Shown here: positions 1 to 64,000 of the stretch, piece after piece
Numbering within the stretch: position 1 is the first letter of the stretch
How the letters are laid out: every line of letters starts with the position of its first letter
Assembly (NCBI GenBank): GCA_036268055.1
Contig: DATAUW010000017.1
Coordinates: forward strand, 124,001 to 188,000
Length of the DNA stretch: 64,000 nucleotides
From: Verrucomicrobiia bacterium
Lineage (GTDB): Bacteria; Verrucomicrobiota; Verrucomicrobiia; Limisphaerales; Pedosphaeraceae
Reading direction: 5' to 3'
Notes under the pieces: model-generated
Database searches by the model: none
What the model was told of the DNA's origin: nothing
What the model saw: the letters and a program-made list of their open reading frames with translations, nothing else
Position numbers and translations under genes: made by a program

Positions 1-2
1 TG

Positions 3-1013
3 TTCAATGCGATGATTCCTGAGGAGTTGTTGCATCCTACGGGGGTGTTCAAGGAGCGTTTGAGCCAGTCGGCGCTTTATTTTGAGACGACGCAGGTGAG
101 CGACGCGGAAGCGAAGGCGGTGCGCGGGTGGTTCAAGAAAAAGGGAATGAAATTCACGACCGGTCGCAATGACAAAACCGATTTGACCGAGGAACAAATT
201 CTGGCGCAGTGCAAAATGTATATCGCGGCGATGCGCATCGCGGATGATTTTGGATGCGATTGCATCGGCATCCAATATCAGCAGGGACTGAAGGATTTGG
301 CGCCGGCGAGTGATTTGGTGGAAGGGACGTTGAATAATGGCGACCGTCCGCCAGTGAAGTCGCGCGACGGCAAACGCGTTTTGTTCGCGGGCGAACCGTT
401 GCCGCATTTCAACGAAGTGGATGAATGCGCGGGGTTGGACGGTTTGATGACGTATCGCGTGCAAAAGGCGCTCGGGCAGCCGGTGGAGAATACGTTACAC
501 GACGTGCGCTGGGGTGATTGGGATGCGTCGGGCACGGTGAAGGATTACGTGTGGGTGTTTGAAATCAGCGGTTCGGCGCCGCCGGCACATTTTATTGGCG
601 GATGGAAAGGCGCGGAAGGTTTTCGCCAGCCGCCGATGTACTTTCCGAAAGGCGGGAGCACCTTGCGCGGCATCTCGAAGCCGGGCGAGATCGTGTGGTC
701 ACGCATTTATGTGACGCCGGGCGGGTTGAACATGGACATCGGTCGCGGCGGGGTGGTGACGTTGCCGCGCGAAGAGACCGAGCGCCGGTGGCAATCCACG
801 ACCTGGCAATGGCCGATCATGCACGCGGTGACTTACGGCGTGACGCGCGATCAATTCATGGCCAAGCATCAGGCGAATCACGTGCAGTTGGTTTACGGTA
901 CGGATGCCCGCAAAGCCGATGATTGTTTGGTGGCCAAAGCGGCGATGGCCGAGGCTATGGGAATTAAAGTCAATTTGTGTGGCACGCGCAAAGGTGGAAA
1001 AGCCTGGGCGTAA
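3..1013 (+). CDS. L-fucose isomerase-like protein, C-terminal part (cut by window start)
   Basis: The reading frame is open through the first base of the window; the codons before the first ATG at 12 (Phe-Asn-Ala) continue it, so the true start lies outside. About 336 residues are visible. The segment [16 protein letters not shown] and the overall composition resemble the C-terminal part of proteins annotated as fucose isomerase family in Verrucomicrobiota; this rests on recognition, not a search. Such enzymes interconvert aldoses and ketoses in the cytoplasm using a divalent metal. Several acidic and His residues (for example in [11 protein letters not shown]) could be metal or substrate ligands, but the active site cannot be assigned because the N-terminal domains are missing. 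A hairpin terminator follows about 95 bp downstream, so this ends a transcription unit. Family assignment is moderately sure; the substrate is unknown. Confidence 0.6.
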
Positions 1014-1105
1014 CTCACAAGCAGTAAGTGACTTAAAAAATATTTGAACAGATACGTTCGCGTAGCGGTCTTATTAATAGAGCGTTGTTTATGAGGGTTG
1101 GTGAA

Positions 1106-1137
1106 AGGTCCGCGTCAAGTGATGCGGGCCTTTTTTT
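1106..1137 (+). terminator. Rho-independent terminator
   Basis: An 8-bp stem (AGGTCCGC at 1106-1113 with GCGGGCCT at 1124-1131, one G-T pair) closes a 10-nt loop and runs into seven T residues. It ends the isomerase-like transcript on the + strand and lies at the 3' end of the convergent M48 gene, whose TAA codon touches the T tract. Confidence 0.75.
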
Positions 1138-2308
1138 ATTGTGGTTGGATGCCCATGTCAGGGTTGAATATCCGAATTTCTACGAAGACGAGCAGCACCA
1201 CGATTGCGATCATAAATATATAACCCGGCCAGGTGAAATAGTCGGGCTTTTCCGGGCGCGGAAAATCGGGCAGAACTCCCGCATCCACGAGACGGTCGTA
1301 TAAATGCGGATGTGTCTGGCGATTGGTTGCGTTGACTGCTGGAATCTGGTTAAAGCGATACAATTTTTCCAGCGCCTCGGCATACACACGATCGTGCGCC
1401 TGGTCAGTCGTGGCAATCTGGTCGGCGCGCCGTTCCATTTTTTGCGAGAGCGAACGGGAAAAACGCGCGATAAGAAACATCACGAGATAGGGGCCCAGCA
1501 AACCGGCGAAGCCAAAAGTCTTCATGCACGGCACGATAAAGACCAGCGGGAAAAAGGAAAACAAACCGAGCAACCGCCCGGCGAGCACCATTTTGGATTC
1601 GGAAAGGTGCGCCAGTTCATGCGCGCAAATTGCCGAGATTTCGTTGTCGGTGCAGATTTCCACCAACCGATCGCTGAAAATAAGGCGTCGGCCGGTTACG
1701 ATGGCGAAGGCGTTAGCCGATACGCCATCAAGCTGTTCCACGGGTGGTGGCGGGGTATTCAATCGGCGCGAAGTTTCCTCGACAATCATGCGCAGCCTTT
1801 CACTCGCGGGTTTTAGGAAGTTGACCCATCTCAAGTAGCGCAGAGCCAAGCCGAATTGAACGGCCAGTTGAAGCACCAGATAACCTACAGCAATTGGCAG
1901 CATGTCCCAGCCAAATTCATCGGGCATCAGCAAAATTGCGGCAATCAGTAATCCCCAGATGATAAAACGCATTCCGTTGGCGATCGTTTGATGGCACCAC
2001 AGCTTAAAATTGATTTGGGGATAAATTTCGCTCGCGGCGGCATAATTCCCGAGCAGCGCGCCGAAAAACGCCGCCACCGCCTCGCTAATTTGGATGGGTC
2101 TCACCACGGGAAAAAAGAGGAAGTAAATTAGTCCCACGAGAATCGGCACGAATACTAAAGCCCACCCCGCCGTGACGCGCATCGGCCAGAGCAATCTTGC
2201 GCGTTCCGTCCAATGCGCCGATGCCGCGCGTCTCCACGGAATCAGGCCCGTCCAATTCAAGATGAACATCAGGCCCAATCCGGCCACGAAATGGATGATG
2301 ATTCCCAC
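1136..2308 (-). CDS. Membrane-embedded M48 family zinc metallopeptidase
   Basis: This 390-residue protein is a predicted membrane-bound zinc protease of the M48 (HtpX/Ste24-like) family, which cleaves or quality-controls membrane proteins. The zinc motif HELAH is at about 230-234, and the downstream glutamate ligand is in ERRAD at about 292. Hydrophobic segments occur at about 5-20, 45-66, 113-130, 137-155, 245-285 and 365-383, so the catalytic helix lies between membrane spans on the cytoplasmic side, as in HtpX. The start codon is GTG (no ATG fits upstream) and no strong ribosome binding site is visible. It stands alone between a convergent isomerase-like gene and a divergent FHA gene. The family is secure; the physiological substrate cannot be read from sequence. 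Confidence 0.85.
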   Translation of the reverse strand: MGIIIHFVAGLGLMFILNWTGLIPWRRAASAHWTERARLLWPMRVTAGWALVFVPILVGLIYFLFFPVVRPIQISEAVAAFFGALLGNYAAASEIYPQINFKLWCHQTIANGMRFIIWGLLIAAILLMPDEFGWDMLPIAVGYLVLQLAVQFGLALRYLRWVNFLKPASERLRMIVEETSRRLNTPPPPVEQLDGVSANAFAIVTGRRLIFSDRLVEICTDNEISAICAHELAHLSESKMVLAGRLLGLFSFFPLVFIVPCMKTFGFAGLLGPYLVMFLIARFSRSLSQKMERRADQIATTDQAHDRVYAEALEKLYRFNQIPAVNATNRQTHPHLYDRLVDAGVLPDFPRPEKPDYFTWPGYIFMIAIVVLLVFVEIRIFNPDMGIQPQ

Positions 2309-2463
2309 GCGCGATTTGTTAGCAGCTTATTGGCGGCAACGCAATGACGGCGGCGGTGGAAATATCCCGTTGAGGTAGCACCCGTATAATTATTATGGAC
2401 ATAAATAACCTGTTTGAATACGCTCTAGACATGGGGAGTCAGTGAACGGGGGAGTAATAACAC

Positions 2464-3111
2464 ATGGCCAAATTGATTATCAAAGCGAAGGAGAATGAAC
2501 CGGAGCGAGTTATAGAACTCAAACCGGGCGTGAATCGCTTTGGCCGCAGTTCGCAGAATGACCAGATGTTTCCCTTCGCGGAAATTTCCGAGAAACACTG
2601 CGAAATTTTGCTCGATAACGACTTCGTTTTTGTCCGCGACCTCGATTCCTCCAACGGCACGTTCATTGACGGCGATGCCATCCGTGAATCCGCCTTATAC
2701 GCCGGCCAAGTCTTGCAGATCGGCACGGTGGAGATGGTGCTTGATGCGCCGCAGATCCGCCTTGTGCTGCCGGAATTGCCGAAGCCGGAATCCATCGCCG
2801 TGCCCACGGCCACGCCATTGCCGGACGGTTATCCCGCGTGCCTTGGCCATGCGAATCGCCATGCGATTTGGGAATGCCCCCAATGCACGCGCGTTTTTTG
2901 CGATGAATGCATCCGCAAGCTGCGCCGGGTTGGTGGCGTGCAACTCAAGCTTTGCCCCTCGTGCAGCAACCCGCTGCGCTTCACCGCGTGGAGCGAAATG
3001 ATGCGCAAAAAGAAAAAAGGTTTTTTCGTTTCGTTCGTCAGCAAACTCACCGACGGCATCAAGCGCACGACCAGCCGCCTCTCGCATCCGCCGCCGCCGC
3101 CACGTCCTTGA
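2464..3111 (+). CDS. FHA-domain protein with a B-box-like zinc-binding module
   Basis: 215 residues. The N-terminal 100 residues form an FHA domain, a phosphothreonine-binding fold: the key GRS is at 27-29, the S-x-x-H motif at 42-45 and SNG at 63-65. A Cys/His-rich module follows (C126, H129, C138, C141, C146, C149, C164, C167), spaced like a B-box or double zinc ribbon. A Lys-rich stretch (about 175-180) and a proline run end the protein. No signal peptide or membrane segment is seen, so it should be a cytoplasmic adaptor reading Ser/Thr phosphorylation. A purine-rich ribosome binding site GGGGGAG lies at 2448-2454, 9 nt before the ATG. No kinase gene is next to it; the downstream pckG has its own 140-bp leader. 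The FHA call is firm; the zinc module is inferred from spacing. Confidence 0.85.
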   Translation: MAKLIIKAKENEPERVIELKPGVNRFGRSSQNDQMFPFAEISEKHCEILLDNDFVFVRDLDSSNGTFIDGDAIRESALYAGQVLQIGTVEMVLDAPQIRLVLPELPKPESIAVPTATPLPDGYPACLGHANRHAIWECPQCTRVFCDECIRKLRRVGGVQLKLCPSCSNPLRFTAWSEMMRKKKKGFFVSFVSKLTDGIKRTTSRLSHPPPPPRP

Positions 3112-3253
3112 GCAAGCGAGCCTCTCCGAAAAAATCGCGAAACCGCGATGGAGCTTGCCAGTTTTTCAATTACATGGTTTCTAATCGGCGCGGTAAAAAC
3201 CAACTTGCCGCCAATCCCGGCGATCATAGACCGCCGCTACAGCAATCCCATTT

Positions 3254-5029
3254 ATGAGCCAGCAAAGTTTTGGCCAGTGCAATACCACTCATCCCGCGGT
3301 CTTAGCCTGGGTCGCGGAACAAATCGAGTTATGCGAACCGGACCAGATTTTTTGGTGCGATGGCTCGCTTGCCGAAAAAGAATTTCTCACGGCTGAAGCG
3401 GTTGCGAAGGGCATTCTCATCAAATTGAATCAGGAGAAACTTCCCGGTTGTTATTATCATCGTTCCAACCCGAACGACGTCGCGCGCGTCGAACAATGCA
3501 CCTACATCTGCACCGAGACGCAGGACGAAGCGGGCCCAACCAATAACTGGTCCGAGCCGGGCGAAATGTATGCGCGGCTTCGGCAGCTAGCGCGTGGCGG
3601 CATGAAAGGCCGCACGATGTATGTTGTGCCGTATCTCATGGGCCCGCCCGGTTCACCGCTGGCGAAAGTCGGATTGGAATTGACCGATTCCATTTACGTT
3701 GTGCTGAGCATGCGCATCATGACGCGCATGGGAAAAATCGCTTACGACCAACTCGGCGAACGCGCGGATTTCAATCGCGGCCTTCACTGCATGCTCGATG
3801 TGAATCCGGCAAACCGTTACATCTGCCATTTTCCGCAGGACAACACGATCATCTCCGTGGGTTCGGCGTACGGCGGAAATGTTTTGCTCGGGAAGAAATG
3901 CCTCGCGCTGCGCATTGGTTCGTATCTCGCGCGCAAACAAAATTGGATGGCGGAGCACATGCTGATCCTCGGCGTGGAATCGCCCACGGGCGAAAAAACC
4001 TTTGTCGCTGGCGCTTTTCCCAGCGCGTGCGGCAAGACGAATTTTGCCATGATGGTTCCACCACCGCATTTCAAGGGCTGGAAAGTCTGGACCGTTGGCG
4101 ACGACATCGCGTGGATGAAACCCGGCGCGGACGGCAAGCTCTACGCGATCAATCCCGAAGCCGGATATTTTGGCGTCGCTCCGGGAACGAATTACAAGAC
4201 GAACCCGAATGCCATGAACAGCATTCAACGCGATACGATTTATACGAACGTCGCGCTTACGCCCGACCTTGATGTGTGGTGGGAAGGCAAGGACGGTCCG
4301 CCGCCCGCCGAGTGTCTTGATTGGCGCGGCAATCGTTGGACACCTGAATCGAAAGAAAAAGCGGCGCACCCGAACAGCCGTTTCGCCGCGCCGATGGCGA
4401 ACAATCCCATGCTCGCGCCCGAGGCGAACGATCCCAACGGCGTGCCGATCAGCGCGATTATTTTTGGCGGCCGCCGCGCGGACACAATCCCGCTGGTGTT
4501 CCAGACGTTCAACTGGATCCACGGAATTTACGTGGGTGCGACGATGGGTTCGGAAACGACCGCGGCGGCGGCGGGCGGCGTGGGGCAGGTGCGCCACGAC
4601 CCGATGGCGATGCTTCCATTTTGCGGTTACAATATGGGCGATTATTTCCGCCACTGGATTTCAATGCGCAAATTCATGAAGCATCCGCCGCGCATTTTCC
4701 ATGTGAATTGGTTTCGGAAAAATGCCGCGGGTGAATTCATGTGGCCGGGCTTCAGTGAAAACATGCGGGTGCTGAAATGGATCATTGACCGTTGCCACGG
4801 TCGCGCGAATGCCAACGAAACGCCGCTGGGCTGGGTTCCCTCAGCGCAAAATTTCGATCTTCATGGTTTGCCCGGTTACACGCCGGAAAGACTCGAGCAG
4901 GCGCAGACGATTAATTACGACGACTGGCGCCGCGAGTTACTGCAACAAGACGAATTTTTTATGAAGCTCTACTCGCACCTGCCAAAAGAAATGATTTTCC
5001 AGCGCGAACTTTTGGTTTCAAGATTGTAG
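3254..5029 (+). CDS. pckG: Phosphoenolpyruvate carboxykinase (GTP)
   Basis: The 591-residue product belongs to the GTP-dependent PEP carboxykinase family, which converts oxaloacetate plus GTP to phosphoenolpyruvate, GDP and CO2, the first committed step of gluconeogenesis. The nucleotide-binding P-loop with its reactive cysteine, FPSACGKTN, is at 255-263, and the metal-binding kinase-2 segment VGDDIAWM at about 281-288. Length matches the roughly 600 residues of this family and not the unrelated ATP-type enzyme. The ATG at 3254 has no strong ribosome binding site upstream. The stop codon is followed immediately by a copy of the palindromic repeat family, then the convergent glycosyltransferase gene. 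The call is secure. Confidence 0.97.
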   Translation: MSQQSFGQCNTTHPAVLAWVAEQIELCEPDQIFWCDGSLAEKEFLTAEAVAKGILIKLNQEKLPGCYYHRSNPNDVARVEQCTYICTETQDEAGPTNNWSEPGEMYARLRQLARGGMKGRTMYVVPYLMGPPGSPLAKVGLELTDSIYVVLSMRIMTRMGKIAYDQLGERADFNRGLHCMLDVNPANRYICHFPQDNTIISVGSAYGGNVLLGKKCLALRIGSYLARKQNWMAEHMLILGVESPTGEKTFVAGAFPSACGKTNFAMMVPPPHFKGWKVWTVGDDIAWMKPGADGKLYAINPEAGYFGVAPGTNYKTNPNAMNSIQRDTIYTNVALTPDLDVWWEGKDGPPPAECLDWRGNRWTPESKEKAAHPNSRFAAPMANNPMLAPEANDPNGVPISAIIFGGRRADTIPLVFQTFNWIHGIYVGATMGSETTAAAAGGVGQVRHDPMAMLPFCGYNMGDYFRHWISMRKFMKHPPRIFHVNWFRKNAAGEFMWPGFSENMRVLKWIIDRCHGRANANETPLGWVPSAQNFDLHGLPGYTPERLEQAQTINYDDWRRELLQQDEFFMKLYSHLPKEMIFQRELLVSRL

Positions 5030-5150
5030 TTCCGTGCGGACCGCGGGTCTATGACCCGCAGCAAGGCGCATACGCTCAAGTCGTTCTCGAATCAGCCTGA
5101 TGCGGCAATCTTTATCGGACATTGCTGCGGGTCATAGACCCGCGGTCCGT
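5030..5150. repeat. Palindromic repeat, copy 1 of a three-member family
   Basis: Two perfect 28-bp inverted arms (5037-5064 and 5122-5149), beginning CGGACCGCGGGTCTATGACC on the left, flank a 57-bp centre. Related copies lie at 14948-15070 and 61608-61728. It fills the space between the convergent pckG and glycosyltransferase genes, beginning right after the pckG stop. There is no coding potential and no T tract, so it is better viewed as a REP/MITE-like element than a classical terminator, although the hairpin could end or protect transcripts from both sides. Confidence 0.85.
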
Positions 5151-5158
5151 GACTGAAA

Positions 5159-6148
5159 TCAAAACGGATGCGGCAATCCGCGATTGCGCGTTTCAGCGAT
5201 GGCTTGCGCCGGGTCAATGTCGGGAACGATGCGCCCGGTCTGCGGACGAATGATGAGCCGCCAGGTGGAAAGTGATTCGTAGGCGGTCAGCGACGTGTCC
5301 TTCACATAAAAAGCGACGAGCGGTTTATCAAATGCGCTGCACGCGTGAACGATGCCCGTGTCCACTGTCAGGACCAGTTGCGCCGCCTTGATCGCCGCCG
5401 CCACGTGCATGAAACCTTTCGGTTGAAAGGCCACAGTCCCCGGCAATTCGCGCACGAGCCGCTTCACCATTTCGTGATCTTTCGGAAGTCCGCTCACCAA
5501 AATGGATTGGTTCGCCAGCCCGCAGCCGCGCACGTAGCGCGCCCAATTTTCGATGGGCCACACGCGTTCGGGACTCGTCGCGGAGACGTTGAGAAAAATA
5601 AACGGCTGGTTGAACGCCGGATAATTTTGTTGAAACCAATTGCTTGCGTCGGGCGGGAGAACGATGGAGGGTTTGTAATCGCCGGGCGCCAATCCCGCCA
5701 GCCGTCCGATGCGGCGCATCGTTTCGAGTATGTGCAGGGCCGGTGTGCTGACGCTGCGCACGTCGCGGTCGAAAGGTTGAAAACGATCGTGATTGCAGCC
5801 CGTCTTGACGCGACTGCGAAAAAGTTTTGCCAGAATCAAACTGATCGAGCTGGGATGATTTTTGAGATCAATGAATCCATCGTAACGTCGCCGCATCGCC
5901 GCGCTTACGAGGGCCGCGAAACCTTTTGGTGAATTGCGAAAAACGGTGACGCTGTTGAGCCGCTTGTCGCTGCGCAGGAGTTCGGCATTGTGGCGTCCAC
6001 AGATGTAATCCACTTTTTCGAACGTGCGAAATGCCGAGTCGAGAATGGAATTGCGGAGGATGGTATCGCCGATGCGCCCAATGTTAAGAATCATCAGACG
6101 GCCGGTGGCGGCCGAAGTCGGATAATCCGGTTCGCGGGTCTGAATCAT
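5159..6148 (-). CDS. Glycosyltransferase family 9 (heptosyltransferase-like)
   Basis: About 329 residues. It resembles ADP-heptose:LPS heptosyltransferases of family GT9, cytoplasmic or membrane-associated GT-B enzymes that add sugars to the lipopolysaccharide core. The N-terminal NIGRIGDTILR (about 22-32) is the usual GT9 opening strand and loop; the second half has PERVWPIENWARYV and the nucleotide-sugar-site segment VDTGIVHACSAFDKPLVAFY, both typical. The frame extends to a TTG at 6157, but the ATG at 6148 is preferred; another ATG sits just before the first strand at 6094. It is alone, convergent with pckG. The family is certain; heptose as donor is not, since no heptose synthesis genes are in view. 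Confidence 0.87.
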   Translation of the reverse strand: MIQTREPDYPTSAATGRLMILNIGRIGDTILRNSILDSAFRTFEKVDYICGRHNAELLRSDKRLNSVTVFRNSPKGFAALVSAAMRRRYDGFIDLKNHPSSISLILAKLFRSRVKTGCNHDRFQPFDRDVRSVSTPALHILETMRRIGRLAGLAPGDYKPSIVLPPDASNWFQQNYPAFNQPFIFLNVSATSPERVWPIENWARYVRGCGLANQSILVSGLPKDHEMVKRLVRELPGTVAFQPKGFMHVAAAIKAAQLVLTVDTGIVHACSAFDKPLVAFYVKDTSLTAYESLSTWRLIIRPQTGRIVPDIDPAQAIAETRNRGLPHPF

Positions 6149-6252
6149 GAGCGGCAAGCTGCCGATAGGACTGCTTGTTGACTGCTATGTTAACGCGCTT
6201 TTATGAAAAAAGGCAAGCCGACATTGAAGCGCAATGCTGGCCGTGCGCTCAA

Positions 6253-6846
6253 TTAAGGTGACTTTAGCCGACCGACAAATCGTCCCTGCCATTTTTTTAA
6301 TACACTCACGAAGACCTTGTCCGCGTGCCGATTAATGACTCCCACAAAAGTATCTTCGCGTTCGACGGCGATCCACATCGCGCACATAAATAATCCGAGA
6401 CCGATGACACGATTTTGCCATCCGTACAAAGCCCATTGTCCGTGCCAAAGCCACATCCAATTTCTTGAAAACGGGCCAAGATAAAAAATCGGCCACAAAT
6501 CTTCCGGAGATGGCCCGCGCGAGCCGACGAGATCACACAGCAAATGCAGATGAAATGTGACGAGGCACAACAACGCGACACGCATCCGCCTGCGCGCGAA
6601 ACACGCCAGCACACCCGCCGTCAGCACCGCGTCGAACGCCCCGTGCATCAGCCAGTGATGATATTCAGGATAATATATATAGGTATCGGTGTGATGGATT
6701 TGGTTGTTCACCATGTCGGCCACGAGACCGAGACCGTCGGCATCTGGCAGAATTCCCGCAAGCGTGACGAGACGGCAATCACGCGGGTTATCGGTCGTCT
6801 TCGCGGCGATGATCCAGCTCGCGAGAAAATGCGTGAGCGGAGACAT
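6253..6846 (-). CDS. Membrane-bound metal-dependent hydrolase, YdjM/DUF457-like
   Basis: 197 residues with several hydrophobic helices and a pattern of His/Asp residues (H6 near the N-terminus, DAD at about 36-38, YHHW.MHGAFDA at about 62-73, TFHLHLLCDL at about 97-106) typical of the YdjM/DUF457 family of predicted membrane phosphohydrolases. His and Asp cluster at helix ends, as expected for a metal site. Its ATG overlaps the TGA of the upstream UbiD-family gene by one base, so both are translated from one message. The reaction is unknown; related proteins are linked to membrane lipid or stress functions. The family call is reasonable from motif pattern. Confidence 0.7.
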   Translation of the reverse strand: MSPLTHFLASWIIAAKTTDNPRDCRLVTLAGILPDADGLGLVADMVNNQIHHTDTYIYYPEYHHWLMHGAFDAVLTAGVLACFARRRMRVALLCLVTFHLHLLCDLVGSRGPSPEDLWPIFYLGPFSRNWMWLWHGQWALYGWQNRVIGLGLFMCAMWIAVEREDTFVGVINRHADKVFVSVLKKWQGRFVGRLKSP

Positions 6847-8369
6847 CAGCCAATGCCGCTAACTTTTTTCTTCACGGCCTCGTCCATTTTAATGATCGGC
6901 GGCCACTCGCGTTTGAAACCTTCACCGGGTAATTTTTTGGTGGCGTCGAAACCGAGCTTGGAACCGATGGCAAGTTCGCTCGTCGCGTGGTCGAGAACAT
7001 CGGCGGGACCTTTGGTGAAGATGGAGTCGCGTTGCGGGTCGGTATTCGCGCACAAGCGGAAGAGGACTTCGCTGGTGTTATGCACGTTCACGTCGGCATC
7101 CACGACGATGATATATTTGGTGAACATCATTTGGCCCATGCCCCACAGCGCGTGCATGATTTTGTAGGCTTGCATGGGGTAAGTCTTCTTGATGCTCACG
7201 AGCACGAGGTTGTGGAAGACGCCTTCCGCCGGCAGCGCAATATCCACGATCTCGGGGAAATTCATCTTAAAGATCGGCAGGAACAAGCGCATGCTCGCCG
7301 TGCCGATGTAGAAATCTTCCATTGGAGGGATGCCCACAATGGTCGCGGGATAGACGGCATCGCGCCGATGCGTCACCGCCGTAACGTGGAATACCGGATA
7401 TGGTTCCGCGAGCGAATAATATCCCGTGTGATCGCCAAACGGCCCTTCCATGCGCAACGGTTCGCGCGGGTCGAGATAACCTTCAATGACGAAATCCGCG
7501 TTCGCCGGCACTTCGAGGTCGCTGGTCTCGCACTTGACGAGTTCGATGGACTTTTTGCGGAGATAACCGGCAAGTAAAAATTCATCGAGGCCATCGGGCA
7601 ACGGCGCGGTGGCGCAAAAGGTGAAGGCTGGGTCGCCGCCGAGGAAAATCGCCACTGGCATCCGCTGGCCCGTTTCGTAATAGCGGCGACCATGGCGCGC
7701 GGCGACCTTTTGCAACTGCCAGTGCATGCCCGTGGTCTGCGCATCGTAGATTTGGATGCGATACATGCCGAGGTTGCGATCGCCGGTGTCGGGATCACGG
7801 GTCACGACGCACGGCAGCGTGATAAATCGCCCGGCATCCAGCGGCCAGCATTTAAGAATGGGCAAGTCTAATAAGGTGGCGATCGGCGAAGGCTCGCGAC
7901 GAGGCCCATTAATATCTGGCGCCGGTGGCCAAGGCTCAGTGCGCGTTGGCGGAGAGTCAAAGCGGTGGATGACCTCCTTGCACGGCCCAGACTTGACCGT
8001 TTTTGGGCGGGCGTGGCGTAACTCCAGCGCCGTGCCAAGCAGTTTGATGGCTTCACGGACCCCGGTCGGTGGCTTGGCCTTCATCAACGAACCCAGTTCG
8101 GCCGCCAGTTCGTCAACCGAGTTCACCCCGAGGCTTTGCGCCATGCGCCGCTCTGAACCCAAAGTATTAATCGCGACTGGAAAAGGTGAGATTTGGCCGT
8201 TGACGGTCGGCTTCTCAAAAAGCAATGCCTGGCCACCACCGGGTTTTTTCATCTCGCGGTCGGCGATTTCCGTGATCTCCAGTTCCGTGGCCACCGGCGA
8301 CGCGATGCGCCGCAACTCGCCCGAGCGTTCGAGCGTCTTAAGGAAATCCTGGAAGGAATCAAAAGCCAT
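6846..8369 (-). CDS. UbiD family decarboxylase (candidate menaquinone decarboxylase)
   Basis: The 507-residue product is a UbiD-family enzyme. These use prenylated FMN to decarboxylate aromatic or unsaturated acids, as in ubiquinone and menaquinone synthesis. The conserved segment EGPFGDHTGYYS (about residue 305) and the N-terminal FQDFLKTLERSGELRRI are characteristic. mqnE and mqnA, early genes of the futalosine menaquinone pathway, lie 3 kb away, so a role as the late decarboxylase of that route (MqnL-type) is plausible; this is an inference from context. No UbiX-like flavin prenyltransferase gene, which would supply the cofactor, is in the window. The downstream hydrolase gene overlaps by one base. 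Family assignment is firm, substrate inferred. Confidence 0.9.
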   Translation of the reverse strand: MAFDSFQDFLKTLERSGELRRIASPVATELEITEIADREMKKPGGGQALLFEKPTVNGQISPFPVAINTLGSERRMAQSLGVNSVDELAAELGSLMKAKPPTGVREAIKLLGTALELRHARPKTVKSGPCKEVIHRFDSPPTRTEPWPPAPDINGPRREPSPIATLLDLPILKCWPLDAGRFITLPCVVTRDPDTGDRNLGMYRIQIYDAQTTGMHWQLQKVAARHGRRYYETGQRMPVAIFLGGDPAFTFCATAPLPDGLDEFLLAGYLRKKSIELVKCETSDLEVPANADFVIEGYLDPREPLRMEGPFGDHTGYYSLAEPYPVFHVTAVTHRRDAVYPATIVGIPPMEDFYIGTASMRLFLPIFKMNFPEIVDIALPAEGVFHNLVLVSIKKTYPMQAYKIMHALWGMGQMMFTKYIIVVDADVNVHNTSEVLFRLCANTDPQRDSIFTKGPADVLDHATSELAIGSKLGFDATKKLPGEGFKREWPPIIKMDEAVKKKVSGIG

Positions 8370-8696
8370 GCCGAGGTCAGGGTATCAGAACGACACGGGC
8401 ATGCAACCGCTGGGGAAAATTTTATCGCAGTTTCGCCCCGTCCCGACGGGTGCGTGAAAAAAAGACGCTGAAATCGCGGAATTTTTTCTCATTGCTGAGT
8501 GAAGAAAGTGCGGGATTTGCACGCATAACGCGTGAAAATTTCGCGCCTGGGTATTTCTGGCTCAACTAAACTTGCAAAAAATAAGGGATTTTCGCTATGG
8601 CACTGGGAGTGCTTAAAAAATTCTCAAATCAGGTTGACACCGCGCGCGGTTATAATAAAGTTCGCGAACTGTTACCCAACGAACCAAAAAAGTTAT
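8370..8696. other. Intergenic region between divergent ubiD-like and pseudopilin genes
   Basis: About 330 bp without a convincing gene. It should carry the promoter of the ubiD-family operon on the - strand and of the pseudopilin on the + strand. The reading frame of the pseudopilin stays open upstream to 8532, but the added residues do not look like a protein start and would bury the prepilin signal. A sigma-54-like site is listed separately. Confidence 0.6.
8598..8612 (+). promoter_or_regulatory. Possible sigma-54 promoter upstream of pseudopilin gene
   Basis: TGGCAC at 8598-8603 is followed after 5 nt by GTGC at 8609-8612, giving GG and GC separated by exactly 10 bases as in the -24/-12 consensus TGGCAC-N5-TTGC, with one mismatch. 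It is 84 nt before the preferred ATG at 8697. Pilin genes are often sigma-54 dependent, but a single match can arise by chance. Confidence 0.4.
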
Positions 8697-9503
8697 ATGA
8701 AACAAATGCGGAAATTCAAAATCGGGGCTTTCACTCTTATCGAGTTGTTAGTCGTTATTGCTATCATCGCCATTTTGGCGGGCCTGCTCTTGCCGGCTCT
8801 CGCCAAAGCCAAACAGAAAGCCGTCCGTATCAACTGCGCCAGCAATCTGAAACAAGTCGCGCTGGCCTTCCGCATCTGGGAAGGTGACAACGGAGACAAG
8901 TATCCGCAAGAATATGCTGGAAATACCACTTACCCAGGCGTGAACAATACCGCTGTTCCTTGGAACACGCAGGCGAACGCTTGGACGGCCGACGGTACAG
9001 GTTGCCCCGGGGAATACACAGTCTTTGCTGTCATGTCTAATGAGTTGAATAATCCCAAAGTCATCGTTTGCCCAGCTGATGCTGAACGTCTCGCGCGAAC
9101 GAACTTCACTTCGGATATGGTCAATGCATCGGTTAAGAATTTCGGCACGTCTTATTTCGTCGGAAAAGATGCTGATGAAACCCAGCCTCAAATGTTCCTC
9201 GCAGGCGATCGGAATATGGCTTCCTCCACAACTGTAACCACGCAACCTTATGGTTATTCGGACGCTAACGGCGCGACCGCAAGTGCTGGTGGCTATGTCA
9301 AATTCCTCGGCACCAATGCTGGCACGGGATTGCTCTCTACTACCACCTTCGGTTGGAGCGCCAAGATGCATCAAAACGCCGGCAATGTCGCCTTGGCTGA
9401 CGGCAGCGTTCAACAGTTCAGTTCCTCGGCTTTGATTCAGGCCTTGGGTCACACTGGTGATACCACCACGACGCCTGGACCGAACACGATTCTGTTCCCG
9501 TAA
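8697..9503 (+). CDS. Prepilin-type protein with C-terminal H-x9-DG motif
   Basis: 268 residues from the ATG at 8697. The start [18 protein letters not shown] fits a type IV prepilin/type II pseudopilin leader: a short basic stretch, Gly, then FTLIE and a 20-residue hydrophobic helix ending [10 protein letters not shown]. PilD-like peptidase would cut near the Gly and N-methylate the new end. The C-terminal [12 protein letters not shown] is an exact H-x9-DG signature, found on large paralogous sets of such proteins in Verrucomicrobiota and Planctomycetes. Between them is an extracellular Asn/Thr-rich domain with paired cysteines. It is monocistronic, with a possible sigma-54 promoter and a good terminator. 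It is likely a surface or periplasmic pseudopilin; no secretion ATPase or pilus assembly gene is nearby. The exact role is unknown. Confidence 0.85.
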
Positions 9504-9527
9504 GCACACCGCTTAAATCAATTCACG

Positions 9528-9553
9528 AAGGCACCCGCAAGGGTGCCTTTTTT
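9528..9553 (+). terminator. Rho-independent terminator of pseudopilin gene
   Basis: A perfect 9-bp stem (AAGGCACCC at 9528-9536 with GGGTGCCTT at 9541-9549) closes a GCAA tetraloop and runs into six T residues. It lies 24 bp after the pseudopilin stop. Confidence 0.9.
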
Positions 9554-9851
9554 GTTGTACGCAGATTGGTCAAAGATGTAGAGAGCGTATCCCAGTTGCT
9601 CGTAACCGAAGGGTTGACGGAAATTAGCCGGGCAGTCGAGGGTCGCGCAGCGCGACGAATACCCCCGGAACACTGAACCATTTCCTTTTGCATCCTGAAG
9701 GGATGCTGGAAACACGAATCATTAATCTCGTTTCGACGCACTGCGGCACCGCATCAACGGCAGGAACGAAAGAAACTTATGGCATCACCGGCGATACCAC
9801 TAATCCACTCACGTTTTCAAGCCGATCCGCGCATTCTGCATTTTTAGAGAG
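9554..9851. other. Intergenic, likely remnant of a dispersed non-coding repeat
   Basis: About 300 bp with no supportable gene. Short open frames on the - strand here look like translated repeat DNA rather than protein. A small hairpin (GCATCC-TGAAG-GGATGC at about 9690-9706) is visible. No promoter or RNA gene could be recognised. Confidence 0.4.
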
Positions 9852-10595
9852 TCACTCGGCTGTGATCGCCAGGCAGAATGGAGCGCACCCCGTCACCAGT
9901 GAAACAAAGTCAATAGATTTCACCTCCAGCTCCGGCTTGGGATTGTGCCAGGTCGCGGCATAAAGCCGGAAATGAACCGGATGCTGTTGCGAACTCCAAA
10001 CCGCATTGGTCGCCTGATACTTATCATCGGCATAATAATTCCAGTCGCGAACATCCGTTCCATACAAGACCGGAAACTCGACCTGCGTTCCGTCGGCAAA
10101 ATGAATCATATATGCCGCGAGCTGCGCTCCGTCAGTTATGGACCATCCGGTGCCCTGCATAAAGTGAAGATCGGCACACTTCAACCCCACCGGGATTCCA
10201 GTTACCTGTTCGGGAAACTTGCGATGCTCGCGCTTCATCACCGCGCCTTGTAATTGAATCAGGCCATCCACGCGAAATGTCGAGCCGTTGAATACATTCA
10301 CCCCTGCCGGCAGGTCCGCCAGATTTCTGTCCTGCATGTACGCCGCGTGGCTCATCCAGTTTGTTTTCAGGCTGCCGTTGAAATAAGAGTGCAGATCAAT
10401 GAAAGCCTTCGGAACGAACGCAGCCGGCACGCCATCAATCGGCGTGATATTCGTCATCGGAACACTGGACTGATGCCGCCCGAAGATGGCTTTGGAGACA
10501 AAAAACAAAACCGCTATGGTGAAAACAACCAGCACCAAAACAATCCCGATTGGAAACGTGTTCTTTTCGCTTTTGTTTTTAGGAATATCACTCAT
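9852..10595 (-). CDS. Membrane-anchored protein of unknown function
   Basis: 247 residues. A polar N-terminus is followed by one hydrophobic segment (about 15-37, FPIGIVLVLVVFTIAVLFFV) that would anchor the protein with its C-terminal 205 residues outside the cytoplasm. The outer part is rich in beta-prone segments (for example FNGSTFRVDGLIQLQG and VEFPVLYGTDVRDWNYY) and resembles a jelly-roll or NPCBM-like domain, but no catalytic motif is recognised. It starts 14 bp downstream of a pseudopilin-like gene on the same strand, so the two are probably co-transcribed and may act together at the cell surface. I do not recognise the family. Confidence 0.7.
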   Translation of the reverse strand: MSDIPKNKSEKNTFPIGIVLVLVVFTIAVLFFVSKAIFGRHQSSVPMTNITPIDGVPAAFVPKAFIDLHSYFNGSLKTNWMSHAAYMQDRNLADLPAGVNVFNGSTFRVDGLIQLQGAVMKREHRKFPEQVTGIPVGLKCADLHFMQGTGWSITDGAQLAAYMIHFADGTQVEFPVLYGTDVRDWNYYADDKYQATNAVWSSQQHPVHFRLYAATWHNPKPELEVKSIDFVSLVTGCAPFCLAITAE

Positions 10596-10609
10596 TCGTA
10601 ATTAATGGA

Positions 10610-11323
10610 TTAAAATGTCGGATCGTTATTTTGCGGCGCCAACCCAAATGCCGGCGTGACCTTTTCAATATGGTCATCCGCAAACGCCACAAATCCCTTT
10701 CCCGAATGCCGTGCGGTGATCAGGTTCGTCTTGAGTCCCATCGGAACCCATCGGGGATCATCAATGGTGTTCCGGTCTTCCTCCACGAGCATTATTTTTT
10801 GAGACGGCTGTTTGATGTCCGCCGCCTTGAAAGGATAAACTTTTCGTTCCTTCGTAATGAGCGTTGCCATTCCTCGATTGATTTCTCCCGTAAGCGAATA
10901 GCTCGTCAGAGAATAGCTGTAGCGGAAAGGATCGCCGGGCACGATTCCCAACGGTTGAAGCCTGAGCGCCTCGCTGTCTCCCGGGCAGGTGAAAAGCTTG
11001 GCGTTAAACTGTGAGACAAAAGGCACGATGGAACTTTTGTTGATGTCCCGCCCGTGCTGCCAATAAATCCAATCTTCCGGCTGCGGCCCGTATGCGTTCT
11101 TCGAGCCTGAAGCTGGAAACGTATCGGCATAATCCTGATGGTAAAGTCCGAACGCAATCCCCAGTTGCCGGGTATTATTCAGGCAAACCATTTCGCGTCC
11201 GCGAGCTTTTCCTCTGGCGATTACCCCCAGCAACAAGCCCGCCAGAATGGCGATAATGGCTATAGTCACCAAAAGCTCGACCAGCGTAAACGCCGATCCT
11301 CTTTTAACGGGTCCATTCCTCAT
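10610..11323 (-). CDS. Prepilin-type protein with H-x9-DD variant motif
   Basis: 237 residues from the ATG at 11323; the frame remains open upstream to 11428 but that part would precede the signal. MRNGPVKRGSAFTLVELL is a prepilin-like leader followed by a hydrophobic helix. The C-terminal HSGKGFVAFADD matches the H-x9-DG signature of such proteins except that Gly is replaced by Asp. A CLNN...QLGIAFGLYHQDY segment just after the helix is also typical (compare [12 protein letters not shown] in the gene at 43407). The downstream membrane-anchored unknown follows after 14 bp, so this gene leads a two-gene unit. It is likely an exported pseudopilin; assembly partners are not in view. Confidence 0.82.
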   Translation of the reverse strand: MRNGPVKRGSAFTLVELLVTIAIIAILAGLLLGVIARGKARGREMVCLNNTRQLGIAFGLYHQDYADTFPASGSKNAYGPQPEDWIYWQHGRDINKSSIVPFVSQFNAKLFTCPGDSEALRLQPLGIVPGDPFRYSYSLTSYSLTGEINRGMATLITKERKVYPFKAADIKQPSQKIMLVEEDRNTIDDPRWVPMGLKTNLITARHSGKGFVAFADDHIEKVTPAFGLAPQNNDPTF

Positions 11324-11527
11324 TTTCAAATTGCATAAGCTACAAACAAAACTCAGGGAAAAAAGTTTCACCTGGCTTGCAAGGTTTCTTATGGTCGGGG
11401 CAAAGGTTAGCATTAAGCAAAAAAACACGCAAGCCTCTTAATGACAGTATGAATTCAAGGCGCATACCAACCTCCGCATAATAACATTTATCATTCCCGC
11501 CCCCGCCTGTTATATTCCCTGCGCGAT

Positions 11528-12697
11528 ATGAATTCTTTAGCGCAACACAATGACCTCCGCGACCTCCACGAAAAAGTCGCCGCCGGTGAACGCATTTCCG
11601 AGGCCGACGCCCTCCGTCTTTTCGAGAGCAAAGACCTGAACGCCATCGGCGCCATCGCCGACCTCGTCCGCGCCCGCAAAGTCGGCAATCGCGCCAGCTA
11701 CATCATCAATCGCTACCTCAATTATTCCAACTACTGCATCCTCAGTTGCCAATTCTGCTCCTTCGCAAAAAAGAAACGCGATGCCGATGGCTTCCAACTT
11801 TCCATCGAAGAAATGGTCGTGAAAGCCCGCGAAGCCCTCGCCATCGGCATCACCGAATTGCACATCGTCGGCGGGTTGCATCCCTCGCTGCCGTTTGATT
11901 ATTACACCGGCATGTTGCGGACGTTGCACGCGCTCGACGCGCGGCTGCAATTAAAATGTTTTACCGCCATCGAAATTTTGCACCTCGCGTGGCTCGCCAA
12001 AAAATCCGTCCCCGACACCCTCGCCGAATTGAAAGCCGCCGGTCTCGATTCCCTCACCGGCGGCGGCGCGGAAATTTTTCGCAAGGAAGTCCGCTCCGCC
12101 ATCGCCAAAGGCAAGGAATCCGGCGAGGAATATCTCGATGTCCATCGGACCTGGCACCAGATGGGCGGGCGAAGCACCTGCACCATGCTCTTCGGTCACA
12201 TCGAATCGCTCGCCGACCGCGTGGATCATCTGCGGCAACTGCGCGCGTTGCAGGACGAGACCCGCGGCTTCGTCGCCTTCGTCCCGCTGCCGTATCAGCC
12301 CGAGGACAACGACATTCCTGTCACCACGCCCCCGACGGGTTTTGACACCTTGCGCACGCTCGCTATCAGCCGCATCTACCTTGATAACTTCGATCATCTC
12401 ACCGCCTATTGGGTCGGCATGGGCCTCAAGCTCGCGCAAGTCGCATTAAGTTACGGCGCCGATGACCTGCACGGAACCATCATCGAGGAACATATTTTTC
12501 ACATGGCCGGCGCGACCTCGCCGCAACAGCAAACCGAAGCCGCCCTCGTCAAAGCCATCCGCGAAGCCGTCCGCACTCCCGTTCAGCGCAACACCTTTTA
12601 CGAGCCCATCAAAACCTGGGACTCAACTCCGGCCGATGCGGGCAACGCCGAAGCCGGCCGCTCGAAAACTCTCGATTCCAACCTCGCGACGGCTTGA
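11528..12697 (+). CDS. mqnE: Aminofutalosine synthase
   Basis: 389 residues. This radical SAM enzyme joins the enolpyruvyl benzoate made by MqnA with adenosine to give aminofutalosine, the second step of the futalosine menaquinone pathway. The iron-sulfur motif C-x3-C-x2-C is at C70, C74, C77 (NYCILSCQFCSF), preceded by INRYLNYSNY and followed by HIVGGLHPSLPFDYY, both of which favour MqnE over its relative MqnC. Its stop overlaps the start of mqnA, so the genes are co-transcribed and translationally coupled. The order mqnE-mqnA reverses the reaction order but is a usual neighbourhood. A TATATT about 20 bp before the start could be a -10 element. The call is secure; MqnC is the main alternative. 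Confidence 0.92.
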   Translation: MNSLAQHNDLRDLHEKVAAGERISEADALRLFESKDLNAIGAIADLVRARKVGNRASYIINRYLNYSNYCILSCQFCSFAKKKRDADGFQLSIEEMVVKAREALAIGITELHIVGGLHPSLPFDYYTGMLRTLHALDARLQLKCFTAIEILHLAWLAKKSVPDTLAELKAAGLDSLTGGGAEIFRKEVRSAIAKGKESGEEYLDVHRTWHQMGGRSTCTMLFGHIESLADRVDHLRQLRALQDETRGFVAFVPLPYQPEDNDIPVTTPPTGFDTLRTLAISRIYLDNFDHLTAYWVGMGLKLAQVALSYGADDLHGTIIEEHIFHMAGATSPQQQTEAALVKAIREAVRTPVQRNTFYEPIKTWDSTPADAGNAEAGRSKTLDSNLATA

Positions 12698-13578
12698 TGA
12701 GCGACGATCTTCCCAAGCTCCGCATGGCGCCGCCGGAAACGCCGGAGCAACTCGCCCACCGCGCCGAACGCGAGCACCGCGCCGTCGAATTGCAGCGCGA
12801 AGGCCGTCTCGAACAATCCCTCGCGCCCTTCCGCGTCGGCTCCGTGCGCTTCCTAAATGCCGCCCCGCTCGTGCGCGGGCTCGAGGATGAAATCATTCTC
12901 GCCACGCCCGCCAAACTCGCTGAAATGTTGCAGCGCGACGAACTCGATGCCGGCCTCGTCAGCATCACCGAAGTTTTGTTCCATGATCGTTACGACGTGC
13001 TCGACGGCATGGCCATCGCCTCCCTTGGCGAAGTCAAAAGCGTTTTCCTCGCCCACCGCCGTCCGCTGGTCGAAGCACGCGAAATTTTTTGCGACACTGC
13101 CTCCCTGACGAGCGTAAATCTCCTGCGCGTCCTCCTTGTCGAACGCGGCTTGAAACCCGAATTCAAACCGCTGCCCGACTACGCCTCCGCTACGGAACAC
13201 GATTTCGTTTTGCTCATCGGCGATGCCGCTTTGGATTTCCTGCGCGCGCCGCACCCGCACGAAATTTTTGATCTCGGCGCCGCGTGGCTCGAATTAACGC
13301 GCCTGCCGTTTGTCTATGCCGTGTGGGCCTTGCGGCGCGGCGTGGAAAATCGAGCTTTGCGACAGCAGTTGCGCGAAGCCCGCGACTTCGGATTGGACAC
13401 CCTCGACAGCATCATCCGCACCCGCACCGAATACGATTACGAACTGCGCAAAGATTACCTCGGCTGGCACATCCACTATTTCCTGGGCCACGACGAAAAA
13501 CGCGGAATCGCAAAATTCATCGAACTCCTCCGCAAACACAACCTCGGCCCCGTTTACGAACCAAAATTCGTCGTCTGA
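12697..13578 (+). CDS. mqnA: Chorismate dehydratase
   Basis: 293 residues from the ATG at 12697, which shares one base with the mqnE TGA; a TTG three bases earlier is also possible. MqnA removes water from chorismate to make 3-(1-carboxyvinyl)oxybenzoate, the entry step of the futalosine pathway. The conserved start RVGSVRFLNAAPL, the segment LDAGLVSITEVLF and the late GDAALDF show the periplasmic-binding-protein-like fold of this family. Unusually, about 45 charged residues precede the conserved first strand, an extension not typical of MqnA. It may be a linker or reflect use of a later start. The gene is convergent with gdhA, 51 bp away. Confidence 0.92.
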   Translation: MSDDLPKLRMAPPETPEQLAHRAEREHRAVELQREGRLEQSLAPFRVGSVRFLNAAPLVRGLEDEIILATPAKLAEMLQRDELDAGLVSITEVLFHDRYDVLDGMAIASLGEVKSVFLAHRRPLVEAREIFCDTASLTSVNLLRVLLVERGLKPEFKPLPDYASATEHDFVLLIGDAALDFLRAPHPHEIFDLGAAWLELTRLPFVYAVWALRRGVENRALRQQLREARDFGLDTLDSIIRTRTEYDYELRKDYLGWHIHYFLGHDEKRGIAKFIELLRKHNLGPVYEPKFVV

Positions 13579-13629
13579 TTTTTTAATCAGTGTTCAGCCC
13601 GTGTTCCATCCGTGGCTAACAAGTTTTCC

Positions 13630-14886
13630 CTACGGAAACAGCCCCCGCATTTTCTTTGCTTCACGCACGCGCGTCACGCCGAGACTCAACGCCGCCTGGC
13701 GCATGGAAATTTTTTGTTTGCGGCTCAGGTTCAGCGTTTGGTTGAAAGCCCCTTCGAGGATGCGGAAAAGTTTGTCCGTCACTTCCGTTTCATTCCAGAA
13801 AAAACTCTGCAAATCCTGGACCCATTCGAAATACGAAACCACCACGCCGCCCGCGTTGCACAAAATATCCGGGATCAGGAAAATCTCCGGACGCTGATCG
13901 AGAATGGCATCAGCCTCCGGCGTTGTGGGCCCGTTAGCAGCCTCAGCGAGAATGCGGCACTGAATTTTACCGGCATTCTTTTCGGTGATCTGGCGCTCCA
14001 ACGCGGCGGGCACCAAAATATCGCACGGCGTCAACAACAGTTGTTCATTTGAAATCGGTTCGGCTCCGGGAAAACCCACGACCGTTTTTTGTTCTGTGAC
14101 AAATTGTTCGAGCTTCCAAAGGTCAATGCCCTTCGCATTGTAAAGCCCGCCAGCGACATCGCTTATAGCGATCACCTTCACGCCGTATTTCGCCAGCGAA
14201 AGCGCGGCGACAGAACCGACATTGCCGAAGCCTTGCACGACCGCAGTCGCTTTAGTGGAATCAAGGCCGAGCGTATCGGCAGCGCGATTGATCAAATAGG
14301 CCACGCCACGGCCCGTCGCTTCGCGGCGTCCGAGCGAGCCGCCGAGCAAAACCGGTTTGCCGGTGACAATGCTCGGAACCGTGTAGCCGGTGTGAACCGA
14401 ATATGTGTCCATGATCCACGCCATGATTTGTTCATTCGTGCCGACGTCCGGCGCCATCACGTCCATTTGCGGCCCGATGAACGGAATCATTTCCTGCGTG
14501 TAACGGCGCGTAAGCCGTTCGAGTTCCGTCAATGAAAGTTTGCGCGGGTCACAAGCGATGCCGCCTTTCGCGCCGCCGTAAGGCAAGCCGGTGAGCGCGC
14601 ATTTCCAACTCATCCACATCGCCAGCGCGGCGACTTCGCCCAGCGTGACGTCTTGATGATAGCGCAAACCACCTTTGGTTGGGCCGAGCGTGAGATGATG
14701 TTGCACGCGATAACCGCAGAAAACTTCGGTCGAGCCATCGTCACGATGAATCGGCAGCGCGACGGTAAGGGAACGCTTGGGAAATTTCAGCCGCGCACGC
14801 TCGTCATCGGGAATTTGCAAACGGTCGGCGACAGAATCGAACTGCTGACAGGCCATCCGAAAGGTGGGGTTGTCGTAGATTTGCAT
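13630..14886 (-). CDS. gdhA: Glutamate dehydrogenase (Glu/Leu/Phe/Val dehydrogenase family)
   Basis: The 418-residue product matches hexameric-type glutamate dehydrogenases, which interconvert glutamate and 2-oxoglutarate plus ammonia with NAD(P). The substrate-site segments GPTKGGLRYH and LPYGGAKGGI with the catalytic lysine, then APDVGTNEQ, and the Rossmann segment VQGFGNVGS are all present. The length of about 420 fits the NAD-type catabolic or thermophile-like subgroup rather than the 450-residue NADP type; cofactor preference cannot be settled. The gene diverges from queE; the 230-bp gap between them contains a repeat-family copy, so promoter and repeat share that space. Confidence 0.94.
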   Translation of the reverse strand: MQIYDNPTFRMACQQFDSVADRLQIPDDERARLKFPKRSLTVALPIHRDDGSTEVFCGYRVQHHLTLGPTKGGLRYHQDVTLGEVAALAMWMSWKCALTGLPYGGAKGGIACDPRKLSLTELERLTRRYTQEMIPFIGPQMDVMAPDVGTNEQIMAWIMDTYSVHTGYTVPSIVTGKPVLLGGSLGRREATGRGVAYLINRAADTLGLDSTKATAVVQGFGNVGSVAALSLAKYGVKVIAISDVAGGLYNAKGIDLWKLEQFVTEQKTVVGFPGAEPISNEQLLLTPCDILVPAALERQITEKNAGKIQCRILAEAANGPTTPEADAILDQRPEIFLIPDILCNAGGVVVSYFEWVQDLQSFFWNETEVTDKLFRILEGAFNQTLNLSRKQKISMRQAALSLGVTRVREAKKMRGLFP

Positions 14887-14947
14887 GTACGAAAGTTAGC
14901 GCACGAACCCGCATTAGTGAATAAGGAAGTGATGGGTGTTGTGATTC

Positions 14948-15070
14948 CTAATGGATCGTGGGTCTATGACCCGCAGCAAGGTGCATACGGTCAAACCGCT
15001 TTCGGCTCAGCCTTGAGCGGCAATCTTTATCGGACATTGCTGCGGGTCATAGACCCGCGGTCCGCACGAA
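14948..15070. repeat. Palindromic repeat, copy 2
   Basis: The left arm (14952-14979, two changes from copy 1) and a right arm identical to copy 1 (15037-15064) flank a centre that aligns with copy 1 in the same orientation; both end in CAATCTTTATCGGACA just before the right arm. An additional 11-bp inverted pair, ATTAGTGAATA (14913-14923) and TATTCACTAAT (15080-15090), brackets the element, so the whole space between gdhA and queE can fold into a nested hairpin. Confidence 0.85.
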
Positions 15071-15116
15071 GGAATTCGCTATTCACTAATCCCGGTTAAA
15101 CGATTAGATTGGAGGA

Positions 15117-15851
15117 GTGTCAGAGAGTCTGGTCGTCAACGAAGTTTATTTGAGCCTGCAAGGTGAAAGCACCTTTGCGGGCCTCCCGTGCATTTTTGTG
15201 CGGCTCACCGCGTGCAACCTGCGTTGCTCCTATTGCGACACGGCCTATGCGTTCACCGAAGGGAAACGCGAACCGCTCGCGGAAATCCTCACCGAAATTC
15301 GCCAACAAGCCGCCGCTTATTTGAACCATGTCGGCGAACATAAAATGCCGCTGGTTGAACTCACCGGCGGCGAGCCCTTGCTCCAACCCAATGCGCTCCC
15401 GCTCATGCGCGCCTTGTGCGACGATGGTTTTACCGTGCTGCTCGAAACCAGCGGCGCGCATGATATTTCCAAAGTGGACGCGCGCGTGCGCCGCATTATG
15501 GACTTGAAATGTCCCAGCAGCGGCGAGGTCGCGCGCAATCGCTGGGAAAATATTCGCGAACTCAAGACCACCGATGAAATCAAATTTGTCATCGGTTCCG
15601 CGCAGGATTACGAGTGGGCGAAAGAGCAGATTTCAAAATTTAAATTGGCGGAAATTTGTCCATTGCTGATGTCGTGGGTGCAGCCGCTCGCACCCGAGCA
15701 GCAGGATAAATCGCTGAAGCTCGTGCCGCCGGGCCAGACACCCATCACGCGTTTGGAATTGGCCGAACGCATCATCGCGGATGCGCTGCCCGTGCGTTTT
15801 CAGGCGCAGTTGCATAAAATCATTTGGCCTGCCGAAGAACGAGGCGTCTAG
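15117..15851 (+). CDS. queE: 7-carboxy-7-deazaguanine synthase
   Basis: 244 residues. QueE is a radical SAM enzyme that rearranges 6-carboxytetrahydropterin to 7-carboxy-7-deazaguanine in the queuosine and 7-deazapurine pathway. The cluster motif is C33-x3-C37-x2-C40 (CNLRCSYC), preceded by NEVYLSLQGES and followed by LTGGEPLLQ, the SAM-binding GGE motif. Start choice is awkward: the frame closes at a TAG at 15105 and the first usual start is GTG at 15117, yet a GGAGGA lies at 15111-15116 with no spacer. Initiation slightly downstream or at a non-standard codon is possible. The next gene overlaps the stop. queC, queD and queF are not in the window. Confidence 0.93.
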   Translation: MSESLVVNEVYLSLQGESTFAGLPCIFVRLTACNLRCSYCDTAYAFTEGKREPLAEILTEIRQQAAAYLNHVGEHKMPLVELTGGEPLLQPNALPLMRALCDDGFTVLLETSGAHDISKVDARVRRIMDLKCPSSGEVARNRWENIRELKTTDEIKFVIGSAQDYEWAKEQISKFKLAEICPLLMSWVQPLAPEQQDKSLKLVPPGQTPITRLELAERIIADALPVRFQAQLHKIIWPAEERGV

Positions 15852-17170
15852 TGACCCGAACCACAAATACGCTTCAACAACTGCGCGAATACGAATCGCG
15901 AAATGTCACCTTCATGGAGGCGGACGGCTCATGGCCCATCGTGTGGGAACGCGCCCGTGGCACGCATGTCTGGGACATCGAAGGCCGCAAATATCTCGAT
16001 CTCACCGCGGCGTTTGGCGTGGCCGCGGCGGGACACGCGAATACGCGCGTCGTCCGTGCCGGGCAAAAGCAGATGGGAAAATTATTGCACGCGATGGGCG
16101 ACGTTCATCCGCATCGCCTGAAGGCCCAACTCGCGCGCGAACTCAGCCGCATCACCTTCGAGCGCTGGCCGGCGGAGAAATTCGGCGGCGCGCGCGCGCA
16201 TCCCTTGGCGGGCAAAACGATTTTTTGCAATTCCGGGTTTGAAGCGGTGGAAGCCGCACTGAAAACAGCGGTGCTCGCTACGAGCAAACCTGGAATCATC
16301 GCGTTCGAGGGCGCGTATCACGGACTGGGTTACGGCGCATTGAACGTCACACATCGCGATTATTTTCGCAGCCCATTTCGTGCGCAACTCGGCGGCTTCG
16401 CGGAGTTCGTTGGATTCCCAACCACGCTGATTCAACTGCGCCGCGCGGCGGCGGAGATTCGCGATTTGTTGCACTACAAAGAAATCGGTGCGGTGCTGGT
16501 TGAACCGATGCAGGCGCGCGGTGGAATCCATATTCCGCCTCCGGCATTTTTGCCGATGCTGCGAAAGTTGTGCGATGAATTTGGCGCGCTGCTCATCGTG
16601 GACGAAATTTATACCGGCTTTGGGCGCACGGGAAAATGGTTCGCCTGCGAACACAGCGGGACCGTGCCGGACTTGATTTGCGTGGGCAAAGCGTTGACCG
16701 GCGGTTTTCCCCTGTCGGCCTGCGTTGGGCGCGTCGATTTGATGGATGCCGCGTGGCCGGTGTCGAGTGGCGAAGCGCTCCACACGAGCACGTTCCTTGG
16801 GCATCCCGTGGGCTGCGCGATGGCGCTGGCGCAGATCGCGGAAATCCGCCGCGCGCGGCTGCCGCAACGCAGTGCGCTGTTGGGCGAACATCTCCTGCGC
16901 GAATTGCGAAAACATATTTCCAATCCGCAGTTTGATATTTCCATTCGCGGCAAAGGATTATTTGCGGGCGTCGAATTATGTTTGCGCGGCCGCGTGCCTG
17001 CCACGATTGCGGCGCTGCATGTGATGAAGGAAATGTTGCATCGCGGTTACGTCATGCTGCCGGAAGGCGCGCACGGAAACGTGCTCAGCTTCACGCCGCC
17101 GCTGACCATCACGCGGCAGGAATTGACCGTGGCGGTGCGTGAATTGCAGAAAGTGTTGAATCGCGAATGA
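15851..17170 (+). CDS. Class III PLP-dependent aminotransferase
   Basis: 439 residues from GTG at 15851, which shares a base with the queE stop (TAGTG). It is a fold-type I class III (omega) aminotransferase, related to GabT, ArgD and glutamate-1-semialdehyde aminomutase. The PLP lysine is in CVGKALTGGFPLSA (about K280), the PLP-ring aspartate in LLIVDEIYTGFGRTG (about D251), and phosphate-binding residues in FCNSGFEAVEAALK. The extended N-terminus with WPIVWERARGTHVWDIEG is usual. The amino donor and acceptor cannot be told from sequence, and coupling to queE does not indicate a known pathway step. The frame stays open upstream inside queE, but those codons are out-of-frame queE sequence. 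Confidence 0.88.
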   Translation: MTRTTNTLQQLREYESRNVTFMEADGSWPIVWERARGTHVWDIEGRKYLDLTAAFGVAAAGHANTRVVRAGQKQMGKLLHAMGDVHPHRLKAQLARELSRITFERWPAEKFGGARAHPLAGKTIFCNSGFEAVEAALKTAVLATSKPGIIAFEGAYHGLGYGALNVTHRDYFRSPFRAQLGGFAEFVGFPTTLIQLRRAAAEIRDLLHYKEIGAVLVEPMQARGGIHIPPPAFLPMLRKLCDEFGALLIVDEIYTGFGRTGKWFACEHSGTVPDLICVGKALTGGFPLSACVGRVDLMDAAWPVSSGEALHTSTFLGHPVGCAMALAQIAEIRRARLPQRSALLGEHLLRELRKHISNPQFDISIRGKGLFAGVELCLRGRVPATIAALHVMKEMLHRGYVMLPEGAHGNVLSFTPPLTITRQELTVAVRELQKVLNRE

Positions 17171-17210
17171 ACCTGCGCGCGCCACGCCATAAAATTTACG
17201 GAGAACCGCG

Positions 17211-18038
17211 ATGAAGCTTACCGAGATGCGGCAGATTTTGGCGTCCGGCCAGATTCAACTCACGAAATCGCTCGGCCAGAATTTTTTGCACGATGGCAAT
17301 CAGTTGCGCCGCATAGCCGAGGTCGCGGAATTAAAACCTGCGGACCGCGTGTTCGAAGTGGGTCCGGGGCTCGGACCGTTGACCGAATTACTGGTTGCGC
17401 AAGCGGGCGAAGTTCTGGCGATCGAAAAGGATCAACGGCTGTTTGAATTCGTGCGCGAAAAATTTGCGGCATCGAAAAATTTCTTCGTGCGCCACGACGA
17501 TGCCCTGGAATGGATACGCCGCGAAAAACGCGATTGGCGCGACTGGAAACTGGTCGCCAATTTGCCGTACTCCGTGGCCTCGCCGATTCTCGTGGAACTC
17601 GCGCAAGCGCACGATTGCCCCAGCCGCATGGTGGCCACGCTGCAACTCGAAGTGGGAAATCGCGTGATGGCCAAAGCGGGCGAGGATGATTACGGTGTCC
17701 TTTCGCTGCTGCTGCAACTGCGCTACGAACCGGTGGCGAGTTTCAAGATCCCGGCGGAATGTTTTTTTCCTGCGCCCGACGTGGATTCCGCCTGCGTGGC
17801 GCTCGAACGGCGCGCGCAGCCGCTCTTGCCATACGCGCTCAACGCAAAATTCGATCGGCTGGTAAAACTCGGTTTTTCGCAACGCCGAAAAATGATGTTG
17901 AAACTTTTGAAACAGGAATGGCCGGCGGAAAAGCTGGCGGCGGTTTTTGAACAATTAAAATTGTCGCCGCAAATCCGCGCGGAACGAGTGACGCTGGAGC
18001 AATTCGTTGAACTCGTCAAAATTTTGGAAACCCCATGA
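17211..18038 (+). CDS. rsmA: 16S rRNA (adenine1518/1519-N6)-dimethyltransferase
   Basis: 275 residues. RsmA (KsgA) dimethylates two adjacent adenines in the 3'-end hairpin of 16S rRNA during small-subunit assembly. Signature segments are KSLGQNFLHD (about 19-28), the SAM-binding VGPGLGPLTE (about 50-59), the acidic IEKDQ, and the catalytic NLPY at 117-120, then FFPAPDVDSA. Length is standard. A GGAG lies about 10 nt before the ATG. It is 40 bp after the aminotransferase and overlaps the Nudix gene by 4 bp (ATGA), so it sits in the middle of a four-gene unit. Confidence 0.96.
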   Translation: MKLTEMRQILASGQIQLTKSLGQNFLHDGNQLRRIAEVAELKPADRVFEVGPGLGPLTELLVAQAGEVLAIEKDQRLFEFVREKFAASKNFFVRHDDALEWIRREKRDWRDWKLVANLPYSVASPILVELAQAHDCPSRMVATLQLEVGNRVMAKAGEDDYGVLSLLLQLRYEPVASFKIPAECFFPAPDVDSACVALERRAQPLLPYALNAKFDRLVKLGFSQRRKMMLKLLKQEWPAEKLAAVFEQLKLSPQIRAERVTLEQFVELVKILETP

Positions 18039-18556
18039 ACGAAGCGCAACGGCCGGACGAAATTTTTGACATCGTGAACGACTGCGATGAGGTCGTCGGC
18101 CAACGCACCCGCGGCGAGGTGCATCGGCTAGGCTTGAAACATCGCGCCGTCCATGTGCTGGTCTTCAATCAGCGCGGGGAATTATTTTTGCAGAAACGCT
18201 CGATGAAAAAAGATACTTATCCCGGGACGTGGGATTCATCCTGCTCCGGGCATCTGGACCAGGGCGAAGATTACGACGCTTGCGCCATGCGGGAATTGCA
18301 GGAAGAGATCGGGCTCGCCGTGAACGAGATTCCCCAAAAATTATTGCGCCTCGAAGCCTGTGACGACACCGGCCAGGAATTTGTCTGGGTTTACACCATG
18401 CAATCCGAAGGCCCGTTCGTGTTGCATCCCGCAGAAATCGAAAAAGGTGATTGGTTTGCGTCTGTCGAAATCACCCGATGGATGATGGAACGGCCCGATG
18501 ATTTCGCACAGGCATTTAGAAGAATCTGGATGGAATGGACTAAGGGACAATTCTAA
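18035..18556 (+). CDS. Nudix hydrolase, isopentenyl-diphosphate-isomerase-like subgroup
   Basis: 173 residues. A full Nudix box, G-x5-E-x7-REL-x-EE-x-GL, is present in GHLDQGEDYDACAMRELQEE. The surrounding segments (FDIVNDCDEVVG near the start, HRAVHVLVFNQRGELFLQKR, TYPGTWDSSCSGHL) are those of the YfcD/IPP-isomerase-like Nudix subgroup, whose members hydrolyse nucleoside diphosphate derivatives or act on unknown substrates. The catalytic Cys and Glu needed for true IPP isomerase cannot be assigned with confidence. Translation is coupled to rsmA by a 4-bp overlap. Confidence 0.87.
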   Translation: MNEAQRPDEIFDIVNDCDEVVGQRTRGEVHRLGLKHRAVHVLVFNQRGELFLQKRSMKKDTYPGTWDSSCSGHLDQGEDYDACAMRELQEEIGLAVNEIPQKLLRLEACDDTGQEFVWVYTMQSEGPFVLHPAEIEKGDWFASVEITRWMMERPDDFAQAFRRIWMEWTKGQF

Positions 18557-18577
18557 TAGCTGCGTAGAACCTTTTTC

Positions 18578-18606
18578 TTGCTTTTCTATATAACACGCAG
18601 TATAGA
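18578..18606 (+). promoter_or_regulatory. Possible sigma-70-type promoter of exported-protein gene
   Basis: TTGCTT at 18578-18583 and TATAGA at 18601-18606 are separated by 17 bp, 39 nt before the ATG at 18646. Both hexamers are imperfect matches to TTGACA and TATAAT. AGGAG at about 18633 gives a good ribosome binding site for the gene. Confidence 0.35.
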
Positions 18607-18645
18607 TTAGAGCCCTCGAAAAAAACCAACCATCAGGAGTGTGTT

Positions 18646-20529
18646 ATGAAAGATAGTGCCAGTTATTTCGGCCTTTTAGGAGGCTTATTATTCAAAAAAA
18701 CGCCCAAAGTTCCTATTCTTTTATCGCAGATGTTCATCGGAATTGCCTGCGTTCAATCCGCTTTTGGCCAGGAGAGTGTTTCCGTGGGTTTCAATTCGCC
18801 AGGACCGAATTCTTACGTCACCAATAGTTTTCCCATCAGTGTGGGCACTACTTCCACTTATGAACTTCAGGGAGTGCAAATTGTCTATGATGGCCAAACC
18901 AACGACCTTTCCTTCAACGGCTTGTTATGGGTGGGAACCTTGTCATTTACCAACGTCCCGTTTGGCAATGTGACCCTGACTGCGATAGCCACGGATGTCT
19001 TTGGAGTCTCGGGTCAAAAAACCGAAACCGTCATCCATGATAATCCCCCCACGCTTTCGGTGACGCTGCCAGTCAATGGAACCGTGGCCCGGCCCGGACT
19101 GGACATCTCTGCCATTAGCGCTGACGACGGCCCCGCAGGTTCGCATTTGAGCATCTATGTGGAAAGCGCCGCCGAAGATACCGGCGGGCCGCTGCTGGTT
19201 TCTGCGACTAATTCACTGACCACGAATTCGTCTTTGGCGGCTTATGACGGAGAACTGCGGTATTTGCGATTTGAAGCCAGGGATTCCGCCAATCAATACC
19301 TTTGGCAGTTCCACCAGTTTTACGTCCAAAGCAGCACGAATTTTGTCGAAGTGGCTAAAGTAAGCGAAGGCATCATCGTGGATGTGAATTCGGATCGCCT
19401 GTTGTTTTTTGAAAATGAGCCGGGCGGTGGCTATCTTAAAGTCTATTCCCGAACGAATGGGGCGGAGTCTGTGGTCAACACTAACCTGGAAGTTTTTGGA
19501 GGCGGGTTTCTTGCTCCTGAAGGCGCTGTGTCCGTTCTTAATTCAACGGTTAGACTTGATCAGGCCCCATTCACCGGTCAAACGCCGCAGGTATATTCCA
19601 CGGGCCAGAGCGAATCATTATCGAGCCAGGGAAATTATGCTGCCTGGGCGCTGGGTCGGAGTGGCGGCTACTACCCGACTTTGGGATTGATTAATTTGAC
19701 CACGGGCGCTTCACAAGTGATTACCAATTTGGGCGATGGCCCCAGCGCCGCTTTTCAATTCGATGTCGCTGCCAATGGTGATGTCGTCTATTCGACCGAG
19801 GATTCTTCTCTTCACGGGACGGCCATCTACCGCTATCGAAGTGGAACCTCTACTTTGCTCGCCAGCGATGGCAACACCGTTGACACGCCCAAAACCGATG
19901 GCACGAATGTATTCTATATCGAAACCACCAGCACCAATCAGATGCTCGTGCTCCTCAACGGCGCGGGGAAATCAGTAGTCGCGCAGGCCGCTTCGATTGG
20001 AGCGGATTATTTGGTCAGGAACGGCTGGGTTGCTTATGAACAAACCGGCGGTGGCCAGGCTCAAATCTGGCGGCGCGCGCCCAACGGCGTGACGACGCAA
20101 ATCACCTTTTTCGGCACTTCCAGCACTTTGGCCGCTTTGAATCCTCTCGGCGAAATATTTTTCTATAACGGCAGCGAGCTTTATTTCGGCAAAGTGGGAA
20201 CGCAACCAGCTGCCATTGCTACTCAGTCGCCCGGCCTCGGGCTTTACTTTTATTGGCTCGATGGCCGTTGGTATGGCGCGCTGGGCCGGTCGCTTTTTCA
20301 AGTTTACACCGGAGTTCCTTCGATCGCGTTGCCTCACATTTCGTCAAATATGTTCAACCTCGATCTCGTTGGTGCGGTGGGCCAGCGAATCGTGACTCAG
20401 ACATCGGTCAATGGATCTACCTGGACAGACATCCTGACCAATCAGATCGCAGATGGAACGAACATGACGGTTCAACTGCCCATGGACACCAATTCACCCG
20501 CCCGTTTCTATCGGATCCATTCCCAATAG
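18646..20529 (+). CDS. Large exported protein with Ig-like N-terminus and shared C-terminal module
   Basis: 627 residues. The N-terminal 42 residues hold a basic stretch, a hydrophobic core (ILLSQMFIGIACVQSAFG) and a likely signal peptidase site before QESVSV. Residues about 45-135 look like an Ig-like or Big-type beta domain (PPTLSVTLPVNGTVARPG begins a second). Residues about 230-540 consist of repeated short beta blades (for example YRYRSGTSTLLASDGNTV and QIWRRAPNGVTTQITFFG), suggesting a TolB-like beta-propeller. The last 50 residues, ending in ARFYRIHSQ, match the C-terminal module of the proteins at 21983 and 44331. It is predicted to be cell-surface or secreted. No catalytic motif is seen. 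Asn, Ser and Thr are abundant. Confidence 0.8.
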   Translation: MKDSASYFGLLGGLLFKKTPKVPILLSQMFIGIACVQSAFGQESVSVGFNSPGPNSYVTNSFPISVGTTSTYELQGVQIVYDGQTNDLSFNGLLWVGTLSFTNVPFGNVTLTAIATDVFGVSGQKTETVIHDNPPTLSVTLPVNGTVARPGLDISAISADDGPAGSHLSIYVESAAEDTGGPLLVSATNSLTTNSSLAAYDGELRYLRFEARDSANQYLWQFHQFYVQSSTNFVEVAKVSEGIIVDVNSDRLLFFENEPGGGYLKVYSRTNGAESVVNTNLEVFGGGFLAPEGAVSVLNSTVRLDQAPFTGQTPQVYSTGQSESLSSQGNYAAWALGRSGGYYPTLGLINLTTGASQVITNLGDGPSAAFQFDVAANGDVVYSTEDSSLHGTAIYRYRSGTSTLLASDGNTVDTPKTDGTNVFYIETTSTNQMLVLLNGAGKSVVAQAASIGADYLVRNGWVAYEQTGGGQAQIWRRAPNGVTTQITFFGTSSTLAALNPLGEIFFYNGSELYFGKVGTQPAAIATQSPGLGLYFYWLDGRWYGALGRSLFQVYTGVPSIALPHISSNMFNLDLVGAVGQRIVTQTSVNGSTWTDILTNQIADGTNMTVQLPMDTNSPARFYRIHSQ

Positions 20530-20543
20530 CCAGTTGGCGTTTG

Positions 20544-20951
20544 TCAGGCACGAATCGGAGAATCCGGTGCGCGCTCGACGAAGTGCAGCAGGTTTTGATT
20601 GGGGTCGCGAAAAAATAACACGCGCCCGCCACCCATCGCGGGGCGGCTGGGTTCGGGAAAGGTCACTCCCTTTTTTTCAAGCGCAGCCTGGGCTTCTTCT
20701 ATCGAAGCGACGCGCAAGGCGAGATGCCGAAAACCGGCGACGAAGTTGTTCGCGGTATCGGGCGAAGTGGTCGTAGCGGGATAAATTTCAATCATCAAAC
20801 CGCCGGCGAGGCTGAGCAGATATGTTGCGGGGGTTTGGCCATTGTCGCAAACGAGTTTGGCTTCAAGAACGTCCACATACCAATTTTTGAGAGCGGCGGA
20901 ATCGGGCGCGGGTAGGCCAAGGTGTTCTACTGTGTATTTCATTCGTGGCAT
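20544..20951 (-). CDS. VOC/glyoxalase superfamily protein
   Basis: 135 residues with two beta-alpha-beta-beta-beta units of the vicinal oxygen chelate fold. The opening YTVEHLGLPAPDS, the middle GFRHLALRVASIEEAQAALE and the end LFFRDPNQNLLHFVE are typical; His near residue 10, Glu in MIEIY, His in FRHLAL and the late Glu are possible metal ligands. The family includes glyoxalase I, ring-cleavage dioxygenases and resistance proteins, so substrate is unknown. A second ATG at 20942 is an alternative start. It is convergent with the exported-protein gene (14 bp apart) and independent of the peptidase gene upstream. Confidence 0.8.
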   Translation of the reverse strand: MPRMKYTVEHLGLPAPDSAALKNWYVDVLEAKLVCDNGQTPATYLLSLAGGLMIEIYPATTTSPDTANNFVAGFRHLALRVASIEEAQAALEKKGVTFPEPSRPAMGGGRVLFFRDPNQNLLHFVERAPDSPIRA

Positions 20952-21045
20952 TTAAGACGAACCATTCGCGTGACGCACGCAAAAACCCTGACAAACCCGT
21001 TTTGCCGAGGATGGCGAATCCCATTGAAAAAAACCGTTCGAGAAA

Positions 21046-21747
21046 TCAGCCGCGCAAAAGTGAGGCGTGAGTTTTTAACCAGGCTTCGGCGGCATCGGTT
21101 TGCGGGAACGCAGTGTAAACGTGTTTCCAAAAACGGGACGAGTGATTCATTTCCCGCAGATGCATCAGTTCGTGAATGATGATGTAATCGCGGACGAAGC
21201 CGGGTGTCTGGATGAGACGCCAGTTGAGCGAGATGACGGCTTTGACGGAGCACGAACCCCAGCGGGAGCGTTGATCGCGCACGGAGACACGGCGAATGGC
21301 CAGCCCATGCGCCAGCGCGAGTTCACTCACGCGCGCGGGCAATTCGGTTTTTGCGAGCCGCCAAAATTTTGTTTTCAAGCGGGCGCGAAGCATGGCGCTG
21401 TTGCCCATGATCGTGGACAAATCCGTGGTGGACAAAAGTTGCTGCGCGGCGGCGTCCAATGACACCGGCTCGCCGCGGAGGAGAATGGTGTTGTCATCGC
21501 CGGTGGCGCGGATTCTTTCCCGTTGCCGGTTAAGACGGTCTTCGAGCCAGGACAAATTGCGCCGCACAAAACTTTGGGCCTCCGCATGGCAACCGCCGCG
21601 CGGGATCGTGACGCATCCACCATCGCCGGTTTCGTTCAGGCGGAGAATATAGCGGCGGGCATTGGGGCGTCGGCGATAATCAATGCGCAGGGACATGGTG
21701 CGGCCCTGGAGGACATCGCATTTGCCAATGGTGAGGTTGGCTCGCAT
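21046..21747 (-). CDS. YgjP-like metallopeptidase (DUF45 family)
   Basis: About 233 residues from the ATG at 21747; the frame runs to a TTG at 21798, and a later ATG at 21696 sits closer to the usual start. The zinc motif HELMH (about 192-196) with downstream NHSSRFW, and the preceding RDQRSRWGSCS, define the YgjP/DUF45 family, related to SprT and M48 peptidases. Members are soluble, often found beside restriction genes, though not here. The N-terminal 70 residues form the usual beta-rich half. Its upstream side is occupied by the MITE-like palindrome, which therefore lies in its promoter region. Confidence 0.87.
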   Translation of the reverse strand: MRANLTIGKCDVLQGRTMSLRIDYRRRPNARRYILRLNETGDGGCVTIPRGGCHAEAQSFVRRNLSWLEDRLNRQRERIRATGDDNTILLRGEPVSLDAAAQQLLSTTDLSTIMGNSAMLRARLKTKFWRLAKTELPARVSELALAHGLAIRRVSVRDQRSRWGSCSVKAVISLNWRLIQTPGFVRDYIIIHELMHLREMNHSSRFWKHVYTAFPQTDAAEAWLKTHASLLRG

Positions 21748-21803
21748 GGGTCGCAAAAAAGTATGCGCGGGAGCCAGAAAAAATTCAATGAAATTCAAAC
21801 GCG

Positions 21804-21986
21804 TTAGAGCATTGACAGAAATTATGTAGCGGTGTGAAGCGAGGATTTTTGGCTTTTGGCGAGGCTTTGGCGAAGGAGCAGGCCCGCAGTGGCCTGTGAC
21901 TGAGCCGAAACGAAGCCAAAAACCAAAAAGACCGCTTGCTTTCAGGACACCAGCACACCGCTACATAATTTGTGGAAATGCTCTAA
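21804..21986. repeat. MITE-like palindromic element, 33-bp terminal inverted repeats
   Basis: The left end 21804-21836 and right end 21954-21986 are inverted copies with 30 of 33 matches, beginning TTAGAGCATT and ending AATTATGTAGCGGTGTG. The interior is also imperfectly palindromic (TTTTTGGCTTTTGGC against GCCAAAAACCAAAAAG) down to an inner stem CAGGCC/GGCCTG. The 183-bp unit carries no gene. Its right end contains the TAG stop codon of the astacin-like gene. It looks like a non-autonomous element or a very long hairpin; no transposase is nearby. Confidence 0.8.
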
Positions 21987-24900
21987 GGTAAGACTTCCAC
22001 GCGATAATAACGGTGGCCAGTGGGAGCCGCATTCGGGTCGGTAAGCTGGATCGTGTTGCCGGTACCGAGAATTTGATCGGCAAGCAGGAGCCAGCTTCCC
22101 GTCGTCAAATCGTTTTTGTATTCGACGCGATAGGTGATTCCCGAAACGGTGGAGAAACTCAGCACGAGATCGTTTCCGTCGGCCGTGAGTGAGCCGGAGC
22201 GAAGCGCGCTGCTGGAATCATTTGGATCCGTGCCGGCGAAAAATTCCTGCAAGTTGTTCAGGCCGTCGTGATCAGGATCGCAAGTGGCGCAGGATTGGGC
22301 ATTGGTCGGCGTGGCGCTGCCGAAATGCGCGACGCGCCAGGCATCGGTGATGCCATCGTGAATCGAATCGGCGCCGGTCACCATGACGCCGGGTGAAAAC
22401 ATGGACGTGTTACCCGACGGGTCCGTGATCGAAGCAACGACGGTATTGCCAATGGGAATGATCGCGTTGAGCTGCACGGTGAACGAGGCAGAACCGTCCG
22501 CGCCGGTGACAACCGCAGTTCCGCCGATATAAGTGGTCGCTTCGGCCAAAGTTGCACTCGGCGAATTGGCGTAAAAATCCAGTTGATACGCTGTGAGCGG
22601 CGCGCTACCCGACACGTTGCCAATGGTAGTCAGGTTCGTTGTGAGCGTCGCCGAGGAAAGATTGAAGGCAGGCGCGGCGGCGCTGTTGTTGGCGAGGAAA
22701 AGATAGATGCCGAAGCCGGTCGCATTGCCAAAAATCGAATTGCCGCGAACCGAATTGTCTATCGTATTGGTATCGTAAAGTTCCACGCCGCCGCCCAGGT
22801 TATCGGCGATAAGATTTGCCTGGCCGGGAAGAATGCCGCCGATGTGGTTGGATTGCGCACCATCAAAAAGCCCGACACCGGCATTGAGATTCGGCACGGC
22901 CAGATAGGCGATATTGAGGCCGATGGTATTTCCCAAGACGGCGTCGAAAGACGCGCCGTCGTCAATGAGCACGCCGCTCTTCGTGTTGCCAGAAATATAA
23001 TTGCGACCCATCGCGCCGCCGACGAGATTGTTATTCGCACCGACGAACATTTCCACGCCCGAACCGGCGTTGGGAATCGCGGTCATGCCGGTGAGGTCGA
23101 GCCCGATAAAATTTCCGGCGACGACATTCGAAGACGCCCCATTATCGAACAGCACGCCATCATCGCCATTGCCTGAAATAACATTGCCGCCGCTGATGAT
23201 GTTTGGCCCGACATCATCAAACATCTCAATTCCCACGCCGGTGTTCGCCACAGCCGCAGTTCCGGCGGCGTTGAGACCGATCAAATTTCCCTGGATGAAA
23301 TTGCCGGAGGTGCCGGCATCCTGCGCAGAAACGCCTTGTCCGGCATTGCCCGAAATGACGTTGCCCGCGCCGGTTGAGATGCCGCCGATGAGATTTCCAC
23401 TCGCGCCGTCAAAAAGATTTACGCCCGGAAAAGTATTGGCGATCGCGACGGTTCCGGTCGGGTTGAGGCCAATGTAATTTCCTTCGACGATATTGCTGGA
23501 AGTATCGGCATTTCCGATGGCGACGCCTTGTTGCGTATTTCCAGAAATAATATTTCGCGCGGCCGCAGTGGTTCCGCCGATTATATTTTGCGCCGCTGCG
23601 CTAAAAATGCCCACGCCCGCGCCGCCATTTGGAATAGCCGCGGTGCCGGAAGCGCTCAAGCCGATATAATTTCCTTCGACGAGATTGCCAGTGGTTCCAT
23701 CACCATCTATGACGATGCCTTGAAATAAATTTCCAGAAATGACATTGCCCGCGCCGGGTGCGAGACCGCCAACGATATTGGATTGCGCGCCCGAAAACAT
23801 TTCCGCGCCGGAAAAACCATTCGGAATGGCAGCCGTGCCGGACGGATTCAACCCGATATAATTCCCTTCTCCGATATTGCCAGTCGTGCCGACGCCATCC
23901 ATCGCCACGCCTTGGTCGGTGTTGCCGGAAATGATATTGCGCGCGCCGGGTGTTGTGCCCCCGATAATATTTCTTTGCGCACCGCCAGCGATTTCGACGC
24001 CCGCAAAACCGTTGGGCAACGCAGTTGTTCCGGCAGCATTGAGGCCAATATAATTTCCCTCAACCAAGTTATTGTCCGTGCCCGGATCGTGAATGAAGAT
24101 GCCTTGAAAGACGCCGCCAGAAATCACATTGCGATTCGTCGCGGACGTGCCGCCGATGAGGTTGCCATTCGCGCCGCTGGAAATCGTGATGGGAGAAAGT
24201 CCATTGGTCACCGGAATATTTCCAGTGGCATCAATTCCGAGGTAACAACCGGCGATGGTGTTATCCGTCGTATTCGTGCCATCCAGCAAAATGCTCGAAG
24301 CGGAAAAACCATTGATTGTGAGCGCGTGGACGATGCAATTCGTTCCCGAAAGATGCAGGCCATTTGCAAATGTGCTCGGCACCGGCGCGAGCGCGCCGTT
24401 GATCACGATGTTTGGGGCGTCGGTATTCGTGAAAGTCGCGGGCTGGCTCGCACCTTCGAGAATGGTGGCGTTGACGAGCGCGGGAAGTTGATCGCTCGGC
24501 TGGATCGTAAAGATACCATTGGTGTAGCTGGAATCGGTGGTTGCGACATTAAAAGTGATGCGCGTGCCGGGGTAATCGAACGCGTAATATAATGCGGCGC
24601 GCAAACTGCCGTGCCCGCTGTCGAGCGTGTTGGTCACGACGGGCGTGATGACCGGTCCCGCGCCGTAAACGGCAGCCATGCCCGCGCGGTCGCCAGCGCT
24701 CAGGACAATCGGCCCGGGCTCGCCCATGACATTGATGTATTGCGTGAACGCGGGCAGGGGAACAATGGTGTCGAGGTTAGTATCGGTGGAAAGATAATTG
24801 CGCGCGTAGTGCATGACCGAGAGAAAATCGTACGGGCCGACATTGATCGAATTGGGAACCAAAACAAAATTGCCGAGGCCACCGGGGACGATGTTGTTTG

Positions 24901-25507
24901 TGATGATGGTGACGAAGGAATCGCGATCGGAGCGTTGGTGCTCGTGAATCAGCCCGAGCGTGTGGCCGATCTCATGACAAAGTGTGCCGCGGTTCCACGC
25001 GTTGGGGCTGACGGACAACATCTGTTCACCGCCGATCATGCCGACGGCGGATTGGCCGCCTTCAAGGCTCTGATCCACTTGCACGAGCACATAATTGGTC
25101 TGCGTGGTGCGCGCGATGAAATGCAAATTCGCGAACATGGCCCACTCGCCCGCGGCATCGAGAAAAGCCTTTTGCAAATTCGCGGGCACAGCGTTCGTGC
25201 CCGCGGTGGAAAATTCGTAATAGATATTTCCGTTGGGCCACGTTTGCGACGGAGATTGAAACGCGCTTTGCGGCGAAGGCGCGCCGGCCAGTTGATCGCG
25301 AAACGCCGTGATCGTGCCGACGGGAAACTGCATGTCGCCGATGGTGACGAGTTTTTGATTCGGCTGGACGTTCGCGAGAAGTTGATTGAGCGCGGCGACA
25401 TTCACATTCTCGCTGCCGCCATTTTCAGCGGCGCGAATGGCACGTGAGAAAAAAGCGAATGCGCAAATAAATAAAAATCCGACGAGGCAATGAAGACGCA
25501 TTTTCAT
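21983..25507 (-). CDS. Exported astacin-type metalloprotease fused to a right-handed beta-helix
   Basis: 1174 residues. A signal peptide (about 1-27) precedes a pro-like region and an M12A (astacin) catalytic domain: H178-E-I-G-H182-x5-H188-E with R192 following (HEIGHTLGLIHEHQRSDRD) and the Met-turn SVMHY at 230-234. From about 295 (GSLRAALYYA, a CSLREA-like opening) to about 950 runs a parallel beta-helix made of about eight 64-residue repeats built around GNYIGLN and IISGN. A bacterial Ig-like segment, a calcium-binding thrombospondin-3-type motif (DPDHDGLNNLQEFF) and a C-terminal module ending RYYRVEVLP follow. The combination suggests a surface protease that binds a polysaccharide or protein substrate through its helix. 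It is monocistronic. The fold calls are firm; substrate unknown. Confidence 0.88.
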   Translation of the reverse strand: MKMRLHCLVGFLFICAFAFFSRAIRAAENGGSENVNVAALNQLLANVQPNQKLVTIGDMQFPVGTITAFRDQLAGAPSPQSAFQSPSQTWPNGNIYYEFSTAGTNAVPANLQKAFLDAAGEWAMFANLHFIARTTQTNYVLVQVDQSLEGGQSAVGMIGGEQMLSVSPNAWNRGTLCHEIGHTLGLIHEHQRSDRDSFVTIITNNIVPGGLGNFVLVPNSINVGPYDFLSVMHYARNYLSTDTNLDTIVPLPAFTQYINVMGEPGPIVLSAGDRAGMAAVYGAGPVITPVVTNTLDSGHGSLRAALYYAFDYPGTRITFNVATTDSSYTNGIFTIQPSDQLPALVNATILEGASQPATFTNTDAPNIVINGALAPVPSTFANGLHLSGTNCIVHALTINGFSASSILLDGTNTTDNTIAGCYLGIDATGNIPVTNGLSPITISSGANGNLIGGTSATNRNVISGGVFQGIFIHDPGTDNNLVEGNYIGLNAAGTTALPNGFAGVEIAGGAQRNIIGGTTPGARNIISGNTDQGVAMDGVGTTGNIGEGNYIGLNPSGTAAIPNGFSGAEMFSGAQSNIVGGLAPGAGNVISGNLFQGIVIDGDGTTGNLVEGNYIGLSASGTAAIPNGGAGVGIFSAAAQNIIGGTTAAARNIISGNTQQGVAIGNADTSSNIVEGNYIGLNPTGTVAIANTFPGVNLFDGASGNLIGGISTGAGNVISGNAGQGVSAQDAGTSGNFIQGNLIGLNAAGTAAVANTGVGIEMFDDVGPNIISGGNVISGNGDDGVLFDNGASSNVVAGNFIGLDLTGMTAIPNAGSGVEMFVGANNNLVGGAMGRNYISGNTKSGVLIDDGASFDAVLGNTIGLNIAYLAVPNLNAGVGLFDGAQSNHIGGILPGQANLIADNLGGGVELYDTNTIDNSVRGNSIFGNATGFGIYLFLANNSAAAPAFNLSSATLTTNLTTIGNVSGSAPLTAYQLDFYANSPSATLAEATTYIGGTAVVTGADGSASFTVQLNAIIPIGNTVVASITDPSGNTSMFSPGVMVTGADSIHDGITDAWRVAHFGSATPTNAQSCATCDPDHDGLNNLQEFFAGTDPNDSSSALRSGSLTADGNDLVLSFSTVSGITYRVEYKNDLTTGSWLLLADQILGTGNTIQLTDPNAAPTGHRYYRVEVLP
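22700..24250 (-). repeat. Tandem coding repeats of the beta-helix, about 192 bp each
   Basis: Within the astacin gene about eight units of roughly 64 codons repeat; each carries the order GNYIGLN, GTxAxPN, GA-x2-NxIGG, NxISGN, GxGV. Divergence between units is substantial at DNA level, so it is an old array, but recombination between units could change repeat number. Confidence 0.8.
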
Positions 25508-25604
25508 AGACGGGAATCTTTCTGAAATACGATATTGGCACCATAATTTAAGGGCGAAAGTTCAGCAAGTGGTTTTGTCCGCAACCGGGCTCGTTATAAA
25601 AGAA

Positions 25605-25635
25605 CGAGGCGGCATCCATTACAGATGCCGCCTCG
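25605..25635 (-). terminator. Strong hairpin terminator after sorting-tail gene
   Basis: A perfect 12-bp stem, CGAGGCGGCATC (25605-25616) with GATGCCGCCTCG (25624-25635), closes a 7-nt loop. On the - strand it is followed by TTCTTTTAT, ending the gene that stops at 25660. The TTAGGGTTTTTT on the other side could let it also act on the + strand. Confidence 0.8.
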
Positions 25636-25659
25636 GTTAGGGTTTTTTACGATCTTAAA

Positions 25660-26319
25660 TTACGCGACGGAGACGCGGCGTTTGAACGCGAGGAGCGCGC
25701 CGGCCGAAAGTCCGAGCAATCCGAGCGTCGTGGTCGTATCAGGGCTGCTGATGGTGCCCTGAACGAAACCGCCCGCCGGGGTAACCTGGATGTACTGGCC
25801 GTTGAACGAAGCGAAATTATCCGAGAAACCCGCGAACGATGAAGCGCCGGGGCCCGTCGGTCCCTGAGTCTGAAACAAATTGCCATCGGCGGCGTAGGGG
25901 CTGCCGCCATTGAAATTGACGAGTAAACCAAGAGTGCCGGAGGACACACTGGTGTCGCTGCCGTCGAACACGCCGTCGTGATTCAAATCATAGAAAATCT
26001 GGTAGAAACCAGCATAGCTCACTTGATTGCCATTCACGCCGGTGACAGTGCCGGACATGGAGAAACGATAGGAGCTAAGGTCGCCGCCGGTGCCATCGGG
26101 ATTCGCGCCCGCAATGATCGGATCTCCAGGAGCCGGAAGATAAGAGGCGAAAGAGCCCATAGTGACACTGAAAGTGTCGCCGATTTGCGCGCCGGGCAGA
26201 ATGTTGCCAGCACCTTTGGCATTGGTTTCAGGAGCGTCGGTCGTGACTGCGGTATAAGCGAAGCTCGACTGTGCCAGGCACAGAGTCGAAACCGCCGCGA
26301 GGATGGTAAGTAATTTCAT
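25660..26319 (-). CDS. Exported protein with VPDSG-like C-terminal sorting tail
   Basis: 219 residues. It has a signal peptide MKLLTILAAVSTLCLAQSSF with likely cleavage near SFA, a beta-rich Gly/Ser/Asn body, and a C-terminal tail SSPDTTTTLGLLGLSAGALL followed by FKRR. That order (short PD-containing motif, hydrophobic helix, basic end) is the architecture of PEP-CTERM/VPDSG-CTERM proteins, which exosortase-type transpeptidases process in the inner membrane. The motif departs from VPDSG; the same PD-x4-LGLL pattern appears in the protein at 59821. FYDLNHDGVFDGSD in the middle could bind calcium. No exosortase gene is in the window. Body function unknown. Confidence 0.8.
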   Translation of the reverse strand: MKLLTILAAVSTLCLAQSSFAYTAVTTDAPETNAKGAGNILPGAQIGDTFSVTMGSFASYLPAPGDPIIAGANPDGTGGDLSSYRFSMSGTVTGVNGNQVSYAGFYQIFYDLNHDGVFDGSDTSVSSGTLGLLVNFNGGSPYAADGNLFQTQGPTGPGASSFAGFSDNFASFNGQYIQVTPAGGFVQGTISSPDTTTTLGLLGLSAGALLAFKRRVSVA

Positions 26320-26704
26320 GCGATACTAATTAATGACTACAGGTTACAGGTTTGTTCGTGACAAATGTCGCATGTCAGAAAGCAAAATGTGTGCCTTGAG
26401 GATATGCAGTTTATAAAAGGCCTAAGCTATTACAGTCGAAATATTTAAAACTATGCCGCAAGTTGCAATATGAATTGGTTTTGTAAGAAAAATCGACGTG
26501 TTTGGCAGGGCGAATGGCTCCATCAATGATGGTTAAACATTGGTTTGTCAGATTGACCGGCACGAGTTAACCGCCTAACCATTTATAAACCAATCATATA
26601 TAAAATAGAATGCCCGGAGAAAAAGTGTTCCTTGCAGTAAAGCATAATACGACAAAAGCAACCTGTGTGTAGTGTAAACCCTCCCGACGAAAACCCCGCT
26701 GATT
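26320..26704. other. AT-rich intergenic region, no gene seen
   Basis: About 385 bp of lower GC than its surroundings, between the sorting-tail gene and the cytosine deaminase gene. It should include the sorting-tail gene promoter. A 60-codon frame overlapping the deaminase 3' end is not convincing. No RNA gene or repeat was recognised. Confidence 0.5.
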
Positions 26705-27142
26705 TCAGACTCCAATGTCTTCGTTCCACAGTTCAGGCCGGGCGGCAATGAAGTCACGCATGAGCTTGATGCATTGTTCGTCGTGGAGAATTTCCAGCGT
26801 CACGCCTTGCGAGCGCACGTAATCCTCGGGACCTTGAAACGTCACGTTCTCGCCGATGACAATGCGCGGGATTTTGTAGAGCAACGCCGCGCCGCTGCAC
26901 ATCGGGCACGGCGAGAGCGTTGAGTAAAGCGTGCATTTCTGATAGACGGATGCGGTGAGGCGGCCGGCGTTTTCGAGGCAATTCATTTCCGCGTGATGGA
27001 TCACGCTGCCATGCTGCACGCGCTGGTTGTAGCCGCGCCCGATGATTTTGCCATCGCAAACGAGCACCGAGCCGATGGGAATGCCGCCGGAATCGAGCCC
27101 TTTTTTCGCTTCGTCAATCGCGGCCTGGAGAAAAAGATCCAT
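26705..27142 (-). CDS. Cytosine deaminase-like nucleoside deaminase (yeast Fcy1 type)
   Basis: About 145 residues from the ATG at 27142 (a GTG six codons earlier is possible). The zinc site is HAE (H50, E52) with PCPMC (C79, C82), the standard cytidine deaminase-like fold. TLYSTLSPCPMCSGA, IPRIVIGENVTF and the end ARPELWNEDIGV align by eye with yeast cytosine deaminase Fcy1, which has the same ending pattern, rather than with TadA or guanine deaminase. The likely reaction is cytosine to uracil in pyrimidine salvage. It lies 60 bp downstream of leuB on the same strand, perhaps on one transcript, with no functional link. Confidence 0.85.
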   Translation of the reverse strand: MDLFLQAAIDEAKKGLDSGGIPIGSVLVCDGKIIGRGYNQRVQHGSVIHHAEMNCLENAGRLTASVYQKCTLYSTLSPCPMCSGAALLYKIPRIVIGENVTFQGPEDYVRSQGVTLEILHDEQCIKLMRDFIAARPELWNEDIGV

Positions 27143-27202
27143 GGCAAAGTTTTGCGTCACGAAACAATTTTTGCAATGTGATAAAACGCATTCAAGCCAC
27201 GA

Positions 27203-28330
27203 TCAAATACCTGCAATGATCGCCTCACCCATCTGCGTGGTGCCGACTTTGCGCGCGCCGGATTCCGTCGCGCTGAAAATATCGCTCGTGCGATTGCCTG
27301 CGGCGATGGCCTTGCCCACCGCGTTTTCGATGGCCAGCGCGGCGTCGTTGCGATTGAAGCTGTGCCGCAGCATCAGCGCGGCGGAAAGGATTTGCGCGAT
27401 AGGGTTCGCCAGATTTTTTCCGGCGATGTCCGGCGCGGTGCCGCCGGCAGGCTCGTAAAAACCGAAACTGCCTTCGCCACTTTGCGCGCCGAGGCTGGCG
27501 CTGGGCAGCATGCCGAGCGAACCCGCCAGCGCGGCGGCTTCATCGCTCAAAATATCGCCGAACATATTTTCGCAGAGCAACACGTCGAACTGCGTGGGTT
27601 TGAGGACCAGTTGCATCGCGGCGTTATCCACGAACATGTGGTCGAGCGCGACGTCGGGATATTGTTTCGCGACCTGCGTGACAACCTCGCGCCACAGCAC
27701 GCCGTTTTCGAGCACGTTCGCCTTGTCAATGCTCGTGAGCTTTTTGCGGCGCAACTTCGCCGTGCGAAACGCCACGTGCGCGATGCGTTCAATCTCGGGC
27801 GTAGTGTAAACCATCGTATCAATCGCGCGCTGGATCGTGCCGCCGCCCGCGCCCGCGGAAATTTGCTCCGTCTTTTTTGGCTGGCCAAAATACATGCCGC
27901 CGGTCAGTTCGCGCACGACCAGAATATCAAGGCCATCGCCCTGGCGTTCCTTGCTGAGCGGGCAGGCGTGCGCCAGTTCCTTCGGCAATTTCACCGGACG
28001 CAAATTCGCGTAAAGGCCGAATTCCTTGCGCAAACGCAACAGCGCCGCGCGTTCGGGGCGTTCCTCCTTGGGAATCGTCGGATCGCGATCCGGCAAGCCG
28101 ACCGAGCCGAACAATATGCAATCCGATTCCTTGCACAACTGGAGCGTCGCGTCGGGAAGCGCCTTGCCGGCGGCGTCAATGCCCGCCCAGCCGACCGGCG
28201 CCTCGGTGATTTTCAGCGACAACGAAAATTTTTTCTCCACGGCGCGCAAAACCTTGATCGCCTCGCGCATCACTTCCGGCCCGATGCCATCGCCCGCAAG
28301 CGACGCAATTTTAAAGACAGTTGAACTCAT
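27203..28330 (-). CDS. leuB: 3-isopropylmalate dehydrogenase
   Basis: 375 residues. LeuB oxidatively decarboxylates 3-isopropylmalate with NAD to 2-oxoisocaproate, the third step of leucine synthesis in the cytoplasm. The conserved [11 protein letters not shown] start, [19 protein letters not shown] (substrate arginines), [23 protein letters not shown], and the NAD-site [19 protein letters not shown] are all intact. Length is normal. leuA, leuC and leuD are absent here, so the gene is separate from other leucine genes. A 126-bp gap separates it from the DUF1501 gene downstream in coordinates. Confidence 0.96.
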
Positions 28331-28456
28331 ATAATGTGGGAGATTAAGGAGCGAGGCGATTTCAGGAAAGCAGAAACTATGGAGTTTCTATATAGACGTT
28401 CAATACGCGAACCGATGAACCGCACGTAATAAAATGGCGCCTATCGAAAAATTACT

Positions 28457-29938
28457 TTACGTCATCAAATCCCGAATAATCCTCGCGGGTTCAACGCCAG
28501 TCAAACGCTGATCCAATCCCTGATAACGATACGTGAATTTTTCGTGGTCGAAGCCGAGCAACGTCAAAATCGTGGCATGGAAATCATGTACGTGGACGGG
28601 GTCTTTGCTGATGTTGTAACAAAAATCATCCGTCTCGCCATAGACCGCACCGGCGCGCGAACCGCCGCCCGCCATCCACATGGTGAAACAGCGCGGATGA
28701 TGGTCGCGTCCGTAATTGTCATGGGACAAACCGCCTTGCGAATAAATCGTGCGGCCGAATTCGCCGCCCCAAATCACCAGCGTCTCGTCGAGCAACCCGC
28801 GTTGTTTCAAATCCTGCACGAGGCCGTAGCACGCGCGGTCCACGTCCTTGCATTGGCTCGGCAGTCGGCCTTTGACATTCGAGTGCGTGTCCCAGTTGTT
28901 GTGATAAATTTGCACGAAACGCACGCCGCGTTCGACCATGCGACGCGCCATCAGGGCGCTGTTCGCGAACGTGCCGGGTTTCTTGGCGTCGTCGCCGTAA
29001 AGTTCGTAAGTCGAGTCGGGCTCGTTGGCAATGGAGGTCAATTCCGGCACGCTTGATTGCATGCGAAACGCGAGTTCGTATTGCTCCATGCGCGTGTGGG
29101 TTTCGGGATCGCCGACTTCGCGAAAATTCATTTCGTTGAGCGCCTTCAAACCGTCGAGCATTTTACGGCGCACGTCGGACGACACGCCCGCGGGATTGTT
29201 GATGTAAAGAATCGGGTCGCCCGCCGAGCGAAATGACACGCCCGTGTGTTGGCCCGGCAAATATCCCGACGACCACAACCGTCCGGAGATGGCTTGAATT
29301 TGTTCCGTGTTCGTCGGCTTGGCGATAAGCACCACGAACGTCGGCAAATCTTTATTCAACGAACCCAGCCCGTAAGATACCCATGAGCCAAGGCACGGAC
29401 GCCCGGTGATCTGGTTGCCGGTCTGCATGAAACAAATCGCGGGTTCGTGATTGATGGCATCCGTGTGCATGGAGCGGACGAAACACAAGTCGTCCACCAT
29501 CTTCGCAGTGTTCGGCAGAAGTTCGCTCACCCACATTCCGTTTTTGCCGTATTGCGCGAATTTATATTTGGACGGTGCGACGGGAAAGCGCGTCTGCCCG
29601 CTCGTCATCGTCGTCAGCCGCTGGCCCATACGGATGCTTTCGGGCAAATCCTTGTCGTACCAATCCTTCATCGTCGGCTTGTAATCGAACAAATCTATTT
29701 GGGACGGTCCGCCGACCATGTGCAGATAAATCACCTGTTTCGCCTTGGGGGCAAAATCCGCGCCGATGGGCCGCAGCATTTCCCGGGGATCTTTTTCCGC
29801 GCCGCGCACCAATTCCGGCGCGAGCATGCCGAGTGCGGCCGCGCCCATGAAACTCGCGCCGCGGCGGAAAAATTGCCGGCGCGTTTCATAACGAACGTAA
29901 TCTTTGAAAATCGGATGGGGATTAAATTCGGGAAACAT
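28457..29938 (-). CDS. DUF1501 family protein with Tat-type signal
   Basis: 493 residues. The N-terminus carries a twin-arginine motif (TRRQFFRRG, residues 19-27) followed by a hydrophobic stretch, suggesting export of a folded protein by the Tat system. The remainder is a DUF1501 domain, related in fold to sulfatases and alkaline phosphatases; motifs include HMVGGPSQIDLFDYKP and the late WGGEFGRTIYSQ...GRDHHPRCFTMWMAGGG with metal-ligand-like Asp/His. It starts 4 bp after the DUF1549/DUF1553 gene, the standard pairing in Planctomycetes and Verrucomicrobiota. The role of the pair is not established; polysaccharide use has been proposed. Confidence 0.92.
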   Translation of the reverse strand: MFPEFNPHPIFKDYVRYETRRQFFRRGASFMGAAALGMLAPELVRGAEKDPREMLRPIGADFAPKAKQVIYLHMVGGPSQIDLFDYKPTMKDWYDKDLPESIRMGQRLTTMTSGQTRFPVAPSKYKFAQYGKNGMWVSELLPNTAKMVDDLCFVRSMHTDAINHEPAICFMQTGNQITGRPCLGSWVSYGLGSLNKDLPTFVVLIAKPTNTEQIQAISGRLWSSGYLPGQHTGVSFRSAGDPILYINNPAGVSSDVRRKMLDGLKALNEMNFREVGDPETHTRMEQYELAFRMQSSVPELTSIANEPDSTYELYGDDAKKPGTFANSALMARRMVERGVRFVQIYHNNWDTHSNVKGRLPSQCKDVDRACYGLVQDLKQRGLLDETLVIWGGEFGRTIYSQGGLSHDNYGRDHHPRCFTMWMAGGGSRAGAVYGETDDFCYNISKDPVHVHDFHATILTLLGFDHEKFTYRYQGLDQRLTGVEPARIIRDLMT

Positions 29939-29941
29939 AAA

Positions 29942-32900
29942 TTATTTATTCAAGACTTCGTCGAGGTTCATGAATTCGTTCGCGACCATCGTGTAGGCGG
30001 CGAGCGTGGACGCGTCGAGCTTCGGATCGGCGGGTGATTCGCCGACTGAAAGCAAGGCGGTCGCGTCTTTCGGATCGGCCTGGTAATGCGCGAGCAAATC
30101 TTTCAAAACATTGCGCGAAACTTCTTTTTCCTCGCGGCGCAAATGGCGCGCGAGAAGGCGTTGCGCCATGAAATCGAGCCGCGCGTTTTGATCCGTGCCC
30201 GCCTGTTCCAGCGTGACTTGCGCAAGATGCCGCGCGGCCTCGACGAATTGTGGGTCGTCGAGCGTCACGAGCGCTTGCAAGGGCGTGTCCCCGCGTTCAC
30301 GGCGGACGGTGCAAGTCTCGCGACTGGGAGCGTTGAAAATTTCCATCGAAGCCGGCGGCGCGGCGCGCTTCCACAATGTGTAGAGACTGCGGCGATATAA
30401 CTTATCGCCACTGTCGCGCTTATAAACTCGCGTGTCGCTCTCGGGCATCGCGACCGCTTCCCAAACACCGTCAGGCTGATACGGCTTCACGCTGGGGCCG
30501 CCAATTTTCGGGACGAGCAAACCGCTGGCGCTGAGCGCGTAATCGCGAACCATCTCGGCATCCATGCGGAACCGCGGGCCGCGCGAAAGCAGGCGATTAT
30601 CAGAATCTTTTGCTAGTTTTTCCGGCGTGACGACGGCGGATTGCCGATACGTGGCCGACATGACGAACAGCTTGAACATCCGTTTCATGTCCCAGCCGGA
30701 TTCGCGAAAATCCACCGCGAGCCAATCGAGCAATTCGGGATGCGTGGGCAATTCCCCGGTCACGCCAAAATCTCCCGTCGTCCGCACAATGCCCGCGCCG
30801 AAAATTTGCTGCCAGAAACGATTGACGGTCACGCGTGCGGTGAGCGGGTTTTCCGGCAACAACAGCCACTTCGCGAAGCCGAGGCGGTTATGCGGAAAAT
30901 CTTTGGGCATCGGCGGCAGCGCGGTCGGCGTGTCCGGCTCGACCTTGTCGCGGCGCTTGTCGTAATCACCGCGAAAGAGGACATACGCGACCGGCGGTTG
31001 GTCGCGCTCGTGCATGACCAGCGCTTCGGTTCCGCGCATTTTAATCTCGGCGATTTCTTTTTCCAGCGCAGCGAGCGCGGACGTCGCGTTCATGAACTCG
31101 GAATCAATTTCCGCGAGCCACGACGAATAGAGAAAATTCGTGTCGGCCTCGGTGCGTTGATTGCCGGGTTCGCCCAGGAGCCATGCCATGCGCGTGTCGT
31201 GGAAGAGCGCCTGCACTTCACCGGAACTGAGCGTGCGGTCATACACCCGCAAATCCTGCAAACCCGCGCCGTTGACCGCAAAGCCCGCGTTGCGTTTGCC
31301 GATCTTGAACGGCGCGTCCGTATGAATCGAATTTGTCAGGTGGTCCGCGACCACCGTGACGTCCTGCGCCTTGCCATCCACGTAAAGTTTCACGCCTTTC
31401 GCTTTCATGGTGTTGTCCACGGTCACGAACAGATGCGTCCAGCGATTCGTCTCAATCGCTTTTTTGGCCATCACTTTGATGGCGTCTTCCGGCCATTTGC
31501 TGACGATGTGCGTGGCCGGCTGGCCGCCCTGAAGCCACAAATCCCAACCGGTCGAACCCGGCTTGCCATCGTCCATTCGCGAAAAAAGCGCGCCATCGCG
31601 ATTTGTCGTGAGATAAACCCAGACTCCATACGAACGCGGCTGGTTTGTTTCGTAATCGCCAAAATCGGCAACCACCGGCGTCCGTGTTTGGCTCGTGACG
31701 AATGCCTGCGACGCAAGGACTCCGGCAATCCACTCCGCATTGGTCGCGAGATTCAATTCGCGGTCCTGACCGCGCACGGTGACTTTGAGTTTTTCCTGAT
31801 TGTTGTCCGCGAGCGGCGCATGAAACGTAAGCCCTTCGTTCGGAATTTTTTTCGCAAACATTTCCGGTGAAGTATTAGTCATCCAGGTGTTGAATTCCGG
31901 CATGGCGGTTGAGCGGCGATGCTCTATGCGTTCTTCCGCGGCATTGGTTTCGCCGGGCAGCGCATCCCAGCGGGCGCGGTCTTCGGGCCGGGCGACTTCT
32001 ATCGTCGGCGGCGTGTCTTTGACGTTGCCATCCATCGCCTTTTGCGAGGTGTTGTTGAAAAAGGCGGAGAGCGCGTAAAATTGTTTTTGCGGCAAGGGAT
32101 CGTACTTATGGTCGTGACACACCGCGCAACCGGCCGTCAGTCCAAGCCAAACCTGCGAGGTCGTCTCCGTGCGGTCGCGCGCGTAAAGCACCAGATATTC
32201 CTCGTCAATCGCGCCGCCTTCGTTGCTGGTGATATTGCAGCGATTGAAGCCGCTGGCGATTTCCTGTTCGAGCGTGTGATGGGGAATCAAATCGCCCGCG
32301 AGTTGTTCGATGGTGAATTGATCAAAGGTTTTGTTCTGGTTGAATGCGTTGATCACCCAATCGCGATACGACCACATCTCGCGATAATTATCGAAATGAA
32401 TGCCATTGGAATCGCCATAGCGCGCGGCGTCGAGCCAGTAACGCGCGCGATGCTCGCCGTATTGCGGCGAGGCGAGCAAACGGTCCACGAGTTTTTCGTA
32501 AGCGTCGGAAGATCTGTCGGCGAGGAAGGCATTGACCTCGGCGGGCGTGGGCGGCAGACCGATGAGGTCGAGAGTGACGCGGCGAATCAACGTGCGGCGA
32601 TCCGCCTCGGGCGCGGGCGAGAGATGTTGCTGTTCGAGCCGCGCGAGGATGAAATTATCAATCGGATTGCGCACCCAGCGATGATTATGTACGACCGGAA
32701 TTGCCGGCCGCACCGGCGCGATCAAAGACCAATTCGGCTGATATTTCGCGCCTGCCGCGATCCAGTGCGCGAGCAAATCTTTTTGCTGCGGAGTAAGCGC
32801 TTTGCCGGTCTTGGTCGGCGGCATGATGTCGTCCGGGTCCTGCTCGTTGATGCGATGGATGAGTTCGCTCGCGGACGGTTGTTTGGGCACGATGGCGGGA

Positions 32901-33184
32901 TCGGACTTCGCGCGCGTGGCGACGGCGTCATCAAAGCGATCGAGTCGCAGGCTCGCTTTGCGCGCGGCTGAATCCGGGCCGTGGCAGGCGAAACAATTCT
33001 CTATGAGGATCGGACGAATGTCGCGATTGTATTGAATGTCATTCGTCCCCGAAGCCGCGTGGCAAAGCGATGCCGCCAGGAAAAAGATCAACCCGCAGAC
33101 AAAAGATTCCCGCGCAACCCGCCGGCGCGAAGCCATGCGGGATGGTTCAGGCAAACGGGTGCCGGAATTTTTGGCCAGGGTCAT
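29942..33184 (-). CDS. PSCyt1/DUF1549/LamG/DUF1553 exported protein
   Basis: 1080 residues. After a signal peptide (the ATG at 33136, residue 17, is an alternative start) comes a planctomycete cytochrome c domain with haem motif CFACH at 64-68, then DUF1549 (about 170-375, beginning NFILARLEQQ), a LamG/concanavalin-like insertion (about 460-660, with KLYVDGKAQDV) and DUF1553 (about 765-1020, beginning FPHNRLGFAKWLLLPENPLT). It is the upstream partner of the DUF1501 gene. The haem suggests redox chemistry in the periplasm and the LamG domain glycan binding. These families are well known but biochemically obscure. Confidence 0.93.
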   Translation of the reverse strand: MTLAKNSGTRLPEPSRMASRRRVARESFVCGLIFFLAASLCHAASGTNDIQYNRDIRPILIENCFACHGPDSAARKASLRLDRFDDAVATRAKSDPAIVPKQPSASELIHRINEQDPDDIMPPTKTGKALTPQQKDLLAHWIAAGAKYQPNWSLIAPVRPAIPVVHNHRWVRNPIDNFILARLEQQHLSPAPEADRRTLIRRVTLDLIGLPPTPAEVNAFLADRSSDAYEKLVDRLLASPQYGEHRARYWLDAARYGDSNGIHFDNYREMWSYRDWVINAFNQNKTFDQFTIEQLAGDLIPHHTLEQEIASGFNRCNITSNEGGAIDEEYLVLYARDRTETTSQVWLGLTAGCAVCHDHKYDPLPQKQFYALSAFFNNTSQKAMDGNVKDTPPTIEVARPEDRARWDALPGETNAAEERIEHRRSTAMPEFNTWMTNTSPEMFAKKIPNEGLTFHAPLADNNQEKLKVTVRGQDRELNLATNAEWIAGVLASQAFVTSQTRTPVVADFGDYETNQPRSYGVWVYLTTNRDGALFSRMDDGKPGSTGWDLWLQGGQPATHIVSKWPEDAIKVMAKKAIETNRWTHLFVTVDNTMKAKGVKLYVDGKAQDVTVVADHLTNSIHTDAPFKIGKRNAGFAVNGAGLQDLRVYDRTLSSGEVQALFHDTRMAWLLGEPGNQRTEADTNFLYSSWLAEIDSEFMNATSALAALEKEIAEIKMRGTEALVMHERDQPPVAYVLFRGDYDKRRDKVEPDTPTALPPMPKDFPHNRLGFAKWLLLPENPLTARVTVNRFWQQIFGAGIVRTTGDFGVTGELPTHPELLDWLAVDFRESGWDMKRMFKLFVMSATYRQSAVVTPEKLAKDSDNRLLSRGPRFRMDAEMVRDYALSASGLLVPKIGGPSVKPYQPDGVWEAVAMPESDTRVYKRDSGDKLYRRSLYTLWKRAAPPASMEIFNAPSRETCTVRRERGDTPLQALVTLDDPQFVEAARHLAQVTLEQAGTDQNARLDFMAQRLLARHLRREEKEVSRNVLKDLLAHYQADPKDATALLSVGESPADPKLDASTLAAYTMVANEFMNLDEVLNK

Positions 33185-33250
33185 TGCCGGATATTAAACA
33201 CTCACGCGCGAGTTTACGCAATCTTAGACGAGTTAGTGAATAACTTATTC

Positions 33251-33294
33251 AAAAAATAGGCTGCATCGGCGGCGGTTTCAAGTCGCCTGCCTAT
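33251..33294 (-). terminator. Possible terminator after HEAT-repeat gene
   Basis: Reading the - strand, ATAGGC and GGCG pair with CGCC and GCCTAT around a loop, with an unequal internal bulge, and run into TTTTTT (33251-33256). It is 26 bp after the HEAT gene stop. The irregular stem keeps confidence modest. Confidence 0.45.
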
Positions 33295-33319
33295 AACTTC
33301 AGGTCAAATCACCGTAAGC

Positions 33320-34537
33320 TTACAAATTATTTCCCGGCCTGGTGTTCTCGTGCGTTATTTTTTTCAACGCATTGGCGGCTTCATCACGCACGCGTTCGTC
33401 GGGTTCCAATGGCACGAGCGTGTGCTGGGTCAGTTTAGGAATAGTGGCTTTCGCGCGCGAGCCGAGATACTCGATGGCCTGCACCGCCGCGATGCGCACG
33501 CTGGCGTCCGAATCATCCACCGCAGTCTCCAATGAGTTCAATAAATTCGTGCCACCGCCGCTCGCGTGAAAAAGCAGGACCAAGGCGTTTCGCTGAGAGT
33601 CGCCATTGGATTCCGCTAGCTCTCCGGCAACGACTGGCAATACGATCCGCAAGGGAACATTGGATTTGGCGAGCGCTTTCATGGCCGATTCGCGGACATA
33701 ATTATCCTGATCGGCCAAGGCTTTCAGCAGCGCCGGAACGATTTCCGGATGACCAAGCGCAAGCATGGCGAGCATATCCGCCGCGGCCGCTCGGACAACC
33801 GGATCGTAATCGGTTAGCGCGATCAGCAAGATGGATTGAGAATGTTGAATGGCGGTGTTGAAGTTCGTATTGTTTTTCATTCCTTCCAGGACCAGGCCGT
33901 GCAAATTCGAATCGGGCAGGTGCAGTGAACTGAGCAGGAGCGGAATCACTTGCGGATCGTCCGAACCTTCATCCGCGATTATTTTCAAAGCCCACATCTG
34001 GAAATATCCACCGGGCCGAAACACCGGCGCGGCAGAAATCACCAGTGGCGCGGGATTGGTGAGTTGCCGCGCCCAATCAATGTGTCCCGGAGGCAAGCCA
34101 AGATATTTTCGCGAGGATTCGCCGTACGCCTTGATCAAATCCGGCACAGCCACGCGGGCGGCATAACCGAACTTCGCGAGTAACTCGGCGGCGACAAGTT
34201 GCCGGACCACGGAGTTATCTGGCGGAGGCAGCATTTTCTGTATGCCCCGCGGAAATTTTGCGTAGTGCCGAACGTAGGTTCCAAACCACCACGGGTCTTC
34301 ATGACAGGCGCGCTCGGTCAGCAGTGGGATCGCGGCATCGCCCATTGAGTAAATGGCTTTGGTGGAATCCGCGGTGAATACATAGTTCGGCATGGATTCT
34401 GCCTCGGCAAACCACCAACTGAAATTTTTCCCTTGAACAATGGGTTCAGGCCGCGCGGCAGGACGAACCATCAGAAAAAAAGCAATCGCGAAAAACGCGA
34501 ACGCCAGCACTCCGCAAATTTTCTTTTTGATGCTCAC
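33320..34537 (-). CDS. HEAT-repeat protein with N-terminal membrane anchor
   Basis: About 405 residues from GTG at 34537; the frame continues to a TTG at 34579, but starting at the GTG leaves a compact signal-anchor (SIKKKICGVLAFAFFAIAFF). The rest is mostly paired helices with HEAT-like units, clearest in LLIALTDYDPVVRAAAADML, IVPALLKALADQDNYVRESA and VDDSDASVRIAAVQAIEYLG. Such repeats form a curved scaffold for protein binding. The protein probably sits outside the inner membrane. No catalytic residues are evident. It stands alone, divergent from the MFS gene. Confidence 0.82.
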   Translation of the reverse strand: MSIKKKICGVLAFAFFAIAFFLMVRPAARPEPIVQGKNFSWWFAEAESMPNYVFTADSTKAIYSMGDAAIPLLTERACHEDPWWFGTYVRHYAKFPRGIQKMLPPPDNSVVRQLVAAELLAKFGYAARVAVPDLIKAYGESSRKYLGLPPGHIDWARQLTNPAPLVISAAPVFRPGGYFQMWALKIIADEGSDDPQVIPLLLSSLHLPDSNLHGLVLEGMKNNTNFNTAIQHSQSILLIALTDYDPVVRAAAADMLAMLALGHPEIVPALLKALADQDNYVRESAMKALAKSNVPLRIVLPVVAGELAESNGDSQRNALVLLFHASGGGTNLLNSLETAVDDSDASVRIAAVQAIEYLGSRAKATIPKLTQHTLVPLEPDERVRDEAANALKKITHENTRPGNNL

Positions 34538-34789
34538 AAAGCGGCAAATATTTTCCGGGAAGATTTTGTTATGAACCAATATCGCCGCGAACAGGATAAA
34601 ATACAGTCAATTCCATGCTCCAAAATTTATTTCCACCGACGGGGAACATGCCGTTTTGGAAGTTTGCCGTTGACAGTTGGAAGGGCGCAAGGTTCATTCG
34701 ACCCATCGCCGTCGAAGGTTCCCGCGTGGGAGCATTTATTTAACGGCGTACGCGCGACGCCGGTTGGCAAACAATCAACGAATTGAACT

Positions 34790-36445
34790 ATGGACAATGG
34801 CAATGGCATCACACCCAATGCGAAACGAATCCTCTGGGCGGGCTTCATGGCGATCCTGGCCGAAGGCGTGGGTTTCGGCGTGCGCGGCGGAATCCTGGGC
34901 GATTGGGGAAAACAATTTGGATTTACCTTGTCCGACCTTGGTGAAATCACCGGCGGCGGTTTGACGGGATTCGGCATCATCATTTTATTTAGCGCATTGA
35001 TCGCGGACTGGATCGGTTATGGACGCCTGATGATTTTCGCGTTCATCATGCACACATTATCGGCGGTCGTGACGCTCGCGGCCTCGCCGATTTATGCTTC
35101 GATGGTGCATAGCAATCCCGACGGCGCGAGATTCGCCGCCAAGATGTGCCTGTTCTGGGGCATGTTTATTTTCGCCATCGGCAACGGCGTGTGCGAGGCC
35201 GTGGCCAATCCACTCGTGGCCACACTCTTTCCAAAAAACCGCACGCATTATTTAAATATCCTCCACGCGGGGTGGCCGGCGGGCTTGGTGATCGGCGGAT
35301 TGATCTCGTTTTTTCTCGCCGGAAAAGTGCGCTGGGAAATCCAGATGTCGTTATTCCTTTTGCCGGTGTTGGTTTACGGTTTCATGTGTCTGGGCCAGCG
35401 ATTTCCAAAATCGGAAGCGAGCGTTCACGGTGTGCCGCTGTCCGAACGCATCGGTGAAGTGGGCATGCTGGGAACTTTCGTGCTGATGCTCGTGGTATCG
35501 GTTTGGTTTCGCCAACTTTGTGCGCAATTTGGATTGCAACCGTTCATCGGCGTGGTCGCCGCGGGCGTTATCTGGCTGGGAATCAGCGCGGTCATGAAAT
35601 TCAAACTGGGGCCGATCTTGTTCGCCATCCTGCTCGCGCTTCATGCGCTGCTGGGTTACGTGGAATTGGGCACCGACAGTTGGATCAGCAACATCACGGG
35701 AAATATTTTGAACAGCAATTCGAACGGCCTCCTGTTGTTCGTCTATGCCTCGACGCTGATGTTCATCCTGCGATTCTGCGCCGGGCCGATCGTTCATAAA
35801 ATTTCACCGCTGGGCTTGTTGCTCGTTGGCGCGCTCGGCAGTTGCATTGGGTTGACCTTGCTCGGGCATGTGCAAACGGGCCTCGCACTGGTCGGGGCCA
35901 CGTCCATTTATGCCATCGGAAAAACTTTCATGTGGCCGACCATGCTGGGCGTGGTGTCCGACCGGTTTCCCAAAGGCGGTGCCATTACCATCGGCGTGAT
36001 GGGCGGCATCGGCATGCTTTCGGCGGGTCTGCTCGGCGGACCGGGAATTGGATACAACCAGGATTATGTGGCGTCGCGGCAGTTGAAAGAACAAGCGCCG
36101 GAAGTTTACGCACAATACAAATCGGAAAGTTATAACAAATTTTTGTTTTTCCCCGAGATACAAGGCTTGGATGGCGCAAAAGTCGGCGCGGTGCGTGACA
36201 AGGCGCAAGCCGCGCCCACGCCCGGCCAGCCCAACCTGACACCCGCCGAACAGCAAGTCCACGATGCCGACCTCTACGGCGGCCGCATGGCCCTCCGCAT
36301 GACCGCAGGAATTCCCGCGACGATGGCGATCTCGTTCCTCATCATGATCCTGTTCTTCAAATCGCGCGGCGGCTATCGCCAGGTGCATATCGAAGGCTCC
36401 GGCGGCAAGGCGCATGAGGAAGAAGACACGCGGGCGAGAGCCTGA
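34790..36445 (+). CDS. MFS transporter with a long soluble loop before the last helix
   Basis: 551 residues with about twelve hydrophobic segments and the two-bundle arrangement of major facilitator transporters. The first loops have GVRGGILGDWGKQFGFTLSD and ADWIGYGRLMIFAF, the latter in the motif A position. Late in the protein (about 422-512) some 90 polar residues lie between the penultimate helix and a final membrane segment (GIPATMAISFLIMILFF), an unusual insertion. The tail is charged. Sugar or nucleoside transport would fit related annotations, but substrate is unknown. The 210-bp gap before it, shared with the divergent HEAT gene, has a TTGACA at 34670 without a good -10. Confidence 0.85.
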   Translation: MDNGNGITPNAKRILWAGFMAILAEGVGFGVRGGILGDWGKQFGFTLSDLGEITGGGLTGFGIIILFSALIADWIGYGRLMIFAFIMHTLSAVVTLAASPIYASMVHSNPDGARFAAKMCLFWGMFIFAIGNGVCEAVANPLVATLFPKNRTHYLNILHAGWPAGLVIGGLISFFLAGKVRWEIQMSLFLLPVLVYGFMCLGQRFPKSEASVHGVPLSERIGEVGMLGTFVLMLVVSVWFRQLCAQFGLQPFIGVVAAGVIWLGISAVMKFKLGPILFAILLALHALLGYVELGTDSWISNITGNILNSNSNGLLLFVYASTLMFILRFCAGPIVHKISPLGLLLVGALGSCIGLTLLGHVQTGLALVGATSIYAIGKTFMWPTMLGVVSDRFPKGGAITIGVMGGIGMLSAGLLGGPGIGYNQDYVASRQLKEQAPEVYAQYKSESYNKFLFFPEIQGLDGAKVGAVRDKAQAAPTPGQPNLTPAEQQVHDADLYGGRMALRMTAGIPATMAISFLIMILFFKSRGGYRQVHIEGSGGKAHEEEDTRARA

Positions 36446-36568
36446 CCCGTCCGGGCTTGCGCCAACTGCTGGAATGCGGTGAGTGGATAAGCTTTTCACG
36501 ACACCGCCCGGCGCGGGAATTTTGGATTTGATTTTCCAAGGCATTTCCTGTCTTTTACGGGCGGTTTG

Positions 36569-38689
36569 ATGCGGAAAATATCCTTCACCTCGGTGTCGCG
36601 GCTGGTTGCGCTGATTCTGCTCGTGACGCTGGTGTGGTGCGTTGCGCGTGACCGCATGTCGGCAGAGAACTGGCGCGTTCCGGTGGATTATTTCGGCGAC
36701 TCGCCGCAAGTTTTGGGTTGGATAAAAGCTGCTTCTGAGGGTGATTATATTCCGTTCGGGCCCGCCACGATCACCCGGTTAAATGCGCCGTATCATGCCG
36801 ATTGGAATGATTTTCCCATGTACGAACGCGCGCTCATTTTCGCTCTTGGGCTCGTGGCCAAAGCGGTGGGAATTTTCACGGCGGGGACGGTTAGTGTTTT
36901 ATTGGGGCACATTCTCTCCGCCGTTTCATTTTATCTTTGCTGCCGTTTTTTAAAGCATTCCAAAATCTGGTCGTTCGTCGGCGCCGCGCTTTTCTCATTT
37001 ACCTATTATCATTTTTGGCGGGGGCTGGGGCATTTGCTATTGGCGTATTCCTACACCTTGCCGTGGGCGATGCTGAGTTGCTGGATGATCGTTTCGAGCA
37101 AACGGCTCCGCATGGGAAATTCGCTGGCCTGGATATGTTTCATCACGGCATTCGTGATGGGCGTAAGCAATCCCTACAATCTGAACATCTATGTTCAGTT
37201 GCTTGGCTTTAGTGTCCTGATCGAGTATCTCCGGCGGGGGCGAACGGAAAATATAAAGGTGGGATTGGTGTCCGTAGCCATAGCGGGCGGCGCGTTCATC
37301 GCGATCAATTCCGGCACGCTGCTGTATCACTTTCTCCACGGGCAAAATCCCGCCGCCATGGACCGCCATTATTTCGAGGCGGAATTGTACGCCTTGAAGC
37401 CGATGGAATTTTTTATTCCCCCGCCCACGCATAACATCGCCGCGCTGGCAGAAATTGGAAATTTTTATAGGGCTTCGGCCTATCTTAAAGGCGAAATCTT
37501 TTCACCTTATTTGGGGATCATCGGCATTGTGGGCCTGATCTGGCTATTCACGGAAACTTTTATTGCGCTGGCGCGGAATCTGAAGTCGTCCAAGCCGTTT
37601 CCGCCGTATGCGGTGCAAACGGTATGGATCATTTTCTACTCGGTGGTCGGCGGGATTAATTGTGTCATCTCGCTTTGTGGCATCCAGCTTTTTCGCGGCA
37701 CGAACCGTTACAGCATTTTTATCTCGACGATTATTTTGATGTTCCTTGTGGCTCGAATGTCGGCATTAAGCCGGAAGTGGTCGCAGGGAGCAAATATCGT
37801 TTTTGCGGGCCTGGCTTTGCTAATTGGAATTTTTGACCAGGTGCCGCGTCCGACGGCGCCGGAAGACACGATTCATATCGAGAAAGTCGTGGAAGCGGAC
37901 AAAAATTTTGGGCGTCAAATGGAGGCAAAACTTCCGCCGCGTTCGATGGTCTTCCAGCTTCCCGTAATGAGTTTTCCCGCCGCCGGTCCGGTGCTTGAAG
38001 TTCAAGGACATGACATGTTGCGTCCTTATCTGGCGACAAGCACACTTCGGTTTTCGTTTGGCGCCATACGCGGACGCAACCGTGAAGCGTGGCAGTGGGA
38101 AGTTGAAAAGATGCCAGCAGCGGAAATGATCAGCACTTTGGAACGCTATGGCTTTGGCGCCATTTACATCAATCGCCGGGGCTACGCGGATCAAGGCGAA
38201 GGGTTGCTCCACCAATTTGCCGCCGCCGGACGCGCTCAAATCATCGAGGATGATATTCACGAACAGGTTTGCGTCGTTTTGAAGCCGTCTCTCACTCCTG
38301 AATTTCCGCATACGGATGACCGGGCGCAGATTTTGTTTAAGAAAGGGTGGGCGGTGAAAGAGTTCAGTCCGATTGACGCCCGGGAATGGACCGGCGGCGA
38401 TGCCACGCTTACCTTTTTCAGCGAGGCACACCAAGCCGCCAGTTACAGGCTAACATGTGTTATCGGCAGCATCGCGCCACGACACGTGAGCATGGTGATG
38501 AACGGACGGGAACTTTGGAGTTCGGACATTGACGCAGGCCAGGGTGCGCCTGTGGATATAAGCGTCGTGGGTCATCACGGCAACAATACAATCGAGTTAA
38601 AAACGGACGCACCCGCTAGCCGTGTCAAAGAAGCTCCATTGCCGCTCGCCTTCACGATCGTCAATTTGCAGATAACCCGGCAGCCATAA
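36569..38689 (+). CDS. Polytopic membrane protein, GT-C/YfhO-like
   Basis: 706 residues from the ATG at 36569 (a TTG three bases earlier is in frame). The N-terminal 430 residues contain about ten membrane helices with acidic residues in the first outer loop (YFGDSPQVLGWI and HADWNDFP), the pattern of GT-C glycosyltransferases that use lipid-linked sugars on the periplasmic side. The C-terminal 270 residues form a soluble domain. It lies 105 bp upstream of the CDP-sugar operon on the same strand, and together with the 912-residue protein at 50618 it brackets the polysaccharide genes. It is likely a sugar transferase or membrane glycan-modifying protein; direct family assignment is uncertain. 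Confidence 0.7.
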   Translation: MRKISFTSVSRLVALILLVTLVWCVARDRMSAENWRVPVDYFGDSPQVLGWIKAASEGDYIPFGPATITRLNAPYHADWNDFPMYERALIFALGLVAKAVGIFTAGTVSVLLGHILSAVSFYLCCRFLKHSKIWSFVGAALFSFTYYHFWRGLGHLLLAYSYTLPWAMLSCWMIVSSKRLRMGNSLAWICFITAFVMGVSNPYNLNIYVQLLGFSVLIEYLRRGRTENIKVGLVSVAIAGGAFIAINSGTLLYHFLHGQNPAAMDRHYFEAELYALKPMEFFIPPPTHNIAALAEIGNFYRASAYLKGEIFSPYLGIIGIVGLIWLFTETFIALARNLKSSKPFPPYAVQTVWIIFYSVVGGINCVISLCGIQLFRGTNRYSIFISTIILMFLVARMSALSRKWSQGANIVFAGLALLIGIFDQVPRPTAPEDTIHIEKVVEADKNFGRQMEAKLPPRSMVFQLPVMSFPAAGPVLEVQGHDMLRPYLATSTLRFSFGAIRGRNREAWQWEVEKMPAAEMISTLERYGFGAIYINRRGYADQGEGLLHQFAAAGRAQIIEDDIHEQVCVVLKPSLTPEFPHTDDRAQILFKKGWAVKEFSPIDAREWTGGDATLTFFSEAHQAASYRLTCVIGSIAPRHVSMVMNGRELWSSDIDAGQGAPVDISVVGHHGNNTIELKTDAPASRVKEAPLPLAFTIVNLQITRQP

Positions 38690-38794
38690 CGCGTCGGCTG
38701 GCCTAGTGTGTTTTTCCAGCCATTTAACCGCGATTGGGATTGATTCCAGCGCCGCACTCTTCTAGCCTTAACCTGTCCATTTATAGAAGCGAAT

Positions 38795-39568
38795 ATGAAA
38801 GTTGTTATCTTATGCGGTGGTTTGGGAACGCGGTTGCGTGAGGAAACGGAATTTCGCCCCAAGCCGATGGTGCCGGTCGGCGAGCGGCCGATTCTCTGGC
38901 ATATCATGAAAATTTATGCCCACTTCGGGTATAAAGAATTCATCCTGTGCCTCGGTTATAAGGGCGATATCATCAAGGATTATTTTCGCAATTATCAATG
39001 GAACACCAGCGACGTCACGCTCAAGCTGGGTGCGCGTCCGCAGATCAAATATCATAATCAGCACGCCGAGGAAGATTGGTCGGTCACGCTGGTTGACACT
39101 GGTCAGACCACCCAAACCGGCGGACGCCTCAAGCGCGTCCTGCCGTATATCAATGGCGACACGTTTTTGCTGACTTACGGCGATGGCTTGATCAATAGCG
39201 ACATCAACAAGTCGGTCGCGTTTCATAAAAAGGCCGGCAAGATCGCGACGCTCACCGCCGTTCAACCCGCGAGCCGCTTCGGCGATTTGTCCATCAAGGG
39301 AAATCTCGTCACGGAGTTTCGCGAGAAGGCAGCGCGCCAGGCGAATTTCATCAACGGTGGATTTTTCGTGATGGACAAGCGCATCAGCAAATATTTGACG
39401 GATGACAAATGCGTCCTCGAACAGGGCCCGCTGAACACACTGGCTGACGCAGGCCAGATGGCGGCCTATACGCACAGTGGGTTCTGGCAGTGCATGGACA
39501 CTTATCGCGAGCAGCAGTTACTCACGGAGATGTGGAACTCCGGCAATGCTCCCTGGAAAATCTGGTAA
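38795..39568 (+). CDS. rfbF: Glucose-1-phosphate cytidylyltransferase
   Basis: 257 residues. It makes CDP-glucose from CTP and glucose 1-phosphate, the first step to CDP-linked deoxysugars. The nucleotidyltransferase signature CGGLGTRLREET, the RPKPMVPVG lysine segment, then FILCLGYKGDIIKDYF and the metal-site LTYGDGLINSDI are typical of RfbF/DdhA. It opens a five-gene run in which the next gene starts one base after this stop (TAAaATG). Confidence 0.95.
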   Translation: MKVVILCGGLGTRLREETEFRPKPMVPVGERPILWHIMKIYAHFGYKEFILCLGYKGDIIKDYFRNYQWNTSDVTLKLGARPQIKYHNQHAEEDWSVTLVDTGQTTQTGGRLKRVLPYINGDTFLLTYGDGLINSDINKSVAFHKKAGKIATLTAVQPASRFGDLSIKGNLVTEFREKAARQANFINGGFFVMDKRISKYLTDDKCVLEQGPLNTLADAGQMAAYTHSGFWQCMDTYREQQLLTEMWNSGNAPWKIW

Positions 39569-39569
39569 A

Positions 39570-40667
39570 ATGTTTAACGGCTTTTACCACGGCAAACGCA
39601 TTCTGGTCACCGGCCACACGGGTTTCAAAGGCGGCTGGCTTTCCCTGTGGCTCAAGCAGCTTGGCGCGGAAGTCTGGGGCCTGAGCCTGCCTGCGCCGAC
39701 GCAGCCCAGCCTGCACGAAATCATTTCGCCAAGCGTCTTCGCCGGGGAAATCATCTGCGACATTCGCAACCTGGAATCGCTCGCCGCCGCCGTCAAAAAA
39801 ATCCAGCCTGAAGTCATTTTTCATCTTGCGGCACAACCGATCGTTCGCCTTTCCTATGCCGAGCCGCTGGCGACCTTTCAGACCAACGCGCTCGGCACGG
39901 CCAATCTTCTCGAAGCCGTCCGCCAATGCGAATTGCCCTGCGCGGTGATTGTCATCACCAGCGACAAATGCTACGAGAATCGTGAATGGGAATTTGCCTA
40001 TCGCGAAAACGATCCGCTCGGTGGACATGATGTTTATTCGATGAGCAAGGCGGCGACCGAACTTGTCGCGCAATCGTGGAATCGCTCGTTCTTTTTGCCG
40101 AACGCGAAGCTTGGGCCGGTCGTCACCGCGCGCGCGGGCAATGTCATCGGCGGCGGAGATTACGCGCTCGATCGCATTCTGCCGGATTGCATCCGCTCGC
40201 TGATCGAGAAGAAACCGATCCTTGTTCGTAATCCTTCGGCGGTGCGTCCGTGGCAGCACGTTCTCGAATGTCTCAGCGGTTATTTGTGGCTCGCCGCTTT
40301 GCTGACGCGCGCGGGGAAATCCTCGAAGCTCGCGACGGCGTTTAATTTCGGCCCGGAAAATTCCGCGCGCCAGCCAGTGCGCAAATTGGTCGAGGAAGTT
40401 TTGTCGGTGTGGCCGGGCGAATGGATTGATGGCTCGAATCCGAATAGCGTTCACGAAGCCACGCTACTGACACTCTCGATTGAAAAAGCGAGCGCGTTGT
40501 TGCAATGGACGCCAGCTTGGGATTTCAAAGAAGCCGTGGACCGGTCGGTCGAATGGTATCGCCAGCGTCACGCGGCGAAAAATCCTGATATGTTGCAATT
40601 CAGCGCGGCGCAGATCGAGGCTTACACCGAATCCGCGCGCCGCAAAAAATCCGCGTGGGCGAATTAA
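39570..40667 (+). CDS. rfbG: CDP-glucose 4,6-dehydratase
   Basis: 365 residues from the ATG at 39570; an upstream open stretch inside rfbF is not coding. The enzyme converts CDP-glucose to CDP-4-keto-6-deoxyglucose with bound NAD. It is an extended SDR: the NAD motif VTGHTGFKGGW is close to the start, YSMSK provides the catalytic Tyr-x3-Lys, and ITSDKCYEN gives the acid/base region. It is followed after one base by the methyltransferase gene. The absence of rfbH (the 3-dehydratase) next to it means the usual 3,6-dideoxyhexose branch is not encoded here. Confidence 0.95.
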   Translation: MFNGFYHGKRILVTGHTGFKGGWLSLWLKQLGAEVWGLSLPAPTQPSLHEIISPSVFAGEIICDIRNLESLAAAVKKIQPEVIFHLAAQPIVRLSYAEPLATFQTNALGTANLLEAVRQCELPCAVIVITSDKCYENREWEFAYRENDPLGGHDVYSMSKAATELVAQSWNRSFFLPNAKLGPVVTARAGNVIGGGDYALDRILPDCIRSLIEKKPILVRNPSAVRPWQHVLECLSGYLWLAALLTRAGKSSKLATAFNFGPENSARQPVRKLVEEVLSVWPGEWIDGSNPNSVHEATLLTLSIEKASALLQWTPAWDFKEAVDRSVEWYRQRHAAKNPDMLQFSAAQIEAYTESARRKKSAWAN

Positions 40668-40668
40668 C

Positions 40669-41898
40669 ATGAGTTTTCATTTTCAATGCCGCTCCTGCCA
40701 AAGCACGCACGGCAAACTGATTCTCGATCTGGGCATCCAGCCGCTTGCGAACAATTTGCTGCGCCCGGAAGACCTCTCGCGTCCCGAGCCGCGCTTTCCG
40801 TTGCGGCTGGCGGTGTGCGAGAGTTGCTGGCTGTTGCAGATCGTGGATCTCGTGCCGCCGGTGCAACTGTTTTCCGAGTATCTTTATTTTTCCTCCTTTT
40901 CGGATTTAATGCTGCGCCATGCGAAGCAAGCGGCGGAGCGATACGTGAAGGAATTTGATTTGGGCGCGAACAGTCTCGTCACTGAAATCGCCAGCAACGA
41001 CGGCTATTTTCTGCAATATTTCAAAGCGGCGGGCGTGCCATCGCTGGGCATCGAACCTGCCGAAAACATCGCGAAGGTCGCGCGCGAAAAAGGCATCGAA
41101 ACGCTCGTCGAATTTTTTACGAAACAACTCGCAGCCAAGCTTGCGGCTTCGCAACGCCAGGCGGATTTGATTCTGGGCAATAATGTTTTTGCGCACGCGC
41201 CGGACACGAACGATTTTGTCGCCGGCCTTGCCGCGGCGTTGAAACCGAAGGGCCGGATCATCCTGGAATTTCCCTACGCGGCGGATTTCGTGGAGAAGAC
41301 GGAATTCGATACGATTTATCACGAGCACGTTTTTTATTTCAGCGCGATCGCGTTGAAACCGCTGTTTGAACGGCATGGTCTCACAATTTTTCATGTCGAG
41401 CGTTTGACGATTCATGGCGGGTCGCTGCGGCTTTTTGCGTGCCATGCGGGAGCGCATCCGATTCGCGCGTCTTTGAATGCACTACTCGCGGAAGAAACCA
41501 AGAAGGGTATGCCGTCGCTCGCGTGGTACGAGGGTTTCACCGAAAAAGTGCTGGAGATAAAAAAGTCTCTATGTGAATTGCTGGCGGATTTGAAGCGGCA
41601 GAAAAAGACCATCGCCGCTTATGGCGCGTCGGCCAAAGGTAGCACACTATTGAATTTTTTTGGACTTGATCATCAGATTCTGGATTTCGCCGCCGACCGC
41701 AGCACTTACAAGCAGGGCCGCCTGACTCCGGGGACGCACATTCCCATCGTTGCGCCGGAAAAGCTTTTGGAGCAGCAGCCGGATTATACGTTGCTGCTGA
41801 CGTGGAATTTTGCGGACGAAATTCTTGATCAGCAAAAGGCGTATCGCGAACGCGGCGGCAAGTTCATCATTCCGATTCCGAAAGTCACGGTCGTGTGA
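40669..41898 (+). CDS. Sugar C-methyltransferase (TylC3/NovU type)
   Basis: 409 residues from the ATG at 40669. The N-terminal zinc site (CRSCQSTHG with later CESCW), the SAM-binding EIASNDGYFLQYF, the active-site segment TIYHEHVFYFS and a C-terminal Rossmann-like domain (AAYGASAKGSTLLNFF) are the three parts of nucleotide-sugar C-methyltransferases. They add a methyl branch at C3 or C5 next to a keto group. The substrate here is presumably CDP-4-keto-6-deoxyglucose from RfbG. Start and stop are each one base from the neighbouring genes, so all are translated together. Position of methylation is inferred. Confidence 0.9.
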   Translation: MSFHFQCRSCQSTHGKLILDLGIQPLANNLLRPEDLSRPEPRFPLRLAVCESCWLLQIVDLVPPVQLFSEYLYFSSFSDLMLRHAKQAAERYVKEFDLGANSLVTEIASNDGYFLQYFKAAGVPSLGIEPAENIAKVAREKGIETLVEFFTKQLAAKLAASQRQADLILGNNVFAHAPDTNDFVAGLAAALKPKGRIILEFPYAADFVEKTEFDTIYHEHVFYFSAIALKPLFERHGLTIFHVERLTIHGGSLRLFACHAGAHPIRASLNALLAEETKKGMPSLAWYEGFTEKVLEIKKSLCELLADLKRQKKTIAAYGASAKGSTLLNFFGLDHQILDFAADRSTYKQGRLTPGTHIPIVAPEKLLEQQPDYTLLLTWNFADEILDQQKAYRERGGKFIIPIPKVTVV

Positions 41899-41899
41899 A

Positions 41900-42436
41900 A
41901 TGAAATTTTCGCGCACAACCCTCGAAGGTCTTTGGCTGATTGAGTTGGAGTTGCGCGAGGATGAACGCGGTTTTTTGGCGCGGACTTATTGCGAAAACGA
42001 ATTCGCCGCGCTTGGCCTAAACACGCGCTGGCCGCAATGCAACCTTACCCGCACGAATACGCGCGGCATGCTGCGGGGCATGCACTTTCAAGCTGAGCCC
42101 AAACCGGAAATCAAATTGATCCGCTGCTGCGCCGGCGCGATTTTCGACGTGCTCGTGGATGTGCGCCGCGGTTCCCCGACGTTTGGAAGATGGGAGGGAT
42201 TCGAATTGACCGGCGAAAATCGCCGCACACTTTATGTGCCCGGCGGTTTCGCGCACGGCTTTCAATGCCTCGCGGATGGCTGCGAAGTTTTTTACCAGAT
42301 GTCTGAATTCTACGTGCTTGAATTCGCGCGTGGCCTTCGCTGGAACGATCCCCAGGTGAACATAAAATGGCCAGTCGCGAACCCGATGCTTTCCGTGCGC
42401 GACCAAAATCTCCCGCTGCTCTCGGCTCTCGCGTGA
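41900..42436 (+). CDS. rfbC: Nucleotide-sugar 3,5-epimerase (RfbC-like)
   Basis: 178 residues from the ATG at 41900. A cupin-fold epimerase of the RfbC family: RGMLRGMHFQAEP holds the catalytic His, IFDVLVDVRRGSPTFG and YVPGGFAHGFQ are core strands, and the Tyr in VFYQMSEFY completes the usual set. dTDP-4-keto-6-deoxyglucose is the textbook substrate, but the CDP-sugar genes suggest a CDP-4-keto sugar here. Its stop overlaps the start of the next gene (GTGA). It could epimerise C3, C5 or both after methylation. Confidence 0.88.
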   Translation: MKFSRTTLEGLWLIELELREDERGFLARTYCENEFAALGLNTRWPQCNLTRTNTRGMLRGMHFQAEPKPEIKLIRCCAGAIFDVLVDVRRGSPTFGRWEGFELTGENRRTLYVPGGFAHGFQCLADGCEVFYQMSEFYVLEFARGLRWNDPQVNIKWPVANPMLSVRDQNLPLLSALA

Positions 42437-43326
42437 AAATTCTGCTCACTGGCGCCACGGGATTCATTGGCTCGAATTTTGCGCGAGCGGCGATTGCGCG
42501 CGGGCATCAAATCGCGGGGCTGATCACGCCGGGCCGCGCGATTCCCGCGGACCTGGATGCGAATAAAAACTTTACCTGGTTGCGCGGAACTTTGGACGAT
42601 GCGCCGTGGCGGGACATCGCGAGTTTTCACGCGGATACCTGCGTTCACTCGGCGTGGATAACGACACCAGGCGTTTACTTGGAGTCGCCGGAAAACTTTC
42701 GTTTTCTCGAAAGCAGCTTGGATTTTCTCCGGCGCGCCCGCGAATGCAACATCCGGCACGTTGTCGGTATTGGAACCTGCATCGAATACAAAATCAGTCA
42801 CAAAAAGCTTTCCGAAGATACTACGCCGCTCGCGCCCGCGACGACTTATGCCCGCTGCAAAAATGATTTGCGAATCGCGCTCGAAGCCGAGGCCGCCGCG
42901 AACAATGATTCGCTCTGCTGGGCGCGGGTATTTTATCCTTACGGTCCGGGCGAACATCCATCGCGCCTGTGCAGCTCCATCATCCACAAACTTTCGCATA
43001 AGGAAAAAATCGTCCTTAAAACGCCCGGCAGCACCAAGGATTACATCTACATAGACGATCTCGCGACGGCGTTACTGGCGGTCGTCGAAAAGAAGCTCCA
43101 CGGGCCGATCAATCTTGGAACTGGCATCGGCATCAGCGTGCGCGAAATCGCCCGAGGCATCGCCGAGTTGCTCGATAAGCCCGCGCTGGTCGAAGAACTC
43201 GGTCCGCCGGAGATGGATCCACTCGGCTATGTGGTGGCGGATGCGAGCAAGCTGCACGCGCTTGGGTGGCGTCCGGCGTTTGGGTTGGAACGGGGACTTA
43301 AAGCACTCGTGTTAGCGCGAAAGTGA
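42433..43326 (+). CDS. NAD-dependent epimerase/dehydratase (extended SDR), probable 4-ketoreductase
   Basis: 297 residues from the GTG at 42433, which shares four bases with the rfbC stop. It has the NAD motif LLTGATGFIGSNF, YARCK as the Tyr-x3-Lys pair, ARVFYPYGPGEHPSRL and YIYIDDLATALL. As the last gene of the CDP-sugar run it most likely reduces the 4-keto group to give the finished sugar, as RmlD-like or Tyv-like enzymes do. The extended SDR family also includes epimerases, so the exact reaction is inferred. Confidence 0.88.
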   Translation: MKILLTGATGFIGSNFARAAIARGHQIAGLITPGRAIPADLDANKNFTWLRGTLDDAPWRDIASFHADTCVHSAWITTPGVYLESPENFRFLESSLDFLRRARECNIRHVVGIGTCIEYKISHKKLSEDTTPLAPATTYARCKNDLRIALEAEAAANNDSLCWARVFYPYGPGEHPSRLCSSIIHKLSHKEKIVLKTPGSTKDYIYIDDLATALLAVVEKKLHGPINLGTGIGISVREIARGIAELLDKPALVEELGPPEMDPLGYVVADASKLHALGWRPAFGLERGLKALVLARK

Positions 43327-43406
43327 TTTGTTTGATAACGGAATTTCCCGTTTGAACTTGCAAAAAAATCTTGGTTCATTCAGTATGGAGTGAATTAAGG
43401 AAGAAC

Positions 43407-44213
43407 ATGTTTTCAGGCCTTGGAACACGAAACGCACACGAGAAAGAAATCGGGAATGGGGGGTTCACGCTTATAGAGTTGCTGGTAGTTATTGCTATCA
43501 TAGCTATTCTCGCGGGCTTGTTACTCCCGGTATTGGCGCAGGCAAAAAGCAAAGGGCGAGAGATTACCTGCCTTAACAACGTAAAGCAGTTACAAGTAGC
43601 CTGGACTCTTTATATCACTGACAATAGTGACGCCTTGCCTGAGAACAAGTCTTCCGGGGCGGGGACATTGGGCGTGGGCGGACCTCCGGGCACATGGGTA
43701 CTGGGAAACGCGAAATCCAGCGCGGTCATCACCAATTTACAAAGCGGCACGCTATATCCCTATACTCCCAACATCGGGGTTTATCATTGTCCTTCAGATT
43801 TATCCACGGTGGTTAATCCGGCTACGGGCGCCAATACGAGCGTGGCACGCATCCGCAGCTATGCGATGAGCGCTTTTCTGAATGGGCTGATCACCGCCGA
43901 CCTTCCCGCCGTGGTCACAAAGTTTCAGCAGATCCGCCCGGATACGTCGCAGGTGTTTGTATTTCTTGATGAGAGTGAAGGCAGCATAGACGATGGGTAT
44001 TTTTTTACTTATCGCAGCCCGAATAATTCGTGGGTGAATCTTCCGGCAAATCGGCATAATCAAGGCGGCAATTTTTCTTTTGCGGACGGCCATTGTGAAT
44101 TATGGAAATGGCGTTATCCAAAAATTTTTATCAATATTGGGCAAACCGCCGCGAACCAGGCTGACATCATGGACTTGCGCCGGGTGCAGGCAGCTTTCGC
44201 GGATCCGCCATGA
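43407..44213 (+). CDS. Prepilin-type protein with H-x9-DG motif
   Basis: 268 residues from the ATG at 43407, chosen because AAGGAAG (43397-43403) is well placed; a TTG at 43371 is in frame. [10 protein letters not shown] and a hydrophobic helix form the prepilin signal, [12 protein letters not shown] follows, and the C-terminal [12 protein letters not shown] is an exact H-x9-DG. It is the third such gene in the window. It lies 80 bp after the sugar operon but has its own leader. Like the others it is likely exported and processed; it may belong to the surface layer rather than a pilus. Confidence 0.85.
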
Positions 44214-44330
44214 TGACTCAATAAAGCTAACGCCTGGTTGATTCTGGTTGCGGCAAATCCTTGATGCGCTAACATCGCCATACTCCTTTTTGTGTCTAAA
44301 GGGACTAAATAATTTTATCATCAATATTTC

Positions 44331-47300
44331 ATGATCACTTGTATTTTGGAGAGACGAATCGGACGCCGCTTATTAATTCCGGTTCTTTTTTTGGTGCTGA
44401 CAATGCTTGCGGTTTCTGGAGAAGTTTCGCGGGGGCAGAATTGCGCGCCCATACCCAGCGGAATTGTTAGTTGGTGGTCGGCCGAAGGTGACGCGACAGA
44501 TCGAATCGGCGGCGATACTGGCACATTGGGAGGCGATGTGACGTTTGGATCTGGCGAGGTCGGGCAGACATTCGTTTTTGATGGCATGAATAGCTATGTT
44601 GACCTGGGCAGTCCGACCAATCTTGAATTGCAGGACTTCACTATTGAGGGCTGGATTCAGCGGTATGATCCTGCGCAGGCATCGCTGAATGGCTCGTATG
44701 GAGTGATTTTTTCCTGGGGACAGAATGGGTATGGTGTTGGCTTGTGGAATGACGGGCGATTGTTCCTAACCAAGGCCTTTGTGGGGAATCAGGATTTCTT
44801 CGTTGGACTGACGGACACCAGCCAGTTTCATCACGTAGCAATCACGAAATCCGGAACTACCATCATTGCCTATCTCGATGGCGTTGCTTTTACGGCGCCG
44901 CCTTTTACGGCCACCTTCACGTTTGAAACGTCGGTGTCCATAGGTGCGGGCGGCGTTGCGCATGACAGCCCTTTCTATGGCGCGATTGATGAACTCTCGG
45001 TTTACAATCGCGCGCTTTCGTCGGATGAGATAGAGGCGATTTACGTGGCCGGTTCAGTCGGAAAGTGTGATTCGGGTGATCCAATCATTACAACTCAGCC
45101 CAAAAGCCAAAGTGTTCTTTCCGGAGAAACGGTGACGTTCAATGTCTCGGCGCTGGGAAACCAGCCTTTGATATATCAATGGTATTTCAATGATACGAAC
45201 ATAATAGGTGCGACAAACTCTATTTTGGTTTTGACGAATGTGCAGCTTGCGCAGGCGGGAAAATATTCGGTAGTAGTCGCCAACACCGGAAACCCGGCTT
45301 TGAGTGATACCGCCGTTTTGACCGTCCTGCCGCCTCCTCCGTGTATGGCGGCGACTTCCAATGTCATCAGTTGGTGGCCGGGAGAAAGCAATGGCATGGA
45401 TAATTTTGGCGGCGCGAACGGTTTTTTGACTAATGGCATGGCTTTTACCAATGCGGAAGTAGGAAATGGCTTTCTTTGCAACGGAAGCAATTCAGCCGTT
45501 CAGTTGGGCAATCCGGTGAATCTGCAATTACAGAATTTTACCGTTGAGGCCTGGGTCAAGAGATTTAGCTCTACCGCAAGTTCGTTGGTGACGCCCAATG
45601 CTTCCATCATTTCGTATGGGACCGGCGGCTGGGGTTTTGGCGTTTGGAACGACGGTCGGCTATTACTTACCAGGGCAGGGGTTAATAATATAGATGGATT
45701 CGTTGGCTTTACCGATACGAGCGCGTTCCATCATATCGCGGTTACGAAATCCAATACGACGGTCGTCTTCTATTACGATGGCAAGCCATTTCCGGTGGGA
45801 GCCTATTCGTCCGTCTTTACTTTCACGACAAACATAGCCATTGGCGCTGAAGGGGACAATTACGGCACTGGATTTTATGGCATCATTGACGAATTGACGG
45901 TTTATAACCGTGCGCTTTCCACCACTGAAATCACGAACATCTTTAATGCCGGCCGGGGTGGCAAATGTTATAGTCCGTTTTCACCCAGCATCGCCATACA
46001 GCCGATCAGCCAAACGGTTGCTATCGGAGGCAGTGCTACGTTTACGGTGGGAGCGATCGGGGCGTCCGATTTAAGTTATCAATGGATGTCAAACCAAACG
46101 ACCATCATCGGGGCGACCAATTCTTCGCTGACGGTAACAAATGTACAACCGACTGCGGGAATTTCCTATTCGGTACAGGTAAGCAATTCTCTGGGACAGG
46201 TGTTAAGTAGTAATGCTGTTCTCTCGGTAAGTCCAGTCGTTCAAATTATTTCGACTACTGTGGACGGCGGTTCGGCAGTTGTCCCCATCAATATTCTCGC
46301 GGGAGGAAATGAGAATTCGCTTCAATTCAGTGTGAGTTACGCTACCAATTTACTGACTTACACCGGAGCAATGCTCGGCAGTAACGATATTTCGGGTTCT
46401 ATTCTGGCCATCACGAACCAACTTCCCAGCGGTCGCGTGGGTATTTTTATTTTATTACCAGGTACCAATACGCTTTCGCCGGGGACCCAACAGGTCGCGC
46501 GCATCCTGTTTAACGCCTCCGCCCGGACGAACACCGTTTCGACGGCCATCAGTTTTGGTGACGCACCCGCTCCGCGGCAAATTGCAGACAGCCAGGGTAT
46601 AAGCATTCCGGCTACCTATAGCAATGCAACAGTGATTATTCCGACTCTTGGTTTTGAGGGTGATCTCGCGCCCCGGACAAATGGAGATTCCATATTCGCG
46701 ATTGCGGATTGGCAACAAGTCGGACGATTTGTGGCAGGCCTGGATTTTCCCACCAACAACAATGAATTTCAAAGGGCGGACACGGCACCGAGATCGTCCC
46801 TGGGCAATGGATTGCTGACCGTGGCGGATTGGGTGCAAACTTTGCGATACGTTACTGGTGCAGATTCGATGTCGCAAGGTGGAGGCCCCACAAAAAGTGC
46901 GGCGGTTACGAATCCCGTGCCATCGGGGGCGCGCATTTTGTCCGCGAGCACGAGTACCGTTTCGGCGGGGCAATCATGCCAGATTTCAGTGCAGTTGAAT
47001 TCACAGGGCAATGAGGATGCCATTGGTTATAGCATCGCCTTCGATCCAACGACGCTTAGCTTTACCAGCGCCACCGCAGGCAGCGGCGCGGCGAGCGCAA
47101 CTCTTTTGGTGAATACGACTCGCGCGACGAATGGGGTCATTGGAATCGCTCTTGAGCTTCCATTCCTGGCTACTTTTCCCCCCGGAGTGCAGGAGGTAAC
47201 CAAACTCAACTTCATGGCCATGCCTAATGCCGGTGGGAACACGACCTTTTCATTCACCAATCAACCGGTCTTGCTGGATACCGCCGACGCAAATGCCACG

Positions 47301-47558
47301 AGTTTGCCCATCAGCTACCAGGGTGGAACATTTTCCGTCAGCAATCCGTTATTAAATCTTTCAGCCGCCGCTCAGGCGAATGGCAAGTTGGTGCTTTCGT
47401 GGTCAGCAGTGCTCAATGGTTATAATCTTGAAAGCAATACCAATTTGGCATCCACAAATTGGGTGATAGTTTCCGGGCTGAACACCAATTCGGGCACCGT
47501 GAGTGTGACCAACTCGACGTCCGCGGGCCGCATGTTTTACCGCCTGCACCATCCGTAA
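44331..47558 (+). CDS. Giant exported LamG/Ig/cohesin-dockerin-like protein
   Basis: 1075 residues. After a signal peptide (about 1-35) the order is LamG (40-245), Ig-like (252-332), LamG (338-550), Ig-like (555-633), a cohesin-like beta domain (about 637-775), a dockerin-like double helix segment (about 777-846, GDLAPRTNGD...DWQQVGRFVAG and NGLLTVADWVQTLRY), a second cohesin-like domain (about 868-1005), and a C-terminal module ending MFYRLHHP. The two LamG copies are clearly homologous (both contain HH[VI]A[IV]TKS and YNRALS). LamG and Ig parts suggest glycan or protein binding at the surface. The cohesin/dockerin names rest on pattern; calcium ligands are partly replaced. Confidence 0.83.
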   Translation: MITCILERRIGRRLLIPVLFLVLTMLAVSGEVSRGQNCAPIPSGIVSWWSAEGDATDRIGGDTGTLGGDVTFGSGEVGQTFVFDGMNSYVDLGSPTNLELQDFTIEGWIQRYDPAQASLNGSYGVIFSWGQNGYGVGLWNDGRLFLTKAFVGNQDFFVGLTDTSQFHHVAITKSGTTIIAYLDGVAFTAPPFTATFTFETSVSIGAGGVAHDSPFYGAIDELSVYNRALSSDEIEAIYVAGSVGKCDSGDPIITTQPKSQSVLSGETVTFNVSALGNQPLIYQWYFNDTNIIGATNSILVLTNVQLAQAGKYSVVVANTGNPALSDTAVLTVLPPPPCMAATSNVISWWPGESNGMDNFGGANGFLTNGMAFTNAEVGNGFLCNGSNSAVQLGNPVNLQLQNFTVEAWVKRFSSTASSLVTPNASIISYGTGGWGFGVWNDGRLLLTRAGVNNIDGFVGFTDTSAFHHIAVTKSNTTVVFYYDGKPFPVGAYSSVFTFTTNIAIGAEGDNYGTGFYGIIDELTVYNRALSTTEITNIFNAGRGGKCYSPFSPSIAIQPISQTVAIGGSATFTVGAIGASDLSYQWMSNQTTIIGATNSSLTVTNVQPTAGISYSVQVSNSLGQVLSSNAVLSVSPVVQIISTTVDGGSAVVPINILAGGNENSLQFSVSYATNLLTYTGAMLGSNDISGSILAITNQLPSGRVGIFILLPGTNTLSPGTQQVARILFNASARTNTVSTAISFGDAPAPRQIADSQGISIPATYSNATVIIPTLGFEGDLAPRTNGDSIFAIADWQQVGRFVAGLDFPTNNNEFQRADTAPRSSLGNGLLTVADWVQTLRYVTGADSMSQGGGPTKSAAVTNPVPSGARILSASTSTVSAGQSCQISVQLNSQGNEDAIGYSIAFDPTTLSFTSATAGSGAASATLLVNTTRATNGVIGIALELPFLATFPPGVQEVTKLNFMAMPNAGGNTTFSFTNQPVLLDTADANATSLPISYQGGTFSVSNPLLNLSAAAQANGKLVLSWSAVLNGYNLESNTNLASTNWVIVSGLNTNSGTVSVTNSTSAGRMFYRLHHP

Positions 47559-47564
47559 CGGCAG

Positions 47565-48473
47565 CTATCTAATCCAACCGTATTTGCCGCGCCACCAATC
47601 CCGGATGCCGCGGTAAATGCCCACGGAATTTTTCCAGCGAAATAAAATTGCGAAAAGCGCCATCTTGATGGGTGAAACGACCAGGATGTGAATCCAGATG
47701 GTGAAAGGATAGTATCCGACCTTGTGGCGCTGGAGCAGATATAACTGGTTGCGCGTGCTGTAATGGAGTTGCACCGGGCGATTTTTTGCGAGGGTAGTTC
47801 CCGTTTTGTGCCACATCTTCGCCGCCGGGATATATAGCACTTTGTAGCCAGCCTCGCGAAAACGGTAGCACAACTCCGCGTCTTCAGAATAGAACACGAG
47901 GTCTTCCTTGAAGAAGCCGATTTTTTTGAGAACTTCGCAGCGCAGGAGATATCCGCAGCCGGTGACGTAATCACATTCGCGGACTCGGTCGTAGCGCGCA
48001 TTGTCTTCGCGTTCCCAGCCTAAATGGCGGGTGTGTCCGTGAAGCGGATTGATGACTCCGCCGGCATGCCATAGAACGGTGGGGCGATCGTAAAAATAAA
48101 TCTTGGTTCCCAATACGCCGGCTTGGGGATTTTTTTCGGCATAGTCCACCAAGACATTGAAAATCTCGGGATCCACTGTCACGTCATTCGTTGTGCTGAA
48201 AATGTATTTGGTTTTGTCCACGAGAAAAGCCATGCCCAGGCTGGCGGCGCGGGCGTAACCTTGTTCTTCCTCGTGCGCGAGCAGGTGGACATCGGGAAAA
48301 AGCGTGCGCACCATTTCCTGCGCGCCGTCCGTGGAGGCATTGTCCGAGACGACGATGGTGACGGAGGGATAATTTATTTTTTTGAATGACTCGAGCGTGG
48401 CGCGAAGCGAATCTTTCAAATTGTGATTCACGATCACGACTCCGACTGGCGGTTTGTTTTGAGCGGCATCCAT
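47565..48473 (-). CDS. Glycosyltransferase family 2
   Basis: 302 residues from ATG at 48473 (a TTG nine bases earlier overlaps the previous stop). GVVIVNHNLKDSLRATLES, VVSDNASTDGAQEMV, a DxD-like TTNDVTVD and the acid-rich FYSEDAELCYRFREAGYKV are GT2 marks, closest to rhamnosyl- or WcaA-like transferases. The C-terminal 45 residues are hydrophobic and could hold it at the membrane. It follows the second GT2 and a methyltransferase in a three-gene unit. Donor and acceptor are unknown but are likely part of the same surface glycan as the CDP-sugar. Confidence 0.9.
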   Translation of the reverse strand: MDAAQNKPPVGVVIVNHNLKDSLRATLESFKKINYPSVTIVVSDNASTDGAQEMVRTLFPDVHLLAHEEEQGYARAASLGMAFLVDKTKYIFSTTNDVTVDPEIFNVLVDYAEKNPQAGVLGTKIYFYDRPTVLWHAGGVINPLHGHTRHLGWEREDNARYDRVRECDYVTGCGYLLRCEVLKKIGFFKEDLVFYSEDAELCYRFREAGYKVLYIPAAKMWHKTGTTLAKNRPVQLHYSTRNQLYLLQRHKVGYYPFTIWIHILVVSPIKMALFAILFRWKNSVGIYRGIRDWWRGKYGWIR

Positions 48474-48478
48474 GGGGT

Positions 48479-49384
48479 TCAAATGTCATTGACCGGCAGA
48501 GGGCCGGTGATGCCCGCCAGGCCGTGACGCAAGCCCTTGAAGGCATGGCGAAGCTTGGCGGATTTGTCGTGCTCGAAAACTATGATCTTGGTCAGGTCCA
48601 GGCACAGCCATAAAAAATCTTTTATCACCCAAAACGGAAATGCGACGGCGTAACGCCGATACATTATCACGCGGTTGCGCATAATGTAATAGCGGCGCAC
48701 CGCGTTATGAGAGGTGATGGTAATGGGAAAACCCAGGAATGAATAGGCTTCCAGTGAGCCGAGGTGATGGAGCAAGCCGGAGCGGCAGGAACGAATCAAT
48801 TTATAACCCTGCTGCCAGAGGCGCAGGCAGAAATCGAAATCAACGTAATCAATAAACATCGCCTCGTCATACAAACCAGTTTTGAGAAACGCGCTGGCTT
48901 TTATGAGGCTGCCCGACGTCATGGCGGCGAGAATATGCGAGAAACTTCCGCTCGCGCGACCGGATTTTTTGCGTTCCCATTCCCGCTCGGAAACGCAATG
49001 AACGGGTGAAATAAGAGCCACGTCAGCTTTAAATGGACACGATTCGTAGGCGACAAACATGCTTTGAATTAAATCGGGCGTGGCGGTGCTGTCCTGATCG
49101 AACGTGGCGACCCATTCGTAACCGGCAGCCTCGGCGTAGCGGATGCCTATATTCAAAGCGGTCGCGATGCCGAGATTTTTACCATTGCGTATCACTTTTA
49201 CGCCGGGAATTTTTTCGAGTTGTGTGAGGAGGATTTCGCATTTTGGCGCGGAGCCATTGTCAACAATGACAATTTCCGCGACCTGCGGACGCAAGCGTTC
49301 CACGTTTTCAGCCAGGGATAATTGAGGATGGTAACTGACAATGATTGCGCAAACCCGATTTGGTTTAGGCGCGGCGAGTTCCAT
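48479..49384 (-). CDS. Glycosyltransferase family 2, rhamnosyltransferase-like
   Basis: 301 residues from ATG at 49384, sharing four bases (ATGA) with the upstream methyltransferase stop; the open frame farther upstream is out-of-frame methyltransferase sequence. VCAIIVSYHPQLSLAENVE, IVIVDNGSAPK, NLGIATALNIGIRYA and TFDQDSTATPD (DxD-type) together resemble dTDP-rhamnosyl transferases of O-antigen loci. FIDYVDFDFCLRLWQQGYKL is the acceptor-base region. The C-terminal helices are hydrophobic. Substrate inferred only. Confidence 0.9.
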   Translation of the reverse strand: MELAAPKPNRVCAIIVSYHPQLSLAENVERLRPQVAEIVIVDNGSAPKCEILLTQLEKIPGVKVIRNGKNLGIATALNIGIRYAEAAGYEWVATFDQDSTATPDLIQSMFVAYESCPFKADVALISPVHCVSEREWERKKSGRASGSFSHILAAMTSGSLIKASAFLKTGLYDEAMFIDYVDFDFCLRLWQQGYKLIRSCRSGLLHHLGSLEAYSFLGFPITITSHNAVRRYYIMRNRVIMYRRYAVAFPFWVIKDFLWLCLDLTKIIVFEHDKSAKLRHAFKGLRHGLAGITGPLPVNDI

Positions 49385-50421
49385 CAGTTGCCTTCTTTCG
49401 CGCAAATCAGCACCGCTTCTTCGCCGCAGTCGGGTTGGGTGCGCAGTCGGGAGTTTTCGCGGTATTGGAGCGCGATGGTTTTGAGAATGCGCGCGGGATT
49501 GGGGCGCGGGTGGGCGTCGGTGCGATGATCGGCGGAATCGCGAATGGAAAAGCTGCCGCCGATGAAAATATCGGCATTGGCGGCGGTGCTCAGGGTGTTG
49601 ACGACCTTGAGATTTGTCCGGCGCGCGCATTCGGCCAGGGTCAGGAGCGAATAGATGTTGAGGTGGCGTGGTGGGTCTATTCCAAACCAGTAGCCTTTGA
49701 ATTTCTCGTGGCCGAAACTTCCGTTGTTCGGCGTGGTCACGACCAAACGTCCGCCGGGTTTCAGGATGCGGCGCGCTTCGGTGAATAAGGCCAGCGGATC
49801 GGGCACGTGCTCGATCACATGGCTCATGGTGACGGCGTCGAAGGAGTTGTCGGGAAATTTTGCGCTGGCGAGGTCGCCGCGATGCAAATCCAAGCCGTAA
49901 ATGCTTTTCGCATTGGCCACGGCTTTGGCATCGAAATCCACACCGGCGACGGACCAGCCGAGTTGCCGCATGCGATGGAGAAATTTTCCATCGCCACAGC
50001 CAACGTCCAAAACTTTCCCCGGTTTCAGATCGTCGAGGAACATGAGGGTCATGCGCTTTTTCGCAGCGCCCAATCCGGTCAACGCGGCCGGGATGCTTTG
50101 CAAGCCTTGATAGAGCGAATAAAGGGCGCTGCGAAGTTTTGCGGCAAACGTGGGCTGGCCATCTTCAGCGCCGTGCGTGAAATAGGTTTGGTAGGCGAGA
50201 TGCAAATCGGCCTCGATGGGCGCGGGGTCAAGCCAGACCAATCCGCAATTCGTTTGCGGACATTTTTTGTGGCTCCAAAGTCCCGGGGTGCCGAAGTAGG
50301 GATCGCCGAGGTCATGATAAAGTTCTTTGCCGAGGGAACCGCAGAGCAGGCAGTGGGGACGCGCCGCGGTTCGGATTTGATTTTGGCCGGCTTGCATGAA
50401 ATTAATCGGGCGAACCGGCAT
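49384..50421 (-). CDS. Class I SAM-dependent methyltransferase with zinc-ribbon N-terminus
   Basis: About 345 residues; ATG at 50421 chosen, with others at 50397 (ATG) and 50457 (TTG). A short Cys pair region (CLLCGSLGKE and KKCPQTNCGLVWL) precedes a class I Rossmann fold with VLDVGCGDGKFLHRM (motif I), AGVDFDA, and FDAVTMSHVIEHVPDP (motif IV). Such proteins are common in polysaccharide loci, methylating sugars or capping chains. It starts the three-gene unit with two GT2 genes and diverges from the 912-residue membrane protein. Confidence 0.88.
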   Translation of the reverse strand: MPVRPINFMQAGQNQIRTAARPHCLLCGSLGKELYHDLGDPYFGTPGLWSHKKCPQTNCGLVWLDPAPIEADLHLAYQTYFTHGAEDGQPTFAAKLRSALYSLYQGLQSIPAALTGLGAAKKRMTLMFLDDLKPGKVLDVGCGDGKFLHRMRQLGWSVAGVDFDAKAVANAKSIYGLDLHRGDLASAKFPDNSFDAVTMSHVIEHVPDPLALFTEARRILKPGGRLVVTTPNNGSFGHEKFKGYWFGIDPPRHLNIYSLLTLAECARRTNLKVVNTLSTAANADIFIGGSFSIRDSADHRTDAHPRPNPARILKTIALQYRENSRLRTQPDCGEEAVLICAKEGN

Positions 50422-50617
50422 TTTCAAAATGCCGTTGCGGGTCAACTTCGCGCGCAAAGGCCGCGCGGATATTTGAAGCCGGTTGGAACATGGGAGGCGA
50501 GGCTAGGGGCGGATGCGCGTTCCTACAACCCCAAAATAATGCGTTTGAAAACGCCCGGCCAATGGATATTTTAGCATCCATTGTATTGTAACGATCGGGT
50601 CATAAAAAGCAACCCAG

Positions 50618-53356
50618 ATGAAAGCTGAGACCAAGCCCCGCGTCTCCCACCGGCCCGCCGCTGCTCCCGATCCCGGGCCTAAACACGTGTTCTTGTGGGC
50701 GGCACTGCTGATCATTGTTTGCTTGTCGGTCTTGTTTTGGAAAAGTTTCGATTCGGCCTACATCCATTTTTCGAACGACGGGCCGCTCGGCGCGATGGTG
50801 GCGGAGCAAAACTCGATGCCGGCGATTCTCAAGGGGCTTTGGATGGACCTTAACTGGCTTGGCAGCGAAGGGTTGAGCCCATCGCCGACGGTGACGACGT
50901 TCATGCGCTTTTTGGGGCCGTATGTTTATGGTCGCATTTTGCCGCCGGCGGCTTTGTTCATCGTGGGCATCGCGGCGTGTTTTTGTTTTCGCAAATTCAA
51001 ATTGGCTCCGTTGGCGTGTGTGCTGGGTGGATTGGCAGCGGCGTTGAATTCCGATTTTTTCTCGACGTGCACTTGGGGCGTCGCGTCGCAAATCGTGGGC
51101 TTTGGGGCGAACTATGTAGCGCTCGGTTTGCTGGCGGAAGAGGGCACTCGTGGACGATGGCAACGGACGGTGCTGGCGGGTTTCGCGGTGGGTATCGGGA
51201 TCATGGAGGCGTATGACATTGGGGCGATATTCAGTTTGTTCGTGGCGGCATTCATTGTTTATCGCGAAATTTTTCTGCGCGAAAAAATTTCATCGCGCAA
51301 TGCTATTGGAGGATTTGGGCGAGTTGCGATCGTGGCATTGTTCGCGGCATTTATTTCGGCGCACGCATTGACCACGCTGGTGGGCACGCAGTTGAAGGGC
51401 GTCGTGGCGGCGGAGCGTGACATGCAGACGCCGGAACGACGCTGGCAGTTCGCGACGCAATGGAGTTTGCCCAAGGCTGAGGCTTTGCAAATCATCGTGC
51501 CGGGAATTTTTGGTTATCGCATGGACTCGCCGCAGGGCGACAACTATTGGGGGACGATTGGATCAAGTCCGCAGTTGGAGGAAGCCGAAAAACAACTCAA
51601 CGATCCCAATCCACAAGTGCGGGGGCAGGCGAAGGAAACCCTGACGCAAAGCGCAAACTGGCGTATTTCGGGAACAGGCTATTATGCGGGTGTGCTCGTA
51701 GTGCTAATCGCAATTTGGGCGGCGTTGCAATCTTTTCGCGGGGAACGGTCAGTGTTTACGCGGTTGCAGAGGCGAATGGTTTGGTTTTGGTTTGGAGTGG
51801 CCGTGATTTGCATTCCGCTGGCGTTTGGACGTTACGCGCCGTTCTATCAATTTTTTTACGCGCTGCCGTATGCTTCCACGATTCGCAATCCGACCAAGTT
51901 CCTCCATGTTTTCAGTTGGGTGCTGATCATTCTATTTGCGTATGGCGCGCATGGATTGATTGAAGTCAGCCGCGCCTACGCTGAGCGCGGTTCTGAAGCG
52001 CGTGAATCTTTTAAAAAGGGTTTGGCCAAGGCGGCGGTTTTTGACCGGCGTTTTCTGGCGGGATGCGGCATCGCGATTATTGCCAGTGGATGCGGATGGT
52101 TTTTGTATGCTCAGAAAAATGTTCAGGCGGATTTGATTAAATATATGGTGCGCGTGGGCATTGATCCGACGATTGCGGTGCGCGATGCCGAGTTCAGTTT
52201 GCAGGCAGTGGGATGGTTTATTTTGCTGCTCATTTTAGGAACCGCGTTGTTCGCGGCGATTGTCAGCGGAAGATTTACCGGCACTCGCGCGCGATGGCTC
52301 GGTTGGGCATTGGGAGCGTTGCTTGTTTTTGATCTGGGGCGGGCGGATGCGCCGTGGGTTTTATATTGGAATATCGCCGATAAGTACGCGACCAATCCCA
52401 TCATTGATCTCTTTCGCGACCGGCCGTACGAGCATCGCGTGGATATTCTTCCATTCGGTTCCTTCAGCGAACAGATGAAAATTTTTCGCCAGGTTTACGC
52501 GCTGGAATGGTCACAGCAACTTTTTCCGTATTATAATATCCAATCGCTGCAAGTGGTCATGGAGCCACGGGTCTCGGTGGATAAATATAAATTTCTCCAG
52601 GCGCTGCCGTGGACGGACCCGGCCAATATCGTGCGGACGTGGGAACTGACCAACACGCGGTATCTCGTCGGTGACGGCGGGCCGGATTTTGTCACTGCGC
52701 TCAATCAAAAATTCGACCCGTTGCAACACCGGTTTCACCTGGCCAAATTAACCAACGGCGAGCCGGCAAATTTTAATCTCGCGCTCAAGCCCGGCCACGA
52801 CGGTTCGGCGTATAGCGATTACACCGCGACGAATGTTCCCAACAGCGAACTGGGGGTGATCGAATTTACCGGAGCCTTGCCGCGTGCAAAACTTTTTTCC
52901 AACTGGCAGATCAACACGAACGACGATGAGGTTCTCAAAACGATTGCCAGTGCGAATTTTGATCCGCATCGCGTGGTGATTGTGTCGGATGCGGAAGTGC
53001 CGCCGCCGGTTCCGACGGATACGTTTCGCGAGCCGGGCACGGTAACGATTGATCCGAATTATCGTTCCAAACGTATCGAACTCACGGCGGAGGTGCAAAC
53101 GCCGGCGATTCTTTTATTGAGCGAGCGTTATAATCCAAAATGGAAAGTGGAAGTGGATGGCCAGCCGGCGGAGTTATTACGCTGCGATTACATCATGCGC
53201 GGGATTCAGTTGAAGCCCGGGCATCATAAGATTGTTCTGCATTTTGAATCGCCGATTGGGACACTGTACGTGAGTTTGATTGCGATTGCGATGGGAATTG
53301 GGTTGACGGCGTGGGTGGCATGCCGGAAGGAGGATGAAGGGAAGGAGACTTGGTGA
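50618..53356 (+). CDS. YfhO-like polytopic membrane protein
   Basis: 912 residues. About 12-13 membrane helices lie in the first 590 residues, beginning after a 20-residue cytoplasmic tail (FLWAALLIIVCLSVLFW). The first outer loop has the pattern HFSNDGPLGAMVAEQNS with an acidic residue suited to GT-C chemistry. A large soluble region (about 600-880) ends with a beta domain (LLLSERYNPKWKVEVDGQPA and KPGHHKIVLHFESP) typical of YfhO proteins, then a final helix. YfhO proteins decorate wall or lipid-linked glycans. The gene diverges from the methyltransferase-GT2 unit, fitting a role in the same glycan. Confidence 0.78.
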   Translation: MKAETKPRVSHRPAAAPDPGPKHVFLWAALLIIVCLSVLFWKSFDSAYIHFSNDGPLGAMVAEQNSMPAILKGLWMDLNWLGSEGLSPSPTVTTFMRFLGPYVYGRILPPAALFIVGIAACFCFRKFKLAPLACVLGGLAAALNSDFFSTCTWGVASQIVGFGANYVALGLLAEEGTRGRWQRTVLAGFAVGIGIMEAYDIGAIFSLFVAAFIVYREIFLREKISSRNAIGGFGRVAIVALFAAFISAHALTTLVGTQLKGVVAAERDMQTPERRWQFATQWSLPKAEALQIIVPGIFGYRMDSPQGDNYWGTIGSSPQLEEAEKQLNDPNPQVRGQAKETLTQSANWRISGTGYYAGVLVVLIAIWAALQSFRGERSVFTRLQRRMVWFWFGVAVICIPLAFGRYAPFYQFFYALPYASTIRNPTKFLHVFSWVLIILFAYGAHGLIEVSRAYAERGSEARESFKKGLAKAAVFDRRFLAGCGIAIIASGCGWFLYAQKNVQADLIKYMVRVGIDPTIAVRDAEFSLQAVGWFILLLILGTALFAAIVSGRFTGTRARWLGWALGALLVFDLGRADAPWVLYWNIADKYATNPIIDLFRDRPYEHRVDILPFGSFSEQMKIFRQVYALEWSQQLFPYYNIQSLQVVMEPRVSVDKYKFLQALPWTDPANIVRTWELTNTRYLVGDGGPDFVTALNQKFDPLQHRFHLAKLTNGEPANFNLALKPGHDGSAYSDYTATNVPNSELGVIEFTGALPRAKLFSNWQINTNDDEVLKTIASANFDPHRVVIVSDAEVPPPVPTDTFREPGTVTIDPNYRSKRIELTAEVQTPAILLLSERYNPKWKVEVDGQPAELLRCDYIMRGIQLKPGHHKIVLHFESPIGTLYVSLIAIAMGIGLTAWVACRKEDEGKETW

Positions 53357-53646
53357 TCGAGAGCGGTGTTAAGATTCGTTGAACTTGGTTCCATGGAATG
53401 GGCCTACCTCGCTACGCTCGGGATAGATTTTTTTGAGGGGAGCGTGATTCCCCCGGCTGAAGCCGGGGGTTAATGAGAAGCGTTGGGCGAGTGTGCATGA
53501 TTTGATTAAATGTGTCATCTCTCCGGGACTGCGGACGGCGGAGCGGCGACATCTTGCCATTTTGGGGAGTGCGCGGATGCAGCTGGAGGAAGGGGATTAG
53601 ATGGGGCTCGCGAGTACGCTCGCCCTCCCCAGGGTTGCTCCGGGTT
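53357..53646. repeat. Intergenic region with palindromic repeat elements
   Basis: 290 bp without a gene, between convergent genes. It holds a strong hairpin CCCCCGGC-TGAA-GCCGGGGG (53450-53469), a 24-bp core CGGGACTGCGGACGGCGGAG continuing CGGC (53524-53547) shared with 60715-60738 at 23 of 24 positions, and a GCGAG/CTCGC stem (53610-53623). It looks like dispersed structured repeats that may also end transcription from both sides. Confidence 0.65.
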
Positions 53647-54933
<1,287 letters not shown>

Positions 54934-55027
54934 TACGGTCTGTTTGCCTTATGTGCGCACCACCATAACACATTTTGACGGCGATTCAAAGTCTTGCGGA
55001 TTCGCGGCAAGTAAATGAAAGCATGGG

Positions 55028-56740
55028 TTATTTCCACTTCAGATCAATGTGGCTGTCTTCGATGGTGTTGCCTTCGTCGAGGGAAAGTTGGGCGACGGCG
55101 ATGTTGTAATTGGCGAGCGCCTGGACTTCGGCAACCTTGGCGGTGGTGAGATTCGAGATGAGTTGCAGGACGATAAAGCTGGTGCTCTTGCCGTTCTCGA
55201 GTTTTTTGCGTTCGGCAGCGAGGGCGTCTTCAGCATAGACGCGGGCGTCGTGGGTGGCGTGGACTTGCTGCAAGGTCGAGCGCACGGAGCCGACGTCGTT
55301 ATCCACAGCGATGACGATGTTTTGCTCGGTTTGCTTGAGGGAGAGCAATAATTGTTTGAGCGTGGACTTGTCAGCCTTGCGCTGGTTGCGGGCGGAAATA
55401 TTCCCACCGAGCGGGATGCTGATAAATGCGCCGTAGGAATAGTAGGAGTGATCGCCCTGGCGAAGGTCGTCAAAAGTATTTCCGAGCGATTCGGAGATGG
55501 CGTTGCGGCCATAGGTGCCGGTCAAATCCAGTTCGGGAAAAACCTGGTTGAGATCGTATTTGAGCGTGATGTTTTGTTTTTCGACGTTGATCTTCGCCTC
55601 GATGAGTTCCGGGCGTTGAGTGACGGCGCGGCGCCAGCTTTCCTGAAGGTTCAAGTCCTGCGGGATGGCGACCAATTCTTCGGAAGGCAGCAAACTGGTA
55701 TCGGCCCATTCGGCATAATGATCGGTAAGCAAACTCTTGAGCGTGTTTTCCTGGACGACGAGCGCCTGCTGGGCGACTTGCATGGCGGCCAGACTGGCGG
55801 CGGCTTGGGATTCGGATTGTTTTTCGTCGAGCGGGGCGAGCGCGCCGACTTGGACGCGCTTGAGGTTTTCCGAGACAAGTTGTTCGGCCAATTTATAGGC
55901 GGTGGCATTGGCTTCGACGTTGCCGCGGGCGTAAAGCAGGTTGAAATAGGCATCCTTCACGCTGGTGACGGAAGTCATCACTTGCAGGCGAAGCGCTTGC
56001 TCGGACATTTTTAGCAACTGTTTATTGAGTTGGATAGTGAGCCGGCTTTGATCTATCCATAGATTTTTAAGAAGCGGTTGACGCAGCGTAATGCCCGGCC
56101 CCGGGTCGGACGCATCCCAAACCGGCGGCCCATAATGGGCGGGTGGACCTTCCTGAGTGACACTGCGTATCAAAGTGCCGCTAAGATCATAAGTGAGACC
56201 AGTGGGTAAAACGCCCTTTAGATCGGGAGTATAAGCATTATCTTCCTGAATGGTAGATGAAGTCGGAACAGGCAAATGCGTTGTCGGATCCAGCAAGCCA
56301 ACCGCACCGGGACGGTCACTATAATTCTTCGACGCGGAAAAGCTGAAAACGGGTTCATACACGCCGTACGCGACATCCACATTGAAACGGTCAATCTCGG
56401 GATTATATTTTTGGATTTGGATGTCGAGATTATGTTCCAGCGCGAGGCGGATGCAGTCGTCGAGGGTCAACGCGCGGGTGGCACGGGTTTGAATCGGCGC
56501 GGTGGAAAGCGGCGTGGCCGTGGCGGCGGGTTGATTGGTATCGGGCGGCGGCGTGGTGGCGGGCGCAGCGGAGCCGACCGGGGTGGTGGGCACGACCAGC
56601 GCGGGCGTGTTGGTGTTGGCCGGCCGACTGGCATTGGTCCAAATGTTGGTGCCGGTTTCCGTTGGCCATTTTGTTTGGGCATGCGCGCTCAGGGCAATAC
56701 CGCACGCCGCCAGGATGTAAAACAGTCTCTTTGGCTTCAT
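55028..56740 (-). CDS. TolC-family outer membrane protein
   Basis: 570 residues from ATG at 56740, which begins a signal peptide MKPKRLFYILAACGIALSAH; the frame continues to 56830 but without a signal. A Pro/Thr/Ala-rich spacer (about 22-80) precedes two OEP repeats (about 90-320 and 345-560) with the long helices of TolC (for example LVSENLKRVQVGALAPLDEKQ). Three such chains would form a trimeric channel through the outer membrane and periplasm. No adaptor or pump gene is adjacent, so it is a lone copy that may serve pumps encoded elsewhere. The low-complexity N-terminal spacer is unusual. Confidence 0.9.
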   Translation of the reverse strand: MKPKRLFYILAACGIALSAHAQTKWPTETGTNIWTNASRPANTNTPALVVPTTPVGSAAPATTPPPDTNQPAATATPLSTAPIQTRATRALTLDDCIRLALEHNLDIQIQKYNPEIDRFNVDVAYGVYEPVFSFSASKNYSDRPGAVGLLDPTTHLPVPTSSTIQEDNAYTPDLKGVLPTGLTYDLSGTLIRSVTQEGPPAHYGPPVWDASDPGPGITLRQPLLKNLWIDQSRLTIQLNKQLLKMSEQALRLQVMTSVTSVKDAYFNLLYARGNVEANATAYKLAEQLVSENLKRVQVGALAPLDEKQSESQAAASLAAMQVAQQALVVQENTLKSLLTDHYAEWADTSLLPSEELVAIPQDLNLQESWRRAVTQRPELIEAKINVEKQNITLKYDLNQVFPELDLTGTYGRNAISESLGNTFDDLRQGDHSYYSYGAFISIPLGGNISARNQRKADKSTLKQLLLSLKQTEQNIVIAVDNDVGSVRSTLQQVHATHDARVYAEDALAAERKKLENGKSTSFIVLQLISNLTTAKVAEVQALANYNIAVAQLSLDEGNTIEDSHIDLKWK

Positions 56741-56846
56741 CGAGCCGCAAGAGTGCTTGATTTCGTTTAATTCGTCAAACAATCGCGTGACTTGCATCTT
56801 TGCTTTCAATTTTTGATTCCTCATTTCCAACCGTTAAAAAATCCGT

Positions 56847-57971
56847 TTAAACACTGGCCGCCCGTTTAAGACGATCCGCGATGGCTTCCCATTCATGGGT
56901 TTCGGGCAAGGCTTCCACCAAAATCAATTCGGCACCGTGGGCATCGCATTCGTGCAACTCGCCGTAGATGGCGCGGGCAAACGCCTCGGCATCGTGCGGG
57001 ATCACACTCACGCGGCCCAAGCCTTCGCCAGATGGAATGACCGTATGGGCAATGAGGTGGACACTTGCGCGGGGGACGGCGCGGCGGAAGATCTGGGCGT
57101 CGAGATCATTTATATCGTGCCACGATATGATTTCGAGTTTCGCGCGCGGGGAATAATGCTTGGGCAACTGGCCGGGGCTGCGCAAAGTTTGCGAGACGGA
57201 GGGGGCAGCGCCGGTGATCGCCCAGCCGGAGCCATGCAGTGCGGCGCGGAGGGATTCGCCGTGGATGATGCCGGGTCGCAAGACGCGGGCGGGATTCGCG
57301 GTGAGGTCCACGACGGTGGACTCGATGCCGACTTGCGACTGGCCGCCGTCAACGATGAGGCGAATCTTTTTGCCGAGGCCCTTGCTGACATGCGCGGCGT
57401 TCGTGGGGGAAATTTGATTGGACGGATTGGCGCTGGGGGCGGCGAGGGGAAATCCGCATTCGCGAATGACGGCTTGAATAAAGGGATGGCTGGGCCAGCG
57501 GATGCCGACGGTCTCGCCGGCGGCGGTGACGATGTCGGGAATTTCGGGCGAGCGCGGCAACACGAGCGTGAGCGGTCCCGGCCAGAAGGCGCGCGCGAGT
57601 GAATCGGCGGCGGCGGGCCATTCGGCGGCGCAGCGTCGCGCCCAATCGTGGCTGGCGACGTGGACGATGATGGGATTGTGCGCGGGACGGCCCTTGATTT
57701 CGTAAATGCGGGCAACGGCGCGGGCGTCGAGGGCATTGGCGGCGAGGCCATAGACGGTTTCGGTGGGGAGGGCAACGACTTCGCCGGCGCGCAATAATTC
57801 CGCCGCGCGCGCGACCGCCGCGCGAAACAATGCGGCGGTGTGCGTGGACAAAATTTCCGCGGACGAATCAGAAGCGTTCGACGCCATGGGAATCAGACTG
57901 CGGAATTTTTCGCGCGCGGGCAATTCTTTGGTTGGCGCGGCAAAAGGGCGGGAGGTTGCGAGAGCGGGCAT
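56847..57971 (-). CDS. tsaC: Threonylcarbamoyl-AMP synthase
   Basis: 374 residues. It makes threonylcarbamoyl-AMP from threonine, bicarbonate and ATP for the t6A37 modification of tRNAs reading ANN codons. The YrdC domain (about 50-235) shows VALPTETVYGLAANALD, KGRPAHNPIIVHV, WPGPLTLVLPR and PSANPSNQISPT. A C-terminal Sua5 domain (about 255-370, beginning SPGQLPKHYSPRAKLEII) is present, so it is the long Sua5 type. The ATG at 57971 lies 5 nt after the previous stop; a second at 57887 removes an N-terminal extension and may be the real start. Confidence 0.92.
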   Translation of the reverse strand: MPALATSRPFAAPTKELPAREKFRSLIPMASNASDSSAEILSTHTAALFRAAVARAAELLRAGEVVALPTETVYGLAANALDARAVARIYEIKGRPAHNPIIVHVASHDWARRCAAEWPAAADSLARAFWPGPLTLVLPRSPEIPDIVTAAGETVGIRWPSHPFIQAVIRECGFPLAAPSANPSNQISPTNAAHVSKGLGKKIRLIVDGGQSQVGIESTVVDLTANPARVLRPGIIHGESLRAALHGSGWAITGAAPSVSQTLRSPGQLPKHYSPRAKLEIISWHDINDLDAQIFRRAVPRASVHLIAHTVIPSGEGLGRVSVIPHDAEAFARAIYGELHECDAHGAELILVEALPETHEWEAIADRLKRAASV

Positions 57972-57975
57972 CGTT

Positions 57976-58392
57976 TCATTTCCCGGCCGAGGCGGTGTCG
58001 GGCGGGTAATTATATTTGTTGCGCATGATCGTGTGACGCTCGGCTTCGAGTTCCTGCAATTTCTCGTTTTGTTCCGGCGTCAACTGGGAGCGGATTTGGG
58101 CGTGAAGATTATCCACGGCCACAGTGCAGCGCTCCAAACATTGAAGATGGGTGGCTTCGAGTTCCTCGCTGGCTTTTTTTATGAGTGGTTCAAATTTTGC
58201 GCGCTGTTCCGGGGTGAGATTGAGCGCCTGCAACCGGCGGGTCATGAGTTTTTGGATCTCCTCGGTGCGACCGATCTTCAAGGTTTGCGTGGCGGCATTG
58301 GTGCGGGTCATCACCGCGGCGCCGGTGATGACGCCAGCGATGAACAGGATGGCAAGATAGGCGATGATCCGCCAGCGCGTGAGGCCGTTCAT
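57976..58392 (-). CDS. Spy/CpxP-like periplasmic helical protein
   Basis: 138 residues from ATG at 58392, the start that leaves an N-terminal membrane segment (WRIIAYLAILFIAGVITGAA). The rest is helical and charged with two LTPEQ motifs (LNLTPEQRAKFEPLI and QLTPEQNEKLQELE), characteristic of the Spy/CpxP/ZraP (LTxxQ) family of envelope-stress chaperones and metal sensors. It is the last gene of the ECF operon, joined by a 4-bp overlap to the small membrane protein. It may act as the periplasmic sensor or as a chaperone under control of the sigma factor; this role is inferred. Confidence 0.82.
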   Translation of the reverse strand: MNGLTRWRIIAYLAILFIAGVITGAAVMTRTNAATQTLKIGRTEEIQKLMTRRLQALNLTPEQRAKFEPLIKKASEELEATHLQCLERCTVAVDNLHAQIRSQLTPEQNEKLQELEAERHTIMRNKYNYPPDTASAGK

Positions 58393-58679
58393 GGCTCGAC
58401 CCCCATGCCCATGGCGGACTCGGCAACGGCTAATTCGGCTCCGGAGCGATTGGGGTGCTGCAAATTCCAGGCCACGGTAAGCAGGGCGATGGCGAAGCCG
58501 CACAACGCCGCGCGGCGAAACCACGCCACGAGATATTGCGCGCCGTCATTTTGCGCCAGGCCGCGCCAGGCGCCGAGCACGCGGGCCTCGACGGCAAATC
58601 TCGCCGCGCCGGGGGCGGGAGTGGATGCGGCGGCGGCGGCTTTGAACAGGCGATTTAATGGTTCGTCGGGTTGTTTCAT
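58389..58679 (-). CDS. Small membrane protein, candidate anti-sigma factor
   Basis: 96 residues: an Ala/Pro-rich basic N-terminus of about 50 residues, one membrane segment (AALCGFAIALLTVAWNL, about 57-73) and a short outer tail. Both ends overlap neighbours by ATGA: the sigma factor before it and the Spy-like gene after it. That position is where anti-sigma factors sit in ECF operons. It has no zinc-type HxxxCxxC motif and the cytoplasmic part is short, so it would be an atypical regulator. Family not recognised. Confidence 0.72.
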   Translation of the reverse strand: MKQPDEPLNRLFKAAAAASTPAPGAARFAVEARVLGAWRGLAQNDGAQYLVAWFRRAALCGFAIALLTVAWNLQHPNRSGAELAVAESAMGMGVEP

Positions 58680-59263
58680 AATTTCTCCTCTTTGATCAAT
58701 GACTGATATAACTTCCGCAATTTACCGCGCGCGCGAAAGGCCCGCACCTTGATCACCGCCTGGCTCCAGCCGGTGATCTGGCGCACTTCTTCGATGGTGC
58801 GGCCTTCGAGATTCATGAGACTGATGACGAGCCGGTCTTTGGGCTTTAGCTGGCTGAGCATTTTTTCGACAAGTTCGCGCGAGGCTAAATTGCGGTCGGG
58901 CCGGATGTCTTCATCAGTAGCGGCCAGCCAATCCATCACTTCGACTTGTTCCTCGCTCAGGTCGGCCCAGCGAAGTTCGGGGCGGACTTTTTCGGAGCGG
59001 AGGGCTTTGATGCAGGTGTTCACGGCAATGCGCGAGACCCAATGCTCAAGCGGAGCTTTGCCGGAGTATTGATCGAGATTGGCGAACACTTTCATAAAAA
59101 CGGTTTGGGTCAGGTCGTCCTCACTCATTCGGCGCGGCAAGTGTGAACGGACCACTTTGATCACCAGCGGATACAAATGATGAAACAACAGGCGCGCGGC
59201 TTCTTCATCCCGCTGCCGGACCCGCGCAAGGCAGGCTGGCATATCAAAAACCGACTCGGACAT
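58676..59263 (-). CDS. ECF sigma factor
   Basis: 195 residues. Region 2 (about 20-95: SEDDLTQTVFMKVFANLDQY, WVSRIAVNTC) and region 4 (about 135-190: LKPKDRLVISLMNLEGRTIE, TGWSQAVIKVRAFRARGKLR) of extracytoplasmic-function sigma factors are clear, with the linker around WADLSEEQVEVMDWL. It directs RNA polymerase to a small regulon, usually including its own operon. It leads three overlapping genes with the small membrane protein and Spy-like protein. The 560 bp upstream probably hold its promoter, but no -35 GGAAC-like site was identified with confidence. Confidence 0.93.
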   Translation of the reverse strand: MSESVFDMPACLARVRQRDEEAARLLFHHLYPLVIKVVRSHLPRRMSEDDLTQTVFMKVFANLDQYSGKAPLEHWVSRIAVNTCIKALRSEKVRPELRWADLSEEQVEVMDWLAATDEDIRPDRNLASRELVEKMLSQLKPKDRLVISLMNLEGRTIEEVRQITGWSQAVIKVRAFRARGKLRKLYQSLIKEEKL

Positions 59264-59820
59264 ACCTTATATTGCGGGAATCCCGAACGTGCGACAGCTT
59301 TTATTTTTAGTGACCGGTTGCGGCGGGAAAGGTTACTGGAAGTATTTGGGAGAAGGGGATTATTTGGGAGGGCGACGTCGGGATTTTTTACGAATGAGAA
59401 AGAGTGCGAAACGAGAGGGTGTTTGGCCCGTGTCTATTGGCCTTTTTGAATAAAAAATGAATCGGAGAGGAATATGAAAAACATTTCAGCTTATAAAAAC
59501 GTCGGATTCATTTACGGTTTGGGAAATATCTAATTTAAAGTATAAGCTGATTTTAATTTGTAAATATTTTAACATAAATGACTTGCATTGCTCGTGGCAA
59601 ATTGCGATAAAAATGGTGTAAAAAATGCTGCAAATAAGGGTCATTCCAGATAGAAGCGGTGTTTAGGCGTACCATTTGAAAGCGGAGCGGGAACAGAAGA
59701 TTTAGGCCTTGTTTTTCGGGATTTGTTGGGTTTATTAACGATAACGTGGTTGAATTGTTGGGTGATTTGGCAAATTTTCGAGTCGTTTGGAAGGAAATTG
59801 CAGGCATACATAAACTGATT
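59264..59820. other. AT-rich intergenic region between ECF operon and sorting-tail gene
   Basis: About 560 bp, clearly lower in GC than the rest of the window after 59440. It must contain the promoters of the divergent ECF operon and the gene at 59821. Apart from one very short open frame with a good ribosome binding site (59474-59533, listed separately) nothing gene-like was seen. Confidence 0.5.
59474..59533 (+). CDS. Possible very small ORF (19 codons)
   Basis: ATG at 59474 is preceded by GGAGAGG (59464-59470), and the 19-residue peptide MKNISAYKNVGFIYGLGNI ends at TAA 59531-59533. It resembles the first part of a signal-type leader or a leader peptide. It lies in an otherwise empty AT-rich region 290 bp before the sorting-tail gene. 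Ribosome binding site quality is the only support. Confidence 0.25.
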   Translation: MKNISAYKNVGFIYGLGNI

Positions 59821-60405
59821 ATGAAACTGTCACTCCAATTAAAGATTGCGGCTCTTATCATCATTGGAACGGCGTCATCGCTTATGGGATCTGGAGTACC
59901 GGTGACTCCGCTGGATTTTGAATTTCAATGGCAGGATAGCAGCGGTATGTTTTCGCCGACATATCTGTATATCACAGCGGCTTTGGGTATTGCCACTGAT
60001 CCAACTAGCGCGATCACCGATTTTCAAATCACCACTCCCAATGGAGTATGGACTCCCGGCGTTTATACGCCGAATGTTGGAGCGCCCAGGTTTTCCGTGA
60101 CATGGATTGCGGGCTCGACGCTCACGGTTTCTGGAAGCGCGGCGGCTCCGGTGCTGACTTTTTCCGCTGGCGGCGATATTTTGACGACCGGGGGAAATTT
60201 TCCGAGCACGGTAACTCTCCAGACCGGCTCCATCTCGACTACTTTTACTCCGGTCGTGAATGACGTTAACGCCTCAATGACTGGTTCATGGATGCCGGTG
60301 CTGGACGATGATGTGGCTCCGGATGCGGCAAGTTCCCTCGGTCTGCTCGCCTTTGCGGGAATCGGGTTGATGGCTGCTCGTCGCATGACGGGTGCAAAGG
60401 CTTGA
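59821..60405 (+). CDS. Exported protein with VPDSG-like C-terminal sorting tail
   Basis: 194 residues from ATG at 59821 (an in-frame GTG-type extension upstream is not needed). The signal peptide MKLSLQLKIAALIIIGTASS is followed by a beta-rich Thr/Ser body, then the tail VAPDAASSLGLLAFAGIGLM and AARRM. The motif PD-x4-LGLL, hydrophobic helix and basic end match the protein at 25660, pointing to the same exosortase-like handling. No further domain is recognised. A cluster of hairpin repeats follows the stop. Confidence 0.78.
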   Translation: MKLSLQLKIAALIIIGTASSLMGSGVPVTPLDFEFQWQDSSGMFSPTYLYITAALGIATDPTSAITDFQITTPNGVWTPGVYTPNVGAPRFSVTWIAGSTLTVSGSAAAPVLTFSAGGDILTTGGNFPSTVTLQTGSISTTFTPVVNDVNASMTGSWMPVLDDDVAPDAASSLGLLAFAGIGLMAARRMTGAKA

Positions 60406-60566
60406 TTCTCTTTCGCGGGTTATGACGGCGTTCCCGCCCGACAGTCCGGTAAAGAAGATGCGCACTTCCATCTGGCCGCAGCCGCGCCGCCAGAGTGCCG
60501 CAGTAACGACCGAACTTAGTTCACAACTTTAGTGGTGAGGGTCTTCGTTCCGTTCCATCAAGTCAG

Positions 60567-60652
60567 TCCCGACAGCAACGAAAGAAGTATTTCTGAATCA
60601 TCCAGACTTACGCCGCGTTCGTCTTCATCAAATTCTTTCGTTGCTAGCGGGA
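60567..60652. repeat. Imperfect inverted repeat, 20-bp arms
   Basis: Arms 60567-60586 (TCCCGACAGCAACGAAAGAA) and 60633-60652 (TTCTTTCGTTGCTAGCGGGA) match at 18 of 20 positions, with 46 bp between. The similarity extends outward (ATCAAGT/ACTTGA). No gene; part of a wider structured spacer. Confidence 0.7.
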
Positions 60653-60673
60653 CTTGAATCAGAAGCAAACTAA

Positions 60674-60815
60674 AACCCAGCCATAAATGGCTGGGTTAAG
60701 TTCGGTCGTCCCTGCGGGACTTCGGACGGCGGAGCGGCAACTCCGCCCGCTTAATAGCTCGCTCACCCAACCACCATCGGCGAGGGCGCCGATGGCAGCA
60801 CGCGAGGGCGCGTGC
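60674..60815. repeat. Run of five consecutive hairpins
   Basis: In 142 bp five perfect stems follow each other: AACCCAGCCA/TGGCTGGGTT (60674-60697), GTCCC/GGGAC (60708-60720), GGCGGAG/CTCCGCC (60728-60747), CCATCGGCG/CGCCGATGG (60774-60795) and GCACGCG/CGCGTGC (60798-60815). The last two have identical AGGG loops. The core around 60715-60738 recurs at 53524-53547. It may be a repeat cluster or a structured RNA. Confidence 0.65.
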
Positions 60816-60974
60816 GCTCCCCGGACAAGACTGACTATCATACCCCTTGGGCGCGTGGACGCAATTTTGAGAACGATAACAAGGTGTACACCGCAATCTC
60901 TCCCGCCCCTATTTGCAACTTGAAAGTCGCTGCCGCTCGTAGCACCTTTAGTGGGTAAAGCTCGTGAGGTGACT

Positions 60975-61580
60975 ATGAAACATTTTCTTGTTTTCGCGGC
61001 GGCATGGTTGATGGCCGTCAACGGTGCGTTTGGCAGCGCCGAATTGGTCAAGCAAAAGGCGCAGCATATCCGCGACGTCAATAATCAGCAGCAGGGAGTC
61101 GTCACGCAGCCGCCGAATGCGCCCTCGGCTTCTTCGCCCGGCACGCCTTCCGCTTCGCCGGGGATGAGTTCGGCGCAACAGGCATTGGTGGATCGGCTTG
61201 AAACGGACTTGAGCGCCATCAAGGCGGGTTCCACGGTGACCGATCACGAACGGACGGGTTTGCAGTTGGACATGGCCTCGCTCGCCAAGGGCGCGACCCA
61301 GCCGACGAAGGCCGAGCTTGCGAAATTATCCACCGATCTTTCTTCCGCACTTGCGGAAAAAGCCGTGGCCGAGCGCGACATGGGCCAGCTTTCCAAGGCG
61401 ATCAACATCGTCGTAAATTCCGCGCCCTTGACGCCGACGCGCGCGCAAAGTTACGTGACTGCCGCGCAAACCATTCTCAAGAACAGCGGTGTAAGCGAGA
61501 CGAACAGCGACATGATCGGAACCGACCTCAAGGCGATCCTCACGGAAATCCAAAAGGGCAAATCAAAGTTGTTTCAGTAA
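60975..61580 (+). CDS. Exported helical protein of unknown function
   Basis: 201 residues from ATG at 60975 with GAGGTGA (60963-60969) at good spacing; an upstream in-frame start at 60951 is less likely. A signal peptide (MKHFLVFAAAWLMAVNGAFG) is followed by a Pro/Ser-rich linker (about 45-65) and a long helical region rich in Ala, Lys and Asp (ALVDRLETDLSAIKAGSTVT, AEKAVAERDMGQLSKAINIV), possibly coiled-coil. No known domain is recognised. It is likely periplasmic. It sits between the hairpin cluster and repeat copy 3. Confidence 0.75.
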   Translation: MKHFLVFAAAWLMAVNGAFGSAELVKQKAQHIRDVNNQQQGVVTQPPNAPSASSPGTPSASPGMSSAQQALVDRLETDLSAIKAGSTVTDHERTGLQLDMASLAKGATQPTKAELAKLSTDLSSALAEKAVAERDMGQLSKAINIVVNSAPLTPTRAQSYVTAAQTILKNSGVSETNSDMIGTDLKAILTEIQKGKSKLFQ

Positions 61581-61607
61581 GAGATTTGCAGGCGCATTCC
61601 ATCCTGA

Positions 61608-61728
61608 TGGAGCGCAGGTCTGCGACCGGCAGCTGTGTGTGAAGAAGATTGCCGTTCAAGGCTGAGCCGAGGGCGGCTTGACCTTGTGGATCTTGCTGCG
61701 GGTCATAGACCCGCGGTCCGCACGGAAG
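61608..61728. repeat. Palindromic repeat, copy 3 (inverted orientation)
   Basis: The right arm (61693-61720) is identical to copies 1 and 2; the left arm (61608-61635) is degraded to 20 of 28 matches. The centre matches copy 2 only when reverse-complemented (GGCTCAGCCTTGAACGGCAA), so this copy lies in the opposite orientation. It fills the gap between the convergent helical-protein gene and gap. Confidence 0.8.
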
Positions 61729-61836
61729 AGTGATCGCGTGCGTTGGGATGATTCGTACGATTCTCATCTGCCTCCACTAAATGAAATAAAAAACGGCGAT
61801 CCGTTGCCGGACCGCCGTGCGAAAAAGTTCGATGGA

Positions 61837-63198
<1,362 letters not shown>

Positions 63199-64000
63199 TT
63201 AAAACTTCAGCATCTCCGAACGTCGCAACGCCAGGAAATGCAAACACACTCGCGTCACTGGCCGTTTATAAATTCGCCCTAAAGCCTGCGTGTACAACTT
63301 CAGTTGCAATTCGTATGTCTTCACCCGCGCCGGCAGTTCCGCCGCCGTCAATTCATCCGTCTTGAAATCCACCAGCCAGATTTCTTCCGGCAAAATCACC
63401 GCCAAATCCGCGACGCCCTGCACCACCACAAATTCACCTTCGGGCAATTCTCCATCCATCGCACTCCGCAATTCCCCCGGCGAAAACCGCGCCGTAAACG
63501 CCAACTCCCGCCAAACCCTCCCATAGCAGGGCGGTGCTGCCGCGCCGCCGTCCGCACTCTGCGACAGCATTTTGTTTTCCACCGCCCGAATATCTTTCCC
63601 CATCTCCGATTGCCAAAACGCCGACAACGCATCGAAATCCAGCGCCGCAATTTCTTCCGCCGACAAAACTTCCTCCAGCCCCATTCGCCGCGCCTCCGCC
63701 CGCAAGCCAATCAATGAACCCACTTCCGCGAGCGACGCGAATTCTAAAAACGTGTGATGCGCCGTGCCGATTTCCGATGCCGACAACTTGCTTTTTTTCG
63801 CCCCCGATTTTCGCCCGCGAATCTTGAATGGAAACAGCGGTTCCGCCTCATCCGCATCCTCCTCTTCCTGCTGCCGCCGCAATGCGGACACCGACGTCTT
63901 CGCCGCCCGCATCGTCGCCGCTTCATGCGGATATTTCCAGGTCAGCCGCGCCCGCAAATCCGTCCACGCCGTCCCGGCCACCGCTTCCGCCTTTTCCTCC
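63199..64000 (-). CDS. AddA/UvrD-like helicase-nuclease, C-terminal part (cut by window end)
   Basis: About 267 residues are visible; the frame is open to the window edge, so this is the end of a longer protein. KLSASEIGTAHHTFLEF corresponds to the start of the nuclease domain of AddA-type proteins. GVADLAVILPEE and VDFKTDEL provide the Asp and D-x-K of a PD-(D/E)xK nuclease, followed by YELQLKLYTQALGRIYKRPV, the QxxxY region. AddA works with AddB to process double-strand breaks. The helicase domains would lie beyond the window, so full identity is inferred. Confidence 0.83.
   Translation of the reverse strand, partial: EEKAEAVAGTAWTDLRARLTWKYPHEAATMRAAKTSVSALRRQQEEEDADEAEPLFPFKIRGRKSGAKKSKLSASEIGTAHHTFLEFASLAEVGSLIGLRAEARRMGLEEVLSAEEIAALDFDALSAFWQSEMGKDIRAVENKMLSQSADGGAAAPPCYGRVWRELAFTARFSPGELRSAMDGELPEGEFVVVQGVADLAVILPEEIWLVDFKTDELTAAELPARVKTYELQLKLYTQALGRIYKRPVTRVCLHFLALRRSEMLKF

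Follow-up and report, generated by a model that had tools for sequence, protein, structure and literature searches.

A five-gene operon predicted to make a CDP-activated, C-methylated 6-deoxy sugar in a Verrucomicrobiia bacterium

The DNA analyzed here, referred to as the window, is a 64,000-nucleotide stretch of the genome of a Verrucomicrobiia bacterium. Direct reading of the DNA located an operon of five genes at 38795-43326 on the plus strand, in the order rfbF, rfbG, C-methyltransferase, RmlC-type epimerase and SDR, with gene-to-gene spacings of 1, 1, 1 and -4 bp, exactly the order and spacings given in the initial annotation of the sequence. The genes of the operon and the reading frame directly upstream of it are as follows.

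36566..38689, plus strand: 707-aa membrane protein, possible glycosyltransferase, directly upstream of rfbF; link to the cassette uncertain
38795..39568, plus strand: rfbF, glucose-1-phosphate cytidylyltransferase (TIGR02623, 366 bits, cut-off 300)
39570..40667, plus strand: rfbG, CDP-glucose 4,6-dehydratase (TIGR02622, 463 bits, cut-off 278)
40669..41898, plus strand: SAM-dependent sugar C-methyltransferase of the TylC3/MtmC/KijD1/TcaB9 family (PF08421, 76 bits; PF08484, 203 bits)
41900..42436, plus strand: RmlC-type epimerase (PF00908, 209 bits; TIGR01221, 180 bits, cut-off 156)
42433..43326, plus strand: SDR with a GTG start, predicted 4-ketoreductase (PF01370, 110 bits; a broad family, without equivalog assignment)

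TIGR02623 and TIGR02622 are NCBI equivalogs, and both cut-offs were passed. The rfbG product contains both the SDK motif and YxxxK, and the catalytic His62 and Tyr132 of the epimerase are kept across 59 aligned sequences. The SDR, whose GTG start overlaps the epimerase stop by 4 bp, carries GxxGxxG and YxxxK (Tyr139, Lys143), both kept in 19/19 aligned sequences. Base composition in the operon region is the same as elsewhere in the window and thus gave no sign of recent import. The 707-aa upstream protein returned no Pfam family match and was rejected as a dedicated glycosyltransferase, since it is absent as a recurrent neighbor in related loci. Directly after the operon lies a gene for a prepilin-type protein (N_methyl, DUF1559-like; 43371-44213), and approximately 4 kb downstream, on the minus strand (47565-50457), are two family 2 glycosyltransferases and a SAM methyltransferase, which are possible users of the sugar.

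The source genome (5.1 Mb, 41 contigs, 96% complete) holds single copies of rfbF and rfbG (counting hits above cut-off), of the RmlC-family gene and of a C-methyltransferase of this family, and its sole RmlC-family gene is the one inside the operon. A role for this epimerase in rhamnose synthesis is unlikely, as its gene is packed among CDP-glucose genes and a C-methyltransferase. RfbH, recognized by a His replacing the PLP Lys, was sought among the DegT-family matches in the genome, which numbered six (two strong, four weak). The two strong proteins retain the PLP lysine (SFFGNKTITTGEGG and SFYPGKNLGAAGEGG) and are aminotransferases, not RfbH; the four weak matches are other PLP-fold proteins. 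RfbH was therefore not found among the DegT-family matches of this 96%-complete genome, in agreement with the earlier statement that rfbH is absent. The classical CDP-3,6-dideoxyhexose route thus appears unavailable and was rejected.

The nearest solved relatives of the C-methyltransferase among its PDB matches are 4rv9, deposited as D-mycarose 3-C-methyltransferase (which we take to be MtmC), 5t64, deposited as sugar 3-C-methyltransferase (presumably KijD1), and 3ndi (TcaB9), and solved homologs span nearly the whole protein. The hallmarks of TylC3/TcaB9-type enzymes are present, namely the zinc Cys4 domain, the SAM domain, the C-terminal domain and the catalytic Tyr/Glu/His; enzymes of this family require a 4-keto sugar nucleotide. 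A quick tree of 101 sequences, without bootstrap and built from loci that were sampled for their resemblance to either the window protein or that of A. vinelandii, contained one clade of 71 members (SH-aLRT 99) that comprises all 64 sampled members with rfbF nearby and seven without it, and excludes MtmC, KijD1 and TcaB9. The window enzyme falls inside this clade, adjoining a protein that is 75% identical to it and comes from a genome belonging to the same order, as does the single A. vinelandii enzyme. The state "rfbF nearby" changed 6 times on the 101-sequence tree versus 30.4 times in shuffles, with 0/500 shuffles as low. Zinc ligands Cys 7, 10, 50 and 53, together with Tyr73, Tyr217, Glu219 and His220, are invariant in the 71 clade members, and His176 is retained in 69/71.

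CDP-vinelose was reportedly described from A. vinelandii by Okuda et al. in 1967, and vinelose is 6-deoxy-3-C-methyl-2-O-methyl-L-talose. The A. vinelandii CA operon consists of rfbF, rfbG, epimerase, C-methyltransferase, hexapeptide transferase, SDR and CmcI-type O-methyltransferase (PF04989, 2e-93), and this genome carries a single rfbF and a single rfbG above cut-off and a single C-methyltransferase of this family. Taken together, the cassette and the CmcI-type gene account for every feature of vinelose: CDP activation, 6-deoxygenation, the 3-C-methyl group, the L configuration, the 4-hydroxyl and the 2-O-methyl group. Because its clade member is the only such C-methyltransferase in A. vinelandii, 3-C-methylation of vinelose should fall to it. 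The set is also present in A. chroococcum, where a flagellin-like reading frame lies close by. Among loci of the window clade, a CmcI-type gene stands beside the cassette in 10/18 and directly after the SDR in four, and the verrucomicrobial CmcI-type genes are 45-65% identical to those of Azotobacter. The source genome had no PF04989 match anywhere, so the product of the window operon should be the 2-O-demethyl form. Hausman et al. (1998), as cited in PMC3769361, reported rfbFGC in A. vinelandii; the open literature searched assigned no genes to CDP-vinelose, and open papers (subscription journals being outside the search) yielded no biochemical study of vinelose, CDP-linked C-methyl sugars or Azotobacter CDP branched sugars.

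On this evidence from sequence, the operon would in all likelihood produce a rare branched 6-deoxy sugar carried on CDP. The most probable product is CDP-6-deoxy-3-C-methyl-L-hexose with the talo or manno configuration at C4. Such a product is best read as the vinelose skeleton minus the 2-O-methyl group. In the proposed pathway, RfbF would convert glucose-1-phosphate and CTP to CDP-glucose, and RfbG would convert this to CDP-4-keto-6-deoxy-D-glucose; both steps are predicted from equivalog-level assignment. The C-methyltransferase, which most likely acts at C3 (family membership alone fits C3 or C5), would use the 4-keto group to deprotonate C3 and add the SAM methyl with inversion, as TylC3 does. 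C3 would then be quaternary and without hydrogen, so that the RmlC-type enzyme could act only at C5, where inversion would give the L series. Family, active-site and context evidence underlie these two steps. Methylation at C3 with inversion followed by C5 inversion would lead to an L-lyxo-4-ulose, whose 4-keto group the SDR would reduce to yield either the L-talo (vinelose) or the L-manno (3-C-methyl-L-rhamnose) form, and a glycosyltransferase would then transfer the sugar to surface polysaccharide or glycoprotein. The reduction step, the final stereochemistry and the acceptor are inferred. Weighing against this reading are the ambiguity between C3 and C5 methylation, a possible action of the epimerase on C3 alone or ahead of methylation, the placement of the SDR in a broad family only, and the absence from the source genome of the CmcI-type gene that completes the match to vinelose. 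The C-methylated CDP-6-deoxyhexose forecast in the initial annotation is the best-supported predicted product, given that RfbH was not found and that the methyltransferase belongs to a CDP-gene-linked clade.

The five functions of the operon are matched one for one by novobiocin NovV, T, U, W and S, among which NovU is a C-methyltransferase broadly similar in kind. By this parallel the methyltransferase would work at C5, as does NovU, and the RmlC-type enzyme would be a 3-epimerase, as is NovW, giving a noviose-like CDP-6-deoxy-5-C-methyl-L-hexose. The epimerase has NovW (2c0z) as one of its PDB matches, not near the top, but the methyltransferase's named relatives in the PDB act at C3 and the sole A. 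vinelandii gene of its clade should encode the vinelose 3-C-methyltransferase; we regard C5 methylation as unlikely. The same annotation had described the product as virenose- or vinelose-like, and of these the vinelose-like L-sugar fits an RmlC-type epimerase. A virenose-like D-sugar would require 3-C-methylation and 4-reduction with no C5 inversion, so that the epimerase would either have no part or work on C3 ahead of the methylation step. Virenose is 6-deoxy-3-C-methyl-D-gulose, and a TylC3-like enzyme has been proposed for its synthesis in Coxiella (PMC3539893). The precursor route proposed there, however, starts from GDP-mannose (PMC3539893, PMC3204966), and genes for a GDP-mannose-derived precursor were not found in the cassette, which contains a cytidylyltransferase and a CDP-glucose dehydratase instead. 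A D-product also has no need of the RmlC-type enzyme, whose catalytic His and Tyr are retained here and in the 59 aligned sequences, and a virenose-like product is accordingly disfavored as very unlikely.

It is highly improbable that the operon makes an unmethylated CDP-6-deoxyhexose, with the methyltransferase acting on another sugar or after transfer. In Campylobacter jejuni HS:41, the cytidylyltransferase, dehydratase, epimerase and reductase suffice for CDP-6-deoxy-L-altrose or CDP-D-fucose (PMC12369002), and in the window the methyltransferase is packed in the operon rather than fused. Every sampled cytidylyltransferase-linked C-methyltransferase nevertheless fell in one clade, and the genome offers no other CDP-glucose pathway to an enzyme whose family requires a 4-keto sugar nucleotide.

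Homologs of the C-methyltransferase at E 1e-60 were present in 47/387 genomes of the phylum and in 30/58 near relatives, the source genome being counted in both, and in 43/298 Pseudomonadaceae genomes (about 14%) when the A. vinelandii protein was searched at E 1e-80. At 70 verrucomicrobial loci, rfbF lay within 5 kb in 36 and rfbF, rfbG and the epimerase together in 21. The exact five-gene order, for which the initial annotation proposed a survey, recurs among these loci in at least six other Verrucomicrobiota genomes. In one relative whose locus is missing rfbG (L130), a copy is present on another contig. Pseudomonad loci contained rfbF, rfbG and the methyltransferase in 22/22 cases and the epimerase in 20/22, in the order rfbF, rfbG, epimerase, methyltransferase, and plasmid records, among them those of Rhizobium, Cupriavidus and Leisingera, carry related sets. 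Such cassettes are common, and parts of them were already on record for Azotobacter and Synechocystis; the window operon is a fresh example of a known, little-studied pathway. The earlier generalization that dTDP is the carrier on which most known C-methyl sugars are built is true of characterized antibiotic sugars, but genomes commonly carry CDP-linked cassettes. On balance we favor, with the odds somewhat on its side, the view that, in Verrucomicrobiota and Pseudomonadota alike, one C-methyltransferase clade, distinct from the antibiotic enzymes that work on dTDP sugars, is dedicated to CDP-4-keto-6-deoxyglucose, within a modular cassette whose last slot holds a ketoreductase or a PLP aminotransferase and which is the genetic basis of CDP-vinelose.

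Several variants of the locus were observed. At L133, L138, L143, L050, L182, L185, L186 and L188, a DegT-family protein occupies the SDR slot; where the motif is readable, the PLP lysine is kept (SFHGTK type), which predicts CDP-4-amino-4,6-dideoxy-3-C-methyl sugars. An SDR subfamily stands beside rfbF and the C-methyltransferase at L131 (918-1961), L044, L051, L054, L055, L088, L092 and L144; several of its members have an SSCSVYG motif and hence lack the usual Asp-Glu dehydratase pair, and in some loci the subfamily replaces rfbG. In Pseudomonadaceae (L118, L119, L170-L187), the cassette is often near a TPR glycosyltransferase and reading frames resembling flagellin, FlgL and FliD, and the sugar may therefore decorate flagellin there. 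In Synechococcus phage DSL-LC02 (L195, 4962-8156), genes for a GDP-mannose 4,6-dehydratase, for a distantly related C-methyltransferase (27% identity) and for a GDP-fucose synthase stand in succession, with glycosyltransferases after them; they may represent a GDP-linked, phage-borne route to a virenose-like sugar. An uncultured phage genome of 642 kb (L194, 6648-9251) encodes a sugar C-methyltransferase 36% identical to that of the window; rfbF, rfbG and an epimerase were not found within 8 kb of it.

For the window itself, this is an ordinary surface-sugar operon. The value of the analysis lies in the apparent CDP-linked methyltransferase clade and in having probably assigned the CDP-vinelose pathway: a gene set that is common yet unassigned is tied to a branched CDP sugar known for decades, and the CDP-vinelose pathway becomes directly testable through a handful of named genes. 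Since the only RmlC-family gene of the source genome lies in the operon, the analysis also carries a warning that rfbC-type genes annotated for rhamnose, for example in Synechocystis, can instead serve the synthesis of C-methyl sugars.

With the CDP-3,6-dideoxyhexose pathway (abequose, tyvelose) the operon has rfbF and rfbG in common and differs in that RfbH was not found here. MtmC, KijD1 and TcaB9 have the same domain architecture, zinc Cys4 site and Tyr/Glu/His active site as the window methyltransferase, but serve antibiotic pathways with dTDP substrates and fall outside the CDP-linked clade. For C. jejuni HS:41 it is proven that a 3,5-epimerase and a C4-reductase act on CDP-4-keto-6-deoxyglucose with no RfbH involved; its CDP-6-deoxy-L-altrose pathway shares the cytidylyltransferase, CDP-glucose 4,6-dehydratase, 3,5-epimerase and C4-reductase, whereas the pathway as described lacks a C-methyltransferase and has a pyranose/furanose mutase (PMC12369002). 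Synechocystis PCC 6803 groups rfbF, rfbG and rfbC with a putative C-3 methyltransferase gene as slr0983-slr0984-slr0985-slr1610, and deletion of its rfbC left rhamnose unchanged (PMC3769361, PMC12285223). Likened by literature description, this set has the same gene kinds as the window and differs in its order (methyltransferase after epimerase) and its ABC transporter genes. The A. vinelandii operon is 52% (rfbF), 44% (rfbG), 45% (epimerase) and 46% (C-methyltransferase) identical to that of the window, with an SDR in both; it differs in placing the epimerase before the methyltransferase, in its CmcI-type, TylF-type and PhyH genes, and in having a TPR glycosyltransferase as a neighbor.
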